From Sporichthyaceae bacterium (lineage in GTDB: Bacteria; Actinomycetota; Actinomycetes; Sporichthyales; Sporichthyaceae), in contig DASXPS010000194.1 of NCBI GenBank assembly GCA_036493475.1, positions 1 to 60,688 of the forward strand: a DNA stretch of 60,688 nucleotides, written 5' to 3'. Position 1 is the first letter of the stretch. Every line of letters starts with the position of its first letter. The translations under genes and the position numbers were made by a program. The notes under the pieces were generated by a model. The model worked only from the letters and a program-made list of their open reading frames with translations. It was not told where the DNA came from and searched no databases. Positions 1-60,688 of this stretch are shown here, piece after piece.

Positions 1-1
1 T

Positions 2-436
2 TCGGACGGTCAGGCCGCGATGGACAAGCTCAAGGCGACCGCGGCCTATCAGAACCTCAGCGCGGTGCAGAAGAGCCATGTCCTGATCCTGGGCCCGGAT
101 GTGGCCGAGGCGCTGTATTACGCCAGTCCGATGAGCATCCCCTGGGCGCTGGACAAGATCGTGCCGCAGCTGGTGGACATGCTCTCCGGCAAGGCCGCTG
201 CGGACAAGGCGGCGGCGGACGCCGCCGAGCGGGACGCCGAGAACCAGGGCAACCTGAGCATCGACTACGACCCCAGCGCCAAGCCGACGGCCGAGCCGAC
301 CGACGACGCGACCGACGGTCCGGGTTCCGGTGACGTGGGCGACATCCGGGCACCGTCGGCGGGCTCCACCCCGGCGTCGTCGTCCGCGCCGAGCTCGGCG
401 CCCGGCGCAATGGCGAGCGGAACGCCGACGCCCTGA
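2..436 (+). CDS. Iron-siderophore ABC transporter substrate-binding protein, C-terminal part
   Basis: The reading frame is open to the left edge, so only the last 144 or so residues are present. The segment around the words PMSIPWALDKIVPQLVDML matches the end of the class III periplasmic binding fold of Fe3+-siderophore binding lipoproteins, where a helix ending in a 'LPYALDKLVP' type motif closes the second lobe. After about residue 65 the sequence becomes a low-complexity Ala/Asp then Pro/Ser/Thr-rich tail with no fold expected, which is longer than in most homologues. The protein would sit outside the membrane and deliver ferric siderophore to an FecCD/FepC-type importer located upstream of the window. 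The family call is from recognition only; substrate is unknown. Confidence 0.65.
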   Translation, partial: SDGQAAMDKLKATAAYQNLSAVQKSHVLILGPDVAEALYYASPMSIPWALDKIVPQLVDMLSGKAAADKAAADAAERDAENQGNLSIDYDPSAKPTAEPTDDATDGPGSGDVGDIRAPSAGSTPASSSAPSSAPGAMASGTPTP

Positions 437-443
437 CACCGTT

Positions 444-449
444 TAGGGT
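444..449 (+). promoter_or_regulatory. Probable -10 element of ahcY
   Basis: TAGGGT fits the actinobacterial TANNNT -10 box. Transcription would start near 456, leaving a leader of about 30 nt that carries a GAGGAG ribosome binding site 6 nt before the ahcY ATG. The leader is too short for a SAH or SAM riboswitch. Confidence 0.45.
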
Positions 450-485
450 TGAGGGGCCGACCCGCGCACCCGCCGAGGAGACCCG

Positions 486-1967
486 ATGACCCGACCTGTG
501 CTGAGCGCCGACGACTTCGCCGTCGCCGACCTGAAGCTGGCCGAGTTCGGCCGCAAGGAAATCCGGCTCGCCGAGCACGAGATGCCGGGCCTGATGGCGG
601 TGCGCGCCGAGTACGCAGCGGCACAGCCGTTGGCCGGTGCGCGGATCATGGGCTCGCTGCACATGACCATTCAGACCGCGGTGCTGATCGAGACGCTGGT
701 GGCGCTCGGGGCCGACGTGCGCTGGGTCAGCTGCAACATCTTCTCCACCCAGGACCACGCCGCGGCCGCCGTCGCGGTGGGCCCCGACGGCACCGTCGAC
801 GAACCTCGCGGCGTGCCGGTGTTCGCCTGGAAGGGCGAGACCCTCGAGGAGTACTGGGAGTGCACTCGCCGCGCCCTGATGTGGCCGATGGCCTCGGGAT
901 TCGCCGGGCCCAACATGATCCTGGACGACGGCGGCGACGCCACCATGCTGGTACACAAGGGCACCGAGTTCGAGAAGGCCGGCAAGGTGCCCGGTGTCGA
1001 GACAACCGACAACGAGGAGTTCAGGGTCGTTCTCGCGCTGCTGGCGACGTCGTTGCACGAGGACGCCACCCGCTGGTCGAACATCGGCCGCGAGATCAAG
1101 GGCGTCACCGAGGAGACCACCACCGGCGTGCACCGGCTCTACGACATGTTCAAGGCGGGTGCGCTGCTGTTCCCGGCGATCAACGTCAACGACTCGGTCA
1201 CCAAGTCCAAGTTCGACAACAAGTACGGCTGCCGGCACTCGGTGATCGACGGTCTGAACCGGGCCACCGATGTGCTGATCGGCGGCAAGGTCGCGGTGGT
1301 CTGCGGCTACGGCGATGTCGGCAAGGGCTGTGCGGACGCACTACGCGGGCAGGGCGCCCGGGTCATCGTCACCGAGATCGACCCGATCTGTGCGCTGCAG
1401 GCCGCGATGGACGGCTTCCAGGTCGCCACCCTGGACGATGTGGTGTCCACCGGGGACATCTTCGTCACCACCACCGGCAACTTCATGATCATCACCGCGG
1501 CACACATGGCCGCGATGAAGCACCAGGCGATCGTGTCCAACATCGGCCACTTCGACAACGAGATCGACATGTCCGGCCTGCAGAAGACCGCCGGCATCAC
1601 CCGGATCAACATCAAGCCGCAGGTCGACGAGTGGGCCTTCCCTCCCAATGAACACAGTCCCGATGGGCACTCGATTCTGGTGCTCGCCGAGGGCCGACTG
1701 ATGAACCTGGGCTGTGCCACCGGTCACCCCAGCTTCGTGATGTCGAACTCGTTCACCAACCAGGTGATCGCGCAGATCGAGCTGTTCACCAAGACCGCGG
1801 ACTACCCGCTGGGCGTGTACACGCTGCCCAAGTACCTGGACGAGAAGGTGGCCCGGCTGCACCTGGACGCCCTCGGCGTGCGGCTGACCACGCTCACCGA
1901 GGAACAGGCCGCCTACATCGGCGTGCCGGTCGACGGCCCGTACAAGTCGGACCACTACCGGTACTGA
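486..1967 (+). CDS. ahcY: Adenosylhomocysteinase
   Basis: S-adenosyl-L-homocysteine hydrolase splits SAH into adenosine and homocysteine, removing the inhibitory product of SAM methyltransferases in the cytosol. At 493 residues it has the length of the actinobacterial form with the internal insertion. Visible are the N-terminal substrate domain with [13 protein letters not shown] and the [14 protein letters not shown] block, the NAD-binding GYGDVGKG at residues 274-281, and the conserved C-terminal end KSDHYRY, whose Lys/Tyr reach the NAD site of the partner subunit. A GAGGAG ribosome binding site supports the ATG. A SAM-dependent methyltransferase follows 14 nt later, which fits the job. Confidence 0.97.
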
Positions 1968-1981
1968 TCGGGGGAGACCAC

Positions 1982-2770
1982 ATGGCTCTGGCGGGCCGGG
2001 CGGTCTCCTTCGACAGGGCCGCTGATTTCTACGACCGCACTCGCGGACTGTCACCGGAGCTGGAGCAGGCGCAGACCGAGCTGCTGGCCGGCGAGCTGAC
2101 CGGCGCCTCCCGCTGCCTGGAGATCGGCGTCGGCACCGGGCGCATCGGGTTGCCGCTGGCGCACGCCGGGATACCGGTGGTCGGCGTGGATCTCTCGCCC
2201 GCCATGTTGGCCCGGCTGCTGGGCAAGGACGCCACAGCGGTGCCAGTGGCGGTGGCCGACGCCCGCGCGTTGCCGTTTCCCGGTGGCGTCTTCGACGCCG
2301 TGCTCGCCTGCCACGTGCTGCACCTGATCGAGTTCTGGGCCGACGTGGTCGACGAGGCGATGCGGGTGCTGCGGCCCGGCGGAAGGCTGCTCGTCTCCCA
2401 GGGTGGCTCGCCCGGCGACGAGGCGCGGCTCGCGGCGCTGCGCGCGGAGCTGGCCGCGGCGGCGGGCCTGACCGGGGACCACCGAGTGGGGCTGCAGGAC
2501 CGCGCCGAGTTGGACACGTACCTGGCCGGCCGCGGGGCGACGGTGCGTGAGTTGCCCGAGCTGCACAACCCGACCGCGCGGACGGTCGCAGAATTCCTCG
2601 ACCAGGTCGCCGAGGGTTGCTACTCCTGGACCTGGTCAGTGGACCCCGAGCGGGTTGGGGTCGCGGCCGAGCAGGTCCGGTCCGCGGCCCGGCAGCGCTG
2701 GGGCGACCTGACCGCGGTCACCGTCGGCGCAAGGGCCGTCCGCTGGCACGTCTACCAACTGCCGGGCTAA
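1982..2770 (+). CDS. Class I SAM-dependent methyltransferase
   Basis: A 262-residue Rossmann-fold methyltransferase. Motif I is EIGVGTG (residues 47-53), followed by VVGVDLSPAML (motif II), ADARALPFPGGVFDAVLACHVLHLI (motifs III-IV region) and VLRPGGRLLVSQGG (post-motif). It resembles the ubiE/COQ5-like Methyltransf_11 group; the acceptor cannot be told from the sequence. It starts 14 nt after ahcY with a GGGGGAGA ribosome binding site and is probably co-transcribed. Its stop overlaps the last codon of the convergent gene at 2767 by 4 nt. Confidence 0.85.
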   Translation: MALAGRAVSFDRAADFYDRTRGLSPELEQAQTELLAGELTGASRCLEIGVGTGRIGLPLAHAGIPVVGVDLSPAMLARLLGKDATAVPVAVADARALPFPGGVFDAVLACHVLHLIEFWADVVDEAMRVLRPGGRLLVSQGGSPGDEARLAALRAELAAAAGLTGDHRVGLQDRAELDTYLAGRGATVRELPELHNPTARTVAEFLDQVAEGCYSWTWSVDPERVGVAAEQVRSAARQRWGDLTAVTVGARAVRWHVYQLPG

Positions 2771-3429
2771 GCCGCCCTGCGGGGCGCGGTGTGGTTGTGG
2801 CTGTTGAGCACATTGCGCACCACCGCCGGCGGCACCGCCTGCGCGGGCGTGGCCGGCCAGTATGCCCGTCCGCCGATCACCGGCAGCACTGCCTCGCCCG
2901 CGCGCACACTGCCGTGTACGTGGGCGACGCCGTCGACGGGTAGACCATCGGCCGCGGTGCGGGACGGCAGTGGCAGTAACGCCGCCGGGGCACCGTCGTC
3001 GAAATGAGAGAACAGCAGCAGGCCCGGATTCCCTGCTGCATCAACGAATCTGACGTAGCGCCAGGGACGCGGTTGTTGCTTGCGAACCGCGAACAGTCGG
3101 CGCGGGGTTCTGGTCAGCCAGAGCGCCTCGACCATTCCCACGGCGAGCCCGGCCGCCGCCGCGATCCACCAGTAGCGCCCCAGCGTTGCGGCCAGGACCG
3201 GCGCCGGCACCAGCGGACCGGTAGCCATGGGGAGCAGGCGCGTCGTCGCCTGACGCAGCCGGCGAACCTGCCACCAGAACCGGGCCCCGTCATCCGCCGG
3301 GCCTGATCGCGGAGACGTGTCCCAGCCCTCCGTGGCCGCCCGCATGCGTTGCACCTCGACGATGCGGGCGAACCCGATGTCACCCTCGCCAAAAAACGGC
3401 ACCGGACCAGATCCTTTCCTGTGCGACAT
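2767..3429 (-). CDS. Actinobacterial membrane protein of unknown function
   Basis: Not recognised as a named family. The 220-residue product has a charged N-terminus, two hydrophobic segments close together near residues 75-108 (around LVPAPVLAATLGRYWWIAAAAGLAVGMVEALWL split by a short turn), and a beta-rich C-terminal half with YVRFVDAAGNPGLLLFS and VHGSVRAGEAVLPVIGGRAYWP. A hairpin membrane anchor followed by a cytoplasmic domain is the most likely layout. Codon use is typical of the neighbours, and it runs convergently into the methyltransferase gene. A long imperfect palindrome lies just upstream of its start. Confidence 0.55.
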   Translation of the reverse strand: MSHRKGSGPVPFFGEGDIGFARIVEVQRMRAATEGWDTSPRSGPADDGARFWWQVRRLRQATTRLLPMATGPLVPAPVLAATLGRYWWIAAAAGLAVGMVEALWLTRTPRRLFAVRKQQPRPWRYVRFVDAAGNPGLLLFSHFDDGAPAALLPLPSRTAADGLPVDGVAHVHGSVRAGEAVLPVIGGRAYWPATPAQAVPPAVVRNVLNSHNHTAPRRAA

Positions 3430-3436
3430 GGGGTAA

Positions 3437-3498
3437 GTCGAGTGCGCAGCTCAGCACCGGCTCTGGCGGGATATCCGGTGCTCAGCTGCCCACTCGAC
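3437..3498. repeat. Long imperfect inverted repeat upstream of the 3429 start
   Basis: GTCGAGTG (3437-3444) pairs with CACTCGAC (3491-3498), and further inside AGCT pairs with AGCT and AGCACCGG with CCGGTGCT, giving 20 paired positions interrupted only by small symmetric internal loops (CGC against GCC, C against C) and a 14-nt loop. It begins 8 nt upstream of the leftward gene at 2767-3429. It may be an operator, a leader hairpin or the remains of a palindromic repeat. Confidence 0.5.
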
Positions 3499-3511
3499 GG
3501 GTTGTGGCTGA

Positions 3512-3545
3512 CGCCCGGCCGGCCAGCGGGCAGGCCGGCCGGGCG
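3512..3545 (-). terminator. GC-rich hairpin downstream of the 95-aa gene
   Basis: A perfect 13-bp stem (CGCCCGGCCGGCC, 3512-3524, with its complement at 3533-3545) and an 8-nt loop lies 13 nt after the stop of the leftward gene at 3559. There is no T run, as is common for terminators in GC-rich actinobacteria. Confidence 0.55.
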
Positions 3546-3558
3546 CCGCTCGTGGTGA

Positions 3559-3846
3559 TCAGACGGCCAGGTAGGTGGCGCTGATCAGATCCCGGGCCCA
3601 CCGCATGCGCAGGCAGGTGACCTCCGGGTCCTTGCCGTAGCTGGCGGCCAGCTCGGCGGCGCATTCGACCACCAGGCCGTGGTGGCTGTGCAGGGCCTGC
3701 GCCAGCGCGGAGTGCACCGCGGAGGCGTCAACGCGCTGCGACGGCTGCAGCGTGCTGCAGAACAGCAGTTCGGCCAGATCGTTCAACGACATGTGCGCGC
3801 TCGCGTTGGCGAAGTCCGTCGCACGAGTGTCCAGATATGTCCCCAT
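3559..3846 (-). CDS. Small actinobacterial protein of unknown function
   Basis: Not recognised. The 95-residue product is acidic and alpha-helical in character, without a signal peptide or membrane segment. It contains three Cys residues (FCSTLQ, VECAAE, VTCLRMRW). The ATG at 3846 gives the longest frame. Support for coding comes from a sensible amino-acid composition, high third-position GC and a clean terminator hairpin just after the stop. The cytosolic role is unknown. Confidence 0.5.
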   Translation of the reverse strand: MGTYLDTRATDFANASAHMSLNDLAELLFCSTLQPSQRVDASAVHSALAQALHSHHGLVVECAAELAASYGKDPEVTCLRMRWARDLISATYLAV

Positions 3847-3969
3847 GGTGCCTTCGACGCGACGCCGGTTCGCTCAGCTCCGCGCCGGGGGCGGAATCCG
3901 TCGTTCGACGCCACATCCAAGCCGAACGGGGGAGGTGCCCTCGGTCGGACGACCCAGCCGCGGCGCGGA

Positions 3970-4854
3970 TCAGCCGGGCAGGGTGAACGGTCCAGCGGGC
4001 GGGGGCGGGGGCGGGTCGGGCGCGGGGGGCGGTGCCTGCGGCGGCGACGGGTAGGGCGGCTGCTGCGCCGCCTGCTGGTGGGGCGTCCAGCCCGCCCGGG
4101 CCAGCTCCCGGTTGCGGCGTTCGGCAAGTACGGCGCCCAGCAGTGCGGCCGGGTCGGTGCCGGGTGCAGCGGGGTGGCCCAGCACCGCGACGAACTCCCC
4201 GGCCAGCCGGGTGGTCCAGTGCGCGGCCATGGTCGGGTCCAACTCGCCGATCCGGCCGAGCACCTGCCGGGCCTGCAGAGCCAGGTCGTCGGGTATCCGA
4301 TCGACGGGCAGCCCGGCGGCCCAGCCGGCCAGCTGTGGCGGCATGTAGGCCGGGGGGGTGACCGCGACCGGGATGCGTTCCCGGATCACCACCGTGCCCG
4401 CGAGGTGGTCACCCACCCGCTTGCCGCGGGTCGAGCAGAGCGAGCTGATCAGTGCCACCGAGCCCAGCGCAATCGGGTCGAAGTCCACGATGACCCCGAT
4501 CAGCGCGCGGGTGAACGCGTGCCGGAAACCGATCGGGCCACCGTCGTCGCGCACCACACGCAGGCCCAGCGCCATTTTGCCCGGGCTGCGTCCGCGGTTC
4601 AGCGTCTCGAAGGCGACCGGGTAGCCGAGCACCACGAGCACCCCGGTGGACAGGCCGATCGCCGCGGCCAACGCGTCATCGGTACTGGCCCCGATCACGC
4701 TCGCCAGGATCCCGACGCCGATCAGCGGGATCGACAGCAACGCCAGATCGAGAAGCAGGGCCAGGGCGCGGCTGGGCACCTTGGCCAACCGCAGCTCCAG
4801 CGCCACCGCCTCGCCGGTGATCACATCCCGGGCACCGGGCGACGGGGAGCTCAC
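3970..4854 (-). CDS. RDD family membrane protein
   Basis: The frame is open much further upstream, but a GTG at 4854 starts a product with the normal RDD layout: VKL-like opening (ITGEAVALELRLAKVPSRALALLLD), three to four hydrophobic helices in the first 160 residues, and the family's RGRSPGKMALGLRVV block and KRVGDHLAGTVVI. The last 30 residues are a Pro-rich tail. RDD proteins are small multipass membrane proteins; some have been linked to ion exchange, but the function is mostly unknown. In actinobacteria an RDD gene is commonly found beside SpoIIM, MoxR and DUF58 genes, as in this region. Its start codon is only 9 nt from that of the divergent SpoIIM gene. Confidence 0.85.
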   Translation of the reverse strand: MSSPSPGARDVITGEAVALELRLAKVPSRALALLLDLALLSIPLIGVGILASVIGASTDDALAAAIGLSTGVLVVLGYPVAFETLNRGRSPGKMALGLRVVRDDGGPIGFRHAFTRALIGVIVDFDPIALGSVALISSLCSTRGKRVGDHLAGTVVIRERIPVAVTPPAYMPPQLAGWAAGLPVDRIPDDLALQARQVLGRIGELDPTMAAHWTTRLAGEFVAVLGHPAAPGTDPAALLGAVLAERRNRELARAGWTPHQQAAQQPPYPSPPQAPPPAPDPPPPPPAGPFTLPG

Positions 4855-4863
4855 CGAACTAGT

Positions 4864-5877
4864 GTGCCGGTCGTGGACGTCGACGCGTTTGTGGCGGTGC
4901 ACGCCGCGGAATGGACGCGGCTGGAGCAGCTGCTGGGTCGAGCCTCGCGATTGTCCGGCGACGAGGCCGAGGAATTGGTCGCGCTCTACCAGCGCACCGC
5001 CACCCATCTGTCCACTGTGCAGTCCGCGGCACCGGACCCGGCGCTGGTGGGTCGGTTGTCCTCGTTGGTGGGCCGGGCGCGCGCGGCGGTCACCGGCACC
5101 TCCTCGCCCGCGCGGCGCGACGTGGCGCAGTTCTTCCTGCGCCGCTTCCCGGCCGCGGTGTACCGGGCCTGGCCGTGGTGGGTCGGGGTCGGCGCGGCGT
5201 TCTACGCCGTGGTGGCCGCGATGGCGATCTGGGTCGGGCAACATCCTCGGGTGCAGGGCTCGATCGCGTCTTCCGATTACGTCCGCGAGTTGACCCGCCC
5301 CGGTGGGCAGTTCGAGTCCTACTACTCCGACCACGCGGCGACCTCGTTCGCGGCCCGGGTCTGGACCAACAACGTCTGGGTGGCCGCGGCCGGGTTGGCG
5401 TTCGGGGTGCTGATCGTGCCGGTGGTGTACCTGCTCTGGCAGAACGCGACGAACCTGGCGGTGGGCCTCGGGCTGATGGGTGCGGCCGGTCGGCTGGGAA
5501 TCTTCCTCGGGTTGCTGGCCCCGCACGGATTGCTGGAGCTGACCGCGGTGTTCGTGTCCTCCGGGGTCGGGCTGCGGCTGGGGTGGACGGTGATTGACCC
5601 GGGCCCGCGCACCCGCAGCGCGGCATTGGCGGTCGAGGGCCGCGCCGCGATGGGCGTCGCGCTGGGCCTGATCGCGGTGCTCGCCGTGTCCGGGGTGCTG
5701 GAGGCCTTCGTCACCCCGTCCGGGTTGCCCACTGCCGTGCGGGTGGGCATCGGGGCAGCCGCCGAATTGGTGTTCCTGCTCTACGTGTTTCTACTCGGCG
5801 GCCGGGCCGCGCGCGCCGGGGAGACCGGCGACGTGGACGCGAGTCGGGCCGGCGACGTGTTGCCGACCGTGGGCTGA
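4864..5877 (+). CDS. Stage II sporulation protein M (SpoIIM) family membrane protein
   Basis: A 337-residue DUF95/SpoIIM-type protein. It opens with a cytoplasmic helical domain (DAFVAVHAAEWTRLEQLLGRAS), then has about five membrane helices, starting with WPWWVGVGAAFYAVVAAMAI, and the typical ARVWTNNVWVAAAGLAFGV and GLLAPHGLLELTAVFV segments of the family. GTG at 4864 is the longest start not running into the RDD gene; GTG at 4873 is an equally good alternative. Either start leaves no room for a leader, so a leaderless transcript is likely. In sporulating firmicutes SpoIIM joins a wall-remodelling complex; in actinobacteria the role is unproven. Confidence 0.85.
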   Translation: MPVVDVDAFVAVHAAEWTRLEQLLGRASRLSGDEAEELVALYQRTATHLSTVQSAAPDPALVGRLSSLVGRARAAVTGTSSPARRDVAQFFLRRFPAAVYRAWPWWVGVGAAFYAVVAAMAIWVGQHPRVQGSIASSDYVRELTRPGGQFESYYSDHAATSFAARVWTNNVWVAAAGLAFGVLIVPVVYLLWQNATNLAVGLGLMGAAGRLGIFLGLLAPHGLLELTAVFVSSGVGLRLGWTVIDPGPRTRSAALAVEGRAAMGVALGLIAVLAVSGVLEAFVTPSGLPTAVRVGIGAAAELVFLLYVFLLGGRAARAGETGDVDASRAGDVLPTVG

Positions 5878-5884
5878 GCGGTCC

Positions 5885-6049
5885 TCAGTCGTCCGGGCAG
5901 GGGTGCTGCTGGGACTTCACAAAAATGTCGACCACCGAGCACATGCCCCAGGGCACCTTGCCATCGACCGGCGGCTTCGGCTTCTTGTCGCTGTAGGCAG
6001 GCCCCAACACCAGGGCCGCGGCCACCACGGATACCAGCAATCCACGCAT
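5885..6049 (-). CDS. Possible small secreted protein
   Basis: A 54-residue frame beginning MRGLLVSVVAAALVLGPAYS, a convincing signal peptide, followed by a short mature part rich in Lys/Pro and containing two Cys (GMCSVVD and HPCPDD) that could form a disulphide. It lies in the gap between SpoIIM and proS and points to the left. No family is recognised. It could be a random frame, but the signal peptide and paired Cys argue for a real gene. Confidence 0.4.
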   Translation of the reverse strand: MRGLLVSVVAAALVLGPAYSDKKPKPPVDGKVPWGMCSVVDIFVKSQQHPCPDD

Positions 6050-6100
6050 GGACACCACGGTCGCCCCGATGCGGAGCAAAGTCCAAGAGGCGCGCCCCCA

Positions 6101-6106
6101 TAGATT
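6101..6106 (+). promoter_or_regulatory. Leaderless-type promoter of proS
   Basis: TAGATT fits TANNNT and ends 6 nt before the proS ATG at 6113, which places the transcription start on the start codon itself. No ribosome binding site is present upstream of the ATG, which agrees. Confidence 0.55.
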
Positions 6107-6112
6107 TAGCCC

Positions 6113-7558
6113 ATGGCAAAGGATGAACGCGCGGTCACCGCACAGAGCGAGGACTTCTCCGGTTGGTACAACGACGTTGTCCTGCGCGCGCAGTTGGTGG
6201 ACCGCGGCCCGGCCAAGGGCACCATGGTCATCCGGCCGTACGGATATCGGATGTGGGAGTTGCTGCAGGCCGCCCTGGATGCGCGGATCAAGGAGACCGG
6301 CCACGAGAACGCCTACTTCCCGCTGTTCATCCCGGAGTCCTACCTGCGGCGTGAGGCCGAACACGTGGAGGGCTTCGCGCCCGAGCTCGCCGTGGTCACC
6401 CACGCCGGTGGCAAGGAGCTCGAGGAGGCGCTGGTGGTCCGGCCCACCTCGGAGACGATCATCGGCGAGATGATGGCGAAGTGGATCTCCTCACACCGGG
6501 ATCTGCCGATGCTGCTCAACCAATGGGCCAACGTCGTGCGCTGGGAACTGCGTCCCCGCATGTTCCTGCGCACCACCGAGTTTCTCTGGCAGGAGGGGCA
6601 CACCGCGCACGCCGACGAGGCCGACGCCATGCGCGAGACCCTGCAGATGCTCGACGTGTACACCGAGATCGCCCGCGACTGGGCTGCGATCCCGGTGGTG
6701 CCGGGGGAGAAGACCGCGGGCGAGCGGTTTGCGGGCGCGCTGCGCACGTTCACCATCGAGGGCATGATGCGCGACGGGAAGGCCTTGCAGTCGGGCACGT
6801 CGCACTACATGGGCACGAACTTCGCCAAGGCGTTCGACATCAAGTATGCTGACGCATCGTCAGGTGGGCAGCAGTACTGCCACACCACGTCCTGGGGCAT
6901 GTCCACCCGCATGATCGGCGGGATCATCATGGCCCACGGCGACGACAAGGGTCTGATGTTGCCGCCGAAACTGGCACCCCATCAGGTCGTGATCGTGCCG
7001 ATGGGTAAGGGCGACGCGTTGGGCCCCGTCATGGCGGCAGTCGACGCGCTCGTCGCCGAGCTGAAGGCGCTCGGCGTGCGGGTGCACGTCGATGACCGTC
7101 CGCAGGTGTCGATGGGTTTCAAGTTCAACGACCACGAGATGCGCGGCGTCCCGGTGCGGATCGCGATCGGCCCCCGCGACCTGGACAACGGCGTCGCCGA
7201 GGTGGCCCGTCGCATCACCGGCGAGAAGGAGTCGATCCCGTTGGCCGGGCTGGGCGCGGCGCTGCCCGGCATGCTCGAGGAGATCCAGGCGGCGCTGCTC
7301 GCCCGGGCCACGGAGTTCCGCGATTCGAACATCACCTCGGTCGACGACTGGGACGCCTTCGTGGCGGCGACCGACACCGGGTGGGCAAGCGTGCTGCACT
7401 GCGGCCAACCGTCCTGCGAGGACGAGATCAAGGCGGCCAGCGCCGCGGCAACCCCGCGGTGCATCCCGAATGCCGGCGCGCCGGAGACCGGGACGTGCAT
7501 CCGCTGCAACGCCCCGTCGGCCTACGGCAAGCGGATCCTGTTCGGTCGCTCCTACTGA
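6113..7558 (+). CDS. proS: Prolyl-tRNA synthetase, archaeal/eukaryotic type
   Basis: Charges tRNA-Pro with proline in the cytosol. The 481-residue length, the absence of the large bacterial editing insertion, and the C-terminal extension ending in KRILFGRSY identify the archaeal/eukaryotic-type ProRS found in only part of the bacteria. Class II features include FPLFIPESYL, VVRPTSETIIG and the motif 2 region LRTTEFLWQEGHTAH. The C-terminal zinc-type cluster has four Cys in the pattern CGQPSCEDE ... TPRCIPN ... GTCIRCN. There is no upstream ribosome binding site; a TANNNT box sits 6 nt before the ATG. The stop overlaps the convergent cupredoxin gene by 7 nt. Confidence 0.95.
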   Translation: MAKDERAVTAQSEDFSGWYNDVVLRAQLVDRGPAKGTMVIRPYGYRMWELLQAALDARIKETGHENAYFPLFIPESYLRREAEHVEGFAPELAVVTHAGGKELEEALVVRPTSETIIGEMMAKWISSHRDLPMLLNQWANVVRWELRPRMFLRTTEFLWQEGHTAHADEADAMRETLQMLDVYTEIARDWAAIPVVPGEKTAGERFAGALRTFTIEGMMRDGKALQSGTSHYMGTNFAKAFDIKYADASSGGQQYCHTTSWGMSTRMIGGIIMAHGDDKGLMLPPKLAPHQVVIVPMGKGDALGPVMAAVDALVAELKALGVRVHVDDRPQVSMGFKFNDHEMRGVPVRIAIGPRDLDNGVAEVARRITGEKESIPLAGLGAALPGMLEEIQAALLARATEFRDSNITSVDDWDAFVAATDTGWASVLHCGQPSCEDEIKAASAAATPRCIPNAGAPETGTCIRCNAPSAYGKRILFGRSY

Positions 7559-8190
7559 GCCCGAACTATCGAGTCATGGGTGTGGCTCGCTGACGCGCTC
7601 GGTGACGGGTTGGAGTTGAACCCGTTGTAGGACGCGTCGCTGGTGGCGGTCGGGGTCGAGGTCGGCGTGGGCGATGCGCTGCGCGCGGCCTCGTCCTCGG
7701 CGGCCTTTGTCCGGGCCGCCTCTGGGTCCTGGGTCACTATGATTTTGCCCTTCATCTGCCCCGGGTCCAGGTAGATGCACTCGTACTTGTAGGTGCCCGG
7801 CGTATCCGGGGCGGTGAAGTGCACCGAGGCACCCGGACCCACGTCGCCGCTGCGCAGCCCGCTGGCCTCGTCGGTGACCCCGCAGATGAAGTCCATCTTG
7901 TTGGTCAGGGTGATCACCGTTCCCGGCGTGACGTACAACGTCGAGGGTCTGAACGACTCGTCGACCATCTCCAGATCCGCGGTGTCCGGCGCCACGGCCG
8001 GGGTGTCCAGCGGGATCGGGGTGACCGACGGGATCACGCCGAGCGCTGGGGTGGGCGAGGACGCCGGCGGTAACGCGACGTTCGTGTTGTGGGTCACCCC
8101 GCAGCCGGCCAACAGGGCGACCAGGGCCGTGGCGGCGGCGATCCCGCGGACAGAACGGGACATATGGGCAGCGGCGGGCGTTCGGTTCAC
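7552..8190 (-). CDS. Cupredoxin-like lipoprotein with a degenerate copper site
   Basis: A lipoprotein signal ends in LLAGC (Cys30), followed by a Pro/Ser-rich linker, a plastocyanin/azurin-like beta domain (about residues 70-155) and a low-complexity Thr/Ser/Pro tail. The domain ends with TPGTYKYECIYLDPGQMKG: Cys138 and Met146 are kept, but the ligand His that normally follows the Cys is replaced (Leu141 region), and the upstream ligand His is also not apparent (FICGVTDE). Copper binding is therefore doubtful. GTG at 8190 is used here; ATG at 8163 would give a shorter signal peptide. The gene lies 49 nt after a paralogue with an intact site. Confidence 0.8.
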   Translation of the reverse strand: MNRTPAAAHMSRSVRGIAAATALVALLAGCGVTHNTNVALPPASSPTPALGVIPSVTPIPLDTPAVAPDTADLEMVDESFRPSTLYVTPGTVITLTNKMDFICGVTDEASGLRSGDVGPGASVHFTAPDTPGTYKYECIYLDPGQMKGKIIVTQDPEAARTKAAEDEAARSASPTPTSTPTATSDASYNGFNSNPSPSASASHTHDSIVRAQ

Positions 8191-8239
8191 GCAGGGATCA
8201 TGCCGGCCGAGCCTTGGCGGACACCCCGTCGTCGCTCAG

Positions 8240-8641
8240 TTATTTCTTGATTGTGATCGTTGCCGTCATCTTCCGGTGATAGAAGCAAACGACCTTGTAG
8301 GTGCCCGGCTTGGTGGGCATCTTGAATGTCTTCTTCTGGCCGGCGTCCACGTCCGGGGCGATGTCCCCGCCGCTGGAGTTGGGATTGGCCCGCAAATAGG
8401 CCTCGGTACTGATGTTGTGCGTGGCGACGTCGTCGTTCTCCTCGGTCCAGGTGTCACCGGGCATGGCGGTGATCGTGGTCGGGAGAAACGCGAAGTCGGC
8501 GAACACGATGGTCCTCGGCGGTGCCGATACCGGGCCCGGCGCGACGTTGCTGTTGTTGGTGTTGCCGCCGCCACCGCAGGCGGCCAGACCGGCGACGAGC
8601 GCGACGGCGGCGGCCGTGTACCCGGCTCGGCTGGTCCTCAT
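8240..8641 (-). CDS. Cupredoxin (blue copper) lipoprotein
   Basis: A 133-residue extracytoplasmic lipoprotein: signal peptide with LAAC (Cys22), a Gly/Asn linker, then one cupredoxin domain. All type 1 copper ligands are visible: His75 (VATHNIS), Cys119, His122 and Met125 in VVCFYHRKM. Such proteins carry single electrons or bind copper at the outer face of the membrane. The start is 10 nt after the DUF58 stop and has a GAGGGACGAGGG ribosome binding site, so it is probably the distal part of the MoxR-DUF58 operon. Confidence 0.85.
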   Translation of the reverse strand: MRTSRAGYTAAAVALVAGLAACGGGGNTNNSNVAPGPVSAPPRTIVFADFAFLPTTITAMPGDTWTEENDDVATHNISTEAYLRANPNSSGGDIAPDVDAGQKKTFKMPTKPGTYKVVCFYHRKMTATITIKK

Positions 8642-8651
8642 CCCTCGTCCC

Positions 8652-9941
8652 TCAACGGCTTGCTGCCTTCAGTGCAAGGTACGCGTCGGCGAGTGCCGGT
8701 GGCAGTTCGTCGGGACCGGCCGCGACCACCCGCACGCCCCGGCGGGTCAGCAGCGCTCCGGTCGCCGCGCGCTCGGAGCGGGTGCGCTCGGCGGCGGCTG
8801 CGGCGTACACCGCCTCGGCGTCCCCGCGTCCCGCGGCCAACTGGGCCACCCGGGTGTCATCGACGGCGGCCAGCAGCAGTCGGTGGCGGGCCAGCAGCGC
8901 GGGCAGCACCGGCAGCAGGCCGTCGGTGACCGGGGCGGCGTCCAACGTGGAGATGAGCACCCCCAGCGCGTCGCGGCCGGCCCGACGCAGTACCTCCGAC
9001 GCGAGTCCGCGCATGTCGGTCTCCACCAGATCGGCCTCGACCCCGGCCAGCGCGGACACCAGATCCGGCAGCAACCGACCCGGCCGGGCGTCGGTGACCG
9101 CGGCCCGCACCCGCCGGTCGTAGACGAGCAGGTCGACCCGGTCCCCGGCGGCCGAGGCCAACGCGGCCAGCAGCAGCGCGGCGTCCATCGCGGCGTCCAG
9201 TCGGGGGGCGTCGCCGACCCGGCCGGCGGCGGTGCGTCCGGAGTCCAGCACCACCAGGACCCGACGGTCGCGCTCCGGCCGCCAGGTGCGCACCGCGACC
9301 TCGGTGCGTCGCGCACTGGCCCGCCAGTCGATGGAGCGCACGTCGTCGCCGTCCACCCAGGAGCGCAGCGAGTCGAACTCGGTGCCGGCCCCGCGGACCC
9401 GAGCCGCGTTGCGTCCGTCGAGCACCCGCAATCGGTCCAGGCGGGACGGCAGATGTCGGCGGCTGCCGAACTCCGGCAGGACCCGCAGCGTCCACGGCAC
9501 CCGGTGGGCCCGTTGTCTCCCGGCCAATCCCAGGGGGCCCACCGAGCGCACCGTGACCCGGTCGGGATGGCGATCGCCGCGCCGGGTCGGGTGCAACGTG
9601 GTGGTCAGTAGCCGGCCCTCGCCGCGCGGTAGATCGAGCTGATGATACGTCAGATTTGCACCGGCGCTGGGCGCCCAGGCATCCCGCAGTCGCCCGCGCA
9701 GCCGACGCGGGCCGATGTTGGTGACCCGCAGGGTGAGCGTCGCGGACTCACCCAGGCGCAGCGCGGTCGGACCGTCCCGGTCGAACCGCAGATCGCGCGG
9801 TCGGGCTGCAACCAGCAGATCGAGCAGCACCCCGCACACCAACACGGCCTCGACGCCCAGCACCGCGGTGCCTGACCCGACCACCCAGACCACCGCCGCG
9901 CCGAGTGCGGCGAGCAGGGCGGTGCGTCCGGTCAGCGCCAT
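8652..9941 (-). CDS. DUF58 domain protein (MoxR-associated, von Willebrand A-like)
   Basis: The 429-residue product has two N-terminal membrane helices (residues 5-45), an Ig-like region with VRSVGPLGL, and the DUF58 signature RSWVDGDDVRSIDWRASARR followed by a von Willebrand factor A fold (VLVVLDSGRTAAG). Its ATG follows the MoxR stop after a single base, implying translational coupling. MoxR AAA+ proteins and DUF58 partners are thought to act as chaperone-like complexes that mature membrane or envelope proteins. The MIDAS-like segment reads DSGRT instead of the usual DxSxS, so metal binding is uncertain. Confidence 0.9.
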   Translation of the reverse strand: MALTGRTALLAALGAAVVWVVGSGTAVLGVEAVLVCGVLLDLLVAARPRDLRFDRDGPTALRLGESATLTLRVTNIGPRRLRGRLRDAWAPSAGANLTYHQLDLPRGEGRLLTTTLHPTRRGDRHPDRVTVRSVGPLGLAGRQRAHRVPWTLRVLPEFGSRRHLPSRLDRLRVLDGRNAARVRGAGTEFDSLRSWVDGDDVRSIDWRASARRTEVAVRTWRPERDRRVLVVLDSGRTAAGRVGDAPRLDAAMDAALLLAALASAAGDRVDLLVYDRRVRAAVTDARPGRLLPDLVSALAGVEADLVETDMRGLASEVLRRAGRDALGVLISTLDAAPVTDGLLPVLPALLARHRLLLAAVDDTRVAQLAAGRGDAEAVYAAAAAERTRSERAATGALLTRRGVRVVAAGPDELPPALADAYLALKAASR

Positions 9942-9942
9942 C

Positions 9943-10945
<1,003 letters not shown>

Positions 10946-10953
<8 letters not shown>

Positions 10954-12112
10954 CGGGCGGCCTCCTGCCGTCGCGAACATCGTGCTCGATCCCGTCCAGG
11001 GCATCGGCCAACGCCACCAGTTCGGCGTCGGAGTCCGGCGCCTGACCGAACAGCAGGGCGCCGACGTCGGTTGCCGGACGAGAGGTGTGTGCGGCGATGG
11101 CCTCGACCAGCGCCCGCGGCTCGGTTTGCCCACCGTGCAGCCCGAACCGGGCCGACAACCGGCGCACCGCGGCCTCGCGCAGGGCCGTGGCCGCGCGCTG
11201 CCGCGCCCCGGTCCGGCGATAGAGCCGCGCCAGGCCCTCGGTGCTCTCCGCCGCGCGCACAGTGACCGGCAGCGGTTCGGTGACCACCGGCCCCAACCGC
11301 CGGGCACGCCACAGCGCGAGCACCCCCACGGCCACCGCCAGTTGCGCAGCGGCCCACTTCAACGGGGTGGGCAACAAGGCGGTCAGCGGCTTGCGTCCGC
11401 CGGCGGCCAGGGCCGGGTCGTCCAGTTGTGGGCGGAACCACACGAGGTCGCGGCGTTCGCCGAGCAAGGCCAGCGCCAGCGCCGCGTTGCCCGCGGCGTC
11501 CAGCCGGGCGTTGGTCAGCGGGGCGCCGCTGCCCAACGCGGTGCGCGTATCGATCCGGGCCAACGGGGCGGCCCGGTCGTTGGCGTAACACAACTCGCCG
11601 CCCGCGATGCCGGGGCCGGCCCGGTAGCCGAAGCCGCCAAGTTGAACCCGCCCCGCGCGCACCGCCGCGGGCAGCGTGCACAGCGGATCCCGGATTCCCA
11701 CGTCGGACATGCTCACCGCGGTCAGCTCCGGCATCGCCGCGGACAGCGACTGCGGACCGGGCGCGATGAGCAGCACCCCCGGCGCACCGTCCACCAGGTC
11801 CCGCAATGCCTTACCGGGCAACAGATCCGGGCCGGTGATCAGCAACGTGGCACCGGGTTCGGCGCTGCGCGCGGCGGCCACCGAGCGGGCTACATGTACC
11901 TGGACGCCGGCGTCGGTGAGCAGTTGCGTCACGGCGTGCGCACCGCCCGGTTCGTAGGAATCCGGGTCCAGGTCACCGGCGTTGCCGCGCGCGGCCAGGG
12001 TGGCGATGCCCGCGGTCACCGCGACCAGCAGCACGAGCAACAACAACGGCACTCGCGCCGACCGGCGCGCGGCGGTAACGGTCACGTCGGGGGCGGCATC
12101 CGACGCCCTCAT
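10946..12112 (-). CDS. DUF4350 domain membrane protein
   Basis: A 388-residue protein with one N-terminal membrane helix (residues 22-41), an extracytoplasmic GATase-like DUF4350 domain beginning DSYEPGGAHAVTQLLTDAGVQV, a second helix near residue 260 (LKWAAAQLAVAVGVLALW) and a cytoplasmic helical tail. This is the normal companion of MoxR/DUF58 in actinobacteria. It overlaps the upstream DUF4129 gene by 4 nt (ATGA) and the MoxR gene by 8 nt. The enzymatic residues of a true glutamine amidotransferase are not evident, so a binding role is more likely. Confidence 0.88.
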
Positions 12113-12741
12113 CGCAGCACCGGTTCGCTCGCCCGTGCCCCGCGCACCGTGACGTCCGCGGCCGCCACCACGTCGTGCCCGGCCCGGTCACCGACCCGGC
12201 CGCCGTAGCGGATCTCGTCGAAGACCCCGGCGGCCGCATGCACCGGGCCGGCCGCGCTGGGTCGCAGACCGGCCACCTCGGCGGCGACCTCGTTCGCGGT
12301 ACGACCGGGCCGCGGCACCAGGAGCCCGCGTTCCTCACAGCCGCGCACCAACGCCCGGAAGCGTTCCACGGTCGCGGCGCTGAGGTCTCCCGCGGCCAGG
12401 GCCGCGTCGGCGGCGGCGTGGTGGTCGGCCGCGCTGCGGAGCTCGCTGTGGAAGACCGGGGCGGAGCGCCGGTACGCCTTGCGCAGTGGGCCGAGCCGCG
12501 TGCGGATCCCGATCAGGACCAGCGCCACCAGGCCGATCAGCAGCAGGATCGCCAACCGATTCCCCGGCGTCGGACCGGAGGCGCGGTCGAAGGCCCCCTG
12601 CACCCAGTCGACCAATCGGGTGGCCAACCGCTGGAACAAGGTGGGGTCGTGGGCGTGATAGGCGGGCTTGGTCAGTTCGCTGTGCGCGGCGGCGCGGGCG
12701 ACGTCGGGGTCCGGCACCACCGGAATATCGACAACGATCAT
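12109..12741 (-). CDS. DUF4129 domain membrane protein
   Basis: The ATG at 12741 overlaps the upstream stop by 4 nt (ATGA). The 210-residue product has a short extracytoplasmic N-terminus with a helix-rich part, one membrane helix (ILLLIGLVALVLIGI) and a C-terminal cytoplasmic DUF4129 domain with RFRALVRGCEERGLLVPRPGRTANEVA, the typical signature. DUF4129 proteins occur with MoxR, DUF58 and transglutaminase-like proteins; the molecular job is not known. Expression should be coupled to the genes on either side. Confidence 0.88.
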   Translation of the reverse strand: MIVVDIPVVPDPDVARAAAHSELTKPAYHAHDPTLFQRLATRLVDWVQGAFDRASGPTPGNRLAILLLIGLVALVLIGIRTRLGPLRKAYRRSAPVFHSELRSAADHHAAADAALAAGDLSAATVERFRALVRGCEERGLLVPRPGRTANEVAAEVAGLRPSAAGPVHAAAGVFDEIRYGGRVGDRAGHDVVAAADVTVRGARASEPVLR

Positions 12742-13937
12742 CGGGCGATCTGCGCTGCCGCGGCGCGGGCCAGCGTCAGGTCCAGGCCCTCGCGGCGCAT
12801 CCGCAGGTCCACGTAGAGCAGCGCGGTCACCCCGGCGCTGAACGGATACGTGACCACCCCGGCGATCGCCACGCCGATCATCATGAACAGGTAGAAGGCC
12901 ACCCCCGGATGACCCGCGGTGCCGGAGACGGCCAGCCCGACGCCGAGGAACGGCAACGCGAGCATGCCGGTGGCCATTTGAGTGATCACCTGGGTGAGCA
13001 GCAGGATCCCCAGCACGCGCCAGAAGCTGCCGCGCACCAATCGCAGCGAGCGGCGAATCGCCGTGCCGATCGTCGCCTTCTCCAACACCAGCGCGGGGGC
13101 GGCGACGCCCAGTCGCACGAAGAGCAGCACCGCGCACGGCACCGCCGCCAACTCGCCGAGGAAGCCGATTCCCCAACCGGCGTCGGAGTTGGTGCTCAAT
13201 CCGATCGCGAGGCCGAGCAGCACCGGCACTGCGAGGATCGCCGCGACCAGGGTCAGCACCGAGAACGACAATCCGACCAGCCGCCACAACCGCGGGCGGG
13301 CCTGCGTCCACGCCGCCCGAGGGGTGATCTCCTCGCCGAGCACTGCGCGGGACATCACCACCGTCAACACGCCCTGCAGCACGATCTGCGCGAGCAGCCC
13401 GATGACGGTCGCCACAGCCTGCGCGGACTGGGTGGCCGCGTCGCCCGAGGTATCCACGCTGTTGTTGCCCAGCGCCGAGGTGTCGCGCAGGACCAGATAC
13501 AGCGCGGCCGCCTGTAGCACGGTGACCACGGTGACCACGGCCGCCGCGAAGCCCAACTGCACCTGCCAGTAGCGGCGCATGGTGGACCACGCGCCGTCCA
13601 GGATCTCCCCGATGCCCAGTGGCCGAAGTGGGACCACGCCGGGCCGTGCCGGCTGCGCGCTCGGCGGGACCCAGCCAGGCGGCAGCGACATGCCGGGCCC
13701 GCCGGGCGGGGGCGGTGGACCGTAGCCCGGTCCGGGGCGGGGCGCAGGCGGATAGACCGGGGGAGCGCCCCAGCCGGCCGCCGGGGTCTGCGCCGATGGG
13801 GCGGGTGCCGGCGGCTCCGGGGCGGGGGTGGGCAGCACCCACGCGGGCGGCTGCACGCCGGCCCAGGCGCCGCTCGGCGCAGCCGGCTGGGCCGGCGATG
13901 TGGACTCCGCCGCCGGGTCCTCAGCCATGGCGATCAT
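12738..13937 (-). CDS. Multipass membrane protein with Pro-rich N-terminus (GPDPase-membrane-domain type)
   Basis: First gene of the leftward MoxR operon. The first 100 or so residues are Pro/Ala/Gly-rich and likely cytoplasmic and disordered. After the LRPLGIGEILDGAWSTMRRYW motif, typical of actinobacterial proteins related to the membrane domain of glycerophosphoryl diester phosphodiesterases, come about six membrane helices. There is no catalytic GDPD domain. ATG at 13937 is used; ATG at 13928 is an alternative. It is divergent from mtnA, with a palindrome-rich region between them. Confidence 0.8.
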   Translation of the reverse strand: MIAMAEDPAAESTSPAQPAAPSGAWAGVQPPAWVLPTPAPEPPAPAPSAQTPAAGWGAPPVYPPAPRPGPGYGPPPPPGGPGMSLPPGWVPPSAQPARPGVVPLRPLGIGEILDGAWSTMRRYWQVQLGFAAAVVTVVTVLQAAALYLVLRDTSALGNNSVDTSGDAATQSAQAVATVIGLLAQIVLQGVLTVVMSRAVLGEEITPRAAWTQARPRLWRLVGLSFSVLTLVAAILAVPVLLGLAIGLSTNSDAGWGIGFLGELAAVPCAVLLFVRLGVAAPALVLEKATIGTAIRRSLRLVRGSFWRVLGILLLTQVITQMATGMLALPFLGVGLAVSGTAGHPGVAFYLFMMIGVAIAGVVTYPFSAGVTALLYVDLRMRREGLDLTLARAAAAQIAR

Positions 13938-13996
13938 CGTGCCACGGACCCGGCTCGGCCCCGGCCCCCCGATGCTGCGGGTGGTGGCCCGCGCTT

Positions 13997-14070
13997 GCGC
14001 ATGTCATGCGCAATAGGGCCTTGTCAGGCGTCTGGACGCCTGACAAGACCCCACGACGCATGTCATGCGC
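13997..14070. promoter_or_regulatory. Operator-like palindrome with flanking repeats between the MoxR operon and mtnA
   Basis: A perfect 13-bp inverted repeat, CTTGTCAGGCGTC (14020-14032) and its complement (14035-14047), has a 2-nt centre. It is flanked on each side by the same 14-nt word CGCATGTCATGCGC (13998-14011 and 14057-14070), itself nearly palindromic. The block lies 60 nt upstream of one operon and 24 nt upstream of the mtnA start, so it could control both. A binding protein cannot be named; a mobile palindromic repeat is the alternative. Confidence 0.6.
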
Positions 14071-14093
14071 TCGCCGTCGGGCAGGATCGGGGC

Positions 14094-15092
14094 GTGTACC
14101 GAGCCCTGTACTGGAGCGATGAGCCCGCGGTCATGCTGCTGGACCAGACCCGCCTGCCGGCCGAAAGCGTCGAACTGAGCTGCCCCGACGTGGCGAGCCT
14201 GGTCGATGCCATCAAGCGGTTGGCCGTCCGCGGCGCACCGCTGCTCGGCATCGCGGGCGGCTACGGGATAGCTCTGGCGGTGGCCCGCGGGGAGGACGTC
14301 GAGACCGCCGCTTACGACCTGGCGCACGCGCGGCCCACCGCGGTGAACCTGACCAAGGGGGTGGTCCGGGTGTTCGCCGCGTACCGCGACAGCGGCGGCG
14401 ACCCGGCAGCCACCCTGGCCGCGGCGCGGGCGTTGCACGCCGAGGAGGACGCGGCCGCCGAGGCCCTGGCCACGCACGGGTTGACCCTCATCGAGCCCGG
14501 CGCGCGGGTGCTCACCCACTGCAACACCGGCGCGCTGGCCACCGGCGGTGCGGGCAGTGCGTTCGGGGTGGCGCTGGCCGCGCACAAAGCCGGCAAGTTG
14601 GCGCACCTGTGGGTGGGCGAGACCCGTCCGCTGCTGCAGGGCGCCCGGCTGACTGCCTGGGAGGCCGCCGCCCACGGCATCCCGCACACGGTGCTGGTCG
14701 ACGGGGCCGCCGCGTCGCTGATGTCCACCGACCAAGTTGACCTGGTGCTGGTCGGGGCCGACCGAATCGCCGAGGACGGCACGGTGGCGAACAAGGTCGG
14801 CACGTACGGCCTTGCGGTGGTCGCGACGTACCTGGGCATCCCGTTCGTGGTGGTTGCCCCGTGCAGCACCATCGACCTGGCGACCCCGCAGGCTGCCGCG
14901 ATCACCGTGGAGCAGCGCGACGCCACCGAGGTGACCACCTTCGCCGGGCAGCTGGTGACCCCGGCCGACAGCCCGGCCTGGAACCCGGCGTTCGACCTCA
15001 CCCCCGCCGGGTTGATCACCGCGCTGGTCACCGAGCGCGGGGTGCTGCGCCACCCCGACCGCGCCGGGATCGCAGAACTTGTCGCCCGGTGA
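14094..15092 (+). CDS. mtnA: S-methyl-5-thioribose-1-phosphate isomerase
   Basis: Converts 5-methylthioribose-1-phosphate to methylthioribulose-1-phosphate in methionine salvage. The 332-residue product has the family blocks VRGAPLLGIAGGYG, RPTAVNL, LTHCNTGALATGG with the catalytic-type Cys, VGETRPLLQGARLTAWE, VLVGADRIAEDGTVANKVGTY with the catalytic Asp, and FDLTPAGLIT near the end. GTG at 14094 matches the usual N-terminus; longer upstream reading would include the palindromes. There is no strong ribosome binding site, and CAGGAT sits 6 nt before the start, so leaderless translation is possible. No other salvage genes are adjacent. Confidence 0.95.
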   Translation: MYRALYWSDEPAVMLLDQTRLPAESVELSCPDVASLVDAIKRLAVRGAPLLGIAGGYGIALAVARGEDVETAAYDLAHARPTAVNLTKGVVRVFAAYRDSGGDPAATLAAARALHAEEDAAAEALATHGLTLIEPGARVLTHCNTGALATGGAGSAFGVALAAHKAGKLAHLWVGETRPLLQGARLTAWEAAAHGIPHTVLVDGAAASLMSTDQVDLVLVGADRIAEDGTVANKVGTYGLAVVATYLGIPFVVVAPCSTIDLATPQAAAITVEQRDATEVTTFAGQLVTPADSPAWNPAFDLTPAGLITALVTERGVLRHPDRAGIAELVAR

Positions 15093-15128
15093 GCCGTCAT
15101 CATGGCGCCGAAGTGCAACGATGACCCC

Positions 15129-15806
15129 ATGAAGTCGCGTGTGCTGGTGGTGGACGACGACACCGCGCTGGCCGAGATGCTCACCATCGTGCTGCGCAGC
15201 GAGGGGTTCGAGCCGATCGTGTGTGGCGACGGGGACAGCGCCTTGGCCGCGTTCCGGGAGCGCAAACCGGACCTGGTGCTGCTGGATCTGATGCTGCCGG
15301 GACGCAACGGGATCGACGTGTGCCGGGCGATCCGGGCCGAGTCCGGGGTGCCCATCGTGATGCTCACCGCCAAGTCCGACACCGTCGACGTAGTGCTCGG
15401 CCTGGAGTCCGGCGCCGATGACTACGTGGTCAAGCCGTTCAAACCCAAGGAACTGGTGGCCCGGGTTCGCGCCCGGCTGCGCCGGCAGGAGGAGCCGACG
15501 CCGGCCGCGCTGCAGATCGCGGACCTGGACATCGACGTGGCCGGGCACTCGGTCAAACGCGACGGCACCGCGATCTCGCTGACCCCGCTGGAGTTCGACC
15601 TGCTGGTCGCGTTGGCCCGCAAACCCTGGCAGGTGTTCACCCGCGAGGTGCTGCTGGAGCAGGTGTGGGGTTACCGACACGCGGCGGACACCCGGCTGGT
15701 CAATGTGCACGTGCAGCGGCTGCGCTCGAAGATCGAGCACGACCCCGAGCACCCGGAGATCGTGGTCACCGTGCGCGGGGTCGGTTACAAGGCGGGGCCC
15801 GCCTAG
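15129..15806 (+). CDS. mtrA: Two-component response regulator MtrA (OmpR family)
   Basis: A 225-residue regulator with receiver domain (acidic pocket VVDDD, phosphoacceptor Asp53, switch region and VVKPF Lys) and an OmpR winged-helix DNA-binding domain (LTPLEFDLLVALARKPWQVFTREVLLEQVWGY, then VNVHVQRLRSKIE). Its near identity to the actinobacterial MtrA consensus and its place in front of mtrB and lpqB fix the name. MtrA controls cell-wall hydrolase and division genes in actinobacteria. The ATG at 15129 is chosen because the receiver fold starts right there; AACGAT 6 nt upstream could serve a leaderless transcript. Confidence 0.96.
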   Translation: MKSRVLVVDDDTALAEMLTIVLRSEGFEPIVCGDGDSALAAFRERKPDLVLLDLMLPGRNGIDVCRAIRAESGVPIVMLTAKSDTVDVVLGLESGADDYVVKPFKPKELVARVRARLRRQEEPTPAALQIADLDIDVAGHSVKRDGTAISLTPLEFDLLVALARKPWQVFTREVLLEQVWGYRHAADTRLVNVHVQRLRSKIEHDPEHPEIVVTVRGVGYKAGPA

Positions 15807-15844
15807 TGGGTTTGCCTCTGGCAACGATTGAGAGGTAGCAGGCC

Positions 15845-17551
15845 GTGATCGGCCGGTTCCTGCGGCGCGTGGCGCGGCTGCCCGGGCGGTTGTTGCGCGG
15901 CCTGGTGCGCTCCTGGCGCCGGTCCATCACGCTGCGCGTGGTCACCGCGACGTTGGTGTTGTCGGTGACCGTGCTCGCGTTGTTGGGCCAGTTGGTGATG
16001 CGCGGGGTGCGCGACGGTCTGGTCGACTCCAAGGTGTCCGCCTCCCGGGCGCAGGCCGCCGCCGGGTTCGCCGCAGCGCAGTCCCGATTGGAGGCCGCCG
16101 GTACGCCGCAGCGGGCCAACGTGGGGCAGTTGCTCACCCAGATCGTGACCGCGCTGCGCGACCAGGCGGGTTCGTCCAGCCTGTATGAGTTGGTGCTGGT
16201 GCCCTCACCGACGGTGGACGCCGATGTGCCCGCCGGCCGGTTGCGCATCGCCACCGGTGGGGTGCGCCCGGCCAGCGTGCCGACCGCGATGGCCGATGCG
16301 CTGGCCGAGGAACCCGGCTCGCGCGCGGACCGGTTCGCCTCGATCTGTTTCGGCGGTACCGATGACCCGTGTCCACCGAACGCGCCGCGGGTGCCCGCGT
16401 TCGTGGTGGGCACGCAGTACAACATCTCCGGGGCGGGTGCCTACCAGCTGTACTTCCTGTTCCCGATGACCGGGGAGGCCAAGACGCTGGACCTGGTCCG
16501 CTCCCGGTTGACGGTGGCCGCGGTGGCGCTGCTGGTCCTGCTCGGCGCGATCGCCGCATTGGTCACCCGCAGCGTCGTGCAGCCGGTCCGCTCGGCGGCC
16601 CGGGTGGCCGAACGGTTGGCCGCGGGTGCGTTGGCCGAACGCATGGTGGAGCGCGGCGAGGACGACTTCGCCAAGCTGGCGAGCTCGTTCAACGGCATGG
16701 CCTCGGCGTTGCAGCGCCAGATTCGTCAGCTGGAAGACCTGTCCCGGCTGCAGCAGCGGTTCGTCTCCGACGTCTCCCACGAACTGCGCACCCCGTTGAC
16801 CACGGTGCGGATGGCCGCGGACGTGCTCTACGACGGCCGCGAGGACTATCCGGCGCCGGCCGCGCGGTCCGCCGAGCTGATGCACGATCAGTTGGAGCGG
16901 TTCGAGGCGCTGCTCGGGGAACTGCTGGAGATCTCCCGGTTCGACGCCGGCGCCGCGGTGGTGGAGGCCGAGTCGACCGATCTGCGCACGCTGGTGCGCC
17001 GGGTGGTGGACGGCATCGAGGCGATGGCCGCCGCGCAGTACGGCAGCCACATTCGCGTGGAGGAGCCGAACCGGGAGTGTGTGGCGGACATCGACCCCCG
17101 CCGCATCGAACGCATCGTGCGCAACCTGCTGCTCAACGCGCTGGAACACGGCGAGGGCCGTGACGTGCGCATCCGGGTGGCGGTCGACGACGAGGCGGTC
17201 GCGGTCAGCGTGCGGGATTACGGTGTCGGCCTGCGTTCCGGGGAGGCGGCGTTGGTGTTCAACCGGTTCTGGCGGGCCGACCCGGCCCGGGCCCGGGTCA
17301 GCGGCGGCACCGGCCTGGGCCTGTCCATCGCGTTGGAGGACGCGCACCTGCACGGTGGGTGGCTGGAGGCCTGGGGTGAACCGCGGGCCGGCGCACAGTT
17401 CCGCTTGACGTTGCCCCGCACCGCCGGTGCCACGCTGGGCGAATCGCCGATCCCGCTGGAACCGGTGGACCGGCGCGGGCCGCGGCGCCCGCCGGTGCCC
17501 GGGCCGCACCACGCCCCGGAGCAGGACCCGAAAGTGGGTCGCGATGCGTGA
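15845..17551 (+). CDS. mtrB: Sensor histidine kinase MtrB
   Basis: Partner of MtrA. The 568-residue kinase has a membrane helix at about residues 32-55, a roughly 170-residue extracytoplasmic sensor, a second helix (VAAVALLVLLGAIAALVTRSV), a HAMP domain, the HisKA box with VSDVSHELRTPLTTV (phosphorylated His312) and an HATPase_c domain with N box LLLNALEHG, DYGVGL and GGTGLGLSI. The start is GTG at 15845, 38 nt after mtrA. The last 8 nt overlap lpqB (ATGCGTGA), so the three genes form one translationally linked operon. Confidence 0.96.
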   Translation: MIGRFLRRVARLPGRLLRGLVRSWRRSITLRVVTATLVLSVTVLALLGQLVMRGVRDGLVDSKVSASRAQAAAGFAAAQSRLEAAGTPQRANVGQLLTQIVTALRDQAGSSSLYELVLVPSPTVDADVPAGRLRIATGGVRPASVPTAMADALAEEPGSRADRFASICFGGTDDPCPPNAPRVPAFVVGTQYNISGAGAYQLYFLFPMTGEAKTLDLVRSRLTVAAVALLVLLGAIAALVTRSVVQPVRSAARVAERLAAGALAERMVERGEDDFAKLASSFNGMASALQRQIRQLEDLSRLQQRFVSDVSHELRTPLTTVRMAADVLYDGREDYPAPAARSAELMHDQLERFEALLGELLEISRFDAGAAVVEAESTDLRTLVRRVVDGIEAMAAAQYGSHIRVEEPNRECVADIDPRRIERIVRNLLLNALEHGEGRDVRIRVAVDDEAVAVSVRDYGVGLRSGEAALVFNRFWRADPARARVSGGTGLGLSIALEDAHLHGGWLEAWGEPRAGAQFRLTLPRTAGATLGESPIPLEPVDRRGPRRPPVPGPHHAPEQDPKVGRDA

Positions 17552-19268
17552 GGTCTCGGCTCCGCGGCGGGTGTCCGTGGCGTTGCTCGCCGTGGGGCTG
17601 CTGACCGGCTGCGCGCAGATTCCGTCCTCGGGCAGCCCGTCGAGCAGTGGCAGCGTCCGGCAGGTCGACCAAGCGGCCGCGCGCAACCCGGTGGTGCGGG
17701 TGTTCGCGGAAGGGCCGCACGACGGGGACAGCGTGTACTCGATCGTGTCCGGGTTCCTGGAGGCCTCCAGCACGGTCGAGGACGACGTCAGCACCGCGCG
17801 GAAGTACCTCACCGATTCGGCCTCCGCGCGGTGGCGGCCGGACGTGGGCGTCACCGTCTACGACCACACCGCGGTGCGCATCGCCGCGAAGTCCACCGAC
17901 CGGCTGCAGTTCACCGCGCCCGCGGAGGGCACGGTGGACGACCAGGGCGTGTACCTGGCCGCTTTACCCGGCAAGCAGGCGGTGGCCGACTTCGACCTGG
18001 TCAAGGTCGACGGCAACTGGCGCATCGACGACGTGCCCGCCGGGTTGTTCATCTCCAAGCAGGACTTTGACCGGGAGTACGCCGGGCAGGACATGTACTT
18101 CCTGGCCGGCGGCGGGCATTCCCCGGTGCTGGTGCCGGACCCGATCTACCTGCGCCGGGTGACCGGGCTGCCGACCGCATTGGTGAATGCGCTGCTGGCC
18201 GGACCCACGCGCTGGCTGAAGCCCGCGGTGAGCAGTGCGCTGCCCGACCACGCGGCCCTGGCCGGCCCGGTGGACGTGGTCTCCGGGGTGGCCTATGTGC
18301 GGCTGACCGCCGACTCGGTGCCCGCGAACAGCGTGGCCCGGGACACCCTGCTCGGCCAGATCGTGCTCACCCTCACCGAGGACCCGGACATCACCGCGGT
18401 CGAGGTGACTGCCGGGGACAGTCCGGTGACCCTGGGCGGGCGCGGCTCGACCCGCTTGGCCCGCTCCGACGTGGCGATCTTCTCCCCCGCCGATCTGCGC
18501 CCGCCCGGCCCGTCCGCGTACTACCTGCGCGACGGGGTGTCCTACATGGTGGGTCCGCCGGGCGCGCAGGGCCCGTTCGCGCCGTCCACCAAGCTCGCCG
18601 AGATCGCGGTCGCGCCGGGAGGCAACCTGTTGGCGGGCATCGCCAAGGACCGTAAGACGTTGTCGACCGCGCCAGGTGATCAGCCCTCGCACCTGACCGT
18701 GCGGTTGAAGGGCGACGACCTGCGCTCGGCCTCGTTCGACCAGGACGGCAATCTGTGGGTGCTGGACGGCGCCTCGCCGGACACCGTGTTGCGGCGTATC
18801 TCGGCCGAGGGTGACGCGGTTGCGGTGTCCCTCGGCGGATTCGTGGCCCGGCAGATCATGCGCCTGCGGGTGTCCTCGGACGGCACCCGGGTGGCGATGG
18901 TGTTGGACACCGTGGAGGGCTCCCAGGTCTATCTGGGGCTGGCCACCGGCACCGGGTCAGACCTGGCGGTGGGCTCGCTGCGCCGGCTGGGATTCCCGCT
19001 GTCCGACCCGGTGGACATCGGCTGGGCCGACCCGGACCGGTTGGTGGTGCTGGCCGCGGAGAAGAACGCCGCGCCGCAACCGTTCGCGCTGTCCATGGGC
19101 GGCGTCGTCTCCGATGTGGCCCCGTCACTGGCGGACATCTCCGGCCTGGCCGTCGCCCCCAACCAGGCGATCATCGCCACCACCAGCAAGAAGGTGGTCT
19201 ATCGGCTGCGCCCGGGTGGCGGTTGGTTCCGGGTCGGTACCGGGATCGCGGCGACCTACCCCGGCTGA
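17544..19268 (+). CDS. lpqB: Lipoprotein LpqB (MtrB-associated, GerMN and beta-propeller)
   Basis: A 574-residue lipoprotein with signal peptide ending LLTGC, an N-terminal LpqB domain (STVEDDVSTARKYLT), a GerMN/sporulation-type domain near residues 190-310 and a C-terminal beta-propeller region with repeated strands. LpqB binds the outer part of MtrB and modulates the kinase in mycobacteria. The ATG at 17544 lies within the end of mtrB. Length and domain order are as usual for the family. Confidence 0.95.
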   Translation: MREVSAPRRVSVALLAVGLLTGCAQIPSSGSPSSSGSVRQVDQAAARNPVVRVFAEGPHDGDSVYSIVSGFLEASSTVEDDVSTARKYLTDSASARWRPDVGVTVYDHTAVRIAAKSTDRLQFTAPAEGTVDDQGVYLAALPGKQAVADFDLVKVDGNWRIDDVPAGLFISKQDFDREYAGQDMYFLAGGGHSPVLVPDPIYLRRVTGLPTALVNALLAGPTRWLKPAVSSALPDHAALAGPVDVVSGVAYVRLTADSVPANSVARDTLLGQIVLTLTEDPDITAVEVTAGDSPVTLGGRGSTRLARSDVAIFSPADLRPPGPSAYYLRDGVSYMVGPPGAQGPFAPSTKLAEIAVAPGGNLLAGIAKDRKTLSTAPGDQPSHLTVRLKGDDLRSASFDQDGNLWVLDGASPDTVLRRISAEGDAVAVSLGGFVARQIMRLRVSSDGTRVAMVLDTVEGSQVYLGLATGTGSDLAVGSLRRLGFPLSDPVDIGWADPDRLVVLAAEKNAAPQPFALSMGGVVSDVAPSLADISGLAVAPNQAIIATTSKKVVYRLRPGGGWFRVGTGIAATYPG

Positions 19269-19336
19269 CAACCCAGGTTGTGCACAGCCCGCGCGATGCG
19301 CTGCGCGCACCGGCACGTCCGGGGCACGCTGCGCAG

Positions 19337-19987
19337 ATGCTGCGCGCCTGCCTGGATCTGCTGCTGCCTGGCGAATGCGCAGGGTGTGGGGGTCGCGCCG
19401 AGTCCGCGATCTGCGTCGGCTGCCGGGCGCGGTTGGGTCCGCCACGGGTCGCAGCCGGCCCGTCCGGCGTGGCCGTGCTGGCCAGCTGCGCGGACTGGGA
19501 CGGTGAGCTGCGCCGCATGGTGTTGGCCTTCAAGGAACGCGGTCGGGGCGGGCTGGCCGCCCCGCTCGGCGCCGCGCTGGCCGGGGCGGTCGCCGCGCTC
19601 GACCTCGAGCCCGGGGCGTTGAGTCTGGTGCCGGTGCCCAGCCGTCCCGCGGCGCGGCGCGCCCGCGGCCACGATCCGACCGCCCGGTTGGCGGGCTGCG
19701 CTGCGCGAACACTGCGCCGGCGGGGCCGGATGGTCCACCTGGCCCCGGTGCTGACGCACATTCGGGACGTGCGCGACCAGACCGGTCTGACCGCAGTGGC
19801 GCGTCGGGCCAACCTCGCCGGGGCCATGCAGGCCGGGCGGTTCGGCGCGCTGCCCAGCCGGGTGGTGCTGCTGGATGACGTGTGTACGACCGGCGCGACA
19901 CTGTCCGAGGCCGCCCGGGCACTGCGTGCGGTCGGCGCCCACCCGATCGGGGCGGTTGTGCTCGGTTTCGCCCGGCCGCCTCGATGA
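19337..19987 (+). CDS. ComF family phosphoribosyltransferase-like protein
   Basis: The 216-residue product starts with a four-Cys zinc-finger-like part (CAGC and CVGC, Cys14/17/26/29) and ends with a PRTase fold: the YKERGR-type strand appears as VLAFKERGRGGLA, then LVPVPSRPAARRARGHDPT, the RDQTGLTAVAR element, and the PRPP loop VVLLDDVCTTGAT. ComF proteins are related to DNA uptake in some firmicutes; in actinobacteria the role is unproven. The gene commonly sits between lpqB and hpf. A GC-rich hairpin (near 20000-20018) just after the stop may end transcription before the raiA RNA. Confidence 0.9.
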   Translation: MLRACLDLLLPGECAGCGGRAESAICVGCRARLGPPRVAAGPSGVAVLASCADWDGELRRMVLAFKERGRGGLAAPLGAALAGAVAALDLEPGALSLVPVPSRPAARRARGHDPTARLAGCAARTLRRRGRMVHLAPVLTHIRDVRDQTGLTAVARRANLAGAMQAGRFGALPSRVVLLDDVCTTGATLSEAARALRAVGAHPIGAVVLGFARPPR

Positions 19988-20029
19988 AATCTGAGAACTC
20001 CGGCCCTGGCCGGGAGCGCTGTGACGCAT

Positions 20030-20035
20030 TAACGT
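20030..20035 (+). promoter_or_regulatory. Promoter -10 box of the raiA RNA and hpf transcript
   Basis: TAACGT fits TANNNT and ends 6 nt before A20042. That base also opens the 5' strand of a 15-bp helix, so the RNA would begin exactly with its closing stem. No clear -35 box is seen. An ATG at 20042 is present but is not believed to start a protein. Confidence 0.55.
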
Positions 20036-20040
20036 CGCCA

Positions 20041-20293
20041 CATGGCACCTGCCCGGGTCCGTGGTTGCGCCGGGGCTCCGCCCTGGCAAGCCGATGCCAG
20101 CCGCAGGCGAAACGGCCCACGTAAGGCGACTTCTCGTCGTCCGATCACGGTGCGGTTTAGAAGTAAGTCCTGCCCCGCCGGTGGTCCCGATGGCCACCGA
20201 ATCGGGAGAAGGGCGTCAGTGGCGCACAGCGCTGCGAATCCCTCAGCAGGCGAATGTGGGGTAGAAGGCCAGGTCGGCCGGGTAGGTGTCATG
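20041..20293 (+). ncRNA. raiA-type structured RNA upstream of hpf
   Basis: A 253-nt element with paired ends: CATGGCACCTGCCCG (20041-20055) pairs with CGGGTAGGTGTCATG (20279-20293) over 15 positions, two of them G-U. Inside are strong hairpins such as GCCGGGGC/GCCCTGGC (about 20070-20088) and CGGTGG/CCACCG (about 20179-20199). The raiA RNA motif is a known large RNA class of firmicutes and actinobacteria found mainly upstream of raiA (hpf), and this candidate has the right position and size. The conserved core was not checked against a covariance model. The 75 nt between this RNA and hpf hold a small hairpin and the ribosome binding site. The protein frame that overlaps it has an arginine-rich composition unlike a real product. 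Confidence 0.7.
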
Positions 20294-20368
20294 CCAAAGC
20301 CCAACAGCCATCCTGACGGCACATCAGATGACTGAACGGCAGATCCGCCCTCATCAGGGAGGAAACGC

Positions 20369-20989
20369 GTGGAGATAGTCGTCAAGGGTCGCCGCACCGA
20401 GGTGACCGACCGGTTCCGGCAGCACGCCACGGAGAAGTTGGCGAAGCTGGAGAAGTGGGACGGAAAGATCATCAGCCTGGACGTCGAGGTCTGCCGGGAA
20501 CGTAACCCGCGGCAGTCCGACGTGTGTGACCGCATCGAACTCACCTGCCGCACTCGGGGTCCGGTGATCCGGGCCGAGGCGGCCGCCGCAGATCCCTACG
20601 CGGCCCTGGACCTCGCATGCAGCAAGCTGGAGGTCCGGCTGCGCAAGTCCGCGGACCGTCGCCGCGTGCACCACGGGGCGCGCACGCCGGTTTCGGTGGC
20701 CGCGGCCACCGGTCAGTTCGCCGCACCCCCGGCGCGCAACGGTCACGCCGTGGCGACGGGGGCGCTGAGCGAGGAATGGTCCGACATGTCCCAAACGTCG
20801 GCCGATGGGCCGTTTGTCGTGCGCGAGAAGACGCACCGGGCGCAGCCGATGACGCTCGATCAGGCGCTCTATGAGATGGAGCTGGTCGGGCACGACTTCT
20901 ACCTGTTCATGGACTCCGACTCCGGCTGCCCGGGTGTGGTGTACCGCAGACACGGGTACGACTATGGGGTGATTCGGCTGAGCAGCTGA
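20369..20989 (+). CDS. hpf: Ribosome hibernation promoting factor, long form
   Basis: A 206-residue HPF/RaiA protein: N-terminal S30AE domain (EIVVKGRRTEVTDRFRQHATEKLAKLEKWD) that binds the decoding region of idle 30S subunits, and a C-terminal dimerisation domain (PMTLDQALYEMELVGHDFYLF ... GVVYRRHGYDYGVIRL) that pairs two ribosomes into 100S particles. The GTG at 20369 is preceded by a strong AGGGAGGAAA ribosome binding site. It follows a raiA-type RNA, and a 10-bp hairpin plus outer stem terminates the unit. Confidence 0.95.
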   Translation: MEIVVKGRRTEVTDRFRQHATEKLAKLEKWDGKIISLDVEVCRERNPRQSDVCDRIELTCRTRGPVIRAEAAAADPYAALDLACSKLEVRLRKSADRRRVHHGARTPVSVAAATGQFAAPPARNGHAVATGALSEEWSDMSQTSADGPFVVREKTHRAQPMTLDQALYEMELVGHDFYLFMDSDSGCPGVVYRRHGYDYGVIRLSS

Positions 20990-20996
20990 CCCTGCG

Positions 20997-21043
20997 TCGA
21001 TCGCGCCGCCGGATCACCCGTTGGGGAACCGGCGGCGCATCGA
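20997..21043 (+). terminator. Terminator of hpf
   Basis: GCGCCGCCGG (21003-21012) pairs perfectly with CCGGCGGCGC (21029-21038), and TCGAT/ATCGA extends the stem on the outside across a one-base bulge. It begins 7 nt after the hpf stop and is followed by TTT. Confidence 0.75.
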
Positions 21044-21085
21044 TTTCGGGGACCGCGGCCCGCGCGGCGGGTTAGCTTGGACCCC

Positions 21086-21796
21086 ATGAGCGAGAACGGT
21101 TCCGAGGCCATCCCGCGCCAGGGGCGGCCGCTATCGGAGCCGATCCGGGTCCTGGTCGCCGATGACCACGTGCTGTTCCGCCGTGGCCTGGAGATGGTGC
21201 TGGCCCAGGAGGCCGACCTGGAATTGATCGGCGAGGCGGCCGACGGGGCGGAGGCGGTGACGGCCGCGGCCGACCTGCTGCCCGATGTGGTGCTGCTGGA
21301 TGTGCGGATGCCCCGACTGTCCGGCATCGAGGCCGCCGCGGCGATCAAGGAGGTCGCGCCCGTCGCGAAGATCATCATGTTGACGATCAGCGACGAGGAG
21401 ACCGACCTGTTGGCCGCCATCAAGGCCGGCGCCAACGGCTACCTGCTCAAGGAGATCTCCATCGAGGAAGTGGCCGACGGCATCCGTGCGGTGCACAGCG
21501 GCCAATCCCTGATCAGTCCGGCGATGGCGTCGAAACTGCTGACCGAGTTCGCCGCGTTGGTGAACAAACAGCCCAGCCGGAACCGGGTACCCGCGCCGGT
21601 GCTCACCGACCGCGAGCTCCAAGTGCTGCGCCAGGTGGCCCGCGGCCGGAACAACCGGGAGATCGCCGCCGACCTGTTCATCAGCGAGAACACCGTTAAG
21701 AACCACGTGCGCAACATTCTGGAGAAGCTGCAGCTGCACTCCAGGATGGAGGCGGTGTTTTACGCCGTGCGGGAGAAACTGCTCGATATTGGTTAG
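21086..21796 (+). CDS. NarL/LuxR family response regulator
   Basis: A 236-residue two-component regulator: receiver domain with VADDHVLFRRG, phosphoacceptor Asp72 (VLLDVRMPRLSG), conserved Thr and Lys (NGYLLKE), and a C-terminal LuxR helix-turn-helix with LTDRELQVLRQVARGRNNREIAADLFISENTVKNH. It resembles the actinobacterial MadR/DevR-like orphan regulators; no histidine kinase is adjacent. TAGCTT at 21073-21078 lies 7 nt before the ATG, suggesting a leaderless start; a TTG 9 nt upstream is less likely. The stop shares TTAG with the stop of the convergent DUF2505 gene. Confidence 0.93.
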   Translation: MSENGSEAIPRQGRPLSEPIRVLVADDHVLFRRGLEMVLAQEADLELIGEAADGAEAVTAAADLLPDVVLLDVRMPRLSGIEAAAAIKEVAPVAKIIMLTISDEETDLLAAIKAGANGYLLKEISIEEVADGIRAVHSGQSLISPAMASKLLTEFAALVNKQPSRNRVPAPVLTDRELQVLRQVARGRNNREIAADLFISENTVKNHVRNILEKLQLHSRMEAVFYAVREKLLDIG

Positions 21797-22287
21797 CGCT
21801 CGGCGAGCCAGGTCTGGCCGAGTTGGGCGTCCTTGTTGAGCAGCCTGTCGAGCATCCCGGCGATGTAGCTCTCCACTTTCCCGCCGATCAGCGGCACCCT
21901 CACCTTGATCTCGGCGTCCAGGTCCACCGTGGTCTTGCCGCCGTCCTCGAACAGATGCAGCGTGCCGTTCACTCCGCCCGGCTGACCCTTGATCTCGACG
22001 ATCAACGATCCGGTGCGGTCACTTGCTCCGTCGCCATCGGCCCACGTCTGCGATTCCAGGATGGTGATGTTGTTCCCGACCAACGCCTTGATGAACGAGG
22101 GCGGGTCGATCTGCAGCGTCCGGGACAACGAGATCTTCGCGCCGTCGCCGGGGCCGGGGGTCACCGAGGAATCCGCGGCCACCGGGCGACCCCACTGGGC
22201 GCGGCGCTCCTGGAACGCCGGGTCGACGAGCATCGAATAGACGGCGGGGCTCGGGGCGTCGTACGTCATCGTGTGCGAGTAGCGCAT
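21793..22287 (-). CDS. DUF2505 family protein
   Basis: A 164-residue protein with the DUF2505 pattern: MRYSHTMTYDAPSPAVYSMLVDPAFQERR at the start, a long beta-rich middle and a C-terminal amphipathic helix (GKVESYIAGMLDRLLNKDAQLGQTWL). The fold is START/SRPBCC-like with a hydrophobic pocket, and the family is mainly actinobacterial and of unknown role. The gene is followed on the same strand by nothing, since it converges on the response regulator, and starts 16 nt after the YcaQ-like gene's stop, so the two may be co-transcribed. Confidence 0.85.
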   Translation of the reverse strand: MRYSHTMTYDAPSPAVYSMLVDPAFQERRAQWGRPVAADSSVTPGPGDGAKISLSRTLQIDPPSFIKALVGNNITILESQTWADGDGASDRTGSLIVEIKGQPGGVNGTLHLFEDGGKTTVDLDAEIKVRVPLIGGKVESYIAGMLDRLLNKDAQLGQTWLAER

Positions 22288-22302
22288 CCGCAGATTCTGC
22301 CC

Positions 22303-23472
22303 TCAACCGACCAGGGCGTCGCTCAGCGGCCCGGCCAGTTCCGCCGGTGACACCCTGTTCAGACGCACCTCGCAGCAGCCGACCCACGTCGCGGCCTCCC
22401 GCAGGGCTGCCGCCATCGGGACGACCGCGGCGGCGGCGTCCAACGACACCGTTTGCGCGACGAGCGTTTGCCCGTCGCGTTTCGGGTCCACCCGCCCGCG
22501 CAACCGGCCGCCGGTGAGCAGCGGCATGGCGAAGTACCCGTGCTCGCGCCGGGCGGCAGGCTTGTAGGCCTCCAGCGCATGGCTGAACCCGAACACCCGC
22601 CGGGTGCGCGCGCGGTCCCAGATCAGCGAGTCGAACGGGGACAGCAGCGTGGTCCGGTGCCGACCGCGCGTCCCGAGTGTGGCCAGCGCCGCCGGGTCGG
22701 CCCAGGCGTCGTCCTTCCAACCGGCCACCCGCACCGGTACCAAGCCGGTGTCCGGCAGCGCCGCGGCGACCCGGGCCCGGCTGATCCGCGGGTAGTCGGC
22801 CAGATCCGCCACCGTGCCCACGGCCAACGCGGCCCCGGCCCGGCTGACCAGCTCGCGGAAACAATCGGCGTCGGACAACGTGTCGGCGGCCTGTACCTCT
22901 GCGGGCAGCGCCCGTTGGGCGAGGTCGTACACCCGCCGCCAGCCCACCCGACGCGTGCACACCACCTCGCCGGTGTCCAGCAGGAACTCGATGGCCACCT
23001 TGTGCGCGCCCCAGGACCACCACACCCCGCCGGTTCGCGCTCCGCCGAGGTCCTTGGTGGTGATCGGGCCGCCGTCCCTCAGCTTGGCGCGGACCTCGGC
23101 GAACACCGAGTCCGCGGGCCGGTCGTGCCAGCGCATGCCCCGCTCGCGGAAGTGCCGGCGGCGGAACGCGTAATACGGCCAGGCCTCCACCGGCAGGATG
23201 CAAGCCGCGTGCGACCAGTACTCCACCGCCGCCCCGGACCAGTACGCCTGCTCGATCGCGGCCCGAGCGACCGGGCCCAGCCGGGCGCAGGGGATCAGCT
23301 CGTGCGAACGGGCGAGCACCGAGATGGTGTCCAGTTGCACCGCACCCAGCCGGTGCAGCATGGCGAGCACGGCCCGTGACCCGCGTCCACGCAGTTCCGA
23401 TCCCAGAAACCCCTGGGCGCGCAGCACGAGGCGGCGCGCGTCATCCGCCGACAGCGCGGTCGGCGCGGGCAC
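22303..23472 (-). CDS. YcaQ/AlkZ-like DNA glycosylase (winged-helix, HTH_42)
   Basis: A 389-residue member of the winged-helix family that includes E. coli YcaQ (AlkX) and Streptomyces AlkZ, which unhook DNA crosslinks by cutting glycosidic bonds. The catalytic Q-hydrophobic-D motif is visible as AVQLDTISVLARSH (Gln46, Asp48). Further family blocks are EYWSHAACILPVEAWPYYAFRR, LLSPFDSLIWDRART and FGFSHALEAYKP ... GYFAMPLL. The frame is open farther upstream, but GTG at 23472 gives the usual N-terminus and lies 8 nt after the small HGxxPAAW-type gene. Confidence 0.9.
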   Translation of the reverse strand: MPAPTALSADDARRLVLRAQGFLGSELRGRGSRAVLAMLHRLGAVQLDTISVLARSHELIPCARLGPVARAAIEQAYWSGAAVEYWSHAACILPVEAWPYYAFRRRHFRERGMRWHDRPADSVFAEVRAKLRDGGPITTKDLGGARTGGVWWSWGAHKVAIEFLLDTGEVVCTRRVGWRRVYDLAQRALPAEVQAADTLSDADCFRELVSRAGAALAVGTVADLADYPRISRARVAAALPDTGLVPVRVAGWKDDAWADPAALATLGTRGRHRTTLLSPFDSLIWDRARTRRVFGFSHALEAYKPAARREHGYFAMPLLTGGRLRGRVDPKRDGQTLVAQTVSLDAAAAVVPMAAALREAATWVGCCEVRLNRVSPAELAGPLSDALVG

Positions 23473-23480
23473 CGCGGAAC

Positions 23481-23705
23481 TCAGTGCTCCTCGGTGCTGT
23501 AGTCCTCCATGATCCCGCAAGCCAGGGCGAGGATCCCGCCGACGACGGTCACGGCCACGCCGGTCCAGAACAGCCACCAGGTGGGTGTCAGACACAGACC
23601 CAGCCCCCCGACGGTGAAGCCGACGCAAATGATCAGCACGGCCACCCAGGAAATGGGTCGGCCCTGCGCGCCGTGCCCGCCGCCCGCGTGCGCCTGCTGC
23701 GCCAT
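23481..23705 (-). CDS. Small two-helix membrane protein (HGxxPAAW type)
   Basis: A 74-residue protein with a His/Gly-rich N-terminus, then two membrane helices (WVAVLIICVGFTVGGLGLCL and LFWTGVAVTVVGGILALACGIM). It matches a small actinobacterial family recognised by an N-terminal HGxxPAAW-like motif, here altered to HGAQGRPISW. Its function is not known. It is probably the first gene of a unit with the YcaQ-like glycosylase and the DUF2505 gene. Confidence 0.7.
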   Translation of the reverse strand: MAQQAHAGGGHGAQGRPISWVAVLIICVGFTVGGLGLCLTPTWWLFWTGVAVTVVGGILALACGIMEDYSTEEH

Positions 23706-23747
23706 GACGTTCGCTCCTCGAAGCTGTTCGGTTGATCGCAGCGAACT

Positions 23748-24167
23748 CTACTGAGCTGCCAGAGGATGTCCCGGTTCCGGGTCGGTGTGGTGTCGCACCT
23801 GCTGTGCACCCAGGGCTCCCAGCGCCCACCGGGTCAGCGCGCCCAGCGCCGTTTCGGCGACCTCGCCGGCCGCCTCGGGCAATCCCCACCAGGACAGCGC
23901 CGCCACCCGGTCCGGCAGCGGGTGCAGCACGACCTCACCCAGCAGTCGAGCCGTGGTGATCTCCTGCACCGCGAAGGACAACGCCACCCCCTCCCGCCAC
24001 TCCCGCAACCGTCGGTCGACCGCGTCGAGTTCTTCGCACCCGCGCAGCGCCGCGAGCTCGCCCACCAGGCGCTCCTCCCACGGCCGCAACTGCACCGGAC
24101 CGGCCACGATCTCGATCGGCTCGGGCGGCAGCTCCCAGTCGAAATCGACGCTCGGCCGTTCGATCAC
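23748..24167 (-). CDS. Short GNAT-like acetyltransferase protein
   Basis: A 139-residue protein. The start is set by a very good ribosome binding site, GGAGG 6 nt before GTG 24167. The beginning [12 protein letters not shown] and the middle ALSFAVQE ... [42 protein letters not shown] follow the GNAT pattern up to the strand before the cofactor-binding Asn-Ala region. There the sequence ends quickly with [15 protein letters not shown], lacking the last helix of typical GNATs. It could be a naturally short version or a degenerate enzyme. It is divergent from secA. Confidence 0.65.
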
Positions 24168-24299
24168 TTTCGCCTCCAAACGGGGGCCCACCGGCGGGTG
24201 CAGAACCGTGCGCAGACACGTTGTCCCCCTACGATGAGAGCTACGGCGTGGTGTCGCGCCGTCGCGTTTCGCGTGCCGACCGGCAGGGAGTTCGTCAGC

Positions 24300-27092
<2,793 letters not shown>

Positions 27093-27102
27093 CTCCCCCT
27101 CA

Positions 27103-27150
27103 CAACGTCCGGCTCTCGCCGCGTAAGAACGCTGTCAGAGCCGGACGTTG
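27103..27150. terminator. Bidirectional terminator between secA and the HAD gene
   Basis: A perfect 14-bp stem, CAACGTCCGGCTCT (27103-27116) with its complement at 27137-27150, encloses a 20-nt loop. The right arm overlaps the stop codon of the leftward HAD gene at 27135. It can end transcription from either side. Confidence 0.75.
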
Positions 27151-27821
27151 GCGAGCAGCTCGGCGAGATCGGCGGCGGTCCAGCCGACGAGGCTGTTCGT
27201 CAGGGTGCGGCCCGGGCCGGGCGTCAGCGGCACCACGTGCGGGACGGCCAGGGTGTGCACACCGGCCGCCACCGCGGACGTGACACCCCGTGGGGAGTCC
27301 TCGATCGCGATACAGCGCGCCGGAGAGGCGCCCAGTAATCGAGCGGCCAACAAATAGGGCTCCGGGTTCGGTTTCGGGGCGGCGACCTCGTCGCCGGTGA
27401 CCAGCGCGGCGAAGGTGCCATCCGGCAACCCGTCCAGCACCGCCTCGGCGAACCGCCGCCAGGACATGGTCACCAGGGCGCAGGGCACGCGGCGCGCACG
27501 CAGGTCGGTGAGCAGCTCCTGCGCGCCCGGTCGCCACGGGATGTGCGCGCGCACCCGGGAGACCACGCCGTCCAGCAGCCGGTGGACGATCTCCTCGGCG
27601 GACAGCGGCACACCGCCGTGCTCGGCGATGTACAGGGCGGATTCGATGAGGTCCCCGCCGACCAGCTCGTGGGCGTGCGCGGCGGACCAGGTGCCGCCGT
27701 ATGACTCCACGAGCGCGAACTCGCACTCGATCCAGTACGGCTCGGTGTCGACCAGCGTGCCGTCCATGTCCCACAGCACCCCTGCGGGCAGCGGGTGCGT
27801 GCGGCGGGCATCGGTGGTCAC
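27135..27821 (-). CDS. HAD family phosphatase (beta-phosphoglucomutase-like)
   Basis: A 228-residue HAD-superfamily hydrolase. Motif I is LWDMDGTLVDTEP (two Asp), motif II is CALVTMSWRR, motif III has the Lys in KPNPEPYLLAARLLG, and motif IV is CIAIEDSPRGVTSAVAAG. The small helical cap between motifs I and II belongs to the beta-phosphoglucomutase/phosphatase subgroup. The substrate is a small phosphorylated metabolite that cannot be specified. It lies 28 nt downstream of the Rv3235-like gene on the same strand, so the two may share a transcript. Confidence 0.88.
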   Translation of the reverse strand: MTTDARRTHPLPAGVLWDMDGTLVDTEPYWIECEFALVESYGGTWSAAHAHELVGGDLIESALYIAEHGGVPLSAEEIVHRLLDGVVSRVRAHIPWRPGAQELLTDLRARRVPCALVTMSWRRFAEAVLDGLPDGTFAALVTGDEVAAPKPNPEPYLLAARLLGASPARCIAIEDSPRGVTSAVAAGVHTLAVPHVVPLTPGPGRTLTNSLVGWTAADLAELLANVRL

Positions 27822-27849
27822 GGCCGGACGAGCGTACTGGGGTCAGCCG

Positions 27850-28230
27850 TCAGCCGATCTCCAGCGCCGTGCAGATCCACCGGCCGCGCCTGGCCTCCAT
27901 CCGGAATGCCATGGCCCGCACCCGCTCGCCGCGCAGCACGGTGTTCGCCTCGACCACGTCCGGCGCCACCCGCCGCACGTGCACCCGGTGCGGCGCCGGC
28001 CGCGGGCCCGCATGCGGCCGCCGGGGCCCCGGCATCGGGCGGCGGTGCAGTACCTCGCGCACCTCACGGCTGACGAATGGGGCGAGGGTGCCCGCCGGGC
28101 GTTGCCCGACCAGCGTCTCGGCGACCGCGCGGGCGAACGCGGTCGCCCACGCGTGCGGATGGGTTGGCTCGACCCGCGCGAGGGGGAGCGCGGCGGCCAG
28201 CGGGGCGGCGGGGAGGATCGATGACTGCAC
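27850..28230 (-). CDS. Rv3235-family protein
   Basis: A 126-residue basic protein of the actinobacterial family named after M. tuberculosis Rv3235, usually encoded near secA. The family core is WATAFARAVAETLVGQRPAGTLAPFVSREVREVLHRR followed by a short beta-strand part VHVRRVAPDVVEANTVLRGERVRAMAFRMEARRGRWICTALEIG. It has no signal peptide or membrane helix. The function is unknown; nearness to secA may mean a link to export, but that is inference. Confidence 0.8.
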   Translation of the reverse strand: MQSSILPAAPLAAALPLARVEPTHPHAWATAFARAVAETLVGQRPAGTLAPFVSREVREVLHRRPMPGPRRPHAGPRPAPHRVHVRRVAPDVVEANTVLRGERVRAMAFRMEARRGRWICTALEIG

Positions 28231-28314
28231 GCCCGTTCAGAGCCACGAACGGGCGCGCTGATACGTCCGGATCGCCAACCGACAGAATTGGCTCCGAACG
28301 GATCGGAGGGCGCC

Positions 28315-28806
28315 GTGCGCGTGTACCTGCCGCTCACCTGGGCGGGCCTGGCGGGCGCTGCGCAGCGTGGCGGGCTGCCGCCGGGCACCGGCTTCGCGGT
28401 CACCCCGGCGCTGCGCGAGTGGTACGCGTCGGGTGACGCGGAGGAGTTGGAGTTCGCCGCGATGGGCGACGCCGCGCAGGAGTGCCTGCGACTGCTCGCT
28501 GCCGACCCGACCGTGCCGCGCCGCCGCGTGGTGGTGGCCGCGGACGTCCCCGACCCCGACGTGCTGCCCGCCCCGGACCGACACCCGGCCGTCGTGCTCA
28601 TCGGCGCCGCGGTGCCGATGCGGATCTGGGCCTCGGTGCACGTCGACGACCCGTCCGCCGTCGCTGACGTGACCGCCGCCGCCGAAGCGATCGTGGCCGC
28701 CGATCGCGGCGACGACGACGCGCAGTTCACCGTGGACGGCGCTGCCGACCACGCGCTGCAGTGGTACGCCGTGCAGGAGATCGCGGGGCTGCTCGCCGCG
28801 GGCTGA
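28315..28806 (+). CDS. DUF6912-like actinobacterial protein
   Basis: A 163-residue cytosolic protein. GTG at 28315 follows a GGAGGG ribosome binding site. The start VRVYLPLTWAGLAGAAQRG and the block FAVTPALREWYASGDAEELEFAAM match a conserved actinobacterial family found near secA and prfB-type genes; I recall it as DUF6912, from memory only. The function is unknown. It ends 27 nt before the candidate promoter of the structured RNA at 28869. Confidence 0.7.
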   Translation: MRVYLPLTWAGLAGAAQRGGLPPGTGFAVTPALREWYASGDAEELEFAAMGDAAQECLRLLAADPTVPRRRVVVAADVPDPDVLPAPDRHPAVVLIGAAVPMRIWASVHVDDPSAVADVTAAAEAIVAADRGDDDAQFTVDGAADHALQWYAVQEIAGLLAAG

Positions 28807-28832
28807 GTTCTGCCCGAACGGGGGAACGTGCG

Positions 28833-28861
28833 TTGACCGACCACTGACCCACCGTTAGACC
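28833..28861 (+). promoter_or_regulatory. Candidate promoter of the 28869 RNA
   Basis: TTGACC (28833-28838), a 17-bp spacer and TAGACC (28856-28861) resemble a housekeeping promoter. The expected start near 28868 coincides with the first base of the terminal helix of the RNA candidate. Confidence 0.5.
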
Positions 28862-28868
28862 TGAGAAC

Positions 28869-29052
28869 GGACGCGGGGGCGCAACGAATTCGCATTCGCA
28901 CGGATCCACGGGGGGTGGGCAGGCGTTCGGGCACGAGGGGCGTACCGGACGCGAGCTGCTGCAGGTCAGGGCGGGGGTACGGGGGAACCCCTCGACCGGG
29001 GCTGCACCTCTGGGTATCTGCGGGGCGCGGATCCAACCCTGCCCCCGCGTCC
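28869..29052 (+). ncRNA. Candidate structured non-coding RNA, unassigned
   Basis: The ends GGACGCGGGGGC (28869-28880) and GCCCCCGCGTCC (29041-29052) are perfectly complementary over 12 bp, and a promoter-like pair of boxes would start transcription at the first base of this helix. Inside are further hairpins: CGAAT/ATTCG with a TCGC loop (28885-28898), GGGG/CCCC hairpins around 28980-29000, and a GC-rich hairpin 29019-29048 that competes with the terminal helix. The 184-nt size and paired ends recall 6S-like RNAs, but no family can be assigned by eye. It is not a tRNA, and the frame across it has no plausible protein. Confidence 0.5.
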
Positions 29053-29062
29053 ACCAACGACC

Positions 29063-29214
29063 TCGTAAAGCACCAGGTTGCGCGCTTGTCCTTCGCTCGC
29101 CTCAATCGCGTGTGCGCTTCGCTCCACACGCTCAATCGGCTCGGCAGGACAAGCGGGCCGCAGTCGTAAAGCACCAGGTTGCGTGCTTGTCCTTCGCTCG
29201 CCTCAATCGCGTGT
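29063..29214. repeat. 51-nt direct repeat with an internal hairpin
   Basis: Two copies, 29063-29113 and 29164-29214, agree at 50 of 51 positions. Between them GCTTGTCC (inside the first copy, 29084-29091) pairs with GGACAAGC (29147-29154), and GCGTGTG pairs with CACACGC, forming a branched hairpin. The second copy repeats only the left half of the structure and ends just before pruA. It looks like a partial tandem duplication of a palindromic intergenic element; its role is unknown. The region has no gene. Confidence 0.75.
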
Positions 29215-29268
29215 CACGATGGTCGAGCGGGGAATGATCATGCCCTGGTGAGTTTCGGAGGCGATCAG

Positions 29269-30894
29269 GTGGACGCGCTGACCCGAGTGCCGCCGCCGCG
29301 CAACGAACCGGTGTCCGGCTATGTGCAGGGCAGCCCGGAGCGCGCCCGGCTGGAGGCCAAACTCAAGTCGCTGGCCGCCGAACGGGCTGACCTCACCGTC
29401 ACCATCGGCGGGGTCTCCCGCTCGGGTCACGGGCCGGAGTTCGAGGTGCGGGCCCCGCACGACCGTCGGCTGCTGCTCGGCATGGGCCGGGGCGCCGACC
29501 ACGCGGACGCCGCCGCCGCCGTCGAGGCTGCGTTGCAGGCGGCCCCCGTCTGGCGCGACCTGACCTTCGATGAGCGCGCCGCGGTGTTTCTACGCGCGGC
29601 CGACCTACTGGCCGGCCCGTGGCGGGAAACGATGAACGCGGCCACCATGCTCGGCCAGTCCAAAACGATCTACCAGGCCGAGATCGACGCGGCGTGCGAG
29701 CTCATTGACTTCTGGCGGTTCAACGTCGGGTTCGCGCGGACCATTCACGCCGAGCAGCCGATCAGCCCGCCCGGGGCGTGGAACCGCCTCGACCACCGCC
29801 CGCTGGAGGGCTTCGTCTACGCGATCACCCCGTTCAACTTCACCTCGATCGCGGGCAACCTGCCCACCGCCCCGGCGCTGATGGGCAACACCGTGCTGTG
29901 GAAGCCCGCCACCACGCAGACGCTGGCCGCGCGGGTCATCATGCAGATCCTGGAGGCTGCGGGTCTGCCGCCGGGCGTGATCAACATGCTGCCCGGCGAC
30001 GGCAAGGCCTCCTCCGAGGTCGCGCTGACCCACCCGGCGTTGGCCGGCATTCACTTCACCGGCTCGACGAAGGTGTTCCAGCAGTTGTGGCGCACGGTCG
30101 GGGAGAACATCGCCGGCTACCGCACCTACCCGCGGCTGGTCGGGGAGACCGGCGGCAAGGACTTCGTGCTTGCCCACCCGTCCGCGGACCCCGCCGCGCT
30201 GCGCACCGCGCTGATCCGCGGCGCGTTTGAGTACCAGGGTCAGAAGTGCTCGGCGGCGTCGCGGGCGTACATCGCCCGCTCGGTCTGGGACCGCATGGGC
30301 CCGGACTTCCTCGCCGAGACCGCCGAATTGCCGATGGGCGACGTGACGGACCTCGGCAACTTCCTCGGCGCGGTCATCGACGGCAAGGCCTTCGCCACCC
30401 ACCGCGACGCCATCGAACGCGCCCGGGTGCGGGCCAGCACCGACATCCTGGTCGGCGGCAGCTACACCGAAGCCGTTGGCTGGTTCGTGCGACCGACGGT
30501 GATCCGCTGCGCCGACCCGGCCGACGAGGCCATGCGCACGGAGTACTTCGGCCCGATCCTGTCGCTGTTCATCTACGAGGACGCCGACTTCGATCAGGTG
30601 CTGGACACCGTCGACCGCGGCACCGACTACGCCCTGACCGGCGCGGTGTTCGCCACCGACCGGGCGGCCGTGGCCCGAGCCGGGCACGCCCTGCGCTTCG
30701 CTGCCGGGAACTTCTACGTCAACGACAAGCCGACCGGCGCGGTGGTCGGCCAGCAGCCGTTCGGTGGCGCCCGCGCATCCGGTACCAACGACAAGGCCGG
30801 CTCCGCACTGAACCTGCTGCGCTGGACCAGTCCGCGGGCGATCAAGGAGACCTTCGTGCCGCCCACGGACTGGCGCTACCCGCACATGAACTGA
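29269..30894 (+). CDS. pruA: L-glutamate gamma-semialdehyde dehydrogenase (P5C dehydrogenase)
   Basis: Oxidises pyrroline-5-carboxylate/glutamate semialdehyde to glutamate with NAD+, the second step of proline breakdown. The 541-residue stand-alone enzyme starts at a GTG with GGAGG 7 nt upstream; the N-terminus (DALTRVPPPRNEPVSGY) is typical. Cofactor site: ITPFNFTSIAGNLPTAPALMGNTVLWKPA. Catalytic Glu293 is in LVGETGGKD, and the nucleophile is Cys327 in YQGQKCSAASR. The late motif PFGGARASGTNDKAG is also present. No proline dehydrogenase gene is next to it. A hairpin follows the stop. Confidence 0.96.
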   Translation: MDALTRVPPPRNEPVSGYVQGSPERARLEAKLKSLAAERADLTVTIGGVSRSGHGPEFEVRAPHDRRLLLGMGRGADHADAAAAVEAALQAAPVWRDLTFDERAAVFLRAADLLAGPWRETMNAATMLGQSKTIYQAEIDAACELIDFWRFNVGFARTIHAEQPISPPGAWNRLDHRPLEGFVYAITPFNFTSIAGNLPTAPALMGNTVLWKPATTQTLAARVIMQILEAAGLPPGVINMLPGDGKASSEVALTHPALAGIHFTGSTKVFQQLWRTVGENIAGYRTYPRLVGETGGKDFVLAHPSADPAALRTALIRGAFEYQGQKCSAASRAYIARSVWDRMGPDFLAETAELPMGDVTDLGNFLGAVIDGKAFATHRDAIERARVRASTDILVGGSYTEAVGWFVRPTVIRCADPADEAMRTEYFGPILSLFIYEDADFDQVLDTVDRGTDYALTGAVFATDRAAVARAGHALRFAAGNFYVNDKPTGAVVGQQPFGGARASGTNDKAGSALNLLRWTSPRAIKETFVPPTDWRYPHMN

Positions 30895-30901
30895 GCCGAG
30901 C

Positions 30902-30925
30902 GGCATGCGAGCTTGCTCGTATGCC
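30902..30925. terminator. Terminator hairpin after pruA
   Basis: GGCATGCGAG (30902-30911) pairs with CTCGTATGCC (30916-30925) around a CTTG loop, with one G-U pair. It begins 7 nt after the pruA stop and lies in the short gap to the convergent SRPBCC gene. Confidence 0.65.
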
Positions 30926-30970
30926 CGAGGCGATGGCACATGTTGACGAGCGCAGCGAGGAGTACATGGG

Positions 30971-31444
30971 TTAGTTGGATTCGGCGGCCTTCTTGATGTT
31001 GGCCAGCGTGGTGTCCATCAGCTCCTGGGCGTAGCCGGTCCGGTCGGCGACGCCGGTCGCCAGCTTGGTCACCAGCCCGACCTTGAAGATCGAGCTGCGG
31101 GTGTCCGTCCAGCTCTCGGTGACCCGGCAGCCCTCGGTGGTCGGCTCGATGTCGTAGCCCCAGGTGGCGCCGTTCAACCCGGCGATCTTCACGGTGAACG
31201 ACAGGTGCTTGGGTGCCTCGGCCTGGTTGACCACCACGCCGCCGGACCAGCGGTGCCAGCCGTTCTTGTTGGTGCCCTTGAACTTCACCCCCGGCGCGGC
31301 CTCGGTGGCCCCGCCCACCCACTTCCCGCCAACGTTCTCCGGACTCCACTCACCCATCCGCGGCAGGTCGCTGACCATCGACCAGATTCTCTCCGGCGGG
31401 ACGGCGATCTCGATGGTGGAGGTGAGCTTTTCCTGGTCGGTCAT
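30971..31444 (-). CDS. SRPBCC family protein (polyketide cyclase/dehydrase-like)
   Basis: A 157-residue START/SRPBCC-fold protein. The Polyketide_cyc2-like start is LTSTIEIAVPPERIWSMVSDLPRMGEWSPE, followed by the beta-rich pocket (VKFKGTNKNGWHRWSGGVVVN) and the long C-terminal helix. Such proteins bind lipophilic ligands; the ligand here is unknown. The gene starts 39 nt after the gdh stop with a GGAGG ribosome binding site and probably ends the kynA-gdh-SRPBCC transcript. Confidence 0.82.
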   Translation of the reverse strand: MTDQEKLTSTIEIAVPPERIWSMVSDLPRMGEWSPENVGGKWVGGATEAAPGVKFKGTNKNGWHRWSGGVVVNQAEAPKHLSFTVKIAGLNGATWGYDIEPTTEGCRVTESWTDTRSSIFKVGLVTKLATGVADRTGYAQELMDTTLANIKKAAESN

Positions 31445-31483
31445 GAGGGTCCTCCGGGGACGGCGGTGGGGAGATGATGGCAG

Positions 31484-34400
31484 TCAGGAGCGCGGTCCGG
31501 TGAGCAGCGCGCGGAAGTTCCGCAGTGCCACCGAGGCCATCGCCAGGTCCAGGTGGTCCGCGGACACAATCTCGCCGATCACCCGATTGGTGCGTTCGAC
31601 CACCGGCCCGGCGGCCTCCCGCCAGGTCTTGAACCGGTCGCCCACCGGGCCGTCGCCGGCCGCCAACACTTCCGCGGTGAGCGCGGCGTGCGCCGCGAAA
31701 AGGTCTTCGCGCAGTGAGGCCCGGGCCATGGTGCGCCACCGGTCGTCCCGCGGCAGCGCGTTGACGGCGTGCAGCAGTTCGCTGATCTCCAACTCGTCGG
31801 CGATGAGGAAGAACGCCTCGGCCACCAGTGCTCGGGAGCACCCGGAGTTGGTCGCCACCTCCACGATGTCCAGCGAGGCGAAGGCCAGGTCCAGTGCGGC
31901 GCAACGCTGCGCGAGTGAGTGCGGGACCCCGGCCGCGACCAGTGCGTCGCGGCCCTCGGCCAAGCCTGCCGCGTCGGCGCCGCGGGCCAGTTCCGGTACC
32001 AGGCCCAACACCTCGGTGACCCCGGAGCTGAAGAAGTCCACCTCGGCGTCGATGTCCAGCGGCGAGCGGCGCTTGGCCAGCAGCCAGCGGGTGGCCCGCT
32101 CGGCCAGGCGCCGGGCCTGCAACCGCATCCGGGTGGACACCTCGGCGGGGATCGTGCCGTCCAGGGCGGCCACGTCGTTGCGGAACTGCTCCAGGTCGAA
32201 CGCGTCGCGGGCGACCAGGTAGGCGCGGGCGATGTCCACGCCCGGCTGCGCGGTCTCCTCGCGCAGCCGGTGCACGAAGGTGATCCCGGCGTCGTTGACC
32301 AGGTCGTTGACCACGGAAGTGACCAAAATTTCCCGGCGCAGCGGGTGTTCCGCGATGGCTTGAGCGAATCGGTCCCGCAGCGGTATCGGGAAGTACTCCA
32401 CCGGGACGCGCTGCAGCGCCGCGGACTCCGGGAGGTCGCTGTCCAGCAGCTCCCGGTCCAGAGTGATCTTCTGATAGGCCAGCAGCACCGACAGCTCCGG
32501 CCCGGTCAGCCCGCGGCCGGCGGCCGCACGCGCCGCGATTTGTTTATCCGACGGCAGGAACTCCAGGGCCCGGTCGAGGTCGCCGGTGGACTCCAGGTGC
32601 CGGATGAGCCGGTTGTGCGCCGGTAGCAATTGGGCGGCCTGTGCCTCGGCGTTGGCCAGCGCCACGTTCTGCGCGTAGTTGTCGGCCAGCACCAGCGCGG
32701 CCACCTCGTCGGTCATCGAGGCCAGCAGAGCGTCGCGGTCCGGGCCGGCGGAGCCGGCGTGGTTGAGCAGGATCTTGATGTTCACCTCGTGGTCGGAGGT
32801 GTCCACCCCGGCGGAGTTGTCGATGGCGTCAGTATTGATCTGACCACCCGTCAGCGCGTACTCGATGCGGCCGCGCTGGGTGGCGCCCAGGTTGCCACCC
32901 TCACCGACGCAGGCCGCGCGCAGGTCGCCGCCGTTGACCCGGATGGCGTCGTTGGCCTTATCGCCGACCTCGGCGTGCGATTCATCGCCGGCCTTCACAT
33001 AGGTGCCGATGCCGCCGTTCCACAGCAGGTCCACGGGGGCCAGCAGGATCGCGTGCAGCAGGTCGTTCGGGGTCATCGCGGTGATGCCCGTGGGCAGGCC
33101 GAGCCGGGCACGGACCGGGTCGCTGATCGGGATCGACTTCAGGCCCCGCGGGTACACCCCGCCGCCGGCCGAGATCAGTGAGGTGTCGTAGTCCGCCCAC
33201 GAGGAGCGCGGCAACGCGAACATCCGGGCCCGCTCGTGCCAGGAGCTCTCCGCGTCCGGATCGGGGTCCAGAAACACATGTCGGTGGTCGAAGGCGGCCA
33301 CCAGGCGGATGTGTCGGGACAGCAACATGCCGTTGCCGAACACGTCACCGGACATGTCACCGACGCCGACGCAGGTGAAATCCGTGCTCTGGCAGTCGAT
33401 GCCGCGCTCGCGGAAGTGCCGCTTGACCGATTCCCACGCGCCGCGGGCGGTGATGCCCATGACCTTGTGGTCGTAGCCGGCCGAACCACCGGAGGCGAAC
33501 GCGTCGCCCAGCCAGAAACCACGCTCGGTGCTGATGGCGTTGGCGATGTCGGAGAACGTCGCGGTGCCCTTGTCCGCGGCCACCACCAGATAGGCGTCGT
33601 CGTTGTCGTGTCGTACCACGTGCGCGGCGGGCACCACCGAGCCGCCGCGCAGGTCATCGGTGAGCTCGAGCAGTGCCCCGATGAAGCTGCGGTAGCAGGC
33701 GACCCCCTCGGTCATGGTTGCGGCGCGGTCCGTCTCCGGCACCCCGCACAGGACCGGCGGGCGTTTGACCACGAAGCCACCCTTGGCGCCCACCGGCACG
33801 ATTACCGTGTTCTTCACCATCTGCGCCTTGACCAGGCCCAGGATTTCGGTGCGGAAGTCCTCGCGCCGATCGGACCAGCGCAGACCGCCGCGGGCCACCG
33901 GACCGAAGCGCAGGTGCACGCCCTCGACGGTGGGGGAGTACACCCAAATCTCGAATCGGGGTCGGGGCGCGGGCAGGTCCGGGATCTGCTGTGGGTCCAG
34001 CTTGAACGCCAACGCGGGACGCACGTCCGCAGTGGGCTCGGTGTCGCTCGCCCGCGGCAACCAGTGGTTGGTGCGCAGCGTGGCGGCGATCAGGGTGAGG
34101 AACGAGCGCAGGATGCGGTCGGCATCCAGGCTGGTTACCTCGTCCAGCGCGGCCAGCACGTCCGAGCGCAACGCGTCTACCACGTCGGTGCGCGCGGTGT
34201 TGTGCGCGTCGCCCAACGCCGGGTCGAACCGGGCCTCGAACAGCCGGACCAGGGTGCGCGCGATCTGCGGATTTCCGGTGACCACCTGCTCGAGGTAATC
34301 CTGGCTGAACGTGGTGCCGGCTTGCCGTAGGTACTTCGCATACGCGCGCAGCACGGCAACCTGACGCCAGTCCAGGCCTGCGCACAGCACCAGGCGGTTG

Positions 34401-36283
34401 AACGTGTCGGATTCCGCCTGGCCGGCCCGCACCGCGAGGAAGGTCTGCTCGAAGGCCTCGCGCACCTCGGCCACGGGCTGCGCGTCGGAGCCCGCGCACA
34501 GGCCGAAATCGTAGATCCAGGCCTCGCCGAGATCGGGGGCGTCGATGCGGTAGGGCTGTTCGTCGGTGACCTCGACGCCGAGGTGCTGCAGCACCGGTAG
34601 CACCTCGGACAGCGACACGGCGGGCCCGCGCCGGAACACGGTGAACCGGCGGGTGGCCGGGTCCGCCCCGGCATACAGCCGCACGGCGAGGGAATTCGGG
34701 GCCAGCTTCTCCAGCCGGGTGAGGTCGTCCACCGCCGCGCGCGCCGAGTTCGCCTCGCGGTATCCGGCCGGGAACGCGTCGGCGTAACAGGTCGTCAGTT
34801 CCGCGGTGCGGTGGGCGTCGTAGCGCTCGTCGAGGGCCTCGACGAGTTCCTCGCGCCAGGTCCGGGTGACCTCGACCAGCCGCGCTTCGATGGCCGCCGC
34901 GTCCACCTCCCGGTCGGCCACGGCGCGCTCGGGGTCGATGCGGACGAAAAAGTGCAGCCGGGCCAGCACCGACTCGGTGACCCAGGAGGTGTATTCGATG
35001 TTGGTGCCGTGCAGTTCGGAGACCAGCACGCCCTGGATCCGCAGCCGGTTCTCGGTGTTGTAGCGGTCGCGCGGCAGATACACCAACGCGGAGACGAACC
35101 GACCGAACTCGTCGTGTCGCAGGAACAGCCGCAGCCGGCGGCGTTCCCGCAGATGCAGCACCGCGGTGAGGATCTCCAGCAGTTCCGGCACCGGTGTGGC
35201 GAACAGCTCATCGCGCGGGTAGGTCTCCAGCGCCTCCCGCAGGTCCCGACCGGAGTAGCTGGTCGGCTCGAAGCCGGTGAGTTCGAACAGCGCGTCGACC
35301 TTGCGCCGCAGCAGCGGGATGCGCACCACGCTCTGGGAGTACGCGTCGCGGCTGAACAGGCCGAGGAAGCGACGTTCCCCGATCACCTCGCCGGCGTCGT
35401 TGAACCGCTTCACGCCGACGTAGTCCAGATAGCCCGCCCGGTGCACGGTGGAGCGGGAGGTGGATTTGGTGATGACCAGCGGGTTGCGGTCGCGGGCCTT
35501 GGCCCGCACCGGCGCGGGCAACGTGTCGAAGGAGGCCGAGATCGCCGAGTCGCCGCGCAGAATGCCCAGGCCGGTGCCGGCCACACCCCGCAGCTCGTCC
35601 CCGTTCGGGCCCTCGACCAGGCTGTACTCGCGGTAACCGAGGAACGTGAAGTGGTTGTCCGCCAGCCAGGTCAGCAGGTCCCACGCCTCGGTCAGCCCCG
35701 GGTCGGCCACCATGTCCGGGGTGCCCGCGCTGCCGAGCAGGTCGTCGGCCGCCCGCAGCACGGCCTCGCCCATTTTCTGCCAGTCCTCCACCGCGCTGCG
35801 CACGTCGTCGAGTACCCGGCGCAGGTCGGCCTCGACCTCGGCGGCCTCGGCATCGGAGAGCCGGTCGATTTCCAGGTGCATCCAGGACTCGCGGGCGTCC
35901 GCCAGGTCCTTCCCGCTGCCCTCGGCCGGGCCGAGCAGGGTGCCGGCGACATCCCGCCGCACCACGATCTGCGGGTGCACCACCACGAAGATCGCCCGGT
36001 CGGTGCGGGTCAGTTCCTGGCTGACCGAGTCGACCAGGAACGGCATGTCATCGGTGACGATCTCCACCACCGAACGGCCCTCGGCGTCCCAGCCCACCTC
36101 GCCGGTCAACGGGGTGAACACCCGCACCCGCGCGGTGCCCTGCGCCCGCTGCCGCGCCACGTCCAGGTGGGAACGGACCGCGCCCTCCAGGTCCGCGGCC
36201 GAGCGCCCGAGGAGGTCTTCGGCCGCGACGTGCTTCCAGTAGGCCTGACGCAGGGCGGCGAACTCGTCCTCGGAAAAGGTCAT
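31484..36283 (-). CDS. gdh: NAD-specific glutamate dehydrogenase, large (180-kDa) type
   Basis: Oxidatively deaminates glutamate to 2-oxoglutarate with NAD+. The 1,599-residue length is characteristic of the large GDH found in actinobacteria and some proteobacteria, with long N- and C-terminal ACT-like and helical regions around a central catalytic domain. The catalytic block near residues 790-830 contains GGLRWSDRREDFRTEILGLVKAQMVKNTVIVPVGAKGGF, including the Lys residues. VGVGDMSGDVFGNGML is the dinucleotide-binding signature. The start codon is ATG 36283, overlapping the kynA stop by 4 nt (ATGA), so translation is coupled. Confidence 0.96.
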   Translation of the reverse strand: MTFSEDEFAALRQAYWKHVAAEDLLGRSAADLEGAVRSHLDVARQRAQGTARVRVFTPLTGEVGWDAEGRSVVEIVTDDMPFLVDSVSQELTRTDRAIFVVVHPQIVVRRDVAGTLLGPAEGSGKDLADARESWMHLEIDRLSDAEAAEVEADLRRVLDDVRSAVEDWQKMGEAVLRAADDLLGSAGTPDMVADPGLTEAWDLLTWLADNHFTFLGYREYSLVEGPNGDELRGVAGTGLGILRGDSAISASFDTLPAPVRAKARDRNPLVITKSTSRSTVHRAGYLDYVGVKRFNDAGEVIGERRFLGLFSRDAYSQSVVRIPLLRRKVDALFELTGFEPTSYSGRDLREALETYPRDELFATPVPELLEILTAVLHLRERRRLRLFLRHDEFGRFVSALVYLPRDRYNTENRLRIQGVLVSELHGTNIEYTSWVTESVLARLHFFVRIDPERAVADREVDAAAIEARLVEVTRTWREELVEALDERYDAHRTAELTTCYADAFPAGYREANSARAAVDDLTRLEKLAPNSLAVRLYAGADPATRRFTVFRRGPAVSLSEVLPVLQHLGVEVTDEQPYRIDAPDLGEAWIYDFGLCAGSDAQPVAEVREAFEQTFLAVRAGQAESDTFNRLVLCAGLDWRQVAVLRAYAKYLRQAGTTFSQDYLEQVVTGNPQIARTLVRLFEARFDPALGDAHNTARTDVVDALRSDVLAALDEVTSLDADRILRSFLTLIAATLRTNHWLPRASDTEPTADVRPALAFKLDPQQIPDLPAPRPRFEIWVYSPTVEGVHLRFGPVARGGLRWSDRREDFRTEILGLVKAQMVKNTVIVPVGAKGGFVVKRPPVLCGVPETDRAATMTEGVACYRSFIGALLELTDDLRGGSVVPAAHVVRHDNDDAYLVVAADKGTATFSDIANAISTERGFWLGDAFASGGSAGYDHKVMGITARGAWESVKRHFRERGIDCQSTDFTCVGVGDMSGDVFGNGMLLSRHIRLVAAFDHRHVFLDPDPDAESSWHERARMFALPRSSWADYDTSLISAGGGVYPRGLKSIPISDPVRARLGLPTGITAMTPNDLLHAILLAPVDLLWNGGIGTYVKAGDESHAEVGDKANDAIRVNGGDLRAACVGEGGNLGATQRGRIEYALTGGQINTDAIDNSAGVDTSDHEVNIKILLNHAGSAGPDRDALLASMTDEVAALVLADNYAQNVALANAEAQAAQLLPAHNRLIRHLESTGDLDRALEFLPSDKQIAARAAAGRGLTGPELSVLLAYQKITLDRELLDSDLPESAALQRVPVEYFPIPLRDRFAQAIAEHPLRREILVTSVVNDLVNDAGITFVHRLREETAQPGVDIARAYLVARDAFDLEQFRNDVAALDGTIPAEVSTRMRLQARRLAERATRWLLAKRRSPLDIDAEVDFFSSGVTEVLGLVPELARGADAAGLAEGRDALVAAGVPHSLAQRCAALDLAFASLDIVEVATNSGCSRALVAEAFFLIADELEISELLHAVNALPRDDRWRTMARASLREDLFAAHAALTAEVLAAGDGPVGDRFKTWREAAGPVVERTNRVIGEIVSADHLDLAMASVALRNFRALLTGPRS

Positions 36284-37086
36284 AGCTCGTCCCTCAAGTT
36301 CCACAGTGCCGGGTAGTAGCGAAGCGGTAGCCGACTGCGTAGATAAGGGCCGCCGGATGAGCCTCCGGTGCCGGAACGGGTGCCGATCTGGCGCTCGACC
36401 ATAACGACGTGCCGGGAGCGCCACAGCCAGGCGTTGGCGTCGTGCGCGATCAGCGCCTCGGCCAGGTCCCACTCCGCGCCGAAGGACTCGCGGTCGTCGG
36501 CCACGGTGCGCAGGGACGCGGTCAGCCCCGGCCCCTGCGTGGCCAGCCCCAGATCGGTCAGCACGTGCAGGTAGCCGTCCCAGAGGGTGGGCTCGGCCAG
36601 CCGCCGTTGCAGCCGGGCTCGCTCGGCGCCGGTGAGCCCGACGAAGCGTTCCACGAACTCGGGGTCTTTCGCGCCGGACAGGAACTCGATCTCCCGGAAT
36701 TGGACCGATTGGAACCCCGACGCCGGGGCCAGCCGACCGCGGAAGACCTGAAAGTCCTGCGGGGTCATCGTCTCCAGCACCTCGACCTGGGAGATGAGCA
36801 CCTTCTCGATCGCGGCCACCCGGTCCAGCAGGTGCCGGGCCTGCCACAGCCGGCCGCAGAACATCGCCGCCCGCACCGCCTCCAGCTCGTGCAGGATCTC
36901 GGCGAACCACAGCTCGTAAACCTGGTGGATGGTGATGAACAGCAGCTCGTCGTGGGCCGGGGGGTCGGCCAGCGTGCGCTGCTGGTCGAGCAGTTCCGGC
37001 AGCCGCAGGTACGACCCGTAGGTCAGGCGCGCGCCCTCCTCCCCGAAGGAGCGCGTGGCACCGGACACGAGCCCGACCCTACTCAT
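36280..37086 (-). CDS. kynA: Tryptophan 2,3-dioxygenase
   Basis: Opens the indole ring of tryptophan to N-formylkynurenine, using haem. The 268-residue product begins at ATG 37086, where [16 protein letters not shown] gives the family N-terminus. The active-site His54 lies in [12 protein letters not shown], and the haem-ligand His226 in [30 protein letters not shown] and the [18 protein letters not shown] segment are diagnostic. No kynureninase or formamidase lies beside it. Instead it overlaps an NAD-GDH, an unusual partner. Its start codon is 19 nt from that of divergent prfB. Confidence 0.94.
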
Positions 37087-37091
37087 CCGGC

Positions 37092-37097
37092 TACCCT
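37092..37097 (+). promoter_or_regulatory. Leaderless-type promoter of prfB
   Basis: TACCCT (TANNNT) ends 8 nt before the GTG of prfB, leaving essentially no leader. On the other strand AAGGGT at 37098-37093 lies 6 nt from the kynA ATG and could serve it in the same way. Confidence 0.45.
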
Positions 37098-37105
37098 TCC
37101 CTCCC

Positions 37106-38218
37106 GTGGCCGTTATTGATCCGACCGAGGCGCTGCGCGCGCTGAACAGCACGCTGAGCTCGGTCGAGCACGTCGTCGACCTGGACAAGCTGCGCAAGGA
37201 ACATCAGGAGCTGGAGAACCAGGCCGCAGCCCCGGACCTGTGGGACGACCAGGAGCGGGCGCAAAAGGTCACCAGCCGGATGTCGGCGGTGGCTGCGGAG
37301 ATCAACAAGGTCGAGGGCGTGCGTCGCCGGCTGGACGACCTCGGCGTGCTCTTCGAGTTGGCCGACGAGGCCGATGACGCGGACACCCGGGCCGAGGCGG
37401 AGGTCGAGCTCGCCGCGCTCACCAAGGAGATCGGCGAGCTGGAGGTGCGCACCCTGCTCAACGGGCCCTACGACAGCCGGGACGCGCTGATTACCATCCG
37501 GTCCGAGGCCGGTGGCGTGGACGCCGCGGACTTCGCCGAGATGCTGTTCCGGATGTACCTGCGCTGGGCCGAGCGGCACCGCTACCCGACCGAGGTCTAC
37601 GACACCAGCTACGCCGAGGAGGCGGGCATCAAGTCCGCCACCTTTGTGGTGCACGCCCCGTACGCCTATGGCACGTTGTCCGTGGAGCAGGGCACGCACC
37701 GGTTGGTGCGCATCTCCCCGTTCGACAACCAGGGCCGTCGGCAGACCTCCTTCGCCGGGGTCGAGGTGGTTCCGGTGACCGAGCAGACCGACCACGTGGA
37801 GATCCCCGACGACGAGATCCGGGTCGACGTTTACCGTTCTTCCGGCCCCGGCGGGCAGGGCGTGAACACCACCGACTCCGCGGTGCGACTGACCCACATT
37901 CCGACGAACATCGTGGTCTCGTGCCAGAACGAGCGGTCCCAGTTGCAGAACAAGGCCCGCGCGATGGAGGTGCTGCAGGCCAAGTTGCTCGAGGTGCGCC
38001 GTCGCGAGGAGCAGGCGAAGATCAATGCGCTGAAGGACGACTCGTCGGGTTCTTGGGGCAACCAGATGCGGTCCTACGTGGTGCACCCGTACCAGATGGT
38101 CAAGGACCTGCGCACCGAGCACGAGGTGGGTAATCCGCAGGCCGTGTTCAACGGTGAGATCGATGACTTCATCGAGGCCGCAATCCGTTGGCGCCGGCAA
38201 TCTGCTGCGGGCAATTAG
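37106..38218 (+). CDS. prfB: Peptide chain release factor 2
   Basis: Recognises UGA and UAA stop codons and releases the peptide. The 370-residue product carries the RF2 tripeptide SPF (204-206) and the catalytic GGQ (249-251) in [21 protein letters not shown]. The start is GTG 37106. The reading frame is continuous, so the programmed +1 frameshift that controls RF2 in E. coli is absent, as is usual in actinobacteria. It is divergent from kynA. A short palindrome (38285-38305) lies downstream. Confidence 0.97.
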
Positions 38219-38284
38219 GAATCTGACGCCCCGTTTCGGACGATTTGCGCGCGGATCCGTTCGGGCGCAACGCAAACGCCGGTC

Positions 38285-38305
38285 CACGGTCACGACATGA
38301 CCGTG
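38285..38305. promoter_or_regulatory. Inverted repeat between prfB and the secreted-protein gene
   Basis: CACGGTCA (38285-38292) and TGACCGTG (38298-38305) are perfect complements with a 5-nt centre. It sits 66 nt after prfB and 62 nt before the next start, so it may end prfB or act as an operator for the secreted protein. Confidence 0.45.
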
Positions 38306-38366
38306 AGTAGTGGCAGTTGTGGACGTGCAGTTCTCCTTACCGTGATCGGCGAGGAGGAGAGTTCAG

Positions 38367-39338
38367 TTGAGTCGTCGCCGCGTCAGGTTTCTGGCCAGCG
38401 CCCTTGCCGGTGCCCTGGCCTCCGTGGTCAGCCTCGCCGACCCGGTGCAAACGGTCGCCGCCGCCGCCGCTACCGGGTGTGACTCCGCGCGCCCGTCGGT
38501 CAGCGCCTTCTACGGTCCGGCGGCCAGCGAGATCTACGACAACGCGTTCCACAACGCCTTCGCGATCCCGAATCTGCCCGCGGGCTACACGCCGCAGGGC
38601 ATGACCACCTGGCCGCTGCCCAATGGGTCGAGCCTGCTCATTCTCGGCGAGTACAAGAAGAAGCACGACTCGCTTCTGGTCGCCATCGACCCCTCCACCG
38701 GGCACAGCTACGGCACCGTGAAGATCGCCGAGGCGCACCTGGGTGGCATCGCCATCGTCGGTAACTGGCTGTTCGCGCAGGACAAGCCGAACACCAACCA
38801 CGAAAAGGTCCGCAAGTACGACATGGGCAAGCTCGCGAAGGCGTTTCTCTCCTCGCACAACACCGGCGTCTACCCGTACGTGGGCAAGACCGGTGCGCTG
38901 CAGCCGGTGTACTGGGCCAGCTTCATGAGCTCCTACGGCGGCCATCTCTACACCGGCCACCACGGCATCAAGGACGTCCTGATGTACGAGTACTCGGTGG
39001 ACTCCACCGGCACCCTGCACAAGAAGCACACGTATCAGTCCCCGCCGTTGACCGATGGTGTCGTGGTCACCGGCGATCGCTTCATCTTCATCAGCCACAC
39101 CGATGCCCCGGACACCTTCGGCACCATGACCATCACCGGGCGGCACGCCCACCTGAGTGACGCGTCGATCCGGTGCTTCGCGATGCCCAACCTCGGGGAG
39201 GGCACGGTGCTCGACCACGGCACCCTGTACACGGCCTTCGAGAGCGGCTCAGTCGGTAGCCACCCGACGGCCGCCGATCGCATCAACGACGTGCACGGAG
39301 CTTCCTACACCCTGTTGTCCCAATTGCTGGGCAGCTGA
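38367..39338 (+). CDS. Secreted protein of unknown function
   Basis: The start is a TTG (38367) behind a GAGGAGGAGA ribosome binding site. A signal peptide (RRRVRFLASALAGALASVVSLA) is followed by a 290-residue mature part with beta-propeller-like repeats: LLVAIDPSTGHSYGTVKI, GGIAIVGNWLFAQD, HLYTGHHGIKDVLMYEY, DGVVVTGDRFIFISHT. These resemble strands of secreted propeller or quinoprotein-like proteins. It has two Cys (TGCDSAR, IRCFAMP). No enzyme family is recognised. It precedes the ftsEX unit but has its own ribosome binding site and probably its own promoter. Confidence 0.7.
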   Translation: MSRRRVRFLASALAGALASVVSLADPVQTVAAAAATGCDSARPSVSAFYGPAASEIYDNAFHNAFAIPNLPAGYTPQGMTTWPLPNGSSLLILGEYKKKHDSLLVAIDPSTGHSYGTVKIAEAHLGGIAIVGNWLFAQDKPNTNHEKVRKYDMGKLAKAFLSSHNTGVYPYVGKTGALQPVYWASFMSSYGGHLYTGHHGIKDVLMYEYSVDSTGTLHKKHTYQSPPLTDGVVVTGDRFIFISHTDAPDTFGTMTITGRHAHLSDASIRCFAMPNLGEGTVLDHGTLYTAFESGSVGSHPTAADRINDVHGASYTLLSQLLGS

Positions 39339-39404
39339 GCGGACCCCCGGGGCGGATCTCGCGGCGCGCCGTTCGTTGTTCCCCGGACGGCAACGTGTCC
39401 GACC

Positions 39405-39410
39405 TACTAT
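39405..39410 (+). promoter_or_regulatory. Probable -10 box of the ftsEX operon
   Basis: TACTAT fits TANNNT; transcription would start near 39417, about 30 nt before the ftsE ATG. Confidence 0.45.
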
Positions 39411-39446
39411 CGAGACCAGCCGCCGGGGAAGGCAGTAGTTGCGCGC

Positions 39447-40136
39447 ATGATCCGCTTGGAGAACGTCAGCAAGACCTATCCCAGCCAGGACCAACCTGCG
39501 CTGCGCGATGTCTCCTTGGAGATCGCCAAGGGCGAGTTCGTGTTCCTCGTCGGCGCGTCCGGGTCGGGTAAGTCGACGTTTCTGCGTCTGGTGCTCAAGG
39601 AGGAGCGGCCCACCACCGGGTCGATTCATGTGCTGGGCAAGGATTTGTCCCGGTTGTCGAACTGGAAGGTGCCCACGCTGCGCCGGCAGATCGGCACGGT
39701 GTTCCAGGACTTCCGGCTGCTGCCGAACAAGACGGTCAACGAGAACGTGGCCTTCGCGCTGGAGGTACTCGGCAAGTCCCGCGGCGTGGTGCGCAAAGTG
39801 GTGCCCGAGGTGCTGGAACTGGTCGGCCTGGCCGACAAGGCCGACCGCATGCCCGACGAGCTGTCCGGCGGTGAGCAGCAGCGGGTGGCGATCGCCCGCG
39901 CGTTCGTCAACCGCCCGCTGATCCTGATCGCGGACGAGCCCACCGGGAACCTGGACCCGAACACCTCGGTGGGCATCATGAAGCTGCTGGACCGGATCAA
40001 CCGCACCGGCACTACCGTGCTGATGGCCACGCACGATCAGGCCATCGTGGACCAGATGCGCAAGCGGGTGATCGAACTGGAACTCGGCCGGATGGTGCGC
40101 GACCAGCACCGCGGCGTTTACGGATACAGCGCATGA
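39447..40136 (+). CDS. ftsE: Cell division ATP-binding protein FtsE
   Basis: The ABC ATPase of the FtsEX complex, which controls peptidoglycan hydrolysis at the division site. The 229-residue protein has Walker [10 protein letters not shown] (36-44), a Q loop in [18 protein letters not shown], the signature [15 protein letters not shown], Walker [14 protein letters not shown] and the H loop MATHD. The stop overlaps ftsX by 4 nt. Confidence 0.96.
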
Positions 40137-41041
40137 GAGTTTCCTTTGTCACCAGCGAAATCACCACGGGGTTGCGGCGCAACCTGACCATGACGATCGC
40201 CGTGGTGATCACCACCGCGGTGGCGTTGTCGCTGTTCGGCCTGGCCATGTTGACCGGCAAGCAGGTCAACACCATGAAGGACTACTGGTACGACAAGGTC
40301 GAGGTCTCGCTGTTCCTCTGCCTGCCCGACTCGGGCACCGCGAGTTGTCGCAGCGGCGTGGTCACCGACTCGCAGCGCAACGAGATCCGCGCGGATCTGG
40401 ACAAGCTGCGGCCGCTGGTTGCCGAGGTGTTCTACGAGTCCAAGACGCAGGCCTACGAACGGTTCAAGCAGCAGTTCAAGGGCTCCTCGATCGCCGACAA
40501 CATCACCCCGGAACAGATGCCGGAGTCCTTCCGGGTGAAGCTGTCCGATCCCACCAAGTACGACATCATCTACAGCGCGTTCAACGGCCGACCCGGCATC
40601 GAGCAGGTGCAGGACCAGCGCAAGGTGCTGCAGCCGTTCTTCCGGGTGCTGCACGCGGTGTCCGTGGGCGCGCTGCTGCTGGCCGGCATCATCCTGGCCG
40701 CGGCGCTGCTGCTGATCATCAACACCATTCGAATATCGGCGTTCTCCCGGCGTCGGGAGACCAGCATCAAGCGGCTGGTGGGCGCCTCCAACCTGTCCAT
40801 CCGGTTGCCGTTCATCCTCGAGGGCGCGGTGGCCGGGGGGATCGGCGCGGTGCTGGCCACCGTGCTGGTGGTGCTCGCCAAGTGGGCCGGGGTGGACCAC
40901 TACCTGGAGCCGAACTTCCAGTTCACCGCCTGGATCAGCTGGAGTGCGGTGGTCTCCACGGTGCCCTGGCTGTTCCTGTTCGGCGTCGGGGTGTCCTCCC
41001 TCGTTTCCGCGATCACGCTGCGTCGCTACCTGCGCGTGTAG
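40133..41041 (+). CDS. ftsX: Cell division membrane protein FtsX
   Basis: Membrane partner of FtsE. The 302-residue protein has a first helix at residues 18-42, a large extracytoplasmic loop up to about residue 170 that holds a pair of Cys ([14 protein letters not shown]), then three C-terminal helices with the FtsX signature [29 protein letters not shown]. The loop normally touches the wall hydrolase; here an M23 peptidase with a coiled-coil follows directly. The gene overlaps ftsE (ATGA). Confidence 0.96.
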
Positions 41042-41147
41042 AACCTTCGGGCTTTCTCAACTCGCGGCGCGCCTGCGCGTTCTGCACAGCCTCCGTTGTT
41101 ACCAATGGGGATAGCGGGGCTGTTGTGACGAGCGGTGGGGGCTGGCA

Positions 41148-42395
41148 GTGGAGTGGCAAAGGGCAGGTGTGACGGCGCTGATCATGGCGGTCCTCGGGGC
41201 CACGGGCGCCCCGGCCGCGCTGGCCCACGACGGCGGCGACCCGGGCGCGCGCAAGCGCAAGGTGGACTCCAAGGTGCACACGCTGCACCAGCAGGTCAAC
41301 GACAGCGCCACCAAGGTCGCCTCCGCATCGACCGCGCTGGCCACAGCCAATGCCCAACTGCCGCACGCCCGCGCGGCGTTGACCTCGGCGCGCGGCGCGC
41401 AGGTCGCCGCGCAATCCGCCGCGGCGGCCGCGACCGCGAGAGTGACCGCAACCGCCATGGAGACGCTGCGGGTCGCCCGGGTCTACGACAACATCTCCGC
41501 CGACCTGCTCGGCCACCGCGACGCCGCCGGTGCGCTGGCCCGCCAGGCCTACGAGGGCGGCGACATGGCGCGGCTGGGCATGGTGCTGGGCGCCCGCTCG
41601 CCGGAGGACTTCACCTCGGGACTGGCCTATGTGCAGGCGGTGAGCCGTTCGGAGCGGCTCATTCTGCAGACGCTCGACGGCTACCAGCGTGAACTGGCCA
41701 TGCGCGAGGCCAAACTCGCGGCGCTGAAGATCGCCGCCGGCTCCGCACAGCACGACGCTGCCGATGCGGCGATCCGCAGCGTGGCCGCCACCACCACCGC
41801 CGCCGCCGCCTCCGACGCGGTGGACGCGCTGGTCGCACAACGCACTCAGGCACTGTCCGACGCGCAGAAACTGAAGGCCGCCCTGGAGGCGGAGTTCGCC
41901 GAGGAGAGGGCGGAATCCGACCGGCTCGCCAGGATCATCGCCGCGCGCGCCGCGGCGGCCCGCCGCGCGCTGAAGGGTGGGCGTCTGCCGCTCGGCGACG
42001 GCATCCTGTCTTTCCCGGTGATCGGTCCGATCACCTCGCCGTTCGGCATGCGCTACCACCCGATCCTGCACCGCTGGAAGTTGCACACCGGCACCGATTT
42101 CGGGGTGCCCACCGGTACCGCGGTGCACACCGCAATGGATGGCGTCGTGCTGCAGGCCTACTACAACCGCGCCTACGGCTACCGGGTGATCGTCGACCAC
42201 GGCTTCGTCAACGGCGTCTACCTGGTCACCACCTACAACCACATGAGCCGCTGGATCGTGCACAAGGGCCAGCACCTCAGGCGCGGACAGGTGCTCGGCT
42301 ACTCCGGTGCCACCGGTTGGGCCACCGGTCCGCACCTGCATTTCGAGGTGCTGGTGGACGGCAAGTTCACCAACCCCATGCGCTGGCTGCATTAG
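41148..42395 (+). CDS. M23 family (LytM-type) peptidase with coiled coil, FtsEX partner
   Basis: A 415-residue secreted peptidoglycan hydrolase of the EnvC/RipC organisation: a signal segment ([19 protein letters not shown]), an alanine-rich coiled coil (about residues 30-280) that in FtsEX partners contacts FtsX, and a C-terminal LytM domain. Zinc ligands are visible: His and Asp of LHTGTDFG, and the HxH of GPHLHFEV. The GTG at 41148 is used; GTG 41169 would shorten the N-terminus by seven residues. The gene is 106 nt after ftsX and 28 nt ahead of smpB, so it may belong to the ftsEX operon. Confidence 0.88.
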
Positions 42396-42423
42396 GTCCT
42401 CGCCCCTCGTAGAGTTGCCCGCC

Positions 42424-42912
42424 ATGGCACGCGAGAAGGGGCGCAAGGTGATCGCCCAGAACAAGAAGGCGCGCCACGACTACCACATCGAGGACGTCTA
42501 CGAGGCCGGGCTGGTGCTGACCGGCACGGAGGTCAAGTCGTTGCGGGCCGGCCGGGCGTCGTTGGTCGACGGCTTCGCGACCTTTCGCGACGGCGAGATG
42601 TTCCTGCACGCGGTGCACATTCCCGAGTACAACCAGGGCACCTGGACCAACCACGAGCCGCGCCGGGTGCGCAAGCTGCTGCTGAACCGCGCGGAGATCG
42701 ATCGTTGGCAGCAGAAGACCAAGGACTCGGGGCTGACCGTCGTGCCGCTGTCGCTGTACTTCTCCGACGGCCGGGCCAAGGTCGAGATCGCGCTGGCCCG
42801 GGGCAAGAAGCTGCACGACAAGCGGCAGGCGCTGGCCGAGCGGCAGGCCACCCGGGAGATGGCCCGCGAACTGAACCGGCGCAACCGCGGCGGTCGGGAA
42901 CGCGAGGACTGA
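42424..42912 (+). CDS. smpB: SsrA-binding protein SmpB
   Basis: The tmRNA partner in ribosome rescue. The 162-residue protein has [36 protein letters not shown] at the start and a basic C-terminal tail ([18 protein letters not shown]) that fills the empty mRNA channel. The ATG at 42424 is 8 nt after a TAGAGT box (42410-42415), suggesting a separate leaderless promoter. Its RNA partner ssrA lies 3.5 kb downstream, separated by three GDPD genes on the other strand. In many actinobacteria smpB and ssrA are adjacent. Confidence 0.96.
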
Positions 42913-42913
42913 C

Positions 42914-42955
42914 CGGGCCGGAGAACGGCCCGCCCGCAGTGATCCGGACGGGCCG
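42914..42955. terminator. Bidirectional terminator between smpB and GDPD 1
   Basis: CGGGCCG (42914-42920) pairs with CGGCCCG (42926-42932). The same CGGCCCG can instead pair with CGGGCCG at 42949-42955, so there are two alternative hairpins, one facing each gene. smpB ends 2 nt before and the leftward GDPD gene ends 22 nt after. Confidence 0.65.
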
Positions 42956-42976
42956 TCGCGCTGCTTGCTTCAGCGA

Positions 42977-43912
42977 CTAGAAGCCGCCGCCACCGCCGCC
43001 GCCCCCGCCGTGGCCGTGCGAGTCGCCGCCGCCACTGCCCGCGTGGGAGTGGCTGTGCCCTCTCGAGCTATGCGAACGGTGCGAGCTGTGCGCGGGCACG
43101 CTGCCGCCGTTCATCATGTCCAGGGCCTCGGTCAGATCATTGGCCAGCAGGCCGGTGAGGCCCAGGCCGAAGATCCGGCTCATCGAGTCCGGGTGGTCCT
43201 GCACCGCGAACACCTCGGCGCCGCGCCGCTCGGCCCGGGCCACCAGGCCGCTGCTGACCGGGACGTTGTACGGGATGAGCACCGGCCAGTCGGTGTTCCA
43301 ACCGTCGGGGTTGCTGAACACGTAGCCGACCCGCCCCGCGCCCGCGGCCCGCATGGTGCGCAGCGTTGCCTCAGTGCTGCCGATGATCGTGGTCCGGTCG
43401 TTGGCCATCCGGTTGGCGCTGATCGTGTTGACGATCCGCCCTGCCTCGCTCGGGCTGGAGTCCTTGACGTGGACGAACGCGCGCAGCGTGTTGGAGTGGC
43501 TGCGGATGAACGCCATCGCAGTGTTCAGGCTGGGCACCCGCTCGCCGCGGAAGCGGCCGGAGAACCAGCTGCCCGCGTCGCAGTGCTCGAGCTCGCGATA
43601 GGTGAAGCTGTCCACGAAGCCGCGGCAGTTGGTGGTCCGGGTCACCGTGTCGTCGTGCATGAGCACCGGGACGCCGTCCTTGGTGAACCGCACGTCGAAC
43701 TCCACCCCATCGGCCCCCGCCCGGATGGAGTGCGAAATCGCGGCGATGGTGGACTCCGGTGCCCGGTCGTAGCCGCCGCGGTGCGCGATGACCAGCCCGC
43801 CGTGGTGCGAAGCGGACGCGTTGGCCGCGCCGAAACTCAGCACCGAACCGGCCACCAGGCCGGCCAGAGCCAAACCACGAGCGGCTTTGCCGCCCCACCC
43901 CTTGATGGCCAT
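42977..43912 (-). CDS. Secreted glycerophosphodiester phosphodiesterase 1 (His-rich tail)
   Basis: GDPDs split glycerophosphodiesters into an alcohol and glycerol-3-phosphate. This 311-residue copy has a signal peptide, catalytic His44 in AHRGG, the PEST variant of the PENT loop, metal ligands Glu71/Asp73 (VEFDV) and catalytic His86 (MHD), followed by RTTNC. The third metal ligand, usually Glu in an EIK motif, is His148 (FVHVK). A Cys pair (TTNC and EHCDAG) may form a disulphide. The last 37 residues are a Ser/His then Gly tail (SHRSHSSRGHSHSHAG) likely to bind metal ions. ATG 43912 follows a GAGGACGAAG ribosome binding site. Confidence 0.88.
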   Translation of the reverse strand: MAIKGWGGKAARGLALAGLVAGSVLSFGAANASASHHGGLVIAHRGGYDRAPESTIAAISHSIRAGADGVEFDVRFTKDGVPVLMHDDTVTRTTNCRGFVDSFTYRELEHCDAGSWFSGRFRGERVPSLNTAMAFIRSHSNTLRAFVHVKDSSPSEAGRIVNTISANRMANDRTTIIGSTEATLRTMRAAGAGRVGYVFSNPDGWNTDWPVLIPYNVPVSSGLVARAERRGAEVFAVQDHPDSMSRIFGLGLTGLLANDLTEALDMMNGGSVPAHSSHRSHSSRGHSHSHAGSGGGDSHGHGGGGGGGGGF

Positions 43913-44063
43913 CTTCTTCGTCCTCACTCGACTCGATGCAGCGACGCGGTGAGGTCGATGGTGAGGCCAATCACGGCGGGAGCGGTGCCCGGTTCGCGAA
44001 AAATGCCCGGTTTTTGGCTCACCCGTGGACAAAGAGGGCCCCTGTGGCCTGTGGGAGCACTGA

Positions 44064-44139
44064 GACGTGAGAGGTGATCTGATCCGAGCCGGGACGGGTC
44101 ATGCCGCGGCAGTACCCGATCTCGGATCATTGTCACGTC
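44064..44139 (-). terminator. Long inverted repeat at the end of GDPD 2
   Basis: GACGTGA (44064-44070) pairs with TCACGTC (44133-44139), and inside GATCCGA pairs with TCGGATC and CGGG with CCCG. The right arm lies within the last codons of the GDPD 2 gene, and its stop codon is in the loop region. It probably terminates that gene before GDPD 1. Confidence 0.5.
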
Positions 44140-45058
44140 GTTCGGCCGGTCGCTTTCCGAAACCGTCGCTGTGCGGCACGGGCGCTGCCCCCCGCGAACC
44201 CGTGGTGCTCTGGGTGTGGTCGGCGAGCGTCGACAGGGCCTTGCCCAGCGAGTTGGCCATGTAGCCGTTCAGGTGCAGGCCGGGCACCGTGCCGACCCGG
44301 ATCGGGCGGTTCTGCACGGCGATCACGAAGTGCCCCGCGCGCTGTGCCCGGGCGACCAGGGCTGCGGTGATCGGGGTGTTGAACGGGATCAGCACCGGGT
44401 ACTTCGCCCGCCAGTAGCTGGGCCGGCTGAAGATCAGCCCGCAGCGCTTGGAGCCGGCCTTCGTCAGCCGGTCGAGGATGGCGGTTTCGTCCGCGATGGT
44501 GGTCGTGGTGTGTCCGTCGTTGAGCCCGTAGCGATTCAGCGCGGCCACAATGCTGCGCGCCTGGGCCGCCGTGTCCGCCTGCTTGACGTGGACGTACGCA
44601 TTGCCGTGCGCGCGGGCCACCACGGCCAGCGCCTCGTAGAGGTTCGGTACCGGCTCGCCGCGCTTGGAGACGCAGTGGCGCAGTTGCGCGTAGGTGTATT
44701 TCTCCACCGCGCCCGAGCAGTTCGTGGTGCGGTCCAACGTCTCGTCGTGCATGACCACCGGGACCTGGTCGGAGCTGAAGTGCACGTCGAACTCCACGGC
44801 CTGCGCGCCGGTCTGGAACGAGTGGGCGAGGCCGGCCAGGGTGTTCTCCGGGGCCCAGTCGTTGCCGCCGCGGTGGCCGATCACCTGCAGGTACGACAGG
44901 TCGTAGGTGGTCGGCTTGGCCACGGGACCGGTGTCGGCGGCGTGGAACGCGCCCGGCACTGTGCCGCCCTGGGCCTTCGAGGCGTTCCATGCCAACAGCG
45001 GAGTCATCGCCAGCGCGGCGACCAACAAGTTCGTTCCGATCAGCGGTCCCCGGCGCAT
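44099..45058 (-). CDS. Secreted glycerophosphodiester phosphodiesterase 2
   Basis: A 319-residue paralogue with a signal anchor (LIGTNLLVAALAMTPLLAW) and the most canonical GDPD core of the four: His62 (GHRGG), PENT with Glu71, Glu89/Asp91 (VEFDV), His104 (MHD) and RTTNC. The third metal position is again His (His157, YVHVK). The Cys pair is TTNC and RHCVSK. The C-terminal 30 residues are polar and low-complexity. ATG 45058 has GGAGGGTC just in front. It lies 187 nt upstream of GDPD 1 on the same strand. Confidence 0.9.
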   Translation of the reverse strand: MRRGPLIGTNLLVAALAMTPLLAWNASKAQGGTVPGAFHAADTGPVAKPTTYDLSYLQVIGHRGGNDWAPENTLAGLAHSFQTGAQAVEFDVHFSSDQVPVVMHDETLDRTTNCSGAVEKYTYAQLRHCVSKRGEPVPNLYEALAVVARAHGNAYVHVKQADTAAQARSIVAALNRYGLNDGHTTTTIADETAILDRLTKAGSKRCGLIFSRPSYWRAKYPVLIPFNTPITAALVARAQRAGHFVIAVQNRPIRVGTVPGLHLNGYMANSLGKALSTLADHTQSTTGSRGAAPVPHSDGFGKRPAERRDNDPRSGTAAA

Positions 45059-45206
45059 GACCCTCCCCCCATCGCCTCCCCACGATCTTGATGTGGACCG
45101 AATGGGTGCGTAGGGGAATTCCGTCATCAACCCTCTGTGGCCGGCAGTAATTCGACCTTTTGCCGTAACCAATTCCGGCCGGTCACGGCGCAACGGGCGA
45201 TTGTCT

Positions 45207-45236
45207 CCGATATCGCGACTTATCGGAACGTCGCGA
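45207..45236 (-). terminator. Alternative hairpins after GDPD 3
   Basis: CCGATA (45207-45212)/TATCGG (45221-45226) and TCGCGAC (45213-45219)/GTCGCGA (45230-45236) are two overlapping stems just downstream of the GDPD 3 stop at 45243. The rest of the gap (45059-45206) holds the GDPD 2 leader with a GGAGGG ribosome binding site and a relatively AT-rich stretch near 45110-45175. Confidence 0.5.
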
Positions 45237-45242
45237 GTACCG

Positions 45243-46127
45243 TCAGGAGTCGCCGGTGCCGGTCGAGGACTCGCCGTCGTCGGAATTCGAGCTGAGCGTT
45301 GGCGAGTACCCGGCCGGGCCGTCCGTGGTGGGTCGGTAACGGCCCAGCCGTTCCAACACCTGGTCGATGTGGTTGGCGAAGAAGCCATCCAGGCCGTAGT
45401 TGCGGTGAACCAGCTGGTCGAGGGTCAGCCCGTGATTCTGCACGGTCATCACGAAGGCGCCGTGCCGGTGCGCGCGGGCCACCAGCCTGCGGGTGACCAC
45501 GGTGTTGTAGGCCAGCAGGACCGGGTACGGGGCATCCCAGCCCTCCGGGTTGTTGAACACCAGTCCGAGGTGATTGGAGCCGGCCTCGTACATCCGATGC
45601 AGGATCGTCGGATTGTCCGCGATGGTGGTCGCCCAGGTGCCGTCGTTGAGACCGTACTTGTCGATCTCGCCCATGATGGTCTCGGCCTGCCATTGGTTGT
45701 TGACCAGCTTGCAGTGCACGAACACCAGGATGTGGCCCTGCGCAATGACCTGCAGGGCTTCGTCCAGAGTCGGCACGTTCTGGCCGCCACCGGCGTCGCA
45801 TTGCTCGAGTTCGGCCAATGTGTAGTCGGCGATCGGGCCCCTGCAGTTGGTGGTGCGGTTCATGGTGGGGTCGTGCATGACCACCGGGATGTGGTCGGCG
45901 GTCCACCACACGTCGAACTCAATGGCCTGTGCGCCCGCGGCGATCGCGTGCCGGAAGGTGACCAGCGTGGACTCCGGACCCCAGTCGTCGCCGCCACGGT
46001 GGGCCACGATCAACATCCGGTGAGTACGCACCGCCTGCGCCGGTCCGGTGGCCAACGCGGTGGTGGTGATCACCGCACCGGCCAACAAGCCCATGCCCCA
46101 GGGTCGGCACCGCTGGCGCTTGCTCAT
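45243..46127 (-). CDS. Secreted glycerophosphodiester phosphodiesterase 3
   Basis: A 294-residue paralogue with a clear signal peptide (GMGLLAGAVITTTALATGPAQA). Core residues: His43 (AHRGG), PEST with Glu52, Glu70/Asp72 (IEFDV), His85 (MHD), RTTNC, and His138 (FVHCK) in place of the third metal ligand Glu. The Cys pair is TTNC and EQCDAG, with an extra Cys next to His138. The tail is Ser/Asp/Gly-rich. Divergent from ssrA, with a 249-nt gap between the two. Confidence 0.9.
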   Translation of the reverse strand: MSKRQRCRPWGMGLLAGAVITTTALATGPAQAVRTHRMLIVAHRGGDDWGPESTLVTFRHAIAAGAQAIEFDVWWTADHIPVVMHDPTMNRTTNCRGPIADYTLAELEQCDAGGGQNVPTLDEALQVIAQGHILVFVHCKLVNNQWQAETIMGEIDKYGLNDGTWATTIADNPTILHRMYEAGSNHLGLVFNNPEGWDAPYPVLLAYNTVVTRRLVARAHRHGAFVMTVQNHGLTLDQLVHRNYGLDGFFANHIDQVLERLGRYRPTTDGPAGYSPTLSSNSDDGESSTGTGDS

Positions 46128-46376
46128 TCCATCGCCCTTTTCGCATGCATTTCATAATCAGTCGACATGCATTTCTCACATCATCTGATTAGCACTCAGA
46201 AGCCGCAGGTCACGGCCCATCCGACGTTATTCGCCGAGCGCGGAATGGAAATGCGTCGAGCTATTTGCTGACGATTATTTTGCGGTCACCGTGGGTGGAT
46301 TCGTGCGCAGATGCGGATCCTGTGCCGGTTTGCCCAACCCGGCGCCACGCGCTATCGTTGACTGCACAACTCAACA
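46128..46376. promoter_or_regulatory. Divergent promoter region of GDPD 3 and ssrA
   Basis: AT-richer than the surroundings. Toward ssrA, TTTGCC (46329-46334), an 18-bp spacer and TATCGT (46353-46358) form a promoter whose transcript would start about 12 nt before the mature tmRNA end, leaving a short piece for processing. Near GDPD 3 the word ATGCATTTC occurs twice (about 46145 and 46167), possibly a repeated binding site. Confidence 0.5.
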
Positions 46377-46755
46377 GGGGGTGATCGGTTTCGACTGCGG
46401 ATGTCGTTGCAGGAGAAGCGGGCCGAGGATGCGGGGACGATCTCGTTAACCATGCCTCGCAAAAAAATAAGCGCCAAGGTTAATAACCAGCGCGACCTCG
46501 CTCTTGCTGCCTAGTCAGTAGAGCCACAGGAGGTCTGTCAGCCCGGGGAGTGCCTTCGACCCGGTGTCTGGCATCAGCGAGAGGGCTCACGCCGACACCC
46601 GGTCACGGGGTGGACGCGGACATCAAACAGTGACTGAGCCTGTCGAGGAGCATGCCTGCCTGACTCCTCGGGGCTGAGAAAATCGTTGGCAGGATGCGCC
46701 CGGAGAAGGCCTGGATCGGTGCCGTAGGACGCGGGTTCAATTCCCGCCACCTCCA
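46377..46755 (+). ncRNA. ssrA: Transfer-messenger RNA
   Basis: Rescues stalled ribosomes together with SmpB. The tRNA-like ends are GGGGGTG (46377-46383) and CACCTCC plus discriminator A (46748-46755). GATCGGTTTCGACTG after the first stem and the T arm GCGGGTTCAATTCCCGC are diagnostic. CCA is not encoded. The tag frame begins at GCC 46474 and ends at TAG 46513-46515, encoding AKVNNQRDLALAA, with the usual C-terminal ALAA degradation signal. Length (379 nt) is normal. Promoter boxes lie upstream and a hairpin terminator starts 9 nt downstream. Confidence 0.96.
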
Positions 46756-46763
46756 CTCGGGGT

Positions 46764-46795
46764 GAGGTGTGCTCGCGGAAAGCGCGAGCCACCTC
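46764..46795 (+). terminator. Terminator of ssrA
   Basis: GAGGTG/CACCTC and GCTCGC/GCGAGC form a 12-bp stem with a single-base bulge and a 7-nt loop. Two further hairpins follow directly (TCGCGATGC/GCATCGCGA near 46807-46828 and GGGTCGCG/CGCGACCC near 46831-46857). Confidence 0.7.
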
Positions 46796-46905
46796 GTTCC
46801 GGATCACATCGCGATGCTCCGCATCGCGAACGGGTCGCGACGCTTCGCGCGCGACCCCCGGTCGCCCCTGGTTCGGCACCCGCGTCTCGTGGCATGTGCC
46901 GTTGC

Positions 46906-47016
46906 TCATTCATGAGCGCAGCGCGCACTGTCATACCCGGGGCGTCATTCTCGGGGCGGATTTGGGCCTTCGGATGACGCCTGGCGTATGAGAGAACTCG
47001 CTGCGCTCATGAATGA
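46906..47016. repeat. 111-bp imperfect palindrome between ssrA and GDPD 4
   Basis: The outer 30-nt arms (46906-46935 and 46987-47016) are complementary at 26 of 30 positions. GGCGTCAT (46941-46948) and ATGACGCC (46974-46981) pair inside. The 46756-47098 gap contains no convincing gene, only this palindrome and several hairpins. It may be a repeated intergenic element; the core GAGCGCAGCG also occurs after pruA at about 30946. Confidence 0.6.
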
Positions 47017-47047
47017 TCGGGCGGCGGGCGCACCCCCGGCACGCAGC

Positions 47048-47077
47048 AGGGCCCGGTGGCTGCTGCCACCGGGCCCT
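47048..47077 (-). terminator. Terminator of GDPD 4
   Basis: AGGGCCCGGTGGC (47048-47060) pairs perfectly with its complement (47065-47077) around a TGCT loop, 21 nt after the GDPD 4 stop. Confidence 0.8.
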
Positions 47078-47098
47078 CGTCGCGTGCGCAGTGTGGCG

Positions 47099-48022
47099 TC
47101 AGGCGCCGCCGGTGCCGGTGGCAGTGTCGCCGCTGGAGCCGGGGGTGAGCTTTTTGAGCTGGTCGTTGACGTCGGCCAGGGCGCCCTCGAGCTTGAGCAG
47201 GGCACGGGACAGGTCCATGGCCATGAAGCCGTTCAGGTGCAGGGCAGGAACGTCGCCGACGCTCATCGGGCGGCCCTCCACGCCGACCACGAACCGGCCC
47301 TTCTGCTGCGCCTTGGCCACCAGCGAAGGAGTCACCGTGACGTTGTACGGCACCAGCACCGAGTAGTTCGCGTCCCAGTACTTGGGGTCGTTGAACACCA
47401 GGCCGCGACGGTGGGAGCCGGCTTTCTTGAGCCTGTACAGGATCGACGTGTTCGACGCGATCGTGGTGACGGTCTTGCCGTCGTTGAGGTGGTACTTGTT
47501 GATCGCGCGCATGACCTTGTTGGCCTCGGACTGGGTGTCGGCGACCTTCACGTGCACATAGGCCTGCTTGTGCTCCTTGGCGACGGCCTTGAGCACCTCG
47601 TAGATATTCGGCACCCGACTGCCGTCCTGGGTCTTGCACGTGCGCAGCTTCGCGTAGGTGATCTTCGAGACGTCGCCGTGGCAATTGGTCGTCGTGGTCT
47701 CCAGCAGCGCGTCGTGCAGCACCACCGTGCGGTGGTCCTTGGTGAACATCACGTCGAACTCGATACCGTCGGCGACCGAGAGCGCGTGCAGGAGCGTGTT
47801 CAACGAGTTGACGGTGCCGTAGTCGTCGCCGCCGCGGTGACCGACGATCTGCAGGTCGGCCAAAGATGGGCTGCTCTTCGCCTGCGCCGCCGTGCCGCCG
47901 GCGAGCGTGGTGCCCGCGGCCACCGCCAGGACGAGGCCTGCCCGCACGCCCAGGGCCACGCCGCTGCGTCCGCGCCCGGTGCGGACTTCGACCGCCGCCC
48001 CCTTTAGTTGCACGTCTTGCAT
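47099..48022 (-). CDS. Secreted glycerophosphodiester phosphodiesterase 4 (divergent)
   Basis: A 307-residue paralogue with a signal peptide (LGVRAGLVLAVAAGTTLAGGTAAQA). His62 (GHRGG), Glu88/Asp90 (IEFDV), His103 (LHD) and TTNC are kept. However, the PENT loop is replaced by TVNS, losing the conserved Glu, and RTTNC is TTTNC, losing the Arg. His157 (YVHVK) again replaces the third metal Glu. The Cys pair is TTNC and RTCKTQ. Activity may be changed or lost. It is separated from the other three copies by ssrA. The 48023-48236 gap upstream holds its promoter region, AT-rich, with small palindromes (for example ACGTC/GACGT). Confidence 0.85.
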   Translation of the reverse strand: MQDVQLKGAAVEVRTGRGRSGVALGVRAGLVLAVAAGTTLAGGTAAQAKSSPSLADLQIVGHRGGDDYGTVNSLNTLLHALSVADGIEFDVMFTKDHRTVVLHDALLETTTTNCHGDVSKITYAKLRTCKTQDGSRVPNIYEVLKAVAKEHKQAYVHVKVADTQSEANKVMRAINKYHLNDGKTVTTIASNTSILYRLKKAGSHRRGLVFNDPKYWDANYSVLVPYNVTVTPSLVAKAQQKGRFVVGVEGRPMSVGDVPALHLNGFMAMDLSRALLKLEGALADVNDQLKKLTPGSSGDTATGTGGA

Positions 48023-48236
48023 TCCGATCTCCTCCCCAGGGGTATGCGCGTCCGCCGCTGCGCGCTGTGTTCAATCCGAGGGTGAAGATCCTGGGCTTGG
48101 CTGAAGGTGGAATAAACGTCGTCTTGACGTGGCCATACCGGATCCACGCCATATTCTCATTGTTCTCCCGGGCTAACGGGTTGCTATTACGACATCGACG
48201 CATATGTCCGTCGAAGATCGAGTTTTACCGACAAGA

Positions 48237-48273
48237 CGAAGGGGCGGCACCCGTATCGGGTGCCGCCCCTTCG
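48237..48273. terminator. Strong hairpin terminator after the coiled-coil gene
   Basis: A perfect 16-bp stem (CGAAGGGGCGGCACCC, 48237-48252, with 48258-48273) and a GTATC loop, 15 nt after the leftward gene that ends at 48288. Confidence 0.85.
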
Positions 48274-48287
48274 GGCGTTAGGAGGTA

Positions 48288-49181
48288 CTAGTTGCCGTTG
48301 GCGTGGCCCAGCGCAGCCATGTTGGCCGCCCCGGACAGGCTCGCCAGCGTCTCGCGGACACCGTGGAGCTGGGCGTTGATGCTGTCCCGACGGTGGGTCA
48401 GCGCAGCCACCTCACGCTCCGCCTCCATCTGCAGCTTCTCGGCGCGGGCACAGGTCTCGCTGACCAGCTCGACGGCCGCCGCACGCGCGGCCTCGATCAG
48501 CGCCTGGGCAGCGCGCTGCGAGTCCTCGGTGATGGTGATCGACTCGGTCTTCAGCTGGGCGGCCAGCTGCGCGGTCTCCTGCAGGCGACGCTCCGCACTC
48601 TCCTGACGGGTCACCACGTCGCGCTCGAACTGCTCACGCTGCGCGGTCATCTTGGTCTCGACCTCGGTGGCCAGCTGCGCGCCCCGGGCGCGGGCGGATT
48701 CCACAACCTCGGCGGCACCGGCCGCGGTCTGCGAGGCCTTCTCGGCGCCCTGGTGGCGGATCATCTCCGACTCGCGACGAGCCTCGTCCATCATCCGCTC
48801 CATCGCCTCGCGGGCGGTCGCCTCGGCGCGCTGCGCCTCCGCGTCCATCCGCGCGTAGCCGGCCTCGCACTCGGCCTGGGCGGCGTCACGGTCGCGCTGG
48901 GCCATGGCGGCGGCCTCGTCGCACGCGCGACGACCGTCCTCGTCGGCCTCCCGCAGGATGCCCTCGAGCTTGCGCGAGAGGGTCACGTAGTAGGGGGCGC
49001 TCTCGCCGCGGGTCATCGCGCCGCGCATGCGGTTGATCTCGCGCTCCAGCTCGGCGGCGCGACGCTCGAAAGCCGCCTGCTCCGCGGCCAGCGCGGCCAC
49101 CTTGGAGTCGACCGCGGTCCGCTCGTAGCCGCGCATCGCGGTGTCGAAGGTCGATGCGCTCGGGTTCATGGTCATGGTCAC
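48288..49181 (-). CDS. DivIVA/FilP-like coiled-coil protein
   Basis: A 297-residue protein that is almost entirely alpha-helical coiled coil, rich in Ala, Glu and Arg. The N-terminus FDTAMRGYERTAVDSKVAALAAEQ resembles the DivIVA/Wag31 entry motif (F..A.RGY....VD). The long heptad region contains repeated AEREREA-like segments, as in Streptomyces FilP and Scy, cytoskeletal proteins of polar growth. A scaffold role at the cell pole is likely by analogy only. No membrane segment is visible. It has its own terminator and an AT-rich upstream region. Confidence 0.8.
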   Translation of the reverse strand: MTMTMNPSASTFDTAMRGYERTAVDSKVAALAAEQAAFERRAAELEREINRMRGAMTRGESAPYYVTLSRKLEGILREADEDGRRACDEAAAMAQRDRDAAQAECEAGYARMDAEAQRAEATAREAMERMMDEARRESEMIRHQGAEKASQTAAGAAEVVESARARGAQLATEVETKMTAQREQFERDVVTRQESAERRLQETAQLAAQLKTESITITEDSQRAAQALIEAARAAAVELVSETCARAEKLQMEAEREVAALTHRRDSINAQLHGVRETLASLSGAANMAALGHANGN

Positions 49182-49627
49182 TGATCCTTATCAGCACGGG
49201 CACGGACAGGTCTGGCCTGGGCCGGCGGGCGGGTGCCGGCCGGGACTTCTTCTGACTCAACCAGAAGGGTTGCAGGGTTCGCGCGTGTACGCGGGAGATG
49301 GCGAAATTTCACGGCCTGAAATGGCAAATTTTTTTGACCAGCCGAGATCAAATATTGGCATTCTGGTCGCGAAATGCGGAATAGGCGAATTGTCTAGTTG
49401 GCGACCGAATTTCCGCTATGTCCGAATGCGTCTCACCCCGGGTGATCGTGCCGTCACAGGGTGTGTGCGGAGCCGCACGGGAAGGCATTCGGGGAAGATC
49501 CACCACCGCGGTGAAGATCCAGATTTTCGCGTACAACGTGGGCAGAACTTGGCCTATCCGGTGTGGGACGACCCAGAACCGGTCCTTACGGTGAAACCGC
49601 CGGGGGGCCGGCGAAACGGACCGTTGC
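49182..49627. other. AT-rich intergenic region between divergent genes
   Basis: This 446-nt gap has the lowest GC content seen in the window, with stretches such as GCAAATTTTTTTGACC (near 49324-49339) and repeated AAATTT/GAATTT words. A small hairpin CTTCTG/CAGAAG lies in the leader of the leftward coiled-coil gene, and TTTGA/TCAAA forms another near 49333-49352. It must hold the promoters of both neighbours. No gene or known RNA was recognised. Confidence 0.5.
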
Positions 49628-50383
49628 ATGCCATTCACCGCGAGTCATCCCGCGGCCGTTCTACCGCTGATTGGCACGCCTCTGCCCGCATCGGCGTTGG
49701 TAATCGGATCGATGGCACCGGATTCGCCCGGCTACATCCCGGCGCCGTTCGCGCCGCACATCGGGGGCACGCATTCCTCCACGGGGGTGTTCACCGTGGA
49801 CGTGGCACTGGGGTTGGCCCTGTGGCTGCTCTGGCACGTGGTGTTGTCCGGTCCGGCCCTGGCCGCCGCCCCGCAGGGGGTGCGCGCTCGGTGGGGAGCC
49901 ATTCCGATCGGCGCGCGTGCTCGGCTGCGTCGACCGCGCGATTTCTTCCTGCTTCCGGCCGCGCTGGCGGTGGGGTCGGCGACCCACGTCCTCTGGGACG
50001 GGTTCACCCACCAGGGCGGCTGGTTCGTGCAGCACAGCGCCCTGTTGCGGGAGCGCCACCTCGGTTTTTCCATGTGGACCGTGGCCCAGGTCGGCTGCAG
50101 CATTTTCGGACTGGTCGTGATCGGGATCGCGCTGGCGTCCACCTACCGCCGTGCCCCGGTGGTGGCCCGAGTGCCGCCCGCGAGCGTGGGCGCCCGGTTG
50201 GCCTGGGCGGCGATCGCCGGCGCCGGCCTGGTCGGTGCGGTGCACGGGCTGAACCTGGTGCGGGTACTGCACCTGCCGCCCTACCTGGTACCGGTCGAGA
50301 TTCTCACCGGCAGCATCTCGCTGGCCGCCGTCGCCGCCGGCACGCTGGCCACCGTCTGGCACGTTCAACGCCTCAACGCCTGA
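49628..50383 (+). CDS. DUF4184 family membrane protein
   Basis: The 251-residue product begins MPFTASHPAAVLPL, the DUF4184 signature, followed by GSMAPDSPGYIP with conserved Asp and THSSTGVFTVDV with conserved His, then about five membrane helices with ATHVLWDGFTHQGGW in the middle. The conserved His/Asp residues resemble the metal site of membrane-bound zinc-dependent hydrolases, but activity is unproven. The start codon follows no clear ribosome binding site. The hydrolase gene at 50421 follows 37 nt later. Confidence 0.88.
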   Translation: MPFTASHPAAVLPLIGTPLPASALVIGSMAPDSPGYIPAPFAPHIGGTHSSTGVFTVDVALGLALWLLWHVVLSGPALAAAPQGVRARWGAIPIGARARLRRPRDFFLLPAALAVGSATHVLWDGFTHQGGWFVQHSALLRERHLGFSMWTVAQVGCSIFGLVVIGIALASTYRRAPVVARVPPASVGARLAWAAIAGAGLVGAVHGLNLVRVLHLPPYLVPVEILTGSISLAAVAAGTLATVWHVQRLNA

Positions 50384-50420
50384 TCCCAGCCCATAACGCC
50401 CTCGGCTCCGAACTAACGGC

Positions 50421-51089
50421 GTGAGGATCGGGGCGGGGCCGGCGTTGCACGTGCGGCGGGCGGCCGGGCGGACCCGCGGCGTGGTGCTGATGCTGCCCGG
50501 CGGCAAGGCGGAGAGTCGAGCGGCGGCCCGGGCCTGGCACCTGTCCGCGGTTCGGCTGCGGTTCTTCGCCGCCCGGGTACACCGCGCGGAACGCCGCAAC
50601 GGCATCGCGGTGTGGTCCCTGCGCTACCGGCTGCGCGGGTGGAACGGGGCCGAAGCCTCCCCGGTGGCCGACGCGCGCTGGGCACTGAACCGGAGCCGCG
50701 TCGAACACGGCGACGTCCCCGTCGTGCTGATCGGGCACTCCATGGGCGGGCGCACCGCGCTGCGGGTGGCCGATGACCCCGCGGTGTGCGCCGTGTTGGG
50801 CCTGGCGCCGTGGCTGCCCGCGGGTGAGCCGCGCCCGGCGCTCGGGCCGCGTCCGTTGCTCGTCGTGCACGGCACCGACGACCGATGGACCGATCCGGTG
50901 GCCTCCCGGGCCTACGTCGTGGCCGCGGCGGCGGCGGGCACACCGGCGGTCTGGGTGCCGATCCCGGACGTCGGGCACTTCATGCTGCGCGCCCGGCACC
51001 GGTGGCGTCGGGTGATCCTGGATTTTGTGGCCGGCCTGGACTGCCTGCACGGGCAAGCCGATCCCGTGGTTGCACCGAACCCCGACTGA
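50421..51089 (+). CDS. Alpha/beta hydrolase
   Basis: A 222-residue alpha/beta-hydrolase fold protein. The nucleophile elbow is GHSMGG (Ser107), the acid is probably the Asp in VHGTDDRWTDP, and the His is in VGHFMLR. VVLMLPGGKAES marks the oxyanion-loop strand. It resembles dienelactone-hydrolase-like or esterase proteins; the substrate is unknown. It uses a GTG start. The FAD oxidoreductase gene follows after 28 nt, so it may be the first gene of the lipid operon. Confidence 0.85.
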   Translation: MRIGAGPALHVRRAAGRTRGVVLMLPGGKAESRAAARAWHLSAVRLRFFAARVHRAERRNGIAVWSLRYRLRGWNGAEASPVADARWALNRSRVEHGDVPVVLIGHSMGGRTALRVADDPAVCAVLGLAPWLPAGEPRPALGPRPLLVVHGTDDRWTDPVASRAYVVAAAAAGTPAVWVPIPDVGHFMLRARHRWRRVILDFVAGLDCLHGQADPVVAPNPD

Positions 51090-51117
51090 CAGACCGACCG
51101 CCGTTCAGGAAGGGCTC

Positions 51118-52389
51118 ATGCGCAGCGCCAATCGTCGTCGGATCGCGGTGGTCGGTTCGGGTATCTCCGGCCTGTCCGCCGCCTGGGTGCTGCAGAGCGC
51201 CGCGGACGTCACGCTGTACGAGGCCGATGACCGGCTCGGCGGGCACGCGCACACCCACGACGTGGCTCGGGCCACCGGCGCCCCGCTCGCCGTCGACAGC
51301 GGCTTCATCGTGCACAACGAATGCACTTACCCCACCCTGCTGCGGCTGTTCGCCGCGCTGGGTGTGGCGACCGCGCCGTCGGACATGTCCATGTCGGTGC
51401 GCTGCGACGGCTGCGGGCTGGAGTACGCCGGTGCGCGCGGGCTGCGCGGCCTGTTCCCCGCTGCGCAGAACCTGCGTCGAGGCGCCTACCTGCGCCTGCT
51501 CACCGAGGTGCCGCAGTTTCATCGGGCCGCCCGCGCGTTGCTGCGCACGCCGCCCGCCACTGTGGAACCGACGCTGAGTCAGTTCGTGTCCACGCAGGGC
51601 TGGTCGGACTATTTTGTATCGCACTTCCTGGCGCCGATGGTGGCCGCGGTCTGGTCGTGCGCGCCGGGCACCGCCATGCAGTACCCGGCGCGGTACCTGT
51701 TCCGCTTCCTGGATCACCACGGCATGTTGACGGTCACCGGTTCGCCGCCGTGGCGCACCGTGGTCGGCGGTTCGCGGAGCTACGTCACGGCGATCGGCAA
51801 GGACCTCACCGCCGTGCACACCGCCACCCCGATCCGCGCGTTGAGCCGCACCGCCGGGGGCGTGCAGCTGCGCGATGACGCGGACACCGTCGCCGACTAC
51901 GACGCGGTGGTGGTCGCCACCCACCCGGACCAGGCACTGCATCTGCTGGCCGCCCCGACGGCGCTGGAGACCGCGGTGCTCGGCGCCATCCCGTACTCGG
52001 TGAACCACACCGTGCTGCACACCGACCCGTCGCCACTGCCGCGCCGGCCGTGGGCTCGCGCTTCCTGGAATTATCGGTTGACCGGCTGCGCCGATGGCGT
52101 GGATGCGGTGCTGGTCACCTATGACATGAACCGTCTGCAGGCGCTGCCCGGGCCGACGTCCTACCTGGTCAGCCTGAACGATCCGACGATCGAGGACGAC
52201 CGGGTGATCGCGCGGATGGTCTACGAGCACCCGATCTACACGCCCGCGTCGGTGGCCGCGCAGGCCCGGCTGCCGGAGCTCGACGACGACCGGGTGGTGT
52301 TCGCCGGGGCGTACCACGGCTGGGGCTTCCACGAGGACGGCGCCGCCTCCGGCGTGCGCGCCGCAGCCCGGTTGGGGGTGATCTGGTGA
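51118..52389 (+). CDS. FAD-dependent oxidoreductase (amine-oxidase-like, CFA-associated)
   Basis: A 423-residue flavoprotein. The FAD-binding Rossmann motif VVGSGISGLSAAW (about residues 10-22) is followed by LYEADDRLGGHAHTHD. The body has DSGFIVHNECTYPTLLRLFAALG and PPWRTVVGGSRSYV, and the late FAD motif is VVFAGAYHGWGFHEDGAASGVRAA. This family nearly always lies beside a DUF1365 gene and a CFA-type methyltransferase gene, as here. In M. tuberculosis Rv0449c-Rv0447c have the same order. It probably dehydrogenates or reduces fatty acyl chains modified by the methyltransferase. The start is ATG 51118 with AGGAAGGG in front. Confidence 0.92.
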   Translation: MRSANRRRIAVVGSGISGLSAAWVLQSAADVTLYEADDRLGGHAHTHDVARATGAPLAVDSGFIVHNECTYPTLLRLFAALGVATAPSDMSMSVRCDGCGLEYAGARGLRGLFPAAQNLRRGAYLRLLTEVPQFHRAARALLRTPPATVEPTLSQFVSTQGWSDYFVSHFLAPMVAAVWSCAPGTAMQYPARYLFRFLDHHGMLTVTGSPPWRTVVGGSRSYVTAIGKDLTAVHTATPIRALSRTAGGVQLRDDADTVADYDAVVVATHPDQALHLLAAPTALETAVLGAIPYSVNHTVLHTDPSPLPRRPWARASWNYRLTGCADGVDAVLVTYDMNRLQALPGPTSYLVSLNDPTIEDDRVIARMVYEHPIYTPASVAAQARLPELDDDRVVFAGAYHGWGFHEDGAASGVRAAARLGVIW

Positions 52390-53207
52390 CGCAACCCTGC
52401 GCCGAAAGCGCAGAAGCGTACGTCGTACTCACGGGTACCCCGCGCGCTTCTGCGCTTTCGGGGAGGAAATGCGGGCGCTGGGGTGGGGCGGCGATCTACG
52501 ACACGGTGGTCGCGCATGCGCGGCAGACGCCGCTGCGCAATGCGTTCCGCTACCGCAGCTACAGCTGGCTGGTCGACCTGGACCAGCTGCCGTGCCCACC
52601 GCGGCCGCTGTGGCGGCTGGCCGAGTTCCGGGCCGCGGATCACCTGGGCCGCCCGGATCGCACGCTGCGGGCGAACGTGGACGCTTATCTGGCGGCCAAT
52701 GGCGTCGACCTGCACGGCGGTCGGGTACTGATGCTGGCCAACGCCCGGGTGTGCGGGCACGTGTTCAACCCGCTGTCGGTGTTCTGGTGCCACGCCCCGG
52801 ACGGCAGCCTGCGGTGCGTGATCGCCGAGGTGCACAACACCTACGGCGAGCGGCACTGTTACCTGCTCCGCCCGGACGCCGCCGGGCGCGCGGAGTTTCC
52901 CAAGAAGTTCTACGTCTCGCCGTTCTACCCGGTGGACGGGCAGTACGTGATGCGGCTGCCGGCACCCGGCGACCGGTTGGCGATCTCGGTGGAACTTCGT
53001 CGCGGCGTCGACCGACCGTTTGTGGCCACCGTGCGCGGCCGGCGGCGCTCGGCCGGCACCGCCACGTTGCTGCGCGCCGCGCTGCGGGTACCGCTGGCCA
53101 CGCTCACCGTGGCCGTGCAGATCCGTTACCAGGGCATCAGGTTGTGGGCGCGGCGGCTGCCGGTCGTTCCGCGCCCGGAGCACGACGCACAACCGGAGGT
53201 CCAATGA
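52386..53207 (+). CDS. DUF1365 family protein
   Basis: Partner of the FAD oxidoreductase and CFA-like enzymes. The core is AAIYDTVVAHARQTPLRNAFRYRSYSWLVDLDQL, FNPLSVFWCHAPDG, EVHNTYGERHCYLL and KKFYVSPFYPVDGQY. The GTG at 52386 overlaps the upstream stop by 4 nt (GTGA). It is the only start that keeps the conserved beginning, so the first 38 residues are extra. They include a perfect 17-bp palindrome in the DNA. The DUF1365 fold is unknown in function; it is linked to fatty acid modification by context. Length is 273 residues. Confidence 0.88.
   Translation: MTQPCAESAEAYVVLTGTPRASALSGRKCGRWGGAAIYDTVVAHARQTPLRNAFRYRSYSWLVDLDQLPCPPRPLWRLAEFRAADHLGRPDRTLRANVDAYLAANGVDLHGGRVLMLANARVCGHVFNPLSVFWCHAPDGSLRCVIAEVHNTYGERHCYLLRPDAAGRAEFPKKFYVSPFYPVDGQYVMRLPAPGDRLAISVELRRGVDRPFVATVRGRRRSAGTATLLRAALRVPLATLTVAVQIRYQGIRLWARRLPVVPRPEHDAQPEVQ
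52402..52461. repeat. Perfect 17-bp palindrome inserted in the 5' end of the DUF1365 gene
   Basis: CCGAAAGCGCAGAAGCG (52402-52418) and its exact complement (52445-52461) enclose a 26-nt centre. The element lies inside the reading frame (residues 6-26), 13 nt after the FAD gene's stop. An insertion of a mobile palindromic element that kept the frame is one explanation; a translational control hairpin is another. Confidence 0.7.
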
Positions 53208-54490
53208 GTCTGACTGATTATCGGTCACTCGCCCCACCCGTGGCGGTGGACCCGGTGCGCTGGCCGGACGTGGCAACGGTGCCACCCGGCGGGTTGCGGG
53301 CGCGCATTGCGCGAGAACTGTTTACCCGTCAGGTAGCACGTTTGCCCTTTCGGGTAAGGCTTCCCGACGGCCGCAACATCGGCGGCGGCGGATCGCTAAC
53401 CCCCGTGATGGAGCTGGTTCGGCCCGACGCGTTCTACCGGCGGCTGGGCCACAGCGGGCTGATCGGGTTCGGCGAGGCGTATCTGGCCGGGGACTGGACA
53501 GCGGACGACCTGTCCGCGGTGCTCACCGTGTTCTGCCGACGGATGGCCACGCTGATCCCGCCGCCCCTGCAGCGGTTGCGTGACATCGCGGTGCACCGGC
53601 ATCCGCTGGCTGACCGCGGCACCGAAACCAACGCGCGGCACAACATCGCGCGGCACTACGACCTGTCCAACGACCTGTTCATGTTGTTCCTCGACGAGAC
53701 GCTGACCTACTCCGCGGCGCTGTTCGGCCCCGGCGACGGCTCGATCGAACTGGCCGCCGCGGCCCGACCCGCGGACCTGGCCGCCGCGCAGCGGCACAAG
53801 ATCGACCGACTGCTGGACGCCACCGGGGTCCGCGCGGGCCACCTGGTGTTGGAGATCGGCACCGGCTGGGGCGAACTCGCCCTGCGCGCAGCCGCGCGGG
53901 GGGCCATCGTGCGCTCGATCACCCTGTCGGAGGAACAGCGAACGCTGGCCCTGCGCCGAATCGCCGCCGCCGGCCTGGCCGACCGGGTGTCGGTGGATCT
54001 GTGCGACTACCGCGCGGTAAAAGGCACCTACGACGCGGTGGTGTCGGTGGAGATGATCGAGGCGGTCGGGTTCGAGTTCTGGCCCGCGTACTTCGCGACC
54101 CTGCACCGCACCCTGGCGCCCGGTGGCCGGGTGGGGCTGCAGGCCATCACCATGCCGCACGACCGCATGCTCCCCTCCCGAGACACCTATACCTGGATCC
54201 ACAAGTACGTCTTTCCCGGCGGGCTCATCCCTTCGGTGACCTCGGTGGAGCATTCGGCAGCCGAGGCCGGGTTGCACGTGGTGGACCGACATGGATTCGG
54301 ACTGCACTACGCAGAAACGCTGCGGCTGTGGCGGGAGACGTTCAACTCCCGGGCTGCGCAGGTCACGGCGTTGGGCTTCGACGAGACCTTCCGCCGGGTG
54401 TGGGACTTCTACCTGTCCTATTCCGAGGCAGGCTTCCGTTCCCGGTATCTGGACGTGTATCAATTCGTTCTGGCCGAGGGGGAGAGGTGA
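53204..54490 (+). CDS. CFA synthase-like methyltransferase A
   Basis: A 428-residue member of the cyclopropane/mycolic-acid methyltransferase family. Family features are NIARHYDLSNDLFMLFLD, the SAM site VLEIGTGWGELALRAA and the region VSVEMIEAVGFEFWPAYFATLHR with Glu286. Differences from cyclopropane synthases: the usual YSC(A/G)YF is YSAALF with Ala171 in place of the Cys near the bicarbonate site, and EHVG is EAVG. Methyl addition to an unsaturated lipid chain in another geometry, or altered chemistry, is possible. It overlaps the DUF1365 gene by 4 nt (ATGA). Confidence 0.9.
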   Translation: MSLTDYRSLAPPVAVDPVRWPDVATVPPGGLRARIARELFTRQVARLPFRVRLPDGRNIGGGGSLTPVMELVRPDAFYRRLGHSGLIGFGEAYLAGDWTADDLSAVLTVFCRRMATLIPPPLQRLRDIAVHRHPLADRGTETNARHNIARHYDLSNDLFMLFLDETLTYSAALFGPGDGSIELAAAARPADLAAAQRHKIDRLLDATGVRAGHLVLEIGTGWGELALRAAARGAIVRSITLSEEQRTLALRRIAAAGLADRVSVDLCDYRAVKGTYDAVVSVEMIEAVGFEFWPAYFATLHRTLAPGGRVGLQAITMPHDRMLPSRDTYTWIHKYVFPGGLIPSVTSVEHSAAEAGLHVVDRHGFGLHYAETLRLWRETFNSRAAQVTALGFDETFRRVWDFYLSYSEAGFRSRYLDVYQFVLAEGER

Positions 54491-55788
54491 TGGCGTGGGG
54501 TGGCGTGGCGGGACGACTCGCGGCGCTGCTCGAGCCGCTGTTCGCCGGCCCGTTGCCGACCCGGATCCGCGCTTGGGATGGGAGCGAGGTCGGTCCGGCC
54601 CACGCACCCGCGGTCGTGGTGCGCTCGCGGCGCGCCTTGCGGCGGCTGCTCTGGCAGCCCGGCGAACTCGGGCTCGCACAGGCCTACATCACCGGCGAGA
54701 TCGACGTCGAGGGTGACCTCGCCGAGGGCTTCCAACTGCTCTGGGCTGCGATCCGCGACCGCGGGCTGAACAAACCGAAGCTGAGTCCACGTCAGATTGC
54801 CGGAATGGCAGGCACGGCGGCTCGGCTGGGCGCCATCGGACCGCGCCCGGTGGCACCCGCGTCGCAGGCGAAGCTGACCGGTGTGTTGCACTCCCGGCTG
54901 CGCGATCGCGCCGCGATCTCCCATCACTACGACCTGTCCAACGAGTTCTACGCGCTGCTGCTCGACGAGCACATGGCCTACTCCTGCGCGTATTTCGCCT
55001 CCGACGACCCCGGCTACACCCTGGCCGACGCACAGCGGGACAAGCTCGACCTGATCTGCGGCAAGCTCGGCCTGGCGCCGGGCGACCGACTGCTGGACAT
55101 CGGTTGCGGCTGGGGAGCGCTCGCCCTGCACGCCGCGCAGTGTTACGGCGCCCGGGTGGTCGGGGTGACGCTGTCCCGCGAGCAGCAGGACTTCGTGTTG
55201 GCCCGGGTCGCCGAGCGCGGGCTGACCGGGCAGGTGGAGATCCGGTTGCAGGACTACCGCGAGATCCCGGCAGTGCTTTCTGAGTATGGGGGATTCGACG
55301 CGGTCACCTCGATCGAGATGGGCGAGCACGTGGGTGCGCAGAACTACCCGACGTTCGCCGCCGTGCTGCACCGCGCGGTGCGCGAGGGCGGACGGGTGCT
55401 CGTCCAGCAGATGTCGCGGCGCGACCGGCCCGGCGGCGGGGCGTTCATCTCCAGCTACATCGCGCCGGACATGCACATGCGCCCGGTGGGGGAGACCGTC
55501 GGGCTGCTGGAGGACGCGGGCCTGGAGGTCCGCGACGTGCACGCCATGCGGGAGCACTACGTGTGGACGGTGCGGGCCTGGCTGGAGACGCTGGAGAAGA
55601 ACTGGGAGGCCGTCGTCGACCTGGTCGGCGAACAGGTCGCCCGGGTGTGGCGGTTGTACCTGGTGGGCGGCGCGCTGGTGTTCGAGGAAGGCCGCATGGG
55701 TGTCGACCAGATCCTGTGCGTGAAGCGCTCCGCGGCCGGCGTGTCCGGCATGCCTCCCGTTCGACGCGACCTGCCCGGGGCACGCTGA
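54490..55788 (+). CDS. CFA synthase-like methyltransferase B
   Basis: A 432-residue paralogue of the preceding gene. Here the canonical residues are kept: ISHHYDLSNEFYALLLDEHMAYSCAYF with Cys166, SAM site LLDIGCGWGALALHAA, TSIEMGEHVGAQNYPTF with Glu279 and His280, and the C-terminal HYVWTVRAWLETLEKNW with its Tyr. It could be a true cyclopropane or methyl-branch forming enzyme that acts on phospholipid acyl chains at the membrane. The ATG shares a base with the preceding stop (TGATG). Confidence 0.93.
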   Translation: MAWGGVAGRLAALLEPLFAGPLPTRIRAWDGSEVGPAHAPAVVVRSRRALRRLLWQPGELGLAQAYITGEIDVEGDLAEGFQLLWAAIRDRGLNKPKLSPRQIAGMAGTAARLGAIGPRPVAPASQAKLTGVLHSRLRDRAAISHHYDLSNEFYALLLDEHMAYSCAYFASDDPGYTLADAQRDKLDLICGKLGLAPGDRLLDIGCGWGALALHAAQCYGARVVGVTLSREQQDFVLARVAERGLTGQVEIRLQDYREIPAVLSEYGGFDAVTSIEMGEHVGAQNYPTFAAVLHRAVREGGRVLVQQMSRRDRPGGGAFISSYIAPDMHMRPVGETVGLLEDAGLEVRDVHAMREHYVWTVRAWLETLEKNWEAVVDLVGEQVARVWRLYLVGGALVFEEGRMGVDQILCVKRSAAGVSGMPPVRRDLPGAR

Positions 55789-55792
55789 GGGC

Positions 55793-56671
55793 ATGCACTC
55801 GTTCGACGGCAGCCGTTTCGCCGTCGGGTTGGCGGCGTGCGCCGCGGCCGTGGTGGTACTGCTGGGCGCTACCTTCGCGGTGGCGCGGCGGCTGGGCAAG
55901 CACAGCGTCGTCGATGTGGCCTGGGGATTGGGCTTCGTCGTCGTCGCGCTGGTGAGCCTGGCGGTGTCCGGGGACGCGGGCAACACCGATCGGCGCCGAC
56001 TGATCACCGCGATGGTGGTGCTCTGGGGCGCCCGGCTGGCCTGGCACATCGGCCGACGCAACGCCGGGCACGGCGAGGACCCGCGGTACGCGGCGATGTT
56101 GGCCACGGTGCCCGAGCAGCAGCGCACCGGGTACGCACTGCGGATGATCTACGGCCTGCAGGGTCTGTTGGTGTTGTTCATCTCGTTGCCGGTGCAGGTG
56201 GCGCAGTACTACCGGTCCTTCAATATCGGGGTGCGTATCCAGCTCCCGTTCGGCGTGCGCTCCAACGGGTTCGGCGTCACGGCGCACGAGAACGGCCTCG
56301 GCTGGATCGCCGCGCTCGGTCTGTTGCTGTGGGCCGTCGGGATCTTCTTCGAGGCCGTCGGGGACTGGCAGCTGCAGGCGTTCAAGGCCGACCCGGCCAA
56401 CAAGGGCACGGTCATGGACCGCGGGCTTTGGCGCTACACCCGCCACCCGAACTACTTCGGCGATGCCTGCGTGTGGTGGGGGATCTGGCTGGTGGCGGCG
56501 GAGACGCGGCCCGGCGTGTTCACCGTGCTCTCGCCGATCGTCATGACGCTGTTCCTGACCAAGGGCAGCGGTGCAGCGTTGACCGAGCGGCGGATGGCGG
56601 GTCGCCCCGGCTTCGATTCCTACGTCGCGCGCACCTCGCCGTTCCTGCCCTGGCCGCCGCGGCGCGGATGA
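55793..56671 (+). CDS. DUF1295 (steroid 5-alpha-reductase-like) membrane protein
   Basis: A 292-residue multipass membrane protein of the DUF1295 family. It has about six helices and a C-terminal block with RGLWRYTRHPNYFGDACVWWGIWLV, the NAD(P)H-binding signature shared with 3-oxo-5-alpha-steroid 4-dehydrogenases. It starts 4 nt after CFA-like B. In context it probably reduces a double bond of a modified fatty acid, but the substrate is not shown. It overlaps the next gene by 4 nt (ATGA). Confidence 0.9.
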   Translation: MHSFDGSRFAVGLAACAAAVVVLLGATFAVARRLGKHSVVDVAWGLGFVVVALVSLAVSGDAGNTDRRRLITAMVVLWGARLAWHIGRRNAGHGEDPRYAAMLATVPEQQRTGYALRMIYGLQGLLVLFISLPVQVAQYYRSFNIGVRIQLPFGVRSNGFGVTAHENGLGWIAALGLLLWAVGIFFEAVGDWQLQAFKADPANKGTVMDRGLWRYTRHPNYFGDACVWWGIWLVAAETRPGVFTVLSPIVMTLFLTKGSGAALTERRMAGRPGFDSYVARTSPFLPWPPRRG

Positions 56672-57642
56672 ACGAGATGCGGGCCCGGCTCGGTGCCGGG
56701 ATTCGATCCCTGCGCACGGTGGTGCCCTGGGTGCTGGCCGCCGCGGCCGTACCCAGCGTGGTGCGGTTGGTCGGCGACCACGGAGCGCCGTGGGCGGTGA
56801 TGCTCACCGTCCTGGTGCCGCTGCTGATACCGGTGCTGGTCGTGCTCACTCTGCTCGCGGCGCTGCTGGGCAACCGCGGCACCGCGCTGTGTGGAGGCGT
56901 GGTGCTGCTGGTCAACGCCCTGTGGTTGGCGCCCCTGTGGATCTCCAACCCGCCGCCACGCAGCGGGCAGAAGATCGTCGCGATGACGCTGAACATGCGC
57001 TACGGGTTGGCCGCGCCGAGCAAGATCATCGACCGGGTGCGCGCCGACAGGGTGGACCTGCTGGCCTTGGAGGAACTGACCCCGGAGGCCGTGTCGCGGC
57101 TGGCGGCGGGGGGGTTGAACGCGATGTTGCCCTATCAGGTGCTCAGCCCGGGCGATCGTGCGCACGGGTCCGGCTTGTGGTCCCGGTGGCCGTTGAGCCG
57201 CGGACCCGACTGGGACGGCGTGCACCACATGCCCGGCGCCACCGTTCGCGTCGCCGGCCAGGACGTCGTCGTCCGCGTCATGCACCCGTTCCGCACCGGC
57301 CGGTCCAGCGCCGCGGCCTACCGGCGCGACTACCGACAGGTGACCGCCAGGGCGCACGCCCTGGACCCCGCCACGCCGTCCATCATGCTGGGCGATTTCA
57401 ACGCCGGTCGCGACCAACAGGCCTTCCGCGCGCTGCTGGGCAACCGCTGGCGGGACGCACCGGAGTACGCCGGCTCGGGCTTCACCCCGACCTGGAACTG
57501 GTGGACCTTCCTGCCGCCCGTGCTGCCGCTGGACCACATTCTGATCAGCCGTCAGCTCGGGGCCACCCGCACCGCCACCTTCCGTGCCCCCGGCAGCGAT
57601 CACCACGGCCTGGTTGCCTGGTTGGTGCTGCAACCGCGCTGA
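56668..57642 (+). CDS. Membrane-anchored endonuclease/exonuclease/phosphatase family protein
   Basis: A 324-residue protein: three N-terminal membrane helices (residues 15-90), then an extracytoplasmic EEP-fold domain with the catalytic Asn in TLNMRYG, Glu in LLALEELTPE, DFNAGRD (Asp/Asn) and DHHGL (Asp/His). Membrane-tethered EEP proteins often act on phospholipids or phosphoesters; the position at the end of the lipid operon suggests that, but DNA cannot be excluded. The start is ATG 56668, overlapping DUF1295 by 4 nt. Confidence 0.88.
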   Translation: MNEMRARLGAGIRSLRTVVPWVLAAAAVPSVVRLVGDHGAPWAVMLTVLVPLLIPVLVVLTLLAALLGNRGTALCGGVVLLVNALWLAPLWISNPPPRSGQKIVAMTLNMRYGLAAPSKIIDRVRADRVDLLALEELTPEAVSRLAAGGLNAMLPYQVLSPGDRAHGSGLWSRWPLSRGPDWDGVHHMPGATVRVAGQDVVVRVMHPFRTGRSSAAAYRRDYRQVTARAHALDPATPSIMLGDFNAGRDQQAFRALLGNRWRDAPEYAGSGFTPTWNWWTFLPPVLPLDHILISRQLGATRTATFRAPGSDHHGLVAWLVLQPR

Positions 57643-57658
57643 GGTGCCCGGCCGCGGT

Positions 57659-58279
57659 TCAGCGACCGCGACGGCGGGCGATCAGCAGACCGCCACTGAG
57701 CAACGCCGGAGTCAGCAGACCCAGCCCGACCACGCCGGCCATCGTCTTGTTCGACGAATGTTGTGCGGGCAGCGGAGCGGAGTAAGCCGCGTCGAAGCCG
57801 GAGTCCCAGCCGTCGTCCGGGGTGTCACAGTTCTTGATCCAGTACCCCGGGTCGCGCCAGTCCTCGCAGTCGCTGTCGCGCCGCGACCGTCCCGCGCCGT
57901 CGTGATGGTTGTTGTGGCATTCGCCGGCGACGGTAATCGAGGTGACCACCCGCTCGCCGAGGGAACCCTTGGCAACGACCGTGTGGTCGCCGCACGCGTC
58001 CGCCGGCACCACAAAATCGCGGCTCGCCGAACCGCTCACGTCGGCGATGACGGTGAAGAGTCGCTGCGGGCTGGAGAAGAAGAACACGGTGATGGTCTCA
58101 CCCGAGCCCCAACCGCTCAGCGTGTCGGTGACCGTGTCACCGGGCTGCGGCGTTTCGGTGCTCAGAAATTGCATTGCCGTAGCGTCGTACGGTGCGGCGA
58201 ATGCCGTGCCGGCACCCATACCCACCAACGCGGTGCAACTGACGGCGACACCTAACGCCGTCCGCACAAATCCGGCCAT
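57659..58279 (-). CDS. Secreted membrane-anchored protein of unknown function
   Basis: A 206-residue protein with signal peptide (GVAVSCTALVGMGAGTAFAAP), a beta-rich Ig-like domain (FLSTETPQPGDTVTDTLSGWGSGETITVFFFSSPQRL), four Cys in the middle and C-terminal parts, a C-terminal membrane helix (AGVVGLGLLTPALLSGGLLIA) and a final RRRGR tail. This looks like a sortase-type end, but no LPXTG or LAXTG motif precedes the helix (LPAQH), so an anchored protein is more likely. It is divergent from the DUF4012 gene. Confidence 0.7.
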   Translation of the reverse strand: MAGFVRTALGVAVSCTALVGMGAGTAFAAPYDATAMQFLSTETPQPGDTVTDTLSGWGSGETITVFFFSSPQRLFTVIADVSGSASRDFVVPADACGDHTVVAKGSLGERVVTSITVAGECHNNHHDGAGRSRRDSDCEDWRDPGYWIKNCDTPDDGWDSGFDAAYSAPLPAQHSSNKTMAGVVGLGLLTPALLSGGLLIARRRGR

Positions 58280-58359
58280 GTTCCTACCTCCGCCCCGGCG
58301 CAGGACAAGACCTTCTCCCGCGATGTGATCGACGGTAGGAGGCGGGGGTCCCTCGGCCT

Positions 58360-58385
58360 ATGGGCATTCCTCATTGGCTGCCCAT
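58360..58385. promoter_or_regulatory. Operator-like inverted repeat in a divergent promoter region
   Basis: ATGGGCA (58360-58366) and TGCCCAT (58379-58385) are perfect complements separated by 12 nt, roughly one turn of DNA. The site lies in the 241-nt gap between the divergent secreted-protein and DUF4012 genes, where nothing else but short repeats of CCTGAAGGG is seen (about 58449 and 58509). Confidence 0.45.
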
Positions 58386-58520
58386 GCGCTCCACATTCGC
58401 CCTGCCAGGACGCGGTTTTGCCGCCCTTGCACGACGTGTCGGATCACCTGAAGGGCCCAACCTCGGACTCGCTGCGACGCCCGTCCCGCAAGCTGGACGG
58501 ACAGCGCCTGAAGGGCGGAC

Positions 58521-60299
58521 ATGAACCAGGGATCGGCCGATCCGGCCCGGGCCGGCATCCGACGTCGCCTGCGGCGCCGGTGGCTGCTGATCGCCTGCCC
58601 AACGCTGACTGTCCTCGCCATCGGCTGGTTGGGCGTCACGGCACTGCTCGCCCGAGCCGACCTCACCCATGCCCGCGGCGATCTGGTGGCGATGCGCAGC
58701 GGGGTGCACAGCGCTGACCTCTCCGATACGCAGCCGCGGGCCGCCGACCTACGTTCCCGGCTCGGGCGCGCCCACCTGTTGACCCGCGGGCCGATCTGGT
58801 CGGGCATGGCGGCCATTCCGGTGGTCGGCGATCCGTTCCGCAGCGTGCGCGGTATGACGGCGGCGTTGAACATCGTTGGCGACGACGCGGTGCCGGCGTT
58901 GGTGACGGCCGCGGATCAGTTGGACCCGAAGACGCTGCGGGACGCGCAGGGGCGCATCGCGGTGGACCGGGTCTCGACCGCGGCGCCGAACCTGGCCCGG
59001 GCCGGGACTGCACTCGATGACGCCCTGGCCGAGATCTCGGCGCTGCCCCGGCACACGTGGCTGTCCTCGGTGGATTCCGCCAGGGATCTGTTGCTCCGTC
59101 AGCTCAGCCCGGCCGCCGGAGATCTGCGGGCCGCCCAACAGGCCGCGGACCTGGTGCCGGCGCTGCTCGGGGAGAACAAGTCCTACCTGCTCACCTTCCA
59201 GAACAACGCCGAGGCCCGGGGTACCGGCGGGATGCCCGGCGCATTCGCGTTGGCGCGGGTGCACGACGGTCGCATCACCCTCGACCGGTTTGCCGGCGAG
59301 GGGTCGCTGTCGGGCGTCACCGCGGATGTCCGGTTCGGTCCCGACTACAACGGGCTCTATCCGCAGCAGGTCACCCAGCGGATCTACCAGGACGCCAACC
59401 TCAGCCCGCACTTCCCCTACGGCGCGGCTATCCTCACCTCGCTGTGGCAGCAGCGCTTCGGCGAGAAGGTGGACGGGGTCATCGCGCTCGATCCGGTCGT
59501 GCTGGGTTACCTGCTGCGCGCCACCGGTCCCGTACCGCTGCCCGACGGCTCCACGGTGACGGCCGACAACATCGTCGCGCTGACCGAGCAGCAGGCCTAC
59601 GTGAGGTACCCCGGTCCGCCGAACAACGGTCGGCGCGACTACCTCGCCCAGATCGAACAAGTGGTCAGCAGCCGCATCATGAGCAGCGAGGCAAATCCGG
59701 GGGAGCTGATCCGGGGGCTGCGCCGAGCGATCGATGAACGTCGACTACTGGTGTGGAGCGCCGACACCGCGCTGCAGCGCCGCCTGGAGCAAACATCCGT
59801 GTCCGGCGCCCTGCCGATCACCCGGGCACCGTTCGTGGGCGTGTCGATCGTGAACGAGGCCGGCAACAAACTCGACTACTACCTCGATCGGGCCATCCGC
59901 TGGCAACGCGCCGGCTGCGGCGCGCAGCGCTCGGTCACCGTGTCGATCACGCTGACCAACAACGCCCCGGCGGGGTTGCCGGCCTACGTGACCAACCGCA
60001 GCGACCCCCACTCCTATCCCGTCCGCCCCGGCGACAATCGGCTGACGGTCAGCTACTTCGCCACCAACGGGGCGCTGATGAACACGGTGACCCTGGACGG
60101 CAAGCCGTGGGTGGCCGGCATCGGCACTCAGCGCAGTCACCCGGTGTTCGTGGTCGACGTCGAGCTACCCCGGGGCAGCACCCGCACCGTCGTCCTGCAC
60201 CTGACCGAACCGGCCGGCGATCACCTCGCGCCCATGGTGCTGAACCAACCCCTGGTTCGCCCGGCGGCGATCCGGCTCGACGACGCCCGCTGCCCGTAG
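58521..60299 (+). CDS. DUF4012 domain secreted or membrane-anchored protein
   Basis: The 592-residue product has a basic N-terminus, a membrane anchor (LLIACPTLTVLAIGWLGVTALLA), then an extracytoplasmic DUF4012 region: RTYLLxFQNxxExRxxGG appears as SYLLTFQNNAEARGTGGMPGAFAL, followed by GPDYNGLYPQQ and FPYGAAILTSLWQQRFGEKVDGVIALDPVVLGYLL. The C-terminal part is beta-rich. DUF4012 proteins occur near polysaccharide and cell-envelope genes; the function is unknown. The ATG has GAAGGGCGG in front. It ends 56 nt before the adenylate kinase gene. Confidence 0.88.
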   Translation: MNQGSADPARAGIRRRLRRRWLLIACPTLTVLAIGWLGVTALLARADLTHARGDLVAMRSGVHSADLSDTQPRAADLRSRLGRAHLLTRGPIWSGMAAIPVVGDPFRSVRGMTAALNIVGDDAVPALVTAADQLDPKTLRDAQGRIAVDRVSTAAPNLARAGTALDDALAEISALPRHTWLSSVDSARDLLLRQLSPAAGDLRAAQQAADLVPALLGENKSYLLTFQNNAEARGTGGMPGAFALARVHDGRITLDRFAGEGSLSGVTADVRFGPDYNGLYPQQVTQRIYQDANLSPHFPYGAAILTSLWQQRFGEKVDGVIALDPVVLGYLLRATGPVPLPDGSTVTADNIVALTEQQAYVRYPGPPNNGRRDYLAQIEQVVSSRIMSSEANPGELIRGLRRAIDERRLLVWSADTALQRRLEQTSVSGALPITRAPFVGVSIVNEAGNKLDYYLDRAIRWQRAGCGAQRSVTVSITLTNNAPAGLPAYVTNRSDPHSYPVRPGDNRLTVSYFATNGALMNTVTLDGKPWVAGIGTQRSHPVFVVDVELPRGSTRTVVLHLTEPAGDHLAPMVLNQPLVRPAAIRLDDARCP

Positions 60300-60355
60300 T
60301 GGCGCGGCCGGGCGGTTACGGTGGGTGCGCGACCACCGGACCAGGGAGGCGAGCC

Positions 60356-60688
60356 GTGCGGGTGCTGATGATCGGTGCGCCGGGCGCAGGCAAGGGCACC
60401 CAGGCCGTCCGCATGGCCGAACATTTCGGCCTGGTGCACATCTCCTCCGGCGACCTGCTACGCAAGCACGTCGCCGAACAGACCGCCATCGGCCGGCAGA
60501 TCAGCTCCTACCTGACCAGCGGGGACCTGGTCCCGGACGGCATCGTGATGGATCTGCTGCGCAAGCCGATCCTGGCCGCCAATGCGGACGGCGGTTACAT
60601 CCTGGACGGCTTCCCGCGCACCGTGGAGCAGGCCCGCGCTGCGCACAAGGTGGCGGTGGAGCTGGGCGTGGCGGTGCAGGTCGTGGTG
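60356..60688 (+). CDS. Adenylate kinase family protein, 5' part
   Basis: The first 111 residues of an adenylate kinase, cut by the window edge. The GTG start has GGGAGGCG in front. Visible are the P-loop IGAPGAGKGTQ (residues 6-16), HISSGDLLRKHV (AMP site) and GYILDGFPRTVEQA. It would convert ATP plus AMP to two ADP. In actinobacteria the main adk lies in the ribosomal protein cluster next to secY; this copy has none of those neighbours, so it could be a second adk-type gene or a related nucleoside monophosphate kinase. Confidence 0.85.
   Translation, partial: MRVLMIGAPGAGKGTQAVRMAEHFGLVHISSGDLLRKHVAEQTAIGRQISSYLTSGDLVPDGIVMDLLRKPILAANADGGYILDGFPRTVEQARAAHKVAVELGVAVQVVV

Follow-up and report, generated by a model that had tools for sequence, protein, structure and literature searches.

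The described systems closest to the locus considered here are the glycerophosphodiester phosphodiesterases (GDPDs) and the GDPD-like SMase D/phospholipase D (PLD) toxins. Some GDPDs are known to act extracellularly in phosphorus scavenging (PMC5438359), and ttGDPD becomes inactive when any of its three metal ligands is replaced by alanine (Shi et al. 2008, cited in PMC4926365). The SMase D/PLD toxins are characterized by a shortened beta-alpha-1 loop and by the loss of the GDPD-I subdomain, and some of them have loop disulfides (PMC6299612). In the window, which is the whole 60.7-kb stretch of DNA that was analyzed, four exported proteins of the GDPD fold are encoded around ssrA. The reading preferred here, with a probability of roughly 0.6, is that these proteins represent a genus-restricted exported GDPD-fold subfamily with a Glu-Asp-His metal site, the genes of which were copied and scattered, with mixed lineages assembled at ssrA. 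The features of the locus are as follows:

42424..42912, plus strand: smpB, which bounds the first slot on the left (PF01668, E 5e-62)
42918..42961: hairpin shared by the 3' ends at which smpB and copy 1 converge, -21 to -29 kcal/mol, terminator candidate without a T tract
42977..43912, minus strand: GDPD copy 1, 311 aa, long-loop form with a His/Gly-rich C-terminal tail (PF03009, E 5.5e-31)
44099..45058, minus strand: GDPD copy 2, 319 aa (PF03009, E 1.2e-24)
45243..46127, minus strand: GDPD copy 3, 294 aa (PF03009, E 1e-26)
46377..46758, plus strand: ssrA (tmRNA), tag AKVNNQRDLALAA (ARAGORN; Rfam RF00023, 142 bits)
46906..47016: interspersed palindromic repeat between ssrA and copy 4, 43-nt arms and 25-nt loop
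47042..47085: hairpin 3' of copy 4, -36 to -38 kcal/mol, terminator candidate without a T tract
47099..48022, minus strand: GDPD copy 4, 307 aa, PExT Glu lost (TVNS) (PF03009, E 2e-15)
48236..48279: strong hairpin without a T tract, 3' of the gene upstream of copy 4
48288..49181, minus strand: coiled-coil protein gene, which bounds the second slot on the right; its counterparts in the sister genus and the congener are syntenic, with 62-68% identity

A sequence-only reading of this DNA had placed three minus-strand GDPD genes between smpB and ssrA and a fourth beyond ssrA, each with a signal peptide and a TTNC...C cysteine pair. This arrangement is borne out by the open reading frames, by PF03009 (58-109 bits against a cut-off of 23.6; E 2e-15 to 6e-31) and by ARAGORN and Rfam; Sec-type signal peptides are seen by inspection in all four proteins, with the cleavage site of copy 2 the least clear, and the cysteine pair of each is evident in the alignment. 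Copy 1 starts at the ATG giving 311 aa; the upstream TTG (44032) is a start assigned mechanically. Because the codon-position GC of copies 1-4 (GC3 0.89-0.92) is the same as that of their neighbors, the four are regarded as real, native-looking genes. Among the neighbors, SmpB is 86-91% identical to its counterparts in the congener and the sister genus, and the coiled-coil protein has no Pfam match. The palindromic repeat gave 19 exact matches of 18-mers and the control none, and 56 matched stretches were counted genome-wide, many of which are both strands of one palindrome. Separate terminators had also been proposed for the four genes; strong hairpins do follow copies 1 (common with smpB) and 4, but they lack T tracts, and the folds 3' of copies 2 and 3 are weak. 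The gaps upstream of copies 1-4 (184-265 nt) are compatible with separate transcription units.

A model of copy 2 (residues 47-319; AlphaFold, built on aligned relatives from the window and from public contigs; pLDDT 89, pTM 0.84) has the GDPD-type TIM barrel with a GDPD-I subdomain, and its best match among solved structures is 2PZ0 (Z 28.1, rmsd 2.1, 225 residues, 23% identity). Thirteen proteins make up the subfamily, eight in the source genome (copies 1-4 and those on contigs C78, C217, C70 and C134) and five in the congener. In 394 genomes of the class, the subfamily members listed score 313-383 bits against a profile of the 13, and everything else scores 149 bits or less; the GDPDs of the sister genus (62-67 bits) are distant GDPDs only, as are those detected by a GDPD scan among named genomes. 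The 13 members form one group in a tree with eleven outgroup GDPDs (100/99.9). Judged by profile and tree, copies 1-4 belong to a subfamily found only in the genus, which is sampled by two draft assemblies, the source genome and its congener. By its gene content, the source genome is probably that of an actinobacterium. Three further GDPD loci of the source genome lie outside the subfamily.

The active-site columns were compared in an alignment of the 13 members with 95 other GDPDs. Among these outsiders, both catalytic His residues, the PExT Glu and the ExD pair show little or no variation. The third metal ligand (position 111) is Glu in 89, Asp in four, Lys in one and His in one (n=95); one of the two exceptions is an apparent misalignment, with an NLDIK motif present and shifted, and the other, which has a VHLK motif, is also without the first catalytic His. 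Position 111 of the subfamily proteins, by comparison, is His in 12 of the 13 members, including copies 1-4, and Asn in the remaining one. Copies 1-4 are therefore GDPDs by fold and sequence that carry His where the family has Glu or Asp, and they are not classical metal-dependent GDPD enzymes. Both catalytic His residues (His16 and His58) are kept in 12/13 members, copies 1-4 among them, and Asp45 of the ExD pair is likewise kept in 12/13; Glu43 and Asp45 are both present in copies 1-4, and one or the other is lost in four dispersed members. Copies 1, 2 and 3, together with C134 and C103 of the congener, keep everything except the third ligand. A further conserved active-site residue is lost in seven of the 13 (copy 4, C78, C217, C18, C33, C100 and the ssrA copy of the congener): three proteins (copy 4, the congener's ssrA copy and C217) have no PExT Glu, three copies of the congener have Val, Val and Ile in place of the ExD Glu, and C78 has lost the ExD Asp and an Arg. 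C70 has lost a Lys. The congener's ssrA copy has lost both catalytic His residues and nearly all the others, with an open frame and the cysteine pair retained. This pair, formed by the Cys of TTNC and one at the end of the next helix, occurs in 12/13 members, both residues are missing in C134, and none of the 95 outsiders has both. Such a both-or-neither pattern, confined to the subfamily, supports a disulfide, which would lie in the small subdomain.

These features suggest that, in the ancestor of the subfamily, His took the place of the third metal-binding Glu and a disulfide arose in the small subdomain. Because His, unlike Ala, is able to bind metal, a changed metal preference would be as likely a consequence as a loss of activity. 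The Glu-Asp-His site may hold a transition metal (Mn, Fe, Zn or Co) rather than Ca or Mg, and copies 1-3 could be enzymes working outside the membrane that use the usual two-histidine chemistry to attack a bond in a glycerophosphodiester, a lysophospholipid or a wall polymer. The odds that copies 1-3 have this predicted activity are about even. Copy 4 and several dispersed copies, with their additional losses, may be weaker or serve for binding only. The active-site alignment indicates that the subfamily proteins probably work differently from a textbook GDPD, or no longer work as one, and the further losses in 7/13 members, together with that of the Lys in C70, would also fit a lineage past catalysis. 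It is tentatively proposed that the rebuilt Glu-Asp-His lineage came to catalyze another reaction or to serve in binding, and was dispersed into short gaps between housekeeping genes, by a route of which no trace was found in the flanks or in the recombinase search.

The alternative that survives best, a doubtful one nonetheless, is that the proteins are non-catalytic exported binding proteins (pseudo-enzymes), in which the barrel holds a phosphodiester or a wall polymer and the catalytic residues are relics. The Glu/Asp metal ligand is indeed lost in 13/13 members and further residues in 7/13, and the congener's ssrA copy, nearly devoid of catalytic residues, still has an open frame and the cysteine pair. 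Pure relics, however, would be expected to decay, and the conservation of His16 and His58 in 12/13 and of Asp45 in 12/13, in proteins with only 31-41% identity to copy 3, argues against this explanation.

It is unlikely that the copies are ordinary secreted GlpQ-like GDPDs, multiplied to scavenge phosphate or carbon from teichoic-acid-like polymers or from glycerophosphodiesters, in which the Glu-to-His change is inconsequential. The GDPD fold, the export signals, the retention of both catalytic His residues and two of the three metal ligands in copies 1-4, and the precedent of extracellular phosphorus-scavenging GDPDs (PMC5438359) all speak for such a role. On the other hand, the third ligand is changed in 13/13 members, at a site where Ala inactivates ttGDPD (cited in PMC4926365), a PHO-box scan gave seven boxes against 6.4 expected, which is chance level, and the genome has its three other GDPD loci outside the subfamily. 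The earlier suggestion was that four exported phosphodiesterases serve a specialized use of glycerophosphodiesters, teichoic-acid-like polymers or phospholipid head groups; taken to mean working enzymes that scavenge phosphate, it is weakened by the changed ligand in 4/4 copies and by the chance-level PHO boxes.

With regard to the locus itself, the conserved gene order in the family is prfB-ftsE-ftsX-M23 peptidase-smpB-ssrA-coiled coil-hydrolase-amine oxidase-DUF1365-like, the last name being taken from sequence reading. In two genomes of the sister genus (G002 and G003), smpB and ssrA are separated by at most ~115 nt and ssrA and the coiled-coil gene by ~155 nt, so that both slots are empty; in a third (G004), the smpB-ssrA distance is ~330 nt and the contig ends before the second slot. 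The congener (G001) has one GDPD gene in the first slot, convergent with smpB as here and catalytically ruined, and ~1.4 kb without a GDPD in the second. GDPD genes were gained at the ssrA locus, since the slots are empty in the sister genus and hold a single copy in the congener. The expectation that smpB and ssrA are usually close applies to the sister genus (~80-330 nt) but not to two other families of the class, in which 2.3 and 6.4 kb of unrelated genes lie between them, acyl-CoA dehydrogenase-like in one family and sugar kinase-like plus decarboxylase-like in the other (names from sequence reading only). The slot thus seems generally open to insertion. The C217 copy lies between ftsI and murE on the opposite strand (both neighbors by Pfam); in the sister genus and in the congener this slot is empty, with only ~60-65 nt from one gene to the other.

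The sequence-only reading had attributed the cluster to a local family expansion, and the gain at the locus agrees with this. That one founder gene gave rise to all four copies by tandem duplication at ssrA is nevertheless very improbable. Copies 2, 3 and 4 do fall into a group that also contains the congener's ssrA copy and the C217 copy (96/91 in the tree with outgroups), and these five share a shortened stretch from the second Cys to the next strand; copy 4 is nearest to copy 2 (48% identity), and with outgroups neither a clade of copies 2-4 alone (p 0.155) nor one of copies 2-4 plus C217 (p 0.27) is rejected. In contrast, copy 1, of the long form, pairs with the C78 copy (99/98 without the outgroup, 93/96 with it), and a clade of exactly copies 1-4 is rejected by the AU test (p = 0.0008 without the outgroup, 0.0165 with outgroups), implying that the cluster is not one local expansion. 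Some nodes of these subfamily trees are weak or on long branches. Scattered relatives, which the earlier reading had named as evidence against local expansion, are found in part: subfamily copies lie on four other contigs here and four others in the congener. The trees indicate that the ssrA cluster is of mixed origins within the genus-restricted subfamily.

Integration into ssrA had been considered unlikely for want of an integrase, and this view is strengthened: genome-wide, PF00589 (tyrosine recombinase) has 24 matches, none of which is on the ssrA contig, and the 3' end of ssrA has a single match in the window with up to 3 mismatches allowed, so that neither an att repeat in the window nor an integrase on the contig indicates a genomic island. 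The idea that an integrated element with ssrA as its attachment site brought in the cluster can be set aside as extremely improbable, because, even though ssrA 3' ends are known integration sites, one copy lies directly past this 3' end and unrelated genes occupy the smpB-ssrA slot in other families of the class, it is opposed by these two negative results, by the three copies 5' of ssrA, by the lack of a shared flank among the copies and by their native codon-position GC. A mobile cassette left no trace either: blastn of the 1.5-kb flanks of all 13 copies detected no common sequence, the matches being trivial overlaps, orthologous flanks, the palindromic repeat and within-flank repeats only, and direct repeats around the C78 copy are confined to that contig.

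For the preferred reading of a copied and scattered Glu-Asp-His subfamily, the genes would have spread along the chromosome into the smpB-ssrA and ssrA-coiled-coil slots and, for a related copy, the ftsI-murE slot, and at ssrA a tandem duplication in one lineage (copies 2-4) would have been joined by copy 1 from another lineage. If the Glu-to-His change is functional, the 13 proteins form a natural series within one genus, in which a metal-site change was followed by the stepwise shedding of catalytic residues, and would allow changed chemistry or the loss of catalysis to be studied there. The three conserved intergenic gaps, empty in close relatives and filled here, allow the gains to be placed on the tree and are useful for the question of gene movement without a recognizable mobile element. 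Annotating the subfamily genes as glycerophosphodiester phosphodiesterases would overstate present knowledge, and the subfamily-wide change of a metal ligand deserves specialist attention.

Compared with known systems, the window proteins share with the SMase D/PLD toxins (Arcanobacterium, Loxosceles) the barrel and, in outline, the two-His plus Glu-Asp metal chemistry. They differ in that their beta-alpha-1 loop is long and a GDPD-I subdomain is present, the spacing from HRGG to PENT and the RTTNC...HC region are like those of ordinary GDPDs in alignments, and the structural match is Z ~15 against 28, so that membership of the toxin family was rejected. The S. aureus lysophosphatidylglycerol phospholipase D (8GHH, NF053857) has the GDPD fold and its family model is matched weakly by 13/13 members, copy 3 reaching 59 bits against a cut-off of 450, which places the subfamily outside it. 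B. subtilis GlpQ (5T91) and S. aureus GDPD (2OOG) are, like the window proteins, exported single-domain proteins of the GDPD fold (Z ~25), with ~21% identity over the structural alignment; the window proteins differ from both by His at the third ligand. The likeness is closest to T. tengcongensis GDPD (2PZ0), with which they share the TIM barrel, the HRG...PExT...ExD...HD motif, the small GDPD-I subdomain and, in copies 1-4, the two catalytic His residues, Glu43 and Asp45. Copy 4 departs from this GDPD/GlpQ-UgpQ pattern in lacking the PExT Glu, and the window proteins as a whole depart from it in having VHVK instead of (I/L)E(I/L)K and an extra cysteine pair.

The following features concern exported GDPD proteins of the subfamily and their surroundings, in this genome (G000) as well as in the congener (G001).

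42977-43096, minus strand: His-/Gly-rich C-terminal tail of copy 1 (HSSHRSHSSRGHSHSHAG... followed by 12 more residues)
9865-10719 of G000 contig C217, on the strand opposite to its dcw neighbours: subfamily GDPD gene (L130)
7737-9805 of G000 contig C78: direct repeats on either side of a GDPD gene (L129)
9191-10051 of G001 contig C7: ssrA-side GDPD gene of the congener (L136)

The copy 1 tail could possibly bind metal; the copy encoded on C78 has this tail in part, minus most of the His residues. The direct repeats flanking the C78 gene share 82% identity over approximately 270 nt and are found on that contig only. The C217 gene lies inside the conserved dcw cluster, with ftsI on one side and murE on the other; the congener and the sister genus each have an ftsI-murE gap of approximately 60-65 nt.

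The ssrA-side GDPD of the congener lacks both catalytic His residues, the PExT Glu and the Lys; its frame is still open and the Cys pair is retained. Judged from these residues, it is likely a pseudo-enzyme. Outside the subfamily, a GDPD of another family (L027, from genome G022) has VHLK at the third-ligand position, a change that arose independently, and its first catalytic His is replaced by Gln.

Two further elements lie in the window.

20048-20286, plus strand: raiA RNA motif (RF03072; 148.7 bits, cut-off 101.3)
46906-47016: palindromic interspersed repeat with 43-nt arms, 84% complementary

The palindromic repeat is present genome-wide (19 exact 18-mer matches versus 0 for the control) and also occurs in the congener, where a further GDPD gene, on contig C100, has one copy approximately 60 nt away on its downstream side. 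It resembles an ERIC- or MITE-type element.
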